Shown in pieces: positions 1-41,018 of a stretch of DNA of 41,018 nt. Under the pieces are notes generated by a model. It was not told the origin of the DNA and searched no databases. It saw only the letters and a program-made list of their open reading frames with translations. The stretch spans positions 1-41,018 of the forward strand of contig NZ_FOTI01000025.1 of assembly GCF_900114545.1 (NCBI RefSeq), written 5' to 3'. The position numbers were made by a program, and so were the translations under genes. The stretch's first letter is position 1. Each line of letters begins with the position of its first letter. The stretch comes from Halanaerobium salsuginis. GTDB taxonomy: Bacteria; Bacillota; Halanaerobiia; Halanaerobiales; Halanaerobiaceae.

Positions 1-217
1 TGCTGGGAATCTTTTCAATCTGCTGGACCAGAAAAGCTCTTAAAACAGCTTCTGGATTGTATCCAGTTGGTCCTTTATTAGACTTAGGTTTTATCTTTTC
101 AACTAAAGGTTTAAGATCAATAGGATCTAAAATACAAATCAATTTGTCTGTTTCCGATAAATTTAGCAATTCTTCAAAGGGAAAGAGACACTCTTGTCGA
201 ATATTATTAATAGGGCT
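1..217 (-). CDS. Insertion-sequence transposase, N-terminal part (runs off left edge)
   Basis: Read on the minus strand, this frame is open from 217 down to base 1. It encodes a segment with KGPTGYNPEAVLRAFL near the edge. That resembles the DUF772-type N-terminal domain (pattern GY.P..LLRALL) of IS4/IS5/IS1182-like transposases. Only about 70 codons are visible; the catalytic DDE domain lies outside. There is no ATG in frame before the match. The best start by context is an ATT codon at 209-211, seven bases after an AAGGTG Shine-Dalgarno, but decay of the original start is equally possible. Upstream in-frame stop: TGA at 218-220. The family is a domain-level guess; whether the element is intact cannot be judged here. 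Confidence 0.65.
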
Positions 218-283
218 TCACCTTCTTTCGGGTTTTATGGGTGCTACTATTTAATTCGACAAGATGGGGTGAAGCCCTTTTTA
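193..283. repeat. Two crossing inverted repeats at the insertion-sequence end
   Basis: Arms AGGGCTTCACC (212-222) and GGTGAAGCCCT (268-278) are perfectly complementary over 11 bases. A second pair, CTTGTCGAAT (193-202) and ATTCGACAAG (254-263), is complementary over 10 bases. The pairs interleave, so both cannot form as simple nested hairpins; they would make a pseudoknot or alternative structures. On the plus strand the first stem is followed at once by a run of five T, so it may also stop transcription leaving the element. Confidence 0.7.
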
Positions 284-353
284 TATCATTAAAATCTTTG
301 TTATATCAAGGCTTATTTTTATGAAATTCGCTTATTATACAAAACAACTTATG

Positions 354-369
354 ATAAGTATTTACTTAT
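354..369. promoter_or_regulatory. Palindromic operator-like site upstream of asrA
   Basis: ATAAGTA and TACTTAT flank a TT centre, a perfect 7-2-7 inverted repeat about 90 bases before the asrA start. Size and symmetry suit a dimeric regulator of the sulfite reductase operon, but I cannot assign a regulator family. No convincing -35/-10 pair was found between 280 and 459. Confidence 0.3.
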
Positions 370-459
370 ACAAAGATAAAAAAACTATTATTTTACTTAA
401 TCATTAGAAGTGGTTAAACTTAAGTTAGTGAATAATTTAATTAAATTAGGAGTGATTAA

Positions 460-1521
460 ATGGCTTTCAGTTTAAATTATCAAAAAATAGATGATATTTT
501 GGCTAAACTTAGTTCTGACTATGATATTTATGCTCCAGTTAGACTGGTAGGAGAGGGTAAATTTTCTGCTACTGATCGTATCCAGTATGATAAAATTACT
601 CGAGCTGAACAGATAGTATATAATGAAAAATCAGATTTTTCACCCAGGGAAATTATTAGTCCGATCACTCAGACTTTATTTTATTTTACAGAAAATGAGT
701 TTATTGAAAATCTACCAGAAAGTAGATCAATTATTATTTTTGCCCGTCCTTGTGATATAAATGCTTTTAAACGCTTGGATAAAATTTTTCTAGAAAATGG
801 TGATTTTGCGGATAGTTACTATAAAAGTAGGCGAGATAAAGTTCATTTTGCTTTACTTGACTGTAAAGGTGGTTGGGAGAGCTGCTTTTGTGTGTCTATG
901 GGAACAAATAAGACTTCAGATTATAGCCTGGCAGTTAATTTTAATTCAAAAACAGTTGAAATAGAAGTAAACGATAGCAGTTTTAATAAATACTTTAATG
1001 ATATCAAACAATGTAGTTATCAATACAATTTTGTAAAAAAAAATAAAATTGAGGTAGAACTACCTGAAATTAGGCCAGAACAAATTGAAAAAATTTCTGA
1101 TCTACAGATCTGGCAGGAATATGGTCAGCGCTGTAAAAGCTGTGGCTCTTGTACAGCAGTCTGTCCCAGCTGCAGCTGTTTTACAACCCGAGATATTAGT
1201 TATAAAGAAAATAAAAAGGCTGGAGAAAGAAGAAGAGTATGGGCCAGCTGTTTACATCCTGATTTTACAGAAATGGCGGGAGGACATAGCTACCGTGAAA
1301 CTGCTGCAGCAAGAATACGCTTTCGAACTTTACATAAAATTTATGATTATAAAAAGCGCTTTGACACAGTTAATATGTGTGTAGGTTGTGGCCGCTGCAC
1401 AGATACCTGTACTCAGCTAATATCTTTTGCTACTTTACTAAATAGACTTAGCCAGGAAATAAAAAAATTATCAGTTTTAGAGGAAGGTGTAGAATATGTG
1501 TCAAAATCAAGTAGCAGCTAA
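460..1521 (+). CDS. asrA: Anaerobic sulfite reductase subunit A (iron-sulfur)
   Basis: This is the electron-transfer subunit of the Asr-type sulfite reductase (sulfite to sulfide). The 353-residue length is usual for AsrA. The C-terminal third carries two ferredoxin-type [4Fe-4S] ligand sets: C225, C228, C231, C235 and C307, C310, C313, C317. The N-terminal part, with the segment IIIFARPCDINAF near residue 91, is the conserved AsrA/hydrogenase beta-like region. The start at 460 follows TAGGAGTGATTAA. The end overlaps asrB by 26 bases, so the two are translationally coupled. Role: passes electrons from the AsrB flavoprotein to the AsrC sirohaem centre in the cytoplasm. Identification is firm because all three asr genes are adjacent and in the usual order. 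Confidence 0.95.
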   Translation: MAFSLNYQKIDDILAKLSSDYDIYAPVRLVGEGKFSATDRIQYDKITRAEQIVYNEKSDFSPREIISPITQTLFYFTENEFIENLPESRSIIIFARPCDINAFKRLDKIFLENGDFADSYYKSRRDKVHFALLDCKGGWESCFCVSMGTNKTSDYSLAVNFNSKTVEIEVNDSSFNKYFNDIKQCSYQYNFVKKNKIEVELPEIRPEQIEKISDLQIWQEYGQRCKSCGSCTAVCPSCSCFTTRDISYKENKKAGERRRVWASCLHPDFTEMAGGHSYRETAAARIRFRTLHKIYDYKKRFDTVNMCVGCGRCTDTCTQLISFATLLNRLSQEIKKLSVLEEGVEYVSKSSSS

Positions 1522-2308
1522 AAATCATTTAAAACCAATAGCTTATCAAGTTGAGCAGATAATTAGACAAACAGCACAAGAATATATTTTTAGAATTACC
1601 TGTTCCGAAGAAGTTAAGCCAGGTCAATTTTATGAAATATCACTGCCTAAAGTTGGGGAAGCTCCAATTTCAGTCAGCAGTATTACAGCAAATTATTTAG
1701 AATTCACAATTCGTAAAGTTGGCAAACTGACTAATTATACGTTTCAGCTTAAAGCAGGTGATACTATTTTTATGCGGGGACCTTATGGTAATAACTTTCC
1801 TTTAGAAAAATTTAAAGGCGGTAATTTAATTGTTTTAGCAGGAGGAACTGGTTTTTGTGCTGTTAATAGTTTGCTCGAATACTATTATCAGAATTATAAT
1901 CAGCTTAAATCCCTCTATTTTTTAACTGGATTTAGAAATCAGGCAAGTATTCTTTATCAAAATCGTCTGGCAGCTTATCAAGCAAAGTTTACTCAAACTA
2001 TTTACTGCCTTGATGAGGAAGTTAAAGCAGGATTTAAGCAAGGTTTTGTAACTGATTATTTAAAAGAACTACCATTAAATAAACTACAAGATTATTATTT
2101 AGTAATTGTCGGTCCTCAACCAATGATGGACGCAGCTTTAAAAGAATGTAAACAATTAAATCTGGCATTAGAGAAGATCTGGTTTTCTCTTGAAAGAAGA
2201 ATGTCATGTGGAATTGGCAAATGTGGACATTGTAAAATTGGCGATAAATATGTTTGTGTCGATGGCCCAGTTTTTAATTATTCAGCAATTAAAAATTTAA
2301 TCGATTAG
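1496..2308 (+). CDS. asrB: Anaerobic sulfite reductase subunit B (FAD/NAD(P)H)
   Basis: Flavoprotein of the ferredoxin-NADP reductase superfamily, related to dihydroorotate dehydrogenase electron-transfer subunits; it takes electrons from NAD(P)H. Residues 1-100 form the FAD barrel with RGPYG at 94-98. GGTG at 116-119 marks the nucleotide-binding fold, and C238, C243, C246 and C254 form the C-terminal [2Fe-2S] site (CGIGKCGHC). The 270-residue length is normal. The start lies inside the end of asrA, preceded by GAGGAAGGTG, and the stop is 13 bases before asrC. All key motifs are intact. Confidence 0.94.
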   Translation: MCQNQVAAKNHLKPIAYQVEQIIRQTAQEYIFRITCSEEVKPGQFYEISLPKVGEAPISVSSITANYLEFTIRKVGKLTNYTFQLKAGDTIFMRGPYGNNFPLEKFKGGNLIVLAGGTGFCAVNSLLEYYYQNYNQLKSLYFLTGFRNQASILYQNRLAAYQAKFTQTIYCLDEEVKAGFKQGFVTDYLKELPLNKLQDYYLVIVGPQPMMDAALKECKQLNLALEKIWFSLERRMSCGIGKCGHCKIGDKYVCVDGPVFNYSAIKNLID

Positions 2309-2321
2309 GAGGTTTTCCAGT

Positions 2322-3332
2322 GTGGAAAAGAAAAATATAGATATAGATGTTTCTAAGTTGACTTCAAATTGTTTTCGTCAGTCAAAAGTTAAAGGTGAAT
2401 GTATGCTCCAGATGCGTGTGCCCGGGGCAGTAATTAAGGCAGAACACCTAAAATATGCAGTTGAAATAGCTGAAAAATGGGGTAATGGAGATTTTCATCT
2501 TGGAACAAGACAGACTCTTTCTATTCCAGGGATTAAATATGAAGATGTATCTGCTGTAAATAAATTTTTACAGAGCTATATCAAAGGAGTAGAAGTTGAT
2601 ACTTGTGGAGTTGAAATGGAAGTTGATAGTAATGGTTATGCAACTATTGGAGCTCGTAATATTATGGCCTGTATCGGAAATAAGCATTGTTTAAAAGCAA
2701 ATGTTAACACAACAGAGTTGGCCCGGAAATTAGAGAAACAAATATTTCCTAGTCCTTATCATATTAAAATTGGAATCTCCGGCTGTCCTAATGACTGTGC
2801 TAAGGGTCATTTTAATGATTTTGGAATTATTGGTCTGGTTAAACCAGAATATGATTATGAACGCTGTATTGGCTGCGGTAAGTGTGTTGAGGCCTGTCAG
2901 GGACATGCAACTAGAGTTTTAACTTTAACTGAAGATAAAAAAATTAGTAAAGACAGCTGCTGCTGTGTTGGCTGTGGTGAATGCATTGTAGCCTGTCCAA
3001 CTGGTGCCTGGCGCAGAAATCCTCAGGAATTTTATCGTGTAACAATTGGCGGAAGAGCTGGAAAACAGTATCCCAGGATGGGAAAAATGTTCTTGAATTT
3101 TGTAACAGAAGAAGTTTTACTCAAGATGCTGGCTAATTGGGAATCCTTCTCAGCAGATGTGCTTAATCATAAGCCAGTTTATATTCATGGGGGGCATTTA
3201 ATTGATCGAGCCGGTTATTATAACTTTAAAGATAAAATTCTGGCTGGAGTAGATTTAAATCCAGAAGCAGAGGTAGCAGATCATATTTATTGGGCTGAGA
3301 CAGAATATCGAGCTAATATTCATGTTAAATGA
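2322..3332 (+). CDS. asrC: Anaerobic sulfite reductase subunit C (sirohaem catalytic)
   Basis: Catalytic subunit that reduces sulfite to sulfide by six electrons at a coupled sirohaem-[4Fe-4S] centre. The sirohaem cluster ligands are C117, C123, C155 and C159 (CIGNKHC, then CPNDC). Two ferredoxin clusters follow at C182/185/188/192 and C215/218/221/225. The 336-residue length is typical. The start is a GTG at 2322, chosen because TAGGAGG at 2306-2312 sits at good spacing and there is no closer ATG. The downstream gap holds a new promoter and a SAM riboswitch, so asrABC is a separate unit from metY although the products meet: sulfide is the substrate of MetY. Confidence 0.95.
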   Translation: MEKKNIDIDVSKLTSNCFRQSKVKGECMLQMRVPGAVIKAEHLKYAVEIAEKWGNGDFHLGTRQTLSIPGIKYEDVSAVNKFLQSYIKGVEVDTCGVEMEVDSNGYATIGARNIMACIGNKHCLKANVNTTELARKLEKQIFPSPYHIKIGISGCPNDCAKGHFNDFGIIGLVKPEYDYERCIGCGKCVEACQGHATRVLTLTEDKKISKDSCCCVGCGECIVACPTGAWRRNPQEFYRVTIGGRAGKQYPRMGKMFLNFVTEEVLLKMLANWESFSADVLNHKPVYIHGGHLIDRAGYYNFKDKILAGVDLNPEAEVADHIYWAETEYRANIHVK

Positions 3333-3350
3333 TAAATTTGCTTAATTTTC

Positions 3351-3379
3351 TTGACAGAATTATTTATCTGTGGTAAAGT
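3351..3379 (+). promoter_or_regulatory. Sigma-A promoter of the metY-metA unit
   Basis: TTGACA at 3351-3356 and TAAAGT at 3374-3379 are separated by 17 bases, with an extended -10 TG at 3371-3372. The expected start, about 3386-3390, lies just before the riboswitch P1 stem at 3397. Confidence 0.7.
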
Positions 3380-3396
3380 TATAAAAAACAATAAAT

Positions 3397-3553
3397 CTTA
3401 TCCAGAGTGGTGGAGGGACTGGCCCTTTGAAACCCGGCAACCAGCAGTTTAAAACTGCCCGGTGCCAATTCCAGCAGGTAAAACCTGATAGATAAGTCGG
3501 TTATAACTTTCTAACCCACTCCTGGATATTCAGGTAGTGGGATTTTTGTTTTT
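3397..3553 (+). ncRNA. SAM-I (S-box) riboswitch with terminator
   Basis: The P1 stem CTTATC (3397-3402) pairs with GATAAG (3491-3496). Between them are the S-box landmarks AGAGTGGTGGAGGGA, CTGGCCC, GAAACCCGGCAACC and the GGTGCCAATTCC segment. After P1 comes the expression platform: CCCACT-CCTG (3515-3524) pairs with CAGG-t-AGTGGG (3531-3541), followed by TTTTTGTTTTT. SAM binding should stabilise P1 and let the terminator form, switching metY-metA off when methionine is plentiful. The layout is that of the classic S-box class. Confidence 0.95.
3515..3553 (+). terminator. Riboswitch-controlled intrinsic terminator
   Basis: A ten-pair stem with one bulged T, a GATATT loop and a T-rich tail ending at 3553. 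It is the off state of the SAM riboswitch. From 3554 to the metY start there is only AT-rich untranslated leader with no further motif that I trust. Confidence 0.85.
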
Positions 3554-3658
3554 GAGGCCAATAATCAGGTGCCTGAACTATTAATTTTCAATTATTTAGT
3601 TAGTTTAAGCGATATTGAGCAGACAAGTAGTTAAAAGACATGACTTGAAGTTAGTTGA

Positions 3659-4984
<1,326 letters not shown>

Positions 4985-5009
4985 TCTAAGTAATTTATTA
5001 AAAAAGAGA

Positions 5010-5021
5010 GGAGATATCTCC
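5010..5021 (+). promoter_or_regulatory. Palindrome over the metA ribosome binding site
   Basis: GGAGATATCTCC is a perfect 12-base palindrome whose left half is the GGAG Shine-Dalgarno of metA, ending two bases before the ATG. It could form a small hairpin (GGAG/CTCC, ATAT loop) that damps translation unless ribosomes arrive from metY. Confidence 0.35.
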
Positions 5022-5023
5022 AG

Positions 5024-5941
5024 ATGCCGATAAAAATTCAGGATGGACTGCCTGCTGTGCGCACTTTAACTAAAGAAAATATTTTTGTAATGAAGGAATC
5101 ACGAGCCACCAGACAGGACATTCGTTCTTTAAAAATCTTAATCTTAAATTTAATGCCAACTAAAATTACAACTGAAACGCAGATTTTACGACTGCTAGGA
5201 AATTCCCCGCTGCAGGTTGATATTGATTTACTGCATCCTGTTACCCATGAGTCGAAAAATACTGCTTCAGAACATCTAACTAAATTTTATAATAACTTTG
5301 CTGAAATAAAGGCAAATAAATATGATGGAATGGTTATTACTGGCGCCCCAGTTGAAACTATGTCTTTCGATGAAGTTGATTATTGGCCAGAATTGGAAGA
5401 AATTATGGATTGGAGCCTGCATAATGTTTATTCAACTCTGCATATTTGCTGGGGGAGTCAGGCAGCTCTTTATCATCATTATGGTATTCCTAAATATCCC
5501 CTGGCAGAAAAAATGTTTGGTATCTTTCCCCATTTTAAGAAAAAAGAACATGTTAAATTAATGCGTGGTTTTGATGATCTTTTTTATGTGCCTCATTCTC
5601 GTCATACGGAAATTAGAAGAGAAGATATAGAAAAAGTTCCTGAATTAGAAATCTTGGCGGAGTCACCGACAGCTGGAGTTTATTTAGCTGCTCATCAAAA
5701 TGGTCGCCAAATTTTTGCTACTGGTCATGCTGAATATGATCGAACTACTCTAGCAGCTGAGTATCAAAGAGATCTTGATAGGGGTTTAAAAATTGCAGTT
5801 CCTGCTCATTATTTTAAAAATGACGATCCTGATCAGCAAATTATTATGCGCTGGCGCAGTCATGCTAATTTGCTTTTTGCTAATTGGCTTAACTATTATG
5901 TTTATCAAGAAACACCATTTGATTTAAATCAGCTGCAATAA
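5024..5941 (+). CDS. metA: Homoserine O-acetyltransferase, MetA family
   Basis: First committed step of methionine synthesis. The 305-residue protein has the MetA catalytic set at the family's usual positions: C142 (LHICWGSQ), H235 and E237 (ATGHAEYD). Residue 111 is glutamate (GAPVETMSF), where the E. coli succinyl-CoA enzyme has glycine. Glutamate here is the known marker of acetyl-CoA use, so the enzyme should make O-acetylhomoserine, matching the MetY neighbour. Many databases would still name it homoserine O-succinyltransferase. The gene starts 39 bases after metY and ends directly against the convergent lacI. Confidence 0.94.
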
Positions 5942-6952
5942 TTATATTTCTCTGACGGATTCTCGAGCAATTAAGTCTGTTGTAATAACAGACTTGGTTG
6001 CTTTTTTTTCTGGGTCAGCAATTCTGGCAAATAATTTCCGGGCAGCCTCTTGGCCCATGGCCTGCTTATCAATATCAATAGTAGATATTTTAGGAGTAGT
6101 AAAAGCTGTTATTTCTATATTATCAAAGCCAATTAGAGAAATATCCTCTGGAATCTTAATTCCATATTTTTTAAAATTCTGCATAAGTCCAATTGCTATC
6201 GCATCATTAGCAGCAAAGATTGCTGTTGGTAATTTGTCTAACTGCATAAATCTTTTACAGAGATTTTTAGTCATATTTTCTCCTAAATCATCTGCTATTA
6301 TCATATATTCGTTTTTGATAGCTAAATTATTTTCTAAGAGAGCTAACTTATAAGCTTGCTGTCGTTCACTAAAACTGGGATGACTATCTGGTCCACCCGC
6401 ATAACCGATCTGCTGATGGCCCATTTTAACTAAATATTTTACGGCCTGCAGAGCACCATTAAAATTATCGGATACAATAGAGTCCATAATTGGTGATTTT
6501 AAATAATTATCAACCAGAACAGTAGGAAATTTTAATTCTTCAATTTTACGAATCATTGCCTGATTTAAATCTGCTCCTGCTAAAATCAATCCATCTACTT
6601 TGTTTTGCTTAATAATCCTGGGAACTTCTTTACTCTGTAAATCTTTAAGACTTAAAGTAGAAAAGAGCAGATTATAATCATTTTTTTCAGCCTCAATTTC
6701 TACGCCTGCAATTACCCTAACATAAAAAGGATTATTAAATACAGGGATATGTCTTCTGCTGATTACAAAAGCTAAATTATATGTTTTTAAATCATTTTTA
6801 GTATACTGAGAAAAATAACCTAACTCCTTAGCTACATTAATTATTTTCTGTCTGGTAAAGTTGGAAACTCCTTTTTTCTCATTTAATGCTTTCGAAACTG
6901 TTGAAACAGAAACATCTGCTTTATGAGCAATATCTTTAATTGTTACTTTCAT
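5942..6952 (-). CDS. LacI-family transcriptional regulator
   Basis: DNA-binding repressor. The 336-residue length, the N-terminal helix-turn-helix (residues 3-24, DVSVSTVSKALN) and the following periplasmic-binding-protein-like effector domain (VDGLILAG, FAANDAIAIGLMQ, LIGFDN) are standard. The start ATG at 6952 has AAAGGTG upstream. It is divergent from the alpha-galactosidase, so a galactoside or mannan-derived sugar is the likely effector and this gene and the sugar operons its likely targets; this is inference from position. The last codons encode the metA terminator hairpin on the other strand. The effector and operator cannot be read from sequence alone. Confidence 0.93.
   Translation of the reverse strand: MKVTIKDIAHKADVSVSTVSKALNEKKGVSNFTRQKIINVAKELGYFSQYTKNDLKTYNLAFVISRRHIPVFNNPFYVRVIAGVEIEAEKNDYNLLFSTLSLKDLQSKEVPRIIKQNKVDGLILAGADLNQAMIRKIEELKFPTVLVDNYLKSPIMDSIVSDNFNGALQAVKYLVKMGHQQIGYAGGPDSHPSFSERQQAYKLALLENNLAIKNEYMIIADDLGENMTKNLCKRFMQLDKLPTAIFAANDAIAIGLMQNFKKYGIKIPEDISLIGFDNIEITAFTTPKISTIDIDKQAMGQEAARKLFARIADPEKKATKSVITTDLIARESVREI
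5967..6009 (+). terminator. Terminator of metY-metA inside the lacI coding region
   Basis: GCAATTAAGTCTGTT (5967-5981) pairs with AACAGACTTGGTTGC (5987-6001) over 15 positions, including two G-U pairs, across a GTAAT loop. Eight T (6002-6009) follow at once. It begins 26 bases after the metA stop and lies wholly within the last codons of the oppositely oriented lacI gene. Confidence 0.88.
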
Positions 6953-7268
6953 TTTAGTTCACCTTTCTTAGCTGAGCCATTATTAAATTTAATTTTAATT
7001 AAAATTTTTTTGCTTTTGCCTAAATTATGTAAGATAATAAAGATACAAATTAACATAATTTTAAAAAAATAGCAGCTTAAACTAAGTATTCAAAAACCAA
7101 CTATTATTAATTTTACTCTTTTAAATTATAACATATGCTTTAATTAAATAAAATAAATTTGCTTTAAAAGTGAGTTTATTACTAAAAAGTAAGAAAATAT
7201 TTCATTTAAAAAATTCAATAAATTCTATATTATTAAGGCAGCTGTCAACAAAGAAAGGAAGATTATTA
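6953..7268. promoter_or_regulatory. Divergent control region between lacI and alpha-galactosidase
   Basis: A very AT-rich 316-base gap. The only clear symmetry is AAATTATGT (7022-7030) with ACATAATTT (7053-7061), a perfect nine-base inverted repeat whose half-sites are centred about 31 bases, or three helical turns, apart. It could bind a regulator dimer or tetramer. I see no LacI-type operator with a central CG and no good consensus promoter on either strand. Confidence 0.3.
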
Positions 7269-9377
7269 ATGGAAAGAATTAATATTTCTGAAAACGGAAT
7301 TTATCTTGTATTTGAAGTTGATGAGGAGCAATGTCTAAAATTACTTCATTTTTCTGCTCAACCTTTTCGAGAAGCAGATATTACTGCCAGCTCTACTAAA
7401 GATGGCTTTCGGCTTGTAGAAATGAATCTGGCTGGTTTTGATAGACCATCTGAACGGCATGGCAATAAGTATATTGTAACAGCACCTGGTTATAGACTTA
7501 AGTATAGAGGTCTAAACGATGAAGTAAATAAAATTGGCCGCAAATTAGTTTTTAAATTGGAAGATGAGGAAACTGCTTTAGAGGTCGAAGCTGTTTTGCA
7601 ATTTTATAATGATTTATCAGTTATACGTTGTTGGAATACAGTTAGTAATTTAGGAACTGAAACCCAGACAATTGAATATTTAAGTTCATTTAACTATACA
7701 GGTATAGCTAAAGAAGGTAAATTGCTGCAGCAAGAAAAATTGGAGCTTGCTTTACCTCATAATAGCTGGCAGAGAGAGATGAATTGGCAGCAATACTCGT
7801 TAACTGAGTTAGGTTTAGAATTGGTTCAACCTCCAGCAGAGCAACGTTCATCTAGTTCTTTTAAAGTTTTTAATACTGGAAATTGGTCTAGTAAAGAATA
7901 TTTGCCAATGGCTTATCTGGCTAATAAAGCAAGTAACACAGGTCTTTTCTGGCAGATTGAACATAATGGTTCCTGGTACTGGGAAATTGGTGATCAAAAT
8001 GGACATCTTTATTTAGCACTTAGTGGACCGAATGAAATTTATTCCCACTGGTCAAAAAATATTAAACCTGGCGAAACTTTTACTACAGTACCTGCTGCAG
8101 TAGGAGTAACTGAGAGCGGTTTTGCTGATGCAATGGCTACATTAACTAATTATAGACGGCGAATTAGAAGAAAAAATGCTGATAATGAAAAATTAGGAGT
8201 TATTTTTAATGATTATATGAATTGTCTCTGGGGTAAACCAACTGCTGAAGCGGAATTTCCTCTTATTGATGCAGCAGCTGAAGTGGGCTGTGAATATTAT
8301 TGCATTGATGCTGGTTGGTATGCAGATGGAAAGTGGTGGGATGAGGTTGGTGCCTGGCAGGAAAGCAAAAAAAGATTTCCAAATGGATTGGCCGAAGTAA
8401 CCAATTATATTAAAGAAAAGGGAATGGTTCCTGGCCTCTGGCTGGAAATTGAGGTAATGGGAATTAATTCTCCTTTAGTCGAAGAACTGCCAGCTGACTG
8501 TTTTTTTACTCGTCATGGGAAGAAAGTTTTTGATCGCAGTCGCTATCAGCTTGATTATCGTAAACAGGCAGTTAGGGATTATGCGACTTCAGTAATCGAT
8601 AGACTAATTAATGATTATGGAGTTGGTTATTTTAAAATGGATTATAACATTGAACCAGGGATTGGAACTGAAATTGAAGCGGACAGTTATGGAGCTGGTT
8701 TGTTGGAACATGAAAGAGCCTATTTAAGTTGGTTAGATGGTATTTTTAGCAAATATCCAGATTTAATTATTGAAAATTGTTCATCTGGTGGACTGAGAAT
8801 TGATTATGCGATGCTATCTCGTTATAGTATTCAATCAACTAGTGATCAGGAAGATTATCGTTATTATGCAACAATTGCTGCTAATGCACCAGCAGGTTTA
8901 ACTCCTGAGCAGAGTGCAGTCTGGTCTTATCCTCTCGCTAATGCTGGTCGTGAAGAAGTAGTTTTTAATATGATCAATGCTATTTTATTGAGAATTCATC
9001 AGAGTGGTCATTTGGCTGAATTGAGTACCCTTAATCGCAGCTTGGTCAAAGAGGCAATTACTTTATATAAAACAATTCGTTCTGAATTAAAGACAGCAGT
9101 TCCTATTTGGCCGCTTGGTCTGGCTAATTTTAGTAGTGAGTGGTTAAGCATGGGACTTAAAAATGATCATAAAATTTATTTAGCTGTCTGGAAAAGAAAA
9201 AGTGATCAGACTAATTGTAAGCTGCCATTTGTTGAATTGCAAAATAAAGAAGTAACTGTTAATTTGCTTTATCCTAATTTTGCTGCTGAAAATTATAAGT
9301 GGGATAGCAGCCAAGGTGAGCTAATAGTTGAATTAAATGAGGATTATCAGGCACGTTTATTTGAAATAGAATTTTAA
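7269..9377 (+). CDS. Alpha-galactosidase, GH36 (divergent member)
   Basis: Glycoside hydrolase expected to remove alpha-galactosyl side groups from oligosaccharides; cytoplasmic, as no signal peptide is seen. I chose ATG 7269 (702 residues) because AAAGGAAG lies just before it; the frame also opens upstream at GTG 7170, but that adds 33 unlikely residues without a binding site. A beta-sandwich N-terminal domain precedes the barrel. Residues 346-350 (IDAGW) match the substrate-binding strand, D458 in YFKMDYN is the expected nucleophile, and D526 in TSDQED is the expected acid/base after NCSSGG (503-508). These motifs differ from the classical KWDMNR and SDNTD, so substrate range may differ too. 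Confidence 0.8.
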   Translation: MERINISENGIYLVFEVDEEQCLKLLHFSAQPFREADITASSTKDGFRLVEMNLAGFDRPSERHGNKYIVTAPGYRLKYRGLNDEVNKIGRKLVFKLEDEETALEVEAVLQFYNDLSVIRCWNTVSNLGTETQTIEYLSSFNYTGIAKEGKLLQQEKLELALPHNSWQREMNWQQYSLTELGLELVQPPAEQRSSSSFKVFNTGNWSSKEYLPMAYLANKASNTGLFWQIEHNGSWYWEIGDQNGHLYLALSGPNEIYSHWSKNIKPGETFTTVPAAVGVTESGFADAMATLTNYRRRIRRKNADNEKLGVIFNDYMNCLWGKPTAEAEFPLIDAAAEVGCEYYCIDAGWYADGKWWDEVGAWQESKKRFPNGLAEVTNYIKEKGMVPGLWLEIEVMGINSPLVEELPADCFFTRHGKKVFDRSRYQLDYRKQAVRDYATSVIDRLINDYGVGYFKMDYNIEPGIGTEIEADSYGAGLLEHERAYLSWLDGIFSKYPDLIIENCSSGGLRIDYAMLSRYSIQSTSDQEDYRYYATIAANAPAGLTPEQSAVWSYPLANAGREEVVFNMINAILLRIHQSGHLAELSTLNRSLVKEAITLYKTIRSELKTAVPIWPLGLANFSSEWLSMGLKNDHKIYLAVWKRKSDQTNCKLPFVELQNKEVTVNLLYPNFAAENYKWDSSQGELIVELNEDYQARLFEIEF

Positions 9378-9397
9378 ATAACTAGAGATTAAAAATT

Positions 9398-9435
9398 AAA
9401 TTTAGCCAGTGAATTTAAATTTATTGGCTAAATTT
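9398..9435 (+). terminator. Long hairpin after the alpha-galactosidase
   Basis: Two 19-base arms (9398-9416 and 9417-9435) pair throughout with two G-U pairs and no spacer, built on TTTAGCCA and TGGCTAAA. It lies 21 bases after the stop codon. There is no strong T run after it, so it may be a weak terminator or an mRNA 3' stabiliser. Confidence 0.5.
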
Positions 9436-9559
9436 AGTTAAAATAGTTTGAAAATATGAAAAAACAATGTTATACTATAAGAAACAATTTTCGTTAATAA
9501 AGAAAAATATTTAAAAAAGTTGAGAAAAATTTAGTATTAAGAAGCTAATTCAAAGGGGC

Positions 9560-9587
9560 TTGAATTTTAAATTTAAGCTTTTATAAT
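9560..9587 (+). promoter_or_regulatory. Upstream promoter of the Opp-type importer operon
   Basis: TTGAAT (9560-9565), 16-base spacer, TATAAT (9582-9587). The element sits in GCTTGAATTTTAAATTTAAGC, an imperfect palindrome with one mismatched pair, so a regulator could compete with polymerase here. AATTCAA at 9547-9553 and TTGAATT at 9560-9566 add another inverted pair. Confidence 0.55.
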
Positions 9588-9635
9588 CAAAGTTGATTAA
9601 ATCACTAAATTAAGTTAAAAAAAATAAAAATTAGC

Positions 9636-9664
9636 TTGAATTGTCTGTAAATTTAAGCTATAAT
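9636..9664 (+). promoter_or_regulatory. Downstream promoter of the Opp-type importer operon
   Basis: TTGAAT (9636-9641), 17-base spacer, TATAAT (9659-9664). It repeats the plan of the promoter 76 bases upstream, including GCTTGAATT at the -35 and ATTTAAGCT before the -10. The leader from here to the start codon at 9800 is about 130 bases. Confidence 0.65.
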
Positions 9665-9764
9665 TAGGTTAAGAAATCGTTTTAGTTGATTCAAAATTTT
9701 TCTTAGTTCGCTCCTGATTTTGTATAAGTTCATAAGCTCTTAAGTCAAAAGAGGAAGTGAAAAA

Positions 9765-9770
9765 ATGTAA
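9765..9770 (+). other. Start-stop codon pair (ATGTAA) behind a Shine-Dalgarno
   Basis: GAGGAAG at 9751-9757 is followed at normal spacing by ATG and directly by TAA, 30 bases before the true start of the solute-binding protein. Ribosomes could initiate and terminate without elongation in this leader. It may be chance. Confidence 0.3.
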
Positions 9771-9799
9771 CACAAAATAATTAAAAGGAGTGTTTATTT

Positions 9800-11479
9800 A
9801 TGATTAACCATTGGAAAAAAGTTTTGATTTTAACCCTGGCTTTTCTTTTCTTAATTGGTGGAATGTCACTTGCCCAAGATTTACCTCGTGACAAAACACT
9901 AGTTGTTACAGGAGCTATGTGGGGCCCTCCATCTACCTGGAATATCTTAATTCCAAATCCTGTTCCTGGAACAAGTACCCTTGTTTATGAAACAATGTTT
10001 GCCTATAATCCTTTAACAAATGAATATACTCCCTGGTTAGCTAAAAGTGGAGAATGGACCAGTGACAAAGAGTATGTGCTTAAATTAAGAGAAGGAATTA
10101 ACTGGACAGATGGTGAACCTTTCACTGCTGAAGATGTTGCCTTTACTTATCAGCTGGCTAAAGATAATCAAATTCCTTATTCTCCAATCTGGAATTGGAT
10201 GGATTCTGTAGAAGCAACTGATGATTATACAGTTACTTTTAAGTTTAGCCAACCTCACTATGCAGAGTGGGATGATGAATTGTACCAAAGATATATAATT
10301 CCTGCTCATATCTGGAAAGATGTTCCTGGTGATCAGCTGCTGACTAAAACAATGAAAAATCCTGTTGGTACAGGTCCTTATACTTACATGCATGCTGGTC
10401 AGGATAGAATGGTCTGGGAAAGAAATGATGATTGGTGGGGTAATGAAGTCTTTGGAAAACCTGCTCCCCAATATATTGTTGATTTAGTAAACCAGAGTAA
10501 TAATGTAATTATGGGAATGTTGATGAAAGGAGAAGTTGATTTAAGTAATAACTTCTTACCTGGAATTCAGAAAATTAAGGATCAATTTGGTTTAAAAACA
10601 TGGTATGAAGATGAACCTTATATGTTATCCTGGAATACAGCTCATATGCCAATGAATGTACTCCGCAAACCAATGGATGATCCTCAGTTTAGAAGAGCTA
10701 TGGCCTTTATGATTAATAGCCAAACAATAGTTGATCGTGTTTATGGTGGGATGGTAAAACCTGCTAATCCAACTGGTTTATTTGGTGAAGGCTGGCAAGA
10801 ATATTTAGATCAGGATATAGTTGATGAATATGGTTTTGAATATAATCCTACTAAAGCCAAAGCTATCCTGGATAGTGCTGGTTATGTTGATAAAGATGGT
10901 GATGGTTGGCGTGATATGCCAAATGGTGATCCAATCAAACTGGAACTAATAGTTCCCAGTGGCTGGACAGACTGGATGGAATCAATTCGGATTATTGCCA
11001 GTAATGCTAAAGACATTGGGCTAAACATTGTTCCAACTTTCCCTGATAGTGCACTTTATGACAACAAGCGTTTCAATCGTGGTTTTGATATGTTAATTGC
11101 TAATATGCAGACTACTTTAAGTTCAACTCCTTTTGATTACTGGGATGGTGTTGCTAACGCAGATATTAAGGGAGATGCTAACAATAACGGTAACTGGGGT
11201 TCTTACGATAATCCTGAACTATTTGATCTAATTGATCAATTTAATATTACCAGGGATGAAGCTAAAAAACATGAAATAGCTTCTGATATTGAAAGAATTC
11301 TATTACAAGACATGCCTACAGTACCGATCTGGCATAACGGTCTCTGGGCACAGGCTACTACAAATCACTGGACTAACTGGCCTAGTGAAGATGATCCTTA
11401 TGGTATCCCTGTAACCTGGGCTAATGCTTATCAATTAGGTATGATCAAAACTCTAATTGGAATTAAACCTGTAAATTAA
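9800..11479 (+). CDS. Oligosaccharide ABC importer, solute-binding protein (SBP_bac_5 family)
   Basis: Family 5 extracellular binding protein, the DppA/OppA fold that in thermophiles and halophiles often binds beta-gluco- or manno-oligosaccharides. Residues 1-25 are a signal peptide (basic start, hydrophobic core, SLA before Q26). There is no lipobox cysteine, so the protein should be a free periplasmic one, unlike monoderm lipoproteins. The mature part has the family landmarks (YTYQLAKDN region near residue 114; GTGPY at 191-195). The 559-residue length fits. It heads the cluster with two permeases, two ATPases and a beta-glucosidase, so a sugar ligand, not a peptide, is the better inference. 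The start follows AAAAGGAGTG. Confidence 0.85.
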   Translation: MINHWKKVLILTLAFLFLIGGMSLAQDLPRDKTLVVTGAMWGPPSTWNILIPNPVPGTSTLVYETMFAYNPLTNEYTPWLAKSGEWTSDKEYVLKLREGINWTDGEPFTAEDVAFTYQLAKDNQIPYSPIWNWMDSVEATDDYTVTFKFSQPHYAEWDDELYQRYIIPAHIWKDVPGDQLLTKTMKNPVGTGPYTYMHAGQDRMVWERNDDWWGNEVFGKPAPQYIVDLVNQSNNVIMGMLMKGEVDLSNNFLPGIQKIKDQFGLKTWYEDEPYMLSWNTAHMPMNVLRKPMDDPQFRRAMAFMINSQTIVDRVYGGMVKPANPTGLFGEGWQEYLDQDIVDEYGFEYNPTKAKAILDSAGYVDKDGDGWRDMPNGDPIKLELIVPSGWTDWMESIRIIASNAKDIGLNIVPTFPDSALYDNKRFNRGFDMLIANMQTTLSSTPFDYWDGVANADIKGDANNNGNWGSYDNPELFDLIDQFNITRDEAKKHEIASDIERILLQDMPTVPIWHNGLWAQATTNHWTNWPSEDDPYGIPVTWANAYQLGMIKTLIGIKPVN

Positions 11480-11518
11480 ACATGTCCAGTAAAAAAGCAA
11501 GTTAATTATTTTAGCAAA

Positions 11519-11550
11519 AACAGGTCCGATATTTATTTATCGGGCCTGTT
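11519..11550 (+). repeat. Stem-loop between binding protein and permease genes
   Basis: AACAGGTCCGATA (11519-11531) pairs with TATCGGGCCTGTT (11538-11550), 13 pairs with one G-U and a six-base loop. No T tract follows. Such hairpins after a binding-protein gene usually protect that part of the mRNA and give excess binding protein over permease. Confidence 0.65.
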
Positions 11551-11572
11551 ATTTAGAAAGGAGTAGTTTTAA

Positions 11573-12562
11573 ATGGGTAAGTATCTCAGAAAGAAACTTA
11601 TTGTTTACCTTATTACATTTGTGCTAGCTGTTACGATAAACTTTATTATTCCCAGGTTAATGCCTGGTGATCCCATTCAATCACTTTTATCACGGTTTTC
11701 AGGTATGGAAGGTGGCCGTGAAATTTTAGAAAATCAGCTAACTCTGTTATTTAACCTCAATCAGCCACTCTGGCAGCAATATCTTAATTTCTGGAAATCG
11801 GTTTTCACGCTTGATTTTGGTATTTCAATTATACAATTTCCAACCCCAGTTTTAGATATTATTAAAAGAGCTATTGTGTATGATTTATCCGTTTTATTAC
11901 CTGCAATTATATTAAGCTGGATAGTTGGTAATAAGCTTGGAGCTTATTCTGGAACTGATAAAAAAATGGATAATGCTACCATGCCTTTTTTCTATTTTTT
12001 AGCTTCTTCTCCTTATTTCTGGATGGCCGGGATTGTGGCCTTTTTCTTTGGAGTTAAATTGGGCTGGTTCCCAATTAGTGGGGCTTATGGTTCAACTTCA
12101 ACACCTGGTTTTAGGTTGAGTTTTATCCTTGATTTTATTCATCATTGGTTTTTGCCCTTCTTTACTATGTTTTTAGTTCAACTTGGAGGTTGGGCAATTG
12201 GAATGAGAAATATGATCATTTATGAACGCAGTTCTAATTATTCTAAATACATGAGTTCATTGGGAGCTTCGGATGGTTTAATTAGACAATATGGATTTCG
12301 CAATGGAGTTTTACCTCAAGTAACAGGTCTTGCTCTAAGAATTGGACGTATTGTAGGGGGAGCCATTACAGTTCAGGTTGTTTTTAATTATCCTGGTCTG
12401 GGCCGGATGATGCTTGATGCTGTACAAAATCAGGACTATTTTTTATTACAGGGAATTTTCTTGACAATAGTAACTATGGTTCTGGTGGCGAATTTTATTG
12501 TTGATATAATTTATATGTTTATTGATCCCCGGGTAAGACTGTCATTTACTGAGGAGGTGTAG
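11573..12562 (+). CDS. Oligosaccharide ABC importer permease, DppB type
   Basis: Integral membrane subunit of the family 5 importer. The 329-residue protein has an N-terminal membrane segment (about 9-28), an external loop typical of DppB/OppB with the LMPGDPIQ segment near residue 29, then five further hydrophobic helices. The cytoplasmic ATPase-contact loop is around residues 221-246 (YSKYMSSLGASDG...). It starts after AAAGGAGTAG and is followed within three bases by the second permease, so they are co-translated. It pairs with the next gene to form the channel. Confidence 0.9.
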   Translation: MGKYLRKKLIVYLITFVLAVTINFIIPRLMPGDPIQSLLSRFSGMEGGREILENQLTLLFNLNQPLWQQYLNFWKSVFTLDFGISIIQFPTPVLDIIKRAIVYDLSVLLPAIILSWIVGNKLGAYSGTDKKMDNATMPFFYFLASSPYFWMAGIVAFFFGVKLGWFPISGAYGSTSTPGFRLSFILDFIHHWFLPFFTMFLVQLGGWAIGMRNMIIYERSSNYSKYMSSLGASDGLIRQYGFRNGVLPQVTGLALRIGRIVGGAITVQVVFNYPGLGRMMLDAVQNQDYFLLQGIFLTIVTMVLVANFIVDIIYMFIDPRVRLSFTEEV

Positions 12563-12565
12563 TTT

Positions 12566-13429
12566 GTGTTAACTGAATTCTGGAAGAAACATGAAAATTT
12601 ATATTATGCTTTAACAAATAAAAAAGTTATTTTTGGTTTAACCATAGTAATTTTTGTTTTTCTATTAGCAGTTTTTGGACCAATGTTAACTCCTTATGAA
12701 TATGGTGATTATGCAGGAGAAGGCTATATGCCTCCGTCTAGTCAGCATTTTTTTGGAACAACAATTGACGGTAAAGATGTTTTTACACGAACTGTTTATG
12801 GTTTGCGTTCAACTTTATTGGTAGGAGTAATAGCTGGTACAATAGCTACTCTGGTTGGTTGTGCTGTTGGTTTTTTAGCTGGTTATTATGGAGGAACTCT
12901 TTTTGATGAACTGTTAATGATGATGACTAATATTTTTGTTGTAATTCCTCAGTTAGCCTTATTAATAGTTATTGCAGCTTTTCTGGAGGTAAGAGGGGTA
13001 GTCGTGATGGCGGTGATTGTTTCGATAACTGCCTGGCCCTGGACAGCAAGAGCTGTTCGTTCGCAGACACTTTCTTTAAAAAATCAGGAATATGTATCAC
13101 TTTCAAAGATTTCTTCCCTCAATGTGGGCAGGATTTTAAGAGAAGATATTGCATCTAATATGTTTTCATATGTTTTTATGGTTTTTATCCAGCAGTTTAA
13201 TGGAACAATGCTGGCCACTGTCCAGCTTGAATTTTTAGGACTTGGACCGACAAAGGGAATTTCACTTGGTCTAGTTATGCAAAATGCTGTTAACTGGAAC
13301 GGTATCCAGCTTGGCATGTGGTGGTGGGCCATAATTCCTGGTTTAATTCTGGCAGTTTTAATTACTGCACTTTATTTTATAAACACTGGACTTGATGCAG
13401 CCTTTAATCCAAGGTTAAGGGAGATGTAA
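12566..13429 (+). CDS. Oligosaccharide ABC importer permease, DppC type
   Basis: Second channel subunit, 287 residues. The N-terminal membrane helix (about 20-40) is followed by the DppC-type segment HFFGTTIDGKDVFTR (about residues 62-76), then further helices and a contact loop near residues 172-185 (QEYVSLSKISSL). The start is a GTG at 12566 placed after GAGGAGGTG; no in-frame ATG fits better. Two bases separate its stop from the first ATPase gene. Length and motif order are normal. Confidence 0.9.
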   Translation: MLTEFWKKHENLYYALTNKKVIFGLTIVIFVFLLAVFGPMLTPYEYGDYAGEGYMPPSSQHFFGTTIDGKDVFTRTVYGLRSTLLVGVIAGTIATLVGCAVGFLAGYYGGTLFDELLMMMTNIFVVIPQLALLIVIAAFLEVRGVVVMAVIVSITAWPWTARAVRSQTLSLKNQEYVSLSKISSLNVGRILREDIASNMFSYVFMVFIQQFNGTMLATVQLEFLGLGPTKGISLGLVMQNAVNWNGIQLGMWWWAIIPGLILAVLITALYFINTGLDAAFNPRLREM

Positions 13430-13431
13430 CT

Positions 13432-14424
13432 ATGAGTGAAAATATTTTAGAAGTGAAAAATTTACGTGCTTATTATAATATACTAAAAGGTCAGGTTAAA
13501 GCAGTAGATGATATTACCTTTAATCTAAAAAAGGGAGAAATACTTGGTCTAGCAGGTGAATCTGGTTGTGGTAAGAGTACTTTAGCTAGTAGTTTTATTT
13601 CCAGAAAAAAACCTTTAGAATATGTTTCAGGTGAAGTTGATCTAGTTGGTCATGAAATTATGAAAATGGATGAAGCAGAATTTAAAAAATTACGTCTTAA
13701 AACTATTTCTATCATACCTCAGTATGCTCTTGATGCTTTTAGCCCAACTAAAAAGATACGTACTTTTATTAAAGACTTGGCTCATCAGCATGGGATTAAA
13801 ACTGATCGAGCTTTTATGGAAAAAGTAGAAGAAAGACTTGATTTAGTTAATCTTGATAAATCAGTTTTAAATCGTTATTCAATTGAATTATCAGGTGGTA
13901 TGAAACAGCGTGTAGTAATGGTTATTTCAACGATCTTAGATCCTGATTTTATTATTGCTGATGAGATAACATCAGCTCTTGATGTTAGTTCACAGCGTTT
14001 TGTAGCGACAATGCTGGCTAATTTGAGAGATCTGGAAATTATTAAATCTGCTATTTTTATTACCCATGATCTTTCTATCTTATATCAAATAGCAGATAGA
14101 ATTATGATTATGTATGCCGGTAATTTTGCAGAGATAGCACCAACTGATGAGATTGTAGCCAGGCCGCGTCATCCTTATACAAGAGCCTTAATTAATTCTC
14201 TGCCCAAGGTAGGAATTCAATATCATGATAAACGGCTTTCTGGAATAGAAGGAACACCACCTCACTTACTTAATATAGGTGATGGCTGTCGTTTTAGAGA
14301 TCGCTGTCCTTATGCAATCGAAAAGTGTGAAGAAACTCCAATTAGAGAAAAAGTTGCTGATAATCATTATGTCTCCTGCTGGAGATGGCAAGAATTAGGA
14401 AGTGATCTCAATGTCGAAGAATAA
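13432..14424 (+). CDS. Oligosaccharide ABC importer ATPase, DppD type
   Basis: Cytoplasmic ATPase that powers the importer. Walker A is GESGCGKST at residues 42-50, the signature LSGGM at 153-157, and Walker B IIADE with catalytic E178. The C-terminal cysteine-containing segment CRFRDRCPYAIEKC is the oligopeptide/dipeptide family extension. The 330-residue length is standard. It overlaps the start of the next ATPase gene, which makes the expected heterodimer. Confidence 0.92.
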   Translation: MSENILEVKNLRAYYNILKGQVKAVDDITFNLKKGEILGLAGESGCGKSTLASSFISRKKPLEYVSGEVDLVGHEIMKMDEAEFKKLRLKTISIIPQYALDAFSPTKKIRTFIKDLAHQHGIKTDRAFMEKVEERLDLVNLDKSVLNRYSIELSGGMKQRVVMVISTILDPDFIIADEITSALDVSSQRFVATMLANLRDLEIIKSAIFITHDLSILYQIADRIMIMYAGNFAEIAPTDEIVARPRHPYTRALINSLPKVGIQYHDKRLSGIEGTPPHLLNIGDGCRFRDRCPYAIEKCEETPIREKVADNHYVSCWRWQELGSDLNVEE

Positions 14425-15340
14425 TAAAAATGAAGTAGTAATGTCAGTTAAAAATTTAACTAAAATTTTTAAAAGCGGAATCTTTAATCCAGAATATACT
14501 ACAGCTGTTAAAGATGTTTCTTTTGATATTGAAAAAGGAAAAATTATTTCTTTGATCGGTGAAAGTGGTAGTGGTAAGACTACAGTTGGTAAACTTATTT
14601 TAAAGTTAATTAATCCTTCTTCTGGTCAGATTATTTATAAAGGTCAGGATATAGCAGAAATTACTGATAAAAAAGATACTCAAAAATATTATCGCCGAGT
14701 ACAGGGGATTTTTCAGGATCCTTTTGCTACTTTTAATCCTCTTTATCGGGTGGATCGAGTATTTGATATGATTTTTGATTCTTATGAACTGGGATTTAGC
14801 GATAAAGATGAAGCAATTAGAAAGGTATTGCACGATGTTAATTTAAATCCTGATCGAACTTTAGGCAAATTTCCCCATCAACTTAGTGGAGGCCAGTTAC
14901 AGAGGTTATTAATTGCCCGGGCCCTGCTGATGGATGTTGATATTTTAATTGCTGATGAACTAATTAGTATGCTGGATGCTTCAACTAGAATTGGAGTTTT
15001 AAATTTATTAGTTGAATCATGTAAGAAAAATGGTATGGCTGTTATTTTTATTACTCATGATTTAAATTTAGGTTATTATATTAGTGATCAATCTTTAATC
15101 ATGTATAAAGGTCGTCTTGTTGAAAGAGGAGCAACTAAAAAAATCTACGAAAATTCAACTCACCCATATACCAAAATGCTCTTTGAAGCTGTACCTGAAA
15201 TTGGTGATCGCTGGGATCCTGAAGAAGAGTTTTTACCTGAACAAGTTGTAGGTGAAGTAAAAGACTTTTATCAAAATAATCAGGGGCGTGGTTTTGTAGA
15301 AGTAGAAAAGGGTCACAGTGTTTTATTTAGTGACGAATAA
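14411..15340 (+). CDS. Oligosaccharide ABC importer ATPase, DppF type
   Basis: Partner ATPase of the importer. From ATG 14411 (309 residues) Walker A is GESGSGKTT at 50-58, the signature LSGGQ at 158-162, and Walker B ILIADE ends at E183. ATG 14411 is preferred because AGGAAGTG precedes it at good spacing; a GTG nine bases upstream (14402) would lie in that site. The gene overlaps dppD by 14 bases. The usual DppF C-terminal cysteine motif is absent and the tail is short, which is common in this branch. Confidence 0.9.
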   Translation: MSKNNKNEVVMSVKNLTKIFKSGIFNPEYTTAVKDVSFDIEKGKIISLIGESGSGKTTVGKLILKLINPSSGQIIYKGQDIAEITDKKDTQKYYRRVQGIFQDPFATFNPLYRVDRVFDMIFDSYELGFSDKDEAIRKVLHDVNLNPDRTLGKFPHQLSGGQLQRLLIARALLMDVDILIADELISMLDASTRIGVLNLLVESCKKNGMAVIFITHDLNLGYYISDQSLIMYKGRLVERGATKKIYENSTHPYTKMLFEAVPEIGDRWDPEEEFLPEQVVGEVKDFYQNNQGRGFVEVEKGHSVLFSDE

Positions 15341-15361
15341 ATATTAGGGAGGTTTTTTGGC

Positions 15362-16711
15362 ATGGCAAATTTAATTTTTCCCTCTGATTTTGAATGGGGT
15401 GCCGCTACAGCTGCTTATCAAATTGAAGGTGCAGCAGCAGAAGATGGCAAAGGAAAATCTATCTGGGATACATTTACTCATCAGAAGGGAAATATTCTAA
15501 ACAATGACACAGGTGATATTGCTTGTGATCATTATCATCGTTATCAAGAAGATATAGCTTTAATGAAAGAAATTGGTCTGGATACATATCGTTTTTCTAT
15601 TTCCTGGCCCAGAGTTTTACCAGCTGGCAAAGGTAAAGTTAATCAAAAAGGAATTGACTTTTATAAACGGCTGGTTAATCAGCTCTTAGAGGCTGGCATT
15701 AAACCAGCTGCAACTCTATATCACTGGGATTTACCTGAGCAGTTACAGCTTAAAGGTGGCTGGGAAAATCGAGATACTATTTACTATTTTCAAGAATATG
15801 CAGAATTAATGTATAGTGAATTAGGAGATTTAGTTCCCCGCTGGATTACTCACAATGAACCATTTGTAGTTTCAATGGTTGGAAATTTATTTGGGGAGCA
15901 TGCACCTGGTTATCAGGATTATAATAAAGCTTTACAGGTAGCCCATAATTTGCTTGTTTCACATGGATTAGCTGTTGACAGTTTTAGAGAAAGTGGTATT
16001 AAAGGAGAAATTGGGATTACACTTAATCTTAACCATGTTTATGCTAAAACTGACAGTAAAGAAGATCAACAGGCTAAAGATTATTGTGATGCTTTTAATA
16101 ACCGCTGGTTCTTAGATCCTGTTTTTAAAGCTAAATATCCCACAAAATTATTAGCTTTATATCAGGATAAGTTTGGTGGCTTTGAAATAGAAACAGGTGA
16201 TATGGAAATTATCAGTCGTGAAATTGACTTTCTAGGAATAAATTATTATTCCCGGGCTGTGGTAGAATATGCTGAAGATGAACTTTTAAAGCATAAAACC
16301 ATTAAACCTGAACAAGCAATATATACAGCTATGAACTGGGAAGTTTATCCTGATGGACTGCGTGATTTACTAATTAGATTGAATAAAGAATATACTGATA
16401 AAGAAATTTTCATTACCGAAAATGGTGCTGCTTTTGCTGATCAGTTAGCAGCAGATGGTCAGGTTCATGATCAGCCCCGGGTAGATTATTTAAGAGAACA
16501 TTTTAAGGCTGCTTATCAAGCAATTGAAGCTGGAGTTCCTCTAGCTGGTTATTATGTCTGGTCATTACTTGATAATTTTGAATGGGCATTTGGTTATAGC
16601 AAACGTTTTGGAATAATTCATGTTGATTATCAAAATCAGCAACAGAGAACACTTAAAGATAGTGCTAAAATGTTTAAACAGGTCATTGCAGATAATGGCT
16701 TAACAGATTGA
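15362..16711 (+). CDS. Beta-glucosidase, GH1
   Basis: Cytoplasmic retaining glycosidase that releases glucose (or related beta-linked sugars) from imported oligosaccharides. All GH1 marks are present: the N-terminal FEWGAATAAYQIEGA, acid/base E166 in THNEP, and nucleophile E353 in ITENGAA. The 449-residue length is typical. It starts 21 bases after the ATPase gene behind GGGAGG and is the last gene of the operon, followed by a hairpin at 16743. Some GH1 enzymes are beta-mannosidases or 6-phospho-glycosidases; import here is by ABC rather than PTS, so a non-phosphorylated substrate is expected. Confidence 0.92.
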   Translation: MANLIFPSDFEWGAATAAYQIEGAAAEDGKGKSIWDTFTHQKGNILNNDTGDIACDHYHRYQEDIALMKEIGLDTYRFSISWPRVLPAGKGKVNQKGIDFYKRLVNQLLEAGIKPAATLYHWDLPEQLQLKGGWENRDTIYYFQEYAELMYSELGDLVPRWITHNEPFVVSMVGNLFGEHAPGYQDYNKALQVAHNLLVSHGLAVDSFRESGIKGEIGITLNLNHVYAKTDSKEDQQAKDYCDAFNNRWFLDPVFKAKYPTKLLALYQDKFGGFEIETGDMEIISREIDFLGINYYSRAVVEYAEDELLKHKTIKPEQAIYTAMNWEVYPDGLRDLLIRLNKEYTDKEIFITENGAAFADQLAADGQVHDQPRVDYLREHFKAAYQAIEAGVPLAGYYVWSLLDNFEWAFGYSKRFGIIHVDYQNQQQRTLKDSAKMFKQVIADNGLTD

Positions 16712-16742
16712 CTTACTAAATAATTAGCAATTTATTTAGTTT

Positions 16743-16772
16743 AATAAAGCTAACTAAGAGTTAGCTTTATTT
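16743..16772 (+). terminator. Terminator after the beta-glucosidase
   Basis: AATAAAGCTAACT (16743-16755) and AGTTAGCTTTATT (16759-16771) form a perfect 13-pair stem with an AAG loop. The T run is short, so efficiency is uncertain. Confidence 0.65.
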
Positions 16773-16775
16773 GAT

Positions 16776-16855
16776 AAGCTTAAAGCCGTTAATTAATATT
16801 TGTTAAATCTAATTTAATAAATTAGGTATTAATTATAGATTAAGGCTTTAAGCTT
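16776..16855 (+). ncRNA. Nested three-helix structure upstream of the chemoreceptor
   Basis: AAGCTTAAAGCC (16776-16787) pairs with GGCTTTAAGCTT (16844-16855), perfect over 12. Inside, TTAATTAATA (16789-16798) pairs with TATTAATTA (16827-16835), and CTAATTT (16809-16815) with AAATTAG (16819-16825). The helices stack in one 80-base rod with internal loops, ending 32 bases before the start codon. It could be a regulatory leader or a small mobile repeat; no known riboswitch class is recognised. Confidence 0.45.
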
Positions 16856-16887
16856 TCTTAATATCAGAACTTGCAGGAGGAATATAA

Positions 16888-18978
16888 ATGGCAAGCCCCA
16901 GAAAAAATTTATCATTTTTTTATTCACTAAAAGGTAAGATTACAGCAATTATAGTTTTAATTTTCTTAATAGTTCTGGCTTTGATTAGTTATTTAACTTT
17001 TAACTCTGCTGCTAAAATAGTAAAAAGCAAAATCAATGAAAACATAAATTTGGTTGCTGCTTCTTATAAAAATAATGTTAGTTCTCTGCTTGGAATTCTG
17101 GATCGTCAATTGGGATCAGTTAAAAGAGATAAAACTTTAGCCAGCTATCTAGATCTAATGGATGGTCTGTATCCCGGACCGGCAGCAGCTGAATCAGCCA
17201 GAAAAGATTTTTTGAATAGTATTGATGCTTTTTTGGGTATGCAGTATGCAACTGCAGGTATCCTGGAAAAAACAACTCAGAATTTGGCTGGAATTGATTT
17301 TGCCTATCTCAGTTTGCCAGATGGAACAGTAATTGCTGATTCCAGAATTACCTCAGCTGAATCATTAGCTCAAAAAGATTCTTATCTAAAACAAAAATTA
17401 TCTCCTGAGCTATATAAAAATATAAAATTTGGTTTTATACAGCAGGCAGCTAACCAGTCTTATTTGCTTTATAATTCTCCTCTTTATGCTGAAGATGGTA
17501 AGACAGTACGTGCCTATCTTGTTTTAGCTTTAAATCCTCAAATTCTTTATACAGTTTTAGCTGATTTAGATGTTGATACAGCTGGTAGTTATAAATTAAT
17601 TAATGCCAGAGGAGAAATTGTTAAAGCAGCTGATAAAAATTTATTTGGCCAGTCTCTATCAAATACCTGGCTTGTTAATACCAGAGTTGATAGTGGAGAG
17701 CTTAAAAAAACTGAATTAGCTGAACACTATTTATTAAAAGAAAATATTAGTGATAATCTTGCTTTAGCAGTTGATATACCGATTAAAGAAATGTTAGCAC
17801 CTGTTAATAAGCTTGCCCAAAAAATTATCACGGCAGCTTTAATTTCACTTTTTTTAGTAATTTTAATTATAATATTTTTTATTAATTGGCAGTTAAAGCC
17901 TCTCGCTGCTTTTGTTAGTTCTTTTCAAAATATGAAAAATGGAGATTTGCGAGAAAAGGTTAAGATAGATCAGAAATTGCTTGCTCGCAAAGATGAAATT
18001 GGTATTATGGCTAGTTATTTTAATGAAATGTTAACTGGAATTAAAACTCTTGTGAAAACAATTGAACAGCAGGCTCAGGAATTAAATATGGCTGCAGAAA
18101 AAATGAATAACAGCAGTTATAATCTAGGGCAGGAAGTAAACCAAGTTGGAATTGAAGTAGAAAATTTATCAGCTGGTTCGGAAGAACAGCTGGCCCAGAT
18201 TGAAGTCAGTAATCTTAATGTTCAGGATTTAAATAATGAGATTAAACAAGTTGATCAAAATGCAGGCCAAATTTCAGAACATGCTGATCAAGTATTAACC
18301 AGTATAGCTCAGGGTGGTCAGTCAGTTACAAACTCAATTAGTAATATTGAAAGTTTAAGTGCAGAAACAGCTAGTATTGCAAACCTGGTAGAGAATCTCG
18401 GCCAAATGTCAGCTGAAATTGGTGATATTGTAGTTTTAATTAACAATATATCACAGCAGACTAATTTACTTGCTTTAAATGCAGCAATTGAAGCAGCCAG
18501 AGCTGGTGAAGCTGGGCGAGGGTTTTCAGTAGTTGCTGATGAAATACGTTCTTTAGCTGAAGAATCTGCAGCAGCAACTGAAAATATTGCCAAGTTAATC
18601 ACTAAAATTCAGACTGGGGTTACAGAAACAGTTACTGAAATGGAAAAAAATAAAGAGTTTATGAATACAACTGTAAATGGCATCAAAAAGACTGATAAAA
18701 TCTTTGCTGAAATCAATAAAATTACTAAAGAATTAACAGCTTCAATTAATAATATTGTGAGTCGAATTACCTCTATGAGAGCAGAAAGTGATGATCTTGA
18801 ACATTCAATTGGTGATATTGCCAAAGTTACAGCAGATTTTGCAGGAAGTTCAGAACATTTAGCAGCTGCCAGTCAAGAGCAAAGCGCAGCAACTCATGAT
18901 ATAGTTTCTACAGCTGATAGCTTACAGTCTATGTCAGCTAAATTGATTGCTAATATCAATGATTTTAAGGTTGAATAA
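16888..18978 (+). CDS. Methyl-accepting chemotaxis protein
   Basis: Membrane chemoreceptor signalling to CheA/CheW. TM1 is about residues 18-38, and an exported sensor region of the double Cache kind spans about 40-305. TM2 is about 310-331, then a HAMP domain to about 385. The cytoplasmic coiled-coil has the signalling tip at about 519-560 ([20 protein letters not shown]). The 696-residue length fits. It lies 59 bases before the beta-mannosidase with no terminator between, so it is probably co-transcribed with the mannoside enzymes and senses a mannan-derived sugar or its binding protein. The ligand is not readable from the sequence. Confidence 0.92.
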
Positions 18979-19037
18979 GTTTAAATCTAATTATGAGAAT
19001 GATTTATTATTAAATTTATATTTGAGGTGATTAAGAA

Positions 19038-21521
19038 ATGAAAAAAATATCTTTGAATGGCAGCTGGCAGCTTAAGCAGCAGGAGAAAGGAATTGAAGTT
19101 TCTGCTCAGGTACCAGGTTGTGTACATACTGATTTAATTGCGGCCAAAAAAATAGATGATCCTTTTTACAGAAATAATGAAGAAAAGCTAATGTGGATTG
19201 GGGAAAGTGATTGGGAATATCAGCGAAAATTTGAATTAACAGCAGATTTTCTAGAAGCAGATAAAGTACTATTAAACTGTAAAGGTCTTGATACTTTAGC
19301 TACCATTTTTATAAATGGAAATAAAATTGCCAGAACAAATAATATGTATCGCTGCTGGGAATTTGAAGTTAAGGATTACTTAAAAGCAGGACAAAATGAG
19401 CTGAAAATCTATTTTGCTTCTCCGCTGCCCTATTTAGCCGAGAAAGACCAAGAATTTTTTCTGCCTGCCTGGAGTGTAGGAGACCACCGCTTACACAGTG
19501 GTAGTTGGCTGCGCAAACAGCCCAGTAACTTTGGTTGGGATTGGGGACCAATGTTAGTAACAATGGGAATCTGGCAGGATATAGAATTAATTGCACTTAA
19601 TCAGGCTAGAATAGAAGAAGTAGTAACTAATCAAGAACATCTAGCAGATGGTCAGATTGAGGTTACAGTTGAGCTGGTAGTCGAAAAATTAACTAAAACA
19701 GCTATTACAGGTCAATTAGAATTTTCTCTAGCTGAACAGCAGGTTTATCAACAAGATTTTAAATTAAGTGATAATGTGATTGAATTTAAATTTAAAGTAG
19801 CTAAACCAGAACTATGGTGGCCAAATGGAATGGGGAAACAGCCACTCTATGATTTGAAAGTTACTATTTTTGATAAAAATGGATCTAATCTAGATAATAT
19901 CCAGCAAAAAATTGGTTTAAGAAAATTAGAGTTAATTAGAGAAGATGATCAATGGGGTCAATCCTTTAAATTTGCAGCTAATGGCAAAGAATTTTTTGCT
20001 AAGGGAGCTAATTGGATACCTGCTGATGCATTTGTTAGCAGAGTTACTCCGGCAGATTATCGTAAACTTTTAGAGTCAGCTGCAGCTGCTAATATGAATA
20101 TGATTCGAGTCTGGGGTGGTGGACTTTACGAAAAAGATGTATTTTATGATATTTGTGATGAACTTGGTTTAACAGTCTGGCAGGATTTTATTTTTGCCTG
20201 TGGAACTTATCCTGGTTTTGATGATGATTTTATGGAAAATGTTAAAATCGAAGCAATTGAAAATGTTAAACGAATACGTCATCATGCTTCACTTGCTCTC
20301 TGGTGTGGAAATAACGAAATAGAACAGGGAATAGCAGGCGAAGAATGGGATAAAGAAAAAATTACAATGCCCTGGTCTGATTATAAAAAAATATTTGATG
20401 AATTACTACCGGAAGTTGTAGCTAAATATGATCCTGATACAGATTATTGGCCCAGCAGTCCCCATAGTCCGCTTGGAGATCGGAATGATTTTTACAATCC
20501 TAAATGGGGAGATGTCCATGTCTGGGATGTCTGGCATGGTAAAAAACCTTTTGAGTGGTATCGCAATTGTGAACATCGTTTTAATAGTGAATTTGGTTTC
20601 CAATCTTTTCCGGAGCCTCAGACAGTTGCCACTTATACAGCACCCGAAGATCGTAATATAACTTCTTATGTAATGGAACATCATCAGCGCAGTGGAATTG
20701 GTAACACAACCATTATGCAGTATATGCTCGATTGGTTTAGATTGCCTACTGATTTTGAAGATGTACTCTGGGCCAGTCAGATTCTCCAGGGTTTGGGTAT
20801 AAAATATGCTGTTGAGCACTGGCGGCGAGGAATGCCACGTGGTATGGGAACCCTTTACTGGCAGCTCAATGATAACTGGCCAGTTGCCAGTTGGTCTTCA
20901 CTTGATTATTATGGTCGCTGGAAAGCTCTGCATTACATGGCACGTAAATTTTATGCACCGCTGCTAATTAGTGGAGTTGAAAATAATTCTGATTCTACAG
21001 TAGAAATTCATCTAACCAGTGATAAACTAAGTGATGTAACTGGAGAAGTAAGCTGGCAGTTAAGAACTGTTGCTGGTAAACTGATTGTTGAAGATTCTTT
21101 TGCAGCTGCAATTAAAGCTCAGAGTAATCAGCTAGTTAAAAAAATAGATCTAAGCAAATATGTTGCAGACTATGGAATTAGAAATTTAATGCTCTTTTTA
21201 GAACTAAAAGTTGCTGGGAAATCTGTATCAGATAATTTTGTTAGTTTTGCTAAACCGAAACATATGGAATTATTAGAACCTGATTTTAAAACTGAGATAA
21301 CTAAAATTACTACTGCTAAATATAAAATTAAAATAACTGCTGCTAAAACGGCGCTCTGGACCTGGCTTGAGTTAAAAAATCAATCTGCAAATTATAGTGA
21401 TAATTTTATTCATCTTTATCCAGGTAAAACTGCAGAAATTATACTTGAGCCTGAGTGTGATTTAACGGCTGCTGAATTGCAGAGTGAATTGAAAGTCCGT
21501 TCATTAATTGATACTTATTAA
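19038..21521 (+). CDS. Beta-mannosidase, GH2
   Basis: Exo-acting retaining enzyme that removes mannose from the non-reducing end of beta-manno-oligosaccharides. The 827-residue protein has the GH2 order: N-terminal jelly roll with WQDIELI, immunoglobulin-like domain, then the barrel. Acid/base E427 is in WCGNNEIEQG and nucleophile E518 in NSEFGFQSF. The barrel entry GANWIPADAF and WQLNDNWPVASW near the end are beta-mannosidase hallmarks that separate it from beta-galactosidases. No signal peptide, so it acts in the cytoplasm. It starts after TTGAGGTGATT and leads into the epimerase gene 45 bases on. Confidence 0.93.
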   Translation: MKKISLNGSWQLKQQEKGIEVSAQVPGCVHTDLIAAKKIDDPFYRNNEEKLMWIGESDWEYQRKFELTADFLEADKVLLNCKGLDTLATIFINGNKIARTNNMYRCWEFEVKDYLKAGQNELKIYFASPLPYLAEKDQEFFLPAWSVGDHRLHSGSWLRKQPSNFGWDWGPMLVTMGIWQDIELIALNQARIEEVVTNQEHLADGQIEVTVELVVEKLTKTAITGQLEFSLAEQQVYQQDFKLSDNVIEFKFKVAKPELWWPNGMGKQPLYDLKVTIFDKNGSNLDNIQQKIGLRKLELIREDDQWGQSFKFAANGKEFFAKGANWIPADAFVSRVTPADYRKLLESAAAANMNMIRVWGGGLYEKDVFYDICDELGLTVWQDFIFACGTYPGFDDDFMENVKIEAIENVKRIRHHASLALWCGNNEIEQGIAGEEWDKEKITMPWSDYKKIFDELLPEVVAKYDPDTDYWPSSPHSPLGDRNDFYNPKWGDVHVWDVWHGKKPFEWYRNCEHRFNSEFGFQSFPEPQTVATYTAPEDRNITSYVMEHHQRSGIGNTTIMQYMLDWFRLPTDFEDVLWASQILQGLGIKYAVEHWRRGMPRGMGTLYWQLNDNWPVASWSSLDYYGRWKALHYMARKFYAPLLISGVENNSDSTVEIHLTSDKLSDVTGEVSWQLRTVAGKLIVEDSFAAAIKAQSNQLVKKIDLSKYVADYGIRNLMLFLELKVAGKSVSDNFVSFAKPKHMELLEPDFKTEITKITTAKYKIKITAAKTALWTWLELKNQSANYSDNFIHLYPGKTAEIILEPECDLTAAELQSELKVRSLIDTY

Positions 21522-21566
21522 AAATTTTTTTCATTAAAAATGTAAAATGATTTGAGGTAGATAATT

Positions 21567-22775
21567 ATGAATCAAAAAGTAAAATCACAGCTGCTTGAAC
21601 TTTCAGCAGCTGTTGCTCTCGAAAAAGATAGGCTATTAGATTTCTGGCTAAAAAATTCGCCTGATAAAAAATCTGGTGGATTTATTGGCGAATTAACTAT
21701 TAATAACCAGCCAGTTTACGAAGCTGATAAAGCACTAATTCTTAACAGCCGCATCCTCTGGAGTTTTGCTAATGCTTATCGTTTAGATCAAAAAGAAGAA
21801 TACCTTGTAATGGCAGATCGAGCAGCCAATTATCTGCTCGATAACTTTGAAGATAAAGAATATGGTGGATTTTACTGGCTGCTGGACTATCAAGGCCAAC
21901 CACAAAAAACAAAAAAACAAATTTATGGTCAGGCTTTTTGTATTTATGCTTTCAGTGAATATTACAGAGCAACCGAAAAAGATTGGGCCCTTAAAAAAGC
22001 AGTTGAATTATTTGGTCTGGTAGAAAATTATAGTTATGATACTGAAGATAAAGGCTATTTTGAAGCTTTTGCTAGAGATTGGTCACCATTGGCTAATATG
22101 AGTTTAAGTCCTCGCGATCTAAATGTTGCAAAGTCTATGAATACCCATCTTCACATTCTGGAAGCTTATACTAACCTTTATAGAATCTGGCCTGATCCTG
22201 ATCTGGAGCTTAAATTAAAAGAATTGATTGAAGTCACTCTTAATAATATAGTTGACCAAACAGGTTATAATTTTAATCTCTTTTTTGATCAAGATTGGAC
22301 AATCAGGGATAATATTGTTTCTTATGGGCATGATATTGAAGGCAGTTGGTTAATCTATGAAGCAGCAGAAATTTTAGGAGATCAAGTAAGTTTAAAACTG
22401 ACAGAAGAGTATGCTTTAAAGATGGCAAATCAGGTTTTTAAAAATGGCAGAGCTGCAGATGGCAGTCTCTACTATGAATTAAAAAATGGTCAGCTTGACC
22501 AAGAAAAACATTGGTGGCCTCAGGCAGAAGCTGTAATAGGTTTTCTCAATGCATATCAGCTTAGTCAGCAGGAAAAATTTTTATCAGCAGCATTTGCTAG
22601 CTGGCAATTTATTTCTAATAATTTAGTTGATCAAAAACAGGGAGGCTGGTTCTGGTCAGTTGAACAAGCAGGTACAATTTCTAATCAGTCTAAAATTAAT
22701 CCCTGGAAATCTCCTTATCATAACAGCAGAGCCTGTTATGAAGTAATTCAACGTGTAGAGAAGATACTTAATTAG
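21567..22775 (+). CDS. Cellobiose/mannobiose 2-epimerase (AGE family)
   Basis: Converts the reducing-end residue between glucose and mannose; in mannan pathways it turns beta-1,4-mannobiose into mannosyl-glucose. The 402-residue alpha/alpha-barrel protein has the three histidines known in cellobiose 2-epimerases: H194 (MNTHLH), H255 ([10 protein letters not shown]) and H385 (SPYHNSRA). [11 protein letters not shown] at 316-326 is a further family block. It lies 10 bases before a GH130 phosphorylase whose substrate it would make, which is the arrangement of the known mannobiose pathway. N-acylglucosamine 2-epimerase, the generic family name, is less likely here. Confidence 0.9.
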
Positions 22776-22785
22776 AGGTGATAAA

Positions 22786-23985
22786 ATGGATTTATTAAAA
22801 AAACCTACTGAAGCAGAATTCCAGATTAGACTGCAAAAACTAGAAAAAAAATATCAGCAGTTAATTAATCGTAAAAATGAACGTCTGGAACCAGGAAATG
22901 GTATTTTTTATCGTTATAAATATCCAGTTTTAACAGCAGAACATACTCCACTTATCTGGCGTTATGATTTTGATTATCAAAGCAACCCATATTTAATGGA
23001 AAGACAGGGAATTAATGCTGTTTTTAATCCTGGAGCAATTAAATTAAATGGTAATTATTATCTGATTGCCAGAACTGAGGGTAATGATCGTAAGTCATTT
23101 TTCTCAATTGCAGAAAGTAAAAATGGAATAGATAAATTCAAATTCTGGGATTATCCAGTGGAAATACCAGAAACTGAAAGACCTGATATTAATATTTATG
23201 ATATGAGACTGGTTAAACATCAAGACGGCTGGATTTATGGAGTTTTCTGTACTGAAAGGAAAGATCCTACAGCAGGCCCATCTGATACAAGCTCAGCGGA
23301 AGCTCAAGCTGGCATAGTAAGAACTAAGGATTTAAAAGAATGGGAGAGGCTGCCCGATTTGGTCTCACCTTCAGCACAGCAGAGAAATGTAGTTTTGCAT
23401 CCTGAATTTATAGATGGAAAATATGCTTTTTATACTAGACCTCAAGATGGATTTATTAATACTGGTTCTGGAGGAGGAATCGGCTGGGGGCTGGCTGCTA
23501 ATATTGAGAATCCAGTAATTGAGTCTGAAAAAATTATTGACCAGCGTTTTTATCATACAATTAAAGAATTAAAAAATGGTCAGGGAGATGCTCCTTTAAA
23601 AACAGATTATGGTTGGCTTCATCTTGCTCATGGTGTCCGTAATACCGCAGCTGGACTGCGCTATGTGATTTATGCTTTTATGACAGATTTAGCAGATCCT
23701 ACCAAAGTAATTTATAATCCAGGCGGCTATCTAATTGCACCTCAAGGTCTGGAACGAGTTGGAGATGTTTCAAATGTAGTTTTTGTTAATGGAGTTATTC
23801 AGGAAGATAATGGGAGAGTTTTAATCTATTATGCATCTTCTGATAGCAGAATTCATGTTGCTGAATCTTCAATAGATAGGTTAGTTGATTATGTAAAAAA
23901 TACACCACCAGATAAATTACGGTCAGCAGCTTCTGTTCAAACAAGAATAAAACTAATTGACAAAAATATCTCTGCTGGCAAATGA
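22786..23985 (+). CDS. 4-O-beta-mannosyl-glucose phosphorylase, GH130 (subfamily 1 type)
   Basis: Inverting phosphorylase: mannosyl-glucose plus phosphate to mannose-1-phosphate plus glucose, in the cytoplasm. The 399-residue length and long N-terminal helix region (1-36) match the Bacteroides Mgp/RaMP1 type. The general acid is D139 in [27 protein letters not shown] (81-99) is the five-blade propeller entry and phosphate-side block. Its position directly after the epimerase is the strongest support for substrate. The product mannose-1-phosphate would need a phosphomannomutase, which is not in this window. Confidence 0.9.
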
Positions 23986-24025
23986 GCTTAGTTTAATTTA
24001 CAATAAATTTTAAGGAGTGTTTTAT

Positions 24026-25012
24026 ATGACAAAGAAAATTGAAATTTATGGAGAATCTCTGCCTAATATTCCCTGGGAAGAGCAGCCAACTGAGTCCAAT
24101 TCTGTAGTCTGGCGTTCTCAACAAAATCCTATTATTCCGAGAGATGCTACACCAAATTCTAATAGTATTTTTAATAGTGCTGTAGTGCCTTTTGAAGATG
24201 GCTTTGCAGGTGTATTTCGGGTAGATGATCGATCACGTCAGATGAATATTCATGTTGGTAGAAGTAAAGATGGGATTAACTGGGAAATTGAAGCAGATCC
24301 GATTAAATTTAATTATGCAAAAGCAGAGATCGGAAAATCAGAATATAAGTATGATCCCCGCGTTGTTAAACTTGATGGCAAATATTATGTCATCTGGTGT
24401 AATGGTTATCATGGTCCTACAATTGGACTTGGCTATACAACTGATTTCAAAGAATTTACTCAGTTAGAAAATGCTTTTCTGCCATTTAATCGTAATGGAG
24501 TTTTATTTCCCCGGAAGATTAATGATAAATATGTGATGTTAAGCCGCCCCAGTGATAATGGTCATACCCCATTTGGAGATATTTTTTTAAGTCAGAGTCC
24601 TGATTTAATTCACTGGGGAGAACACCGTCATGTAATGGGGACAACTTCAGGTTGGCAGAGTACTAAAATTGGGGCTGGTCCAGTTCCAATTGAAACATCA
24701 GCAGGCTGGTTATTGATTTATCATGGTGTTTTAACCTCTTGCAATGGTTATGTTTATAGTATGGGAGCTGCTCTGCTTGACCGTGACAAGCCATGGCAGG
24801 TTAAATATAGAACTAAACCATATTTGCTTTCTCCTCAAAAAGAATATGAGTGTGTCGGTGATGTACCAAATGTAGCTTTCCCCTGTGCTGCATTACATGA
24901 TGCTGATACAGGTCGGATTGCTATTTATTATGGAGGAGCAGATACAGTAGTGGCTGTAGCTTATACAAAAGTAAATCAGCTAGTTAATTTTATTAAGCAT
25001 AATTCACTTTAA
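24026..25012 (+). CDS. Beta-mannooligosaccharide phosphorylase, GH130 (subfamily 2 type)
   Basis: A second GH130 enzyme, shorter at 328 residues as usual for the mannooligosaccharide-acting type (RaMP2-like). General acid D110 lies in YDPRVVKL; the N-terminal NPIIPRD and [19 protein letters not shown] blocks and the [12 protein letters not shown] end block are characteristic. ATG 24026 is used because AAGGAG (24012-24017) precedes it; a GTG at 24017 overlaps that site. It should shorten longer manno-oligosaccharides, complementing the mannosyl-glucose enzyme. Linkage (1,4 versus 1,2) cannot be fixed by eye; the neighbours favour 1,4. Last gene of its operon. Confidence 0.82.
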
Positions 25013-25088
25013 ACAAGAAATTTATTGTGAGCTGTAATTATAGCGGAATAAAAAATTAAAGCATAAGAGCTTTTCAAATAGTTTAACT

Positions 25089-25125
25089 TTAACAGAGCCA
25101 ATCGGCTCTGTTAATTTTTATTTTT
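25089..25125 (+). terminator. Terminator after the GH130 genes
   Basis: TTAACAGAGCC (25089-25099) pairs with GGCTCTGTTAA (25104-25114), 11 perfect pairs around an AATC loop, followed by TTTTTATTTTT. A standard intrinsic terminator. Confidence 0.92.
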
Positions 25126-25250
25126 CTAACTGAGTTTATTACAAACTTTATTGAAGATATTACATTTCTATTGCAAATATTCTGATATATAATTTAATTA
25201 TAACAATTATAAGAAGTTTATAACTAAGATAGGCAGTAATAAATTTTTAA

Positions 25251-25267
25251 TAGCTAACCGGTAGCTA
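25251..25267. promoter_or_regulatory. Operator-like repeat before the second binding-protein gene
   Basis: TAGCTA, ACCGG, TAGCTA: two self-complementary hexamers 11 bases apart, just upstream of the GAGGAGG ribosome site. It may be an operator or leader hairpin. Upstream, a TATAAT at 25188-25193 lacks a well-spaced -35. Confidence 0.28.
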
Positions 25268-25291
25268 AACTATTTGAGGAGGAAAAGAATA

Positions 25292-26872
25292 ATGAGAAAA
25301 AGATATTTAGCTATACTTTTAATAATGAGTGTATTCTTAATTTGGGGGAGTGGTAGTGGTGCTGTTTTAGCCAGTCAAAATAATTATGATAAGCAATATA
25401 CTTATACTGTTAGTATGATGAATCCCGAAATTGTTAAACAGGATCCCCGTTATAAATATTTGAAAGATAAGTTTAATGTTGACTTTAAATTTAGACCAGT
25501 TAATTGGAGTAATTGGAATGAAAAAGTTAGGATTTGGACAGCATCTGGTGATATGCCAGATATAATGTGGATGGGTTTTAATGATAGTAACTTTAGTGAA
25601 TATGTCAATTGGGCTAGCCAGGGAGCCTATAAACCTTTGCCTAAATTGAAAGGCAAATATCCCCATCTTTATCAGCTGCGGCAGAAATTGAAAACAGATG
25701 ATTATTGGGAAATTGATGGTAAATTGTATGCCTGGCCAATTTATATGAATTCGGCTGCATGGAGAAATCCAATTGTTTCTACTTTTAGTTTTATTTATCG
25801 AGTTGACTGGGCTAAAGCAGTGGGGCTTTATCATGCTGATAATAATTATAGCTGGCAGGAAATGAAAGAAATGGCACTGGCCTTTAAGCAGCAAGATCCA
25901 GGTGAAAATGGTAAAGATAAGACAATTGGAATTGCTGGTATCGGCTGGACATGGCCCTGGTTTGCTGGTTTAATTCAGACTCATCAGTCAAATGATTTTC
26001 CGCTTAAAAATGGGAAATATGTCTGGGGACCAGCCCAACCTGAATACTTGGCTGGCATTAAAGAAATTAAGAGTCTTTATGATCAGGGAATTCTCTGGGA
26101 AGATCAGCCAATTGCAAATAATAATGCAGCCCGTAATAAATTTATTGCTGGTGAATTAGGTATTTATTATACAAATGTTAATGTAGGTGATTACTATAAT
26201 AATGTACTTGTCCCGATGCAGCAGGCTCAGCCTGACTTAGATATTTTTAAAGATATTGAGCCTATGTATGTGGCTTCTCCCCGGGGTAATTTTTTCGATC
26301 AGGAAGTAGTAGATTATTGGAGTGCTACTCTATTTAGTCCCGAAATGAGTGATGATAAATTAGCTCGCTGGTTGGAGTTATCAGATTATATGGCCAGTCA
26401 AGAAGGTATGCATCTGGCTACTATTGGAATTAAGGATAAAAACTATCGACTAAAGGATAATGGTGAAATTGAATTACTCTGGCCAGAAGATGAAAATGGT
26501 AAACCAGTTAATCCATTTGATTCCCGGGCCATCAGATTTTTTGAGCTAACTACTATGCACGATAAATTTGCTCTTAATGATCCCAGTGTACCAGAAGAAG
26601 TTAAAGCAGATGTCAAAGGGATTTTAAGAAGGCATTTAAAAGATGATGTTAATGTTTTAGCCTATCCTTATCAGGTGAATTGGTTTAATGGATCTACTTA
26701 TACCAGATATGTCAGTCGAATTGCTGATACAAATGCAGAGATTAGTGAAGCTGTTGTTTCCAGTCAAAATATGGCAGAGTTAGAAGCAAGCTGGCAAGAA
26801 TATTTAAAATCAAAAGAAACTACAGTTAACAAGATTTTAAAAGAAATTAATCAGCAATTACTGGAAAAATAG
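25292..26872 (+). CDS. Sugar ABC importer, solute-binding protein (LipO type)
   Basis: Family 1 extracellular binding protein that delivers an oligosaccharide to the LplB/YtcP-type permeases. ATG 25292 follows GAGGAGG; the frame also opens at a TTG inside that site, which I reject. Residues 1-27 are a signal peptide (RKR, hydrophobic core, VLA). As in the other binding protein of this window, there is no lipobox cysteine, although Bacillus LipO proteins are lipoproteins. The mature part has typical SBP_bac_1 features (TASGDMPDIMWMG at about 86-98; NNNAARNKFIAGELGIYYTN in the second lobe). The 526-residue length fits. Its position between the mannan enzymes and YesMN suggests a mannan-derived ligand. 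Confidence 0.88.
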   Translation: MRKRYLAILLIMSVFLIWGSGSGAVLASQNNYDKQYTYTVSMMNPEIVKQDPRYKYLKDKFNVDFKFRPVNWSNWNEKVRIWTASGDMPDIMWMGFNDSNFSEYVNWASQGAYKPLPKLKGKYPHLYQLRQKLKTDDYWEIDGKLYAWPIYMNSAAWRNPIVSTFSFIYRVDWAKAVGLYHADNNYSWQEMKEMALAFKQQDPGENGKDKTIGIAGIGWTWPWFAGLIQTHQSNDFPLKNGKYVWGPAQPEYLAGIKEIKSLYDQGILWEDQPIANNNAARNKFIAGELGIYYTNVNVGDYYNNVLVPMQQAQPDLDIFKDIEPMYVASPRGNFFDQEVVDYWSATLFSPEMSDDKLARWLELSDYMASQEGMHLATIGIKDKNYRLKDNGEIELLWPEDENGKPVNPFDSRAIRFFELTTMHDKFALNDPSVPEEVKADVKGILRRHLKDDVNVLAYPYQVNWFNGSTYTRYVSRIADTNAEISEAVVSSQNMAELEASWQEYLKSKETTVNKILKEINQQLLEK

Positions 26873-26897
26873 GTTTTCTAAACAAAGTAATTTAGTC

Positions 26898-26921
26898 AGG
26901 AGGAGTTTTTAAACTCCTCCT
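26898..26921 (+). repeat. Stem-loop between second binding protein and permease
   Basis: AGGAGGAGTTT and AAACTCCTCCT form a perfect 11-pair stem around TT, 25 bases after the stop. There is no T tract, so it is not a normal terminator. Placement copies the hairpin after the first binding-protein gene and suggests mRNA stabilisation or partial attenuation. Confidence 0.6.
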
Positions 26922-26955
26922 CTTAAAACTATTTCTGATAAAGGTGGCTAAGCAA

Positions 26956-27879
26956 ATGAAAAAAAAGTTATCCAGAACTGGATTAATCGAACAGATGCTA
27001 AATTATAAATATATTTATTTAATGCTGGTCCCTGGCCTACTATTTTTACTGACTTTTAAATACTTACCAATGTATGGTATCCAACTTGCATTTAAAAGAT
27101 ATATGCTTAATAAAGGAATTACAGGAAGTCCCTGGGTTGGTTTAGAAAACTTTCGTTATATCTGGACTGAGCCTGCTTTCTGGCGTGCTTTTAAAAATAC
27201 AATAATTATTTCTTTAATGAAGTTAGGACTTGGTTTTCCAATTGGAATTATTCTTGCATTATTAATTAATGAATTAAGAATCAAAAAATATAAAAGATTT
27301 TTACAGACAATTTATACTTTCCCACATTTTTTATCCTGGGTAATTGTTTCAGGAATAGTCTTTAATTTTTTGGGTAATACAGGTGCTTTTAATAGTTTTT
27401 TACAAACTATTGGGATGCACAAAATAAATTTCTTGATGAACAAAAGTATTTTTAGATATTTACTTGTCTATTCAGAAGTTTGGAAAGAAGCAGGCTGGAG
27501 TACCATTCTCTATTTAGCAGCTATTGCTGGTATTGATCCTACTTTATACGAAGCAGCTACAGTGGATGGGGCAAACCGCTGGTATAAAATTAAGTATATT
27601 ACCTGGCCCGGTATTCAGAATATAGTAGTTATTATGTTTATTATGACGGTAGGAACAATAATGGTAGCTGGTTTTAATCAGGTTTTTAACCTTTACAATG
27701 AAGTTGTCTATGATGTAGGAGATATTATTTCTACTTATGTTTATCGTATTTCTTTTCAACAGGCACCAGATTATGGAGTAAGCACAGCAGTAGGTTTATT
27801 TAATGGTCTGATTAATTTTATTTTATTAATGTTAGCTAATGCCTTTGCTAAAAGATTTGGCAATTCAGGAATAATTTAA
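26956..27879 (+). CDS. Sugar ABC importer permease, LplB type
   Basis: Channel subunit of the CUT1-type importer. ATG 26956 (307 residues) lies eight bases after AAGGTGG; a GTG at 26944 overlaps that site. The N-terminus is followed by a first membrane helix with the MLVPGLLFLLTFKYLPMYG block (about residues 23-41), then five more helices and the ATPase-contact EAA loop at about 199 (YEAATVDGANRWYKIKYITWP). The ATPase is missing from the operon, as in Bacillus lpl/ytc operons that share MsmX, so a shared ATPase elsewhere is expected. Confidence 0.92.
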   Translation: MKKKLSRTGLIEQMLNYKYIYLMLVPGLLFLLTFKYLPMYGIQLAFKRYMLNKGITGSPWVGLENFRYIWTEPAFWRAFKNTIIISLMKLGLGFPIGIILALLINELRIKKYKRFLQTIYTFPHFLSWVIVSGIVFNFLGNTGAFNSFLQTIGMHKINFLMNKSIFRYLLVYSEVWKEAGWSTILYLAAIAGIDPTLYEAATVDGANRWYKIKYITWPGIQNIVVIMFIMTVGTIMVAGFNQVFNLYNEVVYDVGDIISTYVYRISFQQAPDYGVSTAVGLFNGLINFILLMLANAFAKRFGNSGII

Positions 27880-27926
27880 GTCAGAAATTAATTACCTATT
27901 TTTAAATTAATTTAGAGGTGAATAGA

Positions 27927-28793
27927 ATGAAAAAAAGAAAATTTAATTTTGTTGATTTAATAATCTTAATTATTTTAACTATTTTTGGGCTGGCTGTACT
28001 TTATCCTTTCTATAATGCAATCCTGGTTTCAATAGTTCCCCAACATGTTTATGCAGCAAGTCCATTTATGCTCTGGCCTGATGAGATAACTTTTAATTCT
28101 TATAAAAAAGTACTTAGTGATCCAGCAATTCTGAATGGTCTAAAAACAACACTTATAGTAACAATTTTAGGTACAGCTTATAATATGATCTTAACTATTT
28201 TAACAGCCTATGCTTTAACTAAAGAGATACCTGGGCGCAAATTAATTAATTATTTAATTTTATTTACTATGTTTTTTTCAGGAGGATTAATTCCATATTA
28301 TTTATTAATAAAAAATATTGGACTAATTAATAATATTTTAGTTATGATTTTGCCAATGGGATTTAATATAATGTATATGATAGTTATGCGCAGCTTTTTT
28401 AGCCAATTACCAACTGCATTAGAAGAATCAGCTAAAATAGATGGGGCAAATGATATTACTATTTTATTTAAAATAATCTTGCCGCTTTCTCTGCCAATAA
28501 TCGCAACTTTATCTTTATATTATGGTGTTAATCGCTGGAATGAATGGTATCATGGTATGTTATTTGTAAATAGTACAGAACTTATGCCTTTACAGCTGGT
28601 TTTACGTAATATAGTTCAAGATGCTAATAAGTTTTTGCAGGGTAATACAGCTGCTGTAGCTAATGTTAAAACATTTTCTGAAGGAATAAAAATGGCTAGT
28701 GTTGTTGCAACAATGTTTCCTATTATGCTGCTCTATCCTTTTTTACAGCGCTATTTTTTAACAGGATTAACTTTAGGTGCTGTTAAAAGTTAA
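27927..28793 (+). CDS. Sugar ABC importer permease, YtcP type
   Basis: Second channel subunit, 288 residues from ATG 27927, which has AGAGGTG upstream (a GTG at 27918 is part of that site). Six hydrophobic helices; the contact loop EESAKIDGANDI is near residues 165-176; the C-terminus QRYFLTGLTLGAVKS is the usual ending of YtcP-type permeases. It follows the LplB-type gene by 47 bases and precedes a terminator, closing the operon. Confidence 0.92.
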   Translation: MKKRKFNFVDLIILIILTIFGLAVLYPFYNAILVSIVPQHVYAASPFMLWPDEITFNSYKKVLSDPAILNGLKTTLIVTILGTAYNMILTILTAYALTKEIPGRKLINYLILFTMFFSGGLIPYYLLIKNIGLINNILVMILPMGFNIMYMIVMRSFFSQLPTALEESAKIDGANDITILFKIILPLSLPIIATLSLYYGVNRWNEWYHGMLFVNSTELMPLQLVLRNIVQDANKFLQGNTAAVANVKTFSEGIKMASVVATMFPIMLLYPFLQRYFLTGLTLGAVKS

Positions 28794-28809
28794 AAAACCA
28801 GTTAAAAAG

Positions 28810-28857
28810 ATCAATAAAACAGCTTATAAATTTGTTGTTTTATTGATTTTTATTTTT
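28810..28857 (+). terminator. Terminator after the second importer operon
   Basis: ATCAATAAAACA (28810-28821) pairs with TGTTTTATTGAT (28836-28847), 12 perfect pairs with a 14-base loop, followed by TTTTATTTTT. Confidence 0.85.
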
Positions 28858-28907
28858 AAAAATATGATAAGATAATCATATGCAGCTGCAAAGAGGAGGG
28901 CTATTCA

Positions 28908-29675
28908 ATGTATAATGTTGCCGTAATTGATGATGAATGGTGGATTTTACAGGGGATTTTAAAAACATTTAATTTTAAAGAAAATGGATTTAAGGTTGTG
29001 CTTGCAACTACTGATGCAGAAAAGGCCTTTAGTTTTTTGCAGAGTAACCAGTTAGATGCAGTTTTTACTGATATTAGAATGCCTGAGTTTTCAGGTATTG
29101 AGCTGCTAGAAAAGAGCCGCAAACTAGGCAGTGTTTCAGAATTTATTATTATTAGTGGTTATGCAGAATTTAGCTATGCTCAGGATGCAATTCGTGCTGG
29201 GGCTTTTGACTATTGCTTAAAACCAATTAAAAAAACAAAGGCGGATTCTATTTTAAAATCTTTAAAAGAAAAATTAAATAATAAAAATACAAATAGTAAA
29301 AATAAAAGAATAAAGAAAAAACTAATAGATAATAAATTTGCCGAGATTGATAATCCTGATTTTCGTCAACTGCTTAACTATATTGCTGTTAATTACTCTA
29401 AAAGATTATACTTGAAGAATTTGGCAAAAAAATTTGGCTTTAATTCAAATTATATTTGTCATTTATTTAATAAATATTTGGCCCAGAGTTTTTCCGAATA
29501 TCTAACTAATCTGCGGATGGATAAAGCAATCGAACTGCTTAAACAAAACAAATTAACTATCAGTGAAATAGCAAATCAGACAGGATATAATGATTACTAT
29601 TACTTTAATAAGGTTTTTAAAAAATATTTTGGTATAACAGCAACTGAATATCGCAAAAAATATAGTGAAATTTAA
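28908..29675 (+). CDS. Response regulator with AraC-type DNA-binding domain (YesN-like)
   Basis: Output half of a YesM/YesN two-component pair. The receiver domain covers about residues 1-120: acidic pocket D8-D9, phospho-acceptor D55 (FTDIRMPEFSG), and conserved lysine in CLKPIKK. The AraC helix-turn-helix spans about 148-255, ending in the usual FKKYFGITATEYRKKY block. At 255 residues it is much shorter than Bacillus YesN (about 370), because the central linker is almost absent. The start follows GAGGAGGG. The neighbouring kinase and importer suggest it activates the mannan genes; targets are inferred. Confidence 0.92.
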   Translation: MYNVAVIDDEWWILQGILKTFNFKENGFKVVLATTDAEKAFSFLQSNQLDAVFTDIRMPEFSGIELLEKSRKLGSVSEFIIISGYAEFSYAQDAIRAGAFDYCLKPIKKTKADSILKSLKEKLNNKNTNSKNKRIKKKLIDNKFAEIDNPDFRQLLNYIAVNYSKRLYLKNLAKKFGFNSNYICHLFNKYLAQSFSEYLTNLRMDKAIELLKQNKLTISEIANQTGYNDYYYFNKVFKKYFGITATEYRKKYSEI

Positions 29676-29759
29676 CAGTTATTTGCTAGCTGGAAATTAT
29701 TTGTTTTAAGTAATTTAACTCTTAATAGTGGGGGATGACTTATCGGAAGAAATATAAAA

Positions 29760-31487
29760 TTGAAAACCCAAGTTTATATTCTAATCGGGTTCGTAATTAT
29801 ACTGGTTATTTCGCTGCAAACTTATAACTATTATAAAATACATACACTAATTGAAACAAGAGTTAGCAATTATTCGAGACAGAGTATTAATCAACTGCAG
29901 AAAAGACTTGCAAAGAGTTTGCTAACGGTAGAGGATGCAGCACGTAAATTTGCTTATAATCCCTTTGTCAGGCAATATTTAAAAACAGATCAAATAAAAG
30001 TTAAATTTGAATTGAAAAATTATTTAGAAAGTATTATTAATGATACTCTGGAGGATAATAATGAAATATCAGCTTTTGCTTTAATTGAAGATGAGAGCTG
30101 GCGCAATTTTTATGGTAATTTGGATTATCCTATTTATCAGGAAATTATGCAGCAGATAAATTTAAGATCACTGACTTTAAAAAAAGGTAGATTTATTACT
30201 ATAAAAACAAGTTCTAAAGTTATTTATGCTTATCTGCTGCCTATTTTTGCTATTAATGATAATTCTCTTCTTAATCAGAGATTAGGTTCAGTTTTATTAT
30301 TATTAAGCCAAACTAGTATTGACAATATTCTTAATGAAGTGGCAGTTAATAATTATACTAGCTTTTTTTTATTAAATCAGGAAAATCAAGTTATTGCAGC
30401 TAACAATAATTCTCTGGCCAATAGAATTCAGGCTAATAATTATGCAGATTATAAAAAAAATGATAATTTTATTATTCAAACAGCTAAGATAGATGCTCCT
30501 GGTTGGAAATTATCAGCAATAATTTTGAAAAAAGAAGTAACAGCTGACTTAAGTATTTTCCCAATGCTAATTGTATTTAGTGGTTTAATTTTAATTAGTT
30601 TATTAAGTGCAATTGCACTTATTCTGGATTTTAATATCACACGGCCAATTACTAATCTGGCTCTTAATCTTGAACAAATAGGAAATAAATATCTGGATGA
30701 AAGAATTGAATTAGAAACAGCTGGAGAATTAAATATTATAGTTGAAGATACTAATAAAATGCTTGATAAAATAGAAACTTTGAGCAAAACAGAAATGAAA
30801 ATGCAAAAGCAAATCTATGAAAGCCAGCTGAGCAGACAGCAGGCTGAACTTTCAGCATTGCAGAGTCAAATTAATCCACATTTTCTTTATAATACTTTAG
30901 AATGTATGCGCAGTATAGCAGCTGTATATGAAAGTCAGGAAATAGTTGATATTTCAACAGCTATGGCAGATATTTTTCGTTATAATATCAAAGCTAATAA
31001 TCTGGTTACTTTTGCTGAAGAATTGGAAATTATTAAAAGCTATTTAAAAATAATGGAACTTCGTTTTCCAGATAAATTCAAATTTGAATTTAAGATAGAA
31101 GAAGCCATTTTAAGCCGGCAAATTATTAAAATGACTTTACAGCCTCTGGTTGAAAATGCTATTTATCATGGGCTGGAAAGCAGAAGAAAAGCCGGCAAAT
31201 TGCTTTTAGAAGCAAAAACTGATGCCCAAAATATTATTTTTAAGATTAAAGATAATGGACTGGGGATTGCAGAGCCAGAGTTGGCTAATTTGAATAAAAA
31301 ATTAACTTCGGTTTTAGAACTTAAAAAAGAAGATCTGCAGACAGAGGGAATTGGGCTGTTAAACATTAATAAACGAATAAAATTATACTATGGATTAGAA
31401 TATGGACTTACAATCTCTAGTAATTTAGACCAGGGAACTGAGGTAATTGTCGAAATACCATTAGCTAAAAGCAAAGGTGATTTGTAA
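29760..31487 (+). CDS. Sensor histidine kinase (YesM-like)
   Basis: Membrane sensor kinase of the LytS/YesM class. TM1 is about residues 6-24, an external Cache-like sensor lies between, TM2 is about 269-291, then HAMP. H374 in INPHFLYNTLE is the phosphorylated histidine, and VENAIYHG, KDNGLGI and GIGLLNI form the ATP site. The start is a TTG at 29760 with GGAAGA upstream. Oddly, an ATG at 29735 opens a basic stretch (MTYRKKYK) typical of YesM N-termini but in another frame; removing one A near 29759 would join it to this protein. A true indel or simply a TTG start are both possible. Confidence 0.9.
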   Translation: MKTQVYILIGFVIILVISLQTYNYYKIHTLIETRVSNYSRQSINQLQKRLAKSLLTVEDAARKFAYNPFVRQYLKTDQIKVKFELKNYLESIINDTLEDNNEISAFALIEDESWRNFYGNLDYPIYQEIMQQINLRSLTLKKGRFITIKTSSKVIYAYLLPIFAINDNSLLNQRLGSVLLLLSQTSIDNILNEVAVNNYTSFFLLNQENQVIAANNNSLANRIQANNYADYKKNDNFIIQTAKIDAPGWKLSAIILKKEVTADLSIFPMLIVFSGLILISLLSAIALILDFNITRPITNLALNLEQIGNKYLDERIELETAGELNIIVEDTNKMLDKIETLSKTEMKMQKQIYESQLSRQQAELSALQSQINPHFLYNTLECMRSIAAVYESQEIVDISTAMADIFRYNIKANNLVTFAEELEIIKSYLKIMELRFPDKFKFEFKIEEAILSRQIIKMTLQPLVENAIYHGLESRRKAGKLLLEAKTDAQNIIFKIKDNGLGIAEPELANLNKKLTSVLELKKEDLQTEGIGLLNINKRIKLYYGLEYGLTISSNLDQGTEVIVEIPLAKSKGDL

Positions 31488-32075
31488 ATGAGTTTATTTA
31501 GTTTAGAAGGACCACTCTATAAAATTTCAAAATTAATTTACACTTTATTAACCTTAAATTTTTTATGCTTTATTTTTTCAATTCCGATCATAACAATGGG
31601 AACTTCAATTACAGCTCTTTTTTATGTAACTGGAAAAATAATTAGAGGAGAAAACTATTATTTATTTAAAGATTTCTGGAAAAGTTTCTGGCTTAATTTG
31701 CGGCAGGGAATAATGATATTTTTATTATTTACTGCAGGATTTTATTTAATTTTAGTTAATATAAGAAGTGTAAATATATTAGGCTTAAGCAAAATTTTTA
31801 TCTGGCTGCAGTATTTAATTCTATTCGAACTTACTGCTGGAATAATTGTAATTTTCCCTCTGCTGGCCCGCTATCATTTTAAGTCCTGGTCTGGAATTAA
31901 ATTTGCTTTCTTTCTGGTGAATAGACATTTAATTACAGCAATTTTAGCTGTTGCAGTTTTACCAGCTTTATTTGGACTCGTTTACTGGCAGCCTGTTTTT
32001 TTATTATTTATAATAGCAATTTATGGTTTCTGGATTAATCTTTTATGGCAATCTAAATTTGTTTATCATAAATAA
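31488..32075 (+). CDS. YesL-like membrane protein (DUF624)
   Basis: Small integral membrane protein of 195 residues, rich in hydrophobic helices: about 20-42, 70-92, 100-125 and two near the end. The GPLYKISKLIYTLLTLNFL start is the mark of the DUF624/YesL family. These genes travel with YesM/YesN kinases and LplB/YtcP-type importers; the molecular role is unknown, perhaps in sensing or transport assembly. Its ATG directly follows the kinase stop codon. The stop lies in the arm of the terminator hairpin. Confidence 0.85.
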   Translation: MSLFSLEGPLYKISKLIYTLLTLNFLCFIFSIPIITMGTSITALFYVTGKIIRGENYYLFKDFWKSFWLNLRQGIMIFLLFTAGFYLILVNIRSVNILGLSKIFIWLQYLILFELTAGIIVIFPLLARYHFKSWSGIKFAFFLVNRHLITAILAVAVLPALFGLVYWQPVFLLFIIAIYGFWINLLWQSKFVYHK

Positions 32076-32110
32076 TCAGGTATAAAATTACTTTAGCCTG
32101 ATTATTTTTA
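32071..32110 (+). terminator. Terminator overlapping the yesL-like stop codon
   Basis: AATAATCAGG (32071-32080) pairs with CCTGATTATT (32097-32106), followed by TTTATAA. The TAA stop lies in the left arm. Confidence 0.7.
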
Positions 32111-32170
32111 TAATTAGTTATTTAACTTAAAATTAAAGTAGTTTAATATATATTAAAAGGAGCGATAGTT

Positions 32171-33127
32171 ATGTTACTAGAAATGCCACTGGCCGAAATG
32201 AAAAAATATCAGGGTTCTACTCCTGCTGCCGAAGATTTTAACGCTTATTGGAAAAGAGCGTTAAAAGAAATGCAGGCTGTTTCTGCCGAAATTGAATTAA
32301 AAAGAGCTGATTTTCAAACAAATTTTGCTGAGTGTTTTGATTTATATTTTACTGGGGTGCGAGGAGCCCGGATTCATGTTAAATATATTAGACCTAAAAA
32401 TATTAAATCAGAACAACCAGCAGTTATTGAATTCCATGGCTATGGTTGTAAAATAGAAGATTGGGCAGATAAACTTATTTTTGCTGCCCGGGGCTATTCT
32501 TATTTTGGCATGGATTGTCGAGGTCAGGCTGGTTATTCTGAAGATACAGGAGGAGTAATTGGTAATACTAGAAATGGTCATATAATTAGAGGTCTAGCTG
32601 GTAGTCCAGATGACTTACTTTTTCGGCATATTTTTCTTGATGCTGCTCAGTTGGCTAAAATTGTTATGGCGAGAGAAGATGTAGCAGCTGATCGGGTCGG
32701 TGTTTATGGATACTCACAGGGAGGTGCTTTGACAATTGCCTGTGCTGCTCTACAGCCGGCAATTAAACTGGCGGCTCCTGTTTATCCTTTTCTGGCTGAT
32801 TACAAGCGGGTCACTCAGCTTGATATTGAAGCTAGCGCTTATGCTGAACTAAAAGATTATTTTCGTAAATTTGATCCTTTACATAAAAAACAGCTAGAAT
32901 TATTTCAAAAGTTATCTTATATAGATATTCAAAATCTAGCTGCACGAGTTAAAGCACAGATATTAATGGCAACAGGGCTTTCAGATCAGGTATGTCCTCC
33001 TTCAACTCAGTTTGCTGTTTATAATAAATTAAAAACAAACAAAGAACTGATACTTTATCCTGATTTTGGTCATGAAGATCTACCTGGCTTAAGAGATAGT
33101 CATTATAAATTTTTTGCTCAATTATAA
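32171..33127 (+). CDS. Acetyl esterase, CE7 family (acetyl-xylan esterase / cephalosporin-C deacetylase type)
   Basis: Alpha/beta hydrolase that removes acetyl groups from oligosaccharides in the cytoplasm. The 318-residue length is exactly that of CE7 enzymes. RGQAGYSED (RGQ motif, about 120), nucleophile S182 in GYSQGG, D272 in GLSDQVCPP and H301 in GHE form the family's triad, matching the known CE7 order. No signal peptide. In this locus the natural substrate is more likely O-acetylated galactoglucomannan oligosaccharides than xylan (inference). It starts after AAAGGAG and begins a new operon behind the yesL terminator. Confidence 0.92.
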   Translation: MLLEMPLAEMKKYQGSTPAAEDFNAYWKRALKEMQAVSAEIELKRADFQTNFAECFDLYFTGVRGARIHVKYIRPKNIKSEQPAVIEFHGYGCKIEDWADKLIFAARGYSYFGMDCRGQAGYSEDTGGVIGNTRNGHIIRGLAGSPDDLLFRHIFLDAAQLAKIVMAREDVAADRVGVYGYSQGGALTIACAALQPAIKLAAPVYPFLADYKRVTQLDIEASAYAELKDYFRKFDPLHKKQLELFQKLSYIDIQNLAARVKAQILMATGLSDQVCPPSTQFAVYNKLKTNKELILYPDFGHEDLPGLRDSHYKFFAQL

Positions 33128-33193
33128 TTAATTTTAAAGATAAAATAATGTATAATCAATTTTAATTAGATAAATAAAATCAGGAGGTTAGAT

Positions 33194-35461
33194 ATGATAA
33201 CTTTTACAGTTGAAAATAAAGTTTTTCATTTACAGGCAAAAAATTCATCTTATTTAATAGAAATTGCTCCAACTGGTCATTTAATTCATCTCTATTGGGG
33301 TAAAAAATTGCCTCAGACAGCTGATTATCGGAGATTATTAAGTGCTGAATTACGAAAGAAACATCTTCAATCTGAAACAGCAAATAATTTTAAATTAGAT
33401 AATATTCCTCAGGAGTATCCTGCTTATGGAAACTCCGATTTTAGACAGCCGGCTTTTGAAGTAAGATTGGCAGATGGATCGTCACTTAGTAATTTAAAAT
33501 ATCAATCCCATAAGATTGCAAGTGGTAAGGATAAATTAACTGGTTTACCTGCTCTTTATGTAGAAGATAAAAAAGCAGCAACTAGTTTAAAAATTAAATT
33601 ATATGATCAAAAGGCTGAGCTTGAAGTTGAACTTAGCTATACTGTTTTTAAAGAATTTGATGTTATAGCAAGGTCAGCAGTTTTAACTAATAAAGGACAG
33701 CAAAAAATAGTTTTAGAGCGTGCTTTTAGTGCTGCAGTTGACTTTATTGATGCTAATTATGAATTAATTACTTCAGCAGGTGATTGGTCACGGGAGAATC
33801 ATTTAGTAAGAAGATCTCTGCAGCCTGGACTGCAGGCAGTAGAAAGTACCAGAGGAGCTAGTAGTGCCCAGCATAATCCATTTTTAGTTCTGGCACGACC
33901 AGAAGCAACTGAAGAGCAAGGAGAAGTTTATGGCTTTAACCTAGTTTATAGTGGTAATTTTTTTGCTGGAGTTCAGGTTAATAGTTTTGAACAAGCTAGA
34001 GTTTTAATGGGAATCAATCAATTTGATTTTAGCTGGCAGCTCAAAGCAAGCGAAAGTTTTCAGACTCCAGAATTAGTAATGACTTATTCTGGAAAAGGGT
34101 TAAGTAAACTATCGCAAACTTACCATAAGCTTTATCGTAAGCATTTGATGCGGGGTAAATATAAAGAGCAAGTTAGACCTATTTTACTTAATAACTGGGA
34201 AGCTACTTATTTTGATTTTGATGAAGCCAGGATTTTAGAAATAGCTAAAGCTGGTAGTGAATTAGGAGTAGAATTATTTGTGCTTGATGATGGTTGGTTT
34301 GGCAGCAGAAATGATGATACAACTTCACTTGGTGATTGGTTTGTTGATCGAGAAAAACTCCCTGCAGGTCTGGCTAGTCTGGCTGAGAAGGTAAATAATT
34401 TAGGGCTTAAATTTGGACTCTGGTTTGAACCAGAGATGGTTTCACCTGAGAGCCAATTATACCAAAAACATCCTGATTGGTGTATTCATATTCCGGGCAG
34501 AAATAGAACTTTAGCTCGCAGTCAGCTTATTCTGGACTTAAGTCGTCCTGAAGTACGAGCTAAAATTATGGAGATGTTGACCACTATCCTGGAAAGTGTT
34601 AAGATAAGCTATATTAAATGGGACATGAATCGTAACATGACTGAAATTGGTTCAGCAAAATTAGATTCTGATCAGCAGCGGGAATTACCACATCGTTATT
34701 TACTTGGTCTTTATGAGATGCTGGAAGAGCTGCAGCAGAGTTTTCCAGAAATTCTATTTGAAAGCTGTGCTAGTGGTGGTGGCCGCTTTGACCCTGCAAT
34801 GTTATATTATATGCCGCAGAGCTGGACCAGTGATAATACAGATGCTGGATCACGCTTAAAAATTCAAACAGGGACAAGCCTTTTTTATCCACTAGTAGCC
34901 ATGGGAGCACATGTTTCTGCTGTGCCTAATCATCAAGTGGGTCGTTCTACTTCTTTAATCACTAGAGGTGATACAGCTTATTTTGGTAATTTTGGCTATG
35001 AACTTGATTTACGAAAATTAACTCAGACTGAAAAAGAGCTGGTTAAAAAGCAAATATCATTTTATAAACAGGAAAGAACTTTGATTCAAACAGGTGATTT
35101 TTATAGATTATTGAGCCCCTTTGCTGATCAACTGGATACTGCCTGGCTGGTAGTAAATGAAAATAAAACAGCAGCAGTGGCTGCTTTTTATAAAGTTCTG
35201 GCTGAGGCTAACCAACCTGGCCGTTACTTAAAGTTAGCTGGACTTGATCCCCAAAAATATTATAAGGTGAATTTAATTAATCAGTTGAAAACGGAAGTTA
35301 AACTTTATCCTGAAACAGCGGTTTATAGCGGTGTAGAATTAATGTCAGTTGGAATTGTTTTACCGGAAAAAATAGTTAATTTACTGCCTGATGGTAGTGA
35401 ATCAAGAGGTGATTTTCAGTCACTGGTCTGGAAAATAACAGCAGTAACTGCTAATACCTAA
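33194..35461 (+). CDS. Alpha-galactosidase, GH36 (classical)
   Basis: Cytoplasmic alpha-galactosidase cleaving side groups from galactomanno-oligosaccharides or raffinose-type sugars. The 755-residue length and domain order (beta-sandwich, barrel, C-terminal sheet) are those of bacterial GH36 group I enzymes. LDDGWFG (364-370), nucleophile D477 in KWDMNR, and acid/base D547 in WTSDNTDA after ESCASGGGRFD are all intact and fall at nearly the same positions as in Geobacillus AgaB. The start follows CAGGAGG. It is clearly a different branch from the GH36 protein at 7269, so the locus has two non-redundant alpha-galactosidases. Confidence 0.93.
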   Translation: MITFTVENKVFHLQAKNSSYLIEIAPTGHLIHLYWGKKLPQTADYRRLLSAELRKKHLQSETANNFKLDNIPQEYPAYGNSDFRQPAFEVRLADGSSLSNLKYQSHKIASGKDKLTGLPALYVEDKKAATSLKIKLYDQKAELEVELSYTVFKEFDVIARSAVLTNKGQQKIVLERAFSAAVDFIDANYELITSAGDWSRENHLVRRSLQPGLQAVESTRGASSAQHNPFLVLARPEATEEQGEVYGFNLVYSGNFFAGVQVNSFEQARVLMGINQFDFSWQLKASESFQTPELVMTYSGKGLSKLSQTYHKLYRKHLMRGKYKEQVRPILLNNWEATYFDFDEARILEIAKAGSELGVELFVLDDGWFGSRNDDTTSLGDWFVDREKLPAGLASLAEKVNNLGLKFGLWFEPEMVSPESQLYQKHPDWCIHIPGRNRTLARSQLILDLSRPEVRAKIMEMLTTILESVKISYIKWDMNRNMTEIGSAKLDSDQQRELPHRYLLGLYEMLEELQQSFPEILFESCASGGGRFDPAMLYYMPQSWTSDNTDAGSRLKIQTGTSLFYPLVAMGAHVSAVPNHQVGRSTSLITRGDTAYFGNFGYELDLRKLTQTEKELVKKQISFYKQERTLIQTGDFYRLLSPFADQLDTAWLVVNENKTAAVAAFYKVLAEANQPGRYLKLAGLDPQKYYKVNLINQLKTEVKLYPETAVYSGVELMSVGIVLPEKIVNLLPDGSESRGDFQSLVWKITAVTANT

Positions 35462-35484
35462 CTTGTTATTAGGAGAGATAAGCT

Positions 35485-37242
35485 ATGACAGAAATAAAAA
35501 AATTATGGGCTTACTTAAAAAATTATCGACTTTATTTTTTTGCTGCTTTAATTTTTATAATACTTAATGTTGTTTTTTCAATGATTCCTGGATATTTAAA
35601 TCGACGTATTATTGATGATGTAATTAGAGGTCAGCAGCTTAAACTATTATTTAGTCTTTTGACTGCTTATGTAATAGCAACTTTATTGCGCTCAATAGCA
35701 ATAATGCTGCAAAGATTTTTTACAGAAATTTTATCCCAGAATTTATTAAAAGATTTAAAACAGGCTCTTTATGAAAAACTACAGAAGCTTTCTTTTAATT
35801 TTTATAATAAAAATAGAACCGGGGAACTAATGTCAAGAATGACAGGTGATATGGAAGCGATTAGAATGTTATTTGCTGATGGCATGATCCAGTTTACCAG
35901 AGCTATTTTTTACCTTATTTTTGTTGTACTAGTTTTAATTCAGGAAAATATTGCTTTAACTTTAGTTTCTATTTGTTTAAGTCCATTAATTGGCTTTTTT
36001 GCTTATAGACTTGGCGTCAGGATTAAACCGATTTTTCGTCAGGTAAGAAGACAGTATTCTGATCTTAACTCAACAGTTCAGGAAAATATTTCTGGAATTA
36101 GAATAGTTAAGGCTTTTCATCAGCAGGCATTTGAGATGGAAAAATTTTCAGAAGAAAATAATAGTTATTTTATTAAAAACTATCGTGCTGCTCAGATTTG
36201 GTCAAAATATTTTCCTATTATGGAATTTCTGGGTGGGATGAGTACTGTTTTGCTTCTTTTTTATGGCGGAAGACTTGTAATTAGCGGAGAAATTACTCTG
36301 GGAGTCTGGATGCAGTTTAACAGCTATCTCTGGATGTTAATTATGCCAATGCGAATGATCGGACCAATTGTTAATATGTTTTCTCGAACTAGTGCTTCAG
36401 CCGAACGTATTTTTAATATTTTAGAAAAAGAACCTGAAATTAAAAACATTGCTGAACCAATTAAGGCAACAAAAATTGCAGGTAAGGTAGAATTTAAAAA
36501 TGTTGGATTAAGCTATGGGGATGAAGTTATATTAAAAAATATTTCTTTTCTAGCTGAACCTGGCCAAACAATTGCAATTATGGGTACTACTGGCAGCGGG
36601 AAAACTTCTCTAGTTAATCTAATTCCCCGTTTTTACGAAGCTACCAGTGGTGAAGTATTAATTGATGGTCGAGATAACCGTAGCTATGATTTATATGATC
36701 TTCGCCAGCAGATAAGTGTTGTGATGCAGGAAGTATTTTTGTTTTCCGAAACTATTGCCAATAATATAGCCTATGGCCGCCCAGAGGTTGGATTAGAAAA
36801 AATTAAATCTGCAGCTGAGATTAGTAGTGCCAGAGACTTTATTGAAGAAATGGAAGCTGGCTTTGAAGAAGTAATTGGAGAACGAGGAATGGGACTATCT
36901 GGGGGACAGAAACAACGAGTATCGCTGGCCCGGGCTCTGGTGCAGGAAAGTCCTATTTTAATTATGGATGATGCAACTTCGGCTGTAGATATGGAAACTG
37001 AGCATCAGATTCAGCAGGCTTTAGAGTCCAGAGCAGACAAAAGTACTGTGTTTTTAATTGCTCACCGGATTTCTTCGGTTAGAAATGCTGATCAAATTTT
37101 AATTCTCAATGATGGTGAAATAATTGAACGCGGCACCCACGCTGAACTAATTAAACAGCAAGGCCATTACTATAAAATGTTTAAAGAACAGTATAAAGAA
37201 GTAATGGACGAAGCAGAAATTGCAGAAAGGTGGGTGGACTAA
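35485..37242 (+). CDS. Heterodimeric ABC exporter, subunit with degenerate ATP site
   Basis: Half-transporter of the type-IV (former type I) exporter fold: six membrane helices (about 1-320) and an ATPase. Walker A GTTGSGKTS is 367-375, the signature LSGGQ 471-475, and Walker B ends D495-D496, where D496 replaces the catalytic glutamate. This is the known mark of the asymmetric partner in heterodimers such as TM287/288 and BmrCD. The 585-residue length is normal. It is joined to the next gene with no gap. The substrate (drug, peptide or sugar) cannot be told; the operon also contains the CE7 and alpha-galactosidase genes. Confidence 0.9.
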   Translation: MTEIKKLWAYLKNYRLYFFAALIFIILNVVFSMIPGYLNRRIIDDVIRGQQLKLLFSLLTAYVIATLLRSIAIMLQRFFTEILSQNLLKDLKQALYEKLQKLSFNFYNKNRTGELMSRMTGDMEAIRMLFADGMIQFTRAIFYLIFVVLVLIQENIALTLVSICLSPLIGFFAYRLGVRIKPIFRQVRRQYSDLNSTVQENISGIRIVKAFHQQAFEMEKFSEENNSYFIKNYRAAQIWSKYFPIMEFLGGMSTVLLLFYGGRLVISGEITLGVWMQFNSYLWMLIMPMRMIGPIVNMFSRTSASAERIFNILEKEPEIKNIAEPIKATKIAGKVEFKNVGLSYGDEVILKNISFLAEPGQTIAIMGTTGSGKTSLVNLIPRFYEATSGEVLIDGRDNRSYDLYDLRQQISVVMQEVFLFSETIANNIAYGRPEVGLEKIKSAAEISSARDFIEEMEAGFEEVIGERGMGLSGGQKQRVSLARALVQESPILIMDDATSAVDMETEHQIQQALESRADKSTVFLIAHRISSVRNADQILILNDGEIIERGTHAELIKQQGHYYKMFKEQYKEVMDEAEIAERWVD

Positions 37243-39021
37243 ATGGCTTATAATAGATATTTTGAAGACGAAGAAATGGAAAATCTTGATCCTAATAATA
37301 TTAAACGTATTTTAACTTATTTAAAGCCATATAAATACAAAGTAGCAGTTTCTCTACTGCTTATGGCAACAGCAGCTTTTGCAGATCTTCTGGGACCCTA
37401 TTTAACTAAGGTTGCGATAGATAGTTATATAACTGTAGGTGATTACCAGGGGCTGACAATGATTAGTTTACTTTATTTAGCTTTGCTGGCTTTAAATGGC
37501 CTGGCAGTTCGCTATCGAGTTTTAATTATGAGTAAAGTTGGTCATCAGGTTGTCCGTAATATTAGGCAGCATCTTTTTCAGCATATTCAGCGGCTTTCTT
37601 TTAGCTATTTTGATTCAATTCCAGCTGGTAAAATAATTGTTCGGGTAATGAATAATGTTAACTCACTGCAGAATTTACTCGAAAATGGTTTGATCAATAT
37701 TATCACAGATGTATTTCGTTTTTTAGCAATTTTAATTATTATGCTGAACCTTGATTTACGGCTTACTCTAATTTCAATTACAGTAATGCCGGTCTTAATT
37801 ATAATTATTTTTCTGCTTAAAAAGAAAATAAGAATTGGTTGGCGAACTGTACAAAAAAAGCGATCTAATATGAATGCCTATATTCACGAAAGTTTAACTG
37901 GAATGCAAATTACTCAGGCTTTTGTGAGAGAAAAAAAGAATAGTGGTATCTTTAGTGATTTGCAGACTGATTATTTGAAAAACTGGATGAAAACTGTTAT
38001 GATGTCTCATGGTATTTTCCCAATTGTACTGCTGATTAATACTACTAGTGTAATTTTAATGTATCTATTTGGCATTAATTATCTCAATCAAAATTTGGTT
38101 ACAATTGGTACTTTAATTGCTCTTTTACAGTATATCTGGCGGCTCTGGCAGCCAATTATTGATATCAGTAATTTTTATAATCAGGTTCTGGTGGCTAATT
38201 CAGCTGCTGAAAGAATTTTTGATGTGCTAGATACAGAACCTGATATTACTGATCTACCTGGTGCAGTTACAATGCCTCCTATTCAGGGAGAAATAAAATT
38301 TGAAGCAGTTAATTTTAGCTATCAGCCAGAAGGAGAGCTTATTTTAAAAGATATGAATTTTGTAGTTAAACCGGGTGAAACAATCGCTTTTGTAGGAGCA
38401 ACTGGAGCTGGCAAAAGTACAATTATAAACTTAATGACTAGATTTTATGATATTGATCAAGGCAAGATATTAATTGATGGGCATGATATCCAGCAGGTTA
38501 AAATAGAATCATTGCGTAAGCAAATTGGAGTTATGATGCAGGATACATTTATATTTTCCGGTACAATTGCAGATAATATTCGCTATGGTAATCTGGAGGC
38601 AGAAAGATCCGATATAGAAAAAGCAGCTAGCATGGTTTATGCAGACAGCTTTATCCGGGAAATGGAAGCAGGGTATGATACAGAAGTTAATGAACGTGGC
38701 TCCCGATTATCTGTTGGACAGAGGCAGCTCCTTTCTTTTGCCAGAACAATTCTTTCTGATCCTAAAATTTTAATATTAGATGAAGCAACTTCCAGTATTG
38801 ATACTCAAACTGAAATTTTAGTGCAGAAGGCAACTCAGGCAGTTCTGAAAGGTAGAACTTCTTTTGTTATTGCTCACCGCCTTTCTACAATTAGAAATGC
38901 AGATCGAATTATGGTACTTGAAGCAGGAGAAATAATTGAAAATGGTACTCATGCTGAATTGATGGCTCAACAGGGACATTACTATGATCTCTATATGGCC
39001 CAATATAATAGAGTTATTTAA
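37243..39021 (+). CDS. Heterodimeric ABC exporter, subunit with catalytic glutamate
   Basis: Partner of the preceding half-transporter, 592 residues. Walker A GATGAGKST is 385-393; the signature is LSVGQ (489-493), a departure from LSGGQ; Walker B ILILDE has catalytic E514. Together the pair has one complete ATP site (Walker motifs here, LSGGQ from the partner) and one degenerate site (D496 of the partner, LSVGQ here). The ATG abuts the upstream stop codon, so translation is coupled. A membrane domain of six helices occupies about residues 30-330. No clear terminator follows. Confidence 0.9.
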   Translation: MAYNRYFEDEEMENLDPNNIKRILTYLKPYKYKVAVSLLLMATAAFADLLGPYLTKVAIDSYITVGDYQGLTMISLLYLALLALNGLAVRYRVLIMSKVGHQVVRNIRQHLFQHIQRLSFSYFDSIPAGKIIVRVMNNVNSLQNLLENGLINIITDVFRFLAILIIMLNLDLRLTLISITVMPVLIIIIFLLKKKIRIGWRTVQKKRSNMNAYIHESLTGMQITQAFVREKKNSGIFSDLQTDYLKNWMKTVMMSHGIFPIVLLINTTSVILMYLFGINYLNQNLVTIGTLIALLQYIWRLWQPIIDISNFYNQVLVANSAAERIFDVLDTEPDITDLPGAVTMPPIQGEIKFEAVNFSYQPEGELILKDMNFVVKPGETIAFVGATGAGKSTIINLMTRFYDIDQGKILIDGHDIQQVKIESLRKQIGVMMQDTFIFSGTIADNIRYGNLEAERSDIEKAASMVYADSFIREMEAGYDTEVNERGSRLSVGQRQLLSFARTILSDPKILILDEATSSIDTQTEILVQKATQAVLKGRTSFVIAHRLSTIRNADRIMVLEAGEIIENGTHAELMAQQGHYYDLYMAQYNRVI

Positions 39022-39082
39022 TCTGCTTTTTTGGCTTAAAATGTTAACTGTCCTACAATTTTTAAATGATTAGTAATTATTC

Positions 39083-39110
39083 TTGACAGTGGTCAATAAT
39101 TATGTATAAT
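39083..39110 (+). promoter_or_regulatory. Consensus promoter of micropeptide gene 1
   Basis: TTGACA (39083-39088), 16-base spacer, TATAAT (39105-39110): both hexamers are perfect. The leader of about 60 bases contains GTCACTA (39154-39160), also seen before micropeptide gene 2. Confidence 0.85.
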
Positions 39111-39176
39111 ATAAAATATAATCTTTATAAGATAATCACTAATAATCTATTTGGTCACTAAAAGGAGTGATTAATA

Positions 39177-39302
39177 ATGCTAAAAAGAATGATTCATTTT
39201 ATTGATGAGGTTGCCAGTGAAGGTAAGCGGATTGAAAATAACTTAAGAAAAGTAAAAAATGAATATCGTAATGATGAATATAATGGTTATATGAACTTTT
39301 AG
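39177..39302 (+). CDS. Micropeptide 1 (41 residues, unknown function)
   Basis: A very short gene I do not recognise from any named family. It has a perfect promoter, AAAGGAGTGATTAATA before the ATG, and a strong terminator behind, so it is very likely expressed. The peptide starts with a hydrophobic stretch (MLKRMIHFI), then a charged helical part with EGKRIENNL at 15-23, and ends DEYNGYMNF. The first 25 residues could form an amphipathic helix. It matches two more tiny genes at 40621 and 40811 (shared F8, EG.RIE.NL block, and a C-terminal D-[AE]-[YF] motif ending in an aromatic residue). No signal peptide cleavage site. Membrane association, signalling or toxin roles are all open. Confidence 0.75.
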   Translation: MLKRMIHFIDEVASEGKRIENNLRKVKNEYRNDEYNGYMNF

Positions 39303-39372
39303 TAAATAAATTCTAATAAACTAAAATATTTAATTTATTTGCTAATTAAATCTTAATCAGAAAATCGTTTAG

Positions 39373-39412
39373 AATAAAGCTAGTAATTCTGAATAGAATT
39401 ACTAGCTTTATT
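39373..39412 (+). terminator. Terminator after micropeptide gene 1
   Basis: AATAAAGCTAGTAATTCT (39373-39390) pairs perfectly over 18 bases with its complement at 39395-39412 around GAAT. The following T run is short, but the stem is very stable. It separates the micropeptide from the aldo/keto reductase. Confidence 0.75.
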
Positions 39413-39494
39413 AATTTGTGCTTTAAATAAAGGAATGATATAATATTTTTAAGAAAATTCAATTATTTAAAGAAGTTCTAAGGAGGCCAAAAAA

Positions 39495-40478
39495 TTGCAA
39501 TACCGTAAATTAGGCAAAACAGGATTCGAAGTTTCGGAAGTATCTTTTGGCAGTTGGGCTATTGGTGGCTCCTGGGGAGAAGTAGATGATCGGCAGAGTA
39601 AAGAAGCTTTAGAAACTGCTGTTCAGGAAGGAATTAATTTTTTTGATACAGCAGATGTTTATGGTGACGGTCGCAGTGAAAGGTTAATTGCTGATCTGAA
39701 AGCTGAAACTGGTAAAAAAATTTATATAGCAACCAAAGCTGGTCGCAGATTGAATCCTCATACAGCAATTGGTTATAATAAGGAGAATTTAACTAAATTT
39801 GTAGAAAGAAGTTTGCAAAATTTAAGGGTAGAAACTATTGACTTATTACAGCTGCACTGTCCACCCACTGAAGTATATTCTAAAGTAGAAGTATTTGAAG
39901 CATTAGAAGATTTAGTTCAGGCTGGTAAAATTAAAAATTATGGTGTTAGTGTGGAAAAAGTAGCAGAGGCAGAGCAGGCTTTAAAATATGATAATCTGGC
40001 AACTATTCAGATTATTTATAATATGTTTCGTCATAAGCCAGCTGATAAATTATTTGCTAAAGCTAAAGCTAAAAATGTTGGTATTATCTGTCGGGTTCCC
40101 CTGGCGAGTGGACTTTTGACAGGTAAATTTTCGGCTGATTCTAGTTTTGCAAAAGATGATCATCGTAATTATAATCGAAATGGAGAAGCTTTTGATAAAG
40201 GGGAAACTTTTTCAGGAGTTGATTTTAATCTCGGGCTAAAAGCAGTCGCTGAATTAGAAGAAATTAAACCAGCTGATTTAACTATGGCCCAATTTGCTTT
40301 AAAATGGATTTTAATGAATGATGCAGTTAGTTGTGTAATTCCGGGTAGTAAAAAGCCAGACCAGGTTAAAGATAATGTGGCAGCTTCTACAGCAGCTGAT
40401 TTATCATCAGATGTCATGAATGAAGTTGATCGAATTTATGATAAATATATTAGAGATTCTGTTCATGATCGTTGGTAA
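39495..40478 (+). CDS. Aldo/keto reductase
   Basis: NAD(P)H-dependent oxidoreductase of the aldo/keto reductase superfamily, 327 residues. The catalytic tetrad is complete: D51 and Y56 in DTADVYGDG, K81 in ATKAGR, H121 in LQLHCPP. SCVIPGSKKPDQVKDN near residue 283 is the cofactor phosphate loop. The start is a TTG at 39495, chosen because AAGGAGG (39480-39486) sits eight bases before it. Substrate unknown; possibly a sugar aldehyde or other carbonyl. It lies between micropeptide genes 1 and 2; whether that means a shared function is not clear. It has no good promoter of its own. Confidence 0.92.
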   Translation: MQYRKLGKTGFEVSEVSFGSWAIGGSWGEVDDRQSKEALETAVQEGINFFDTADVYGDGRSERLIADLKAETGKKIYIATKAGRRLNPHTAIGYNKENLTKFVERSLQNLRVETIDLLQLHCPPTEVYSKVEVFEALEDLVQAGKIKNYGVSVEKVAEAEQALKYDNLATIQIIYNMFRHKPADKLFAKAKAKNVGIICRVPLASGLLTGKFSADSSFAKDDHRNYNRNGEAFDKGETFSGVDFNLGLKAVAELEEIKPADLTMAQFALKWILMNDAVSCVIPGSKKPDQVKDNVAASTAADLSSDVMNEVDRIYDKYIRDSVHDRW

Positions 40479-40514
40479 AGTAATTTTCTGTAAATTTAGA
40501 CTTTAATTAAAAGC

Positions 40515-40542
40515 TTGACACCCAACTTAAAACGTGTATAAT
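40515..40542 (+). promoter_or_regulatory. Consensus promoter of micropeptide genes 2-3
   Basis: TTGACA (40515-40520), 16-base spacer, TATAAT (40537-40542), again perfect hexamers with the same spacing as the promoter at 39083. GTCACTA recurs in the leader at 40571-40577. Confidence 0.85.
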
Positions 40543-40620
40543 GAAAATAAGATATAAGTTAAATAATAAAGTCACTAGAATACTATAAGATTATAAGACT
40601 ATAAGAAAGGGTGATTAATA

Positions 40621-40749
40621 ATGTTTAACACATTGTTTTCATTTTTTAAGAGCATTGATGCTGAGGGTAGAAGGATTGAGAGTAATCTTCAATCTGTAAA
40701 AGAAAAACAGCTCAAACATGATGCTTATGTTAATTTGAAGCATTACTAA
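40621..40749 (+). CDS. Micropeptide 2 (42 residues, unknown function)
   Basis: Paralogue of the gene at 39177. The peptide begins MFNTLFSFF, has AEGRRIESNL at 14-23 and VKEK at 26-29, and ends DAYVNLKHY. It aligns without gaps to micropeptide 1 over the first 27 residues, with M1, F8, E15, G16, R18, I19, E20, N22, L23, V26 and K27 identical. The ribosome site is AAAGGGTGATTAATA, nearly the same as before micropeptide 1. It is followed after 61 bases by a third copy, probably on the same transcript. No known family recognised. Confidence 0.75.
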   Translation: MFNTLFSFFKSIDAEGRRIESNLQSVKEKQLKHDAYVNLKHY

Positions 40750-40810
40750 GTTTGAAGTTAAGAAAATAATCCTTATAACTAAAATAATTTAATCAGAAAG
40801 GATGATTTAA

Positions 40811-40909
40811 ATGTTGAGTAATATGTTTGGATTTATTAGAGAGGCCAGAAAAGATTCAAGAGAAAATAATGATAGACTTGATGCTTTTAAAACTCTCGGT
40901 AATTACTAA
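40811..40909 (+). CDS. Micropeptide 3 (32 residues, unknown function)
   Basis: Shortest member of the trio. It starts MLSNMFGFI, continues with a charged stretch containing RENNDRL, and ends DAFKTLGNY. The ending matches DAYVNLKHY of micropeptide 2 at D, A, an aromatic third residue, L six in, and the final Y. About ten residues of the middle are missing compared with the others. The ribosome site is AAAGGATGATTTAA. It has no separate promoter and no visible terminator before the window ends. A TTGACA at 40933 might begin a further unit, but no -10 fits it well. Confidence 0.65.
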   Translation: MLSNMFGFIREARKDSRENNDRLDAFKTLGNY

Positions 40910-41018
40910 ATAAAACTATAAATAAAGGTTCTTTGACAAATGTTGTGAAATCTAAATAGCACCGTTTGAATCATGTTATCTCTTTGTTTTTTTGAATTAC
41001 TCTTAAATACTTAGCAAT
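40910..41018. other. Right-edge intergenic sequence
   Basis: AT-rich sequence with an isolated TTGACA at 40933-40938. No open frame, hairpin or repeat that I can support. Confidence 0.6.

Follow-up and report, generated by a model that had tools for sequence, protein, structure and literature searches.

A conserved hairpin at the 3' end of a transporter–GH1 operon in the genus Halanaerobium

To which of its two neighbouring gene groups does a long intercistronic hairpin belong, and what may it do there? The question is raised by a locus of Halanaerobium salsuginis (assembly GCF_900114545.1, contig NZ_FOTI01000025.1), where a nested hairpin at 16776–16855 lies between an operon for a transporter and a glycosidase and a group of genes that begins with a chemoreceptor, the flanking genes being on the + strand. 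The sequence-only reading had placed it in the leader of a chemoreceptor-mannosidase operon. The whole stretch of DNA analysed, 41,018 nucleotides long, is called the window here, and the features around the hairpin are as follows.

9800–16711, + strand: upstream operon, coding for a family-5 solute-binding protein, two permeases, two ATPases and a GH1 glycosidase
16743–16771, + strand: separate terminator-like hairpin of 13 bp, immediately upstream of the 16776–16855 hairpin
16776–16787, + strand: 5' arm of the outer stem (AAGCTTAAAGCC), the first 11 bases of which, AAGCTTAAAGC, are the same in the relatives G003, G007 and G009
16788–16843, + strand: inner part of the hairpin with a bulged G, a 6-bp helix and an apical hairpin
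16844–16855, + strand: 3' arm of the outer stem (GGCTTTAAGCTT), followed by the moderately U-rich tail UCUUAAUAU
16888–23985, + strand: downstream genes for a chemoreceptor, a GH2 mannosidase, a protein of the GlcNAc-2-epimerase family and GH130 enzymes

Among the transporter genes, domain scans covered those of the binding protein, of a single permease and of a single ATPase, and the others are named from position and size. The chemoreceptor has MCP signalling and HAMP domains, and its match to dCache is weak and below the cut-off. Upstream of the transporter operon, the window contains a gene for a LacI-type regulator (5942–6952) and a promoter-like TTGAAT-17-TATAAT (within 9636–9685, upstream of 9800) that is followed by AAGAAATCGTTTTAG, an arrangement present in all five loci printed; we take AAGAAATCGTTTTAG before the binding-protein gene to be a putative LacI-type operator. 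Elsewhere in the window, a SAM riboswitch (RF00162, 91.4 bits) is found at 3395–3498, before the gene at 3704.

The hairpin itself is real and evolutionarily conserved. Its outer stem consists of 12 uninterrupted base pairs, 5 of which are G-C pairs, and encloses the bulged G (16788), the 6-bp helix and then the further apical helix, all of them collinear, so that the computed fold agrees with the nested architecture that had been described from the letters. With a minimum free energy of −26.7 kcal/mol versus a shuffle mean of −11.35 (sd 2.48; z −6.2), none of 200 shuffled sequences reached the same stability, and a repeated run gave a z of −5.9 with none of 300, which confirms the earlier impression of an order beyond chance. 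With an identity of 77% between the stretch and its reverse complement, the hairpin can be folded on both strands.

Strong folds are found in all seven members known from the genus, and the pairing for which the sequence-only reading had asked in relatives is kept. Every member folds better than its shuffled versions (z −4.3 to −6.9, with no more than 1 of 300 shuffles equally stable), with energies of −19.7 to −29.9 and an arm-to-arm length of 72–80 bases. The outer stem AAGCTTARAG/CTTTAAGCTT is common to the window and the relatives with the same gene order, and its ten outer pairs are almost invariant with a single change from A-U to G-U, which is sequence conservation and not covariation. 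Further inside, pairs have changed. RNAalifold of five relatives gave 27 pairs, 2 of them with both sides changed, and the two-sided changes among the relatives are at stem pairs 11 and 14, whereas a hand alignment of six distinct sequences including the window, which by its making leans towards structure, has two-sided changes in the stem (pairs 11, 13, 14 and 15) and in the apical helix (pairs 3 and 4), two apical pairs being changed on both sides in the window. Pairs 13 and 15 and apical pairs 3 and 4 are paired in all six sequences if a one-base shift from pair 13 onwards is made for the bulge of the window; pairs 11 and 14 are broken in G006 and apical pair 2 in G010, and pair 12 is unpaired in four of the six.

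In the six genomes that have the chemoreceptor, the identity of the hairpin exceeded the shuffled control in 15 of 15 genome pairs, whereas that of the stretch before it clearly did so in just 3 of them. The sequence that follows the hairpin shows conservation among G003, G007 and G009, and for these three versus the window it is above the control; the coding ends reach a similar level, and versus the window, the identity of the hairpin (0.62–0.69) is not above theirs. A covariance model built from five relatives recovers six relatives, five of which were its input, and did not find the hairpin in the genome of the window at E ≤ 1. The best score on the window was 14.3 bits at an unrelated place (28812), and with filters off, a search of 16740–16890 gave 13.1 bits for a part of the hairpin and 9.7 bits for the full model, the latter on the minus strand only. 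The membership of the window hence rests on the outer arms, on gene order and position, and on the hand alignment. Weak matches of the model were obtained in G015, G019, G023 and G031 (E 0.09–0.39), and the one in G019 (E 0.09), which is on another contig than the operon, is the only such match among the 11 genomes outside Halanaerobium that hold the upstream permease.

It is the distribution of the hairpin that decides to which genes it belongs. The outer stem with any inside of 34–64 bases occurs in 7 of 12 Halanaerobium genomes, at one place in each, and in 0 of 26 other genomes of the order (38 searched in all). The same seven genomes, and no others in the genus, have the permease that belongs to the upstream operon (at E ≤ 1e-120); G011, scored as having neither operon nor hairpin, is 75% complete, and G010, scored as having both, is 83% complete. 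In the whole order, 18 genomes have the permease, and the 11 outside Halanaerobium lack the outer-stem pattern. The gene order from GH1 to the chemoreceptor is common to G003, G007, G008, G009 and G010, with a long hairpin at the same place in all five, G008 and G010 being identical at the hairpin. In G006, the operon continues with a GH94-family gene and a small one with a weak FdtA match, behind which come the hairpin and an aldo/keto reductase gene, and there is no chemoreceptor of this kind in that genome at E ≤ 1e-130, whereas G005 has the chemoreceptor (55% identity) after another gene and lacks both the operon and the hairpin. The co-occurrence in the same seven genomes together with these two cases assigns the hairpin to the end of the upstream operon and not to a chemoreceptor leader: it marks the 3' end of this operon within one genus. 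Two further searches bear on that restriction. A loop-plus-arm pattern matched four contigs in a collection of 84,980 species, all from Halanaerobium, in a scan that is not exhaustive, as the G007 variant does not fit the pattern and G006 was not among the matches. In seven stretches from other genera with the operon, no like element was among the five strongest folds of each, which is a test of little power, as these places are taken up by folds of coding sequence, and the stretch of G019 ends before the end of the operon; four more operon holders were covered by the pattern and model searches.

These data go against the placement in a leader that the sequence-only reading had proposed. A regulatory leader of the chemoreceptor-mannosidase genes, i.e. 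an attenuator or an undescribed riboswitch, would suit the structured, conserved nature of the element and its distance of 32–38 nt from the chemoreceptor start in four of six genomes (the window and three relatives), but G006 keeps loop and stem with no chemoreceptor downstream, the chemoreceptor of G005 has no hairpin, the hairpin occurs in the genus only together with the upstream permease, and no Rfam family reaches its threshold; a leader function is thus improbable. A known riboswitch can be rejected, as no match at gathering score was obtained at the hairpin in the window or in four relative loci (G003, G007, G009 and G010, with only chance-like matches below threshold), which agrees with the absence of known riboswitch landmarks noted at the outset. 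All 12 sub-threshold Rfam matches at 16700–16900 are far below the gathering scores and are mostly eukaryotic miRNA and snoRNA models, besides two bacterial sRNA models and one CRISPR repeat model. At 16785, GCCGTTAA resembles a sigma-28 −10 box; a sigma-28 promoter for the chemoreceptor was rejected, since by eye there is no −35 box at the usual distance and GCCGTTAA is not in the relatives.

A long near-perfect inverted repeat with almost invariant arms could also be a mobile palindromic repeat or, on the DNA level, a protein-binding site of two inverted arms. The arm-to-arm length, however, varies from 72 to 80 bases, and CTTTAAGCTT, if at most one mismatch is allowed, occurs 6 times in the window including both arms, which is no excess over the 11.95 expected. 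Further copies, which the sequence-only reading had considered as a sign of mobility, did not turn up: searches of the own genome and of the order gave a single place per genome, which rules out a mobile repeat. Two own-genome matches were dismissed, one at C42:10028 being AT-rich and covering the inner part only with no outer stem, and one at C89:65120 lying within another binding-protein gene and differing from the loop motif at three positions. A LacI operator in the arms was likewise rejected, as the putative operator AAGAAATCGTTTTAG conserved upstream of the binding-protein gene is unlike them. Either version of a repeat or DNA site is therefore largely refuted and has a very low probability. 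A search for a phage or viral origin, covering 351 bases of one relative and one pattern, gave no match.

The explanation that we favour, and which is fairly probable, is that the hairpin acts as a leaky (internal) intrinsic terminator and/or as a 3' stabiliser of the mRNA at the end of the transporter-GH1 operon. It builds on the observations that the hairpin is structured, conserved and present once per genome, that it is linked to the upstream operon and that the chemoreceptor start codon is a short distance away, and is favoured because the hairpin looks like clostridial internal terminators and stem-loops of the SRPS kind provide a precedent. RNA polymerase that has set out from the solute-binding-protein promoter would partly stop at the hairpin, and messages ending there would be protected from 3' exonucleases, while a smaller share of transcripts may read through into the chemoreceptor-mannosidase genes, which would then be co-transcribed. 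The net effect would be a step down in expression between the transporter/GH1 genes and the chemoreceptor/mannosidase genes. The 32–38 nt are too little for an ordinary promoter plus a ribosome-binding site, and thus the chemoreceptor messages probably include at least part of the hairpin, and a separate downstream promoter is unlikely in the four genomes.

Some observations speak against termination. The tails are U-rich but broken, with UUUAUUGA and then further U in the relatives and UUUCUUAAUAU in the window, and the combination of a GC-rich stem and a run of at least five U, as in canonical intrinsic terminators, is not found here; a five-U run is absent from the tails of this hairpin and present after some other terminator-like hairpins of the window, the tail scores not being comparable between hairpins because the stem ends were set by hand. 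A strict terminator scan of 16600–17000 called none, and in G006 its sole match was on the minus strand. In the window there is also the second terminator-like hairpin directly upstream. A preceding terminator had been proposed at this place, and of that proposal the 13-bp hairpin at 16743–16771 stands, whereas the strict scan does not call it a terminator. The five relatives that share the gene order have nothing corresponding to it in their folds, and one may speculate that it shares or has taken over termination, which could explain why the loop of the window was free to change. Hairpins of similar style with AU-rich bases are found elsewhere in the window at 28805–28860 (CAATAAAACA..TGTTTTATTGATTTTT) and 39373–39412 (AATAAAGC..GCTTTATT).

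The hairpin could also be a full terminator of the upstream operon, the chemoreceptor genes being transcribed from their own promoter in or across it. A weak TTGATA-17-TAATAT match (9/12) at 16771–16799 overlaps the 5' arm, the distance to the chemoreceptor start is 100 nt in G008 and G010, and in G006 a promoter-like match (10/12) lies between the hairpin and the next gene. Such matches are, however, barely more frequent than in shuffled sequences in the window (4 versus 2.2, sd 1.5) and less frequent in G006 (1 versus 2.5), the promoter-like letters of the window are not common to the relatives, and the tail is low in U for a full terminator. Complete termination with a separate promoter is thus quite unlikely.

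What plain termination explains neither are the near-invariant outer pairs nor the loop that is kept in six relatives. There, the apical CUGGUUCCCCUAUACCAG is common to all six, with one base differing in G007 and in G008/G010, and is absent from the window, where an apical stem-loop CTAATTTAATAAATTAG (16809–16825) with no C in its loop occupies the place of the CTGGTTCCCCTATACCAG of the relatives. The loop is hence kept in six of the seven members (one loop base changed in G007) while the neighbouring inner sequence drifts. A small contrast is provided by a hairpin between the GH2 and epimerase genes of G003 and G009, the tip of which drifts. This further strong hairpin is at 15097–15230 of locus L078, in reverse orientation, and at 12757–12930 of L080; the corresponding gap of the window has 45 bases and a weak fold (−2.3 kcal/mol).

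Such a loop could be part of a structured 3'-UTR RNA, in which UUCCCCUAU pairs with G-rich ribosome-binding sites, e.g. that of the first gene of the operon in a feedback, or of a small RNA made from the operon end. Besides the conservation of the loop, it fits that all six genomes with the loop have AAAGGGGUG as the ribosome-binding site of the solute-binding-protein gene, where the loop-less window has AAGGAG, and that the energies predicted for the loop with the binding-protein site are −9.1 to −9.4 kcal/mol; for the chemoreceptor site, they are −7.3 to −8.0 kcal/mol in the five relatives that have the chemoreceptor. A precedent is RepG of Helicobacter pylori, which, according to excerpts of PMC8295292, binds a G-repeat in the leader of a chemoreceptor mRNA. 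However, GGGG at this site occurs outside the genus too, in six genomes with no loop, and is thus probably ancestral, and four others are without GGGG like the window; better matches to the loop were found at other starts in three of the six loop-bearing genomes (with only 7–15 starts scanned in each), the full complement TATAGGGGAA is not enriched (45 in 12 genomes versus 96 for a reversed-pattern control), and the joint loss of loop and site in the window rests on one lineage. A pairing 3'-UTR or small RNA is therefore rather doubtful. The same low likelihood applies to the wider idea of a genus-specific RNA with a CUGGUUCCCCUAUACCAG loop recognised by an RNA, such as the G-rich site of the first gene, or by a protein in an end-to-start feedback of the operon, the species of the window having lost loop and G-rich site.

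Most likely, the hairpin is an ordinary stem-loop that sets stoichiometry, i.e. control of a known kind. It merits a name in annotation, attributed to the end of the upstream operon. The locus has another conserved intercistronic hairpin at 11519–11550 between the binding-protein and permease genes (AACAGGTCCGATA..TATCGGGCCTGTT), the stem sequence of which is kept across genera, with 11 of 14 loci fitting one pattern and the remaining three having a variant stem. If the favoured explanation of a leaky terminator or stabiliser is true, the hairpin at 16776–16855 would be a second, lineage-specific stem-loop that sets protein ratios along one sugar-uptake locus, in this case between transporter and chemoreceptor. 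The novel part would be the sequence-conserved loop of the relatives, which could mark an end-to-start feedback within one mRNA. In the excerpts found of the open-licence literature on Halanaerobium terminators and riboswitches, apparently nothing deals with this hairpin, and on chemoreceptors with stem-loops only the RepG work was found.

RepG is an independent small RNA that acts in trans on the G-repeat and therein differs from the hairpin described here; going by the same excerpts, the likeness, which holds for the relatives only, is in the C-rich loop of a terminator-like hairpin. Internal terminators in the ABC-importer loci of cellulolytic clostridia (Wu et al. 2022, PMC9045158, in its excerpted parts) have a stem broken by an unpaired step and a 3' tract that is paired and low in U, average −28.4 kcal/mol in the case of Type IV, and were found with reporters to terminate leakily. 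The hairpin resembles Types III and IV in its intercistronic position in an ABC-importer locus, its similar energy and the same-strand genes that continue downstream, and it has the long stem, the unpaired step and the paired low-U 3' tract as well, the step being a bulged G in the window and a U·U mismatch in G003, G007 and G009, with no mismatch there in G010 and G008. Unlike those terminators, as far as the excerpts describe them, which come after the binding-protein gene, it follows the last gene of the operon, GH1, its termination is predicted, and its apical loop sequence is common to six relatives. The hairpin at 11519–11550 does lie directly downstream of the solute-binding-protein gene and is by this analogy probably an internal terminator of the clostridial kind. 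The SRPS mechanism, in excerpts of Xu et al. (2015, PMC4423207), involves stem-loops mostly lacking a U run at the 3' ends of highly expressed genes, which have higher transcript levels, and the hairpin at 16776–16855 agrees with this in that it is stable and lies where the upstream gene ends, in a locus for the use of polysaccharides.
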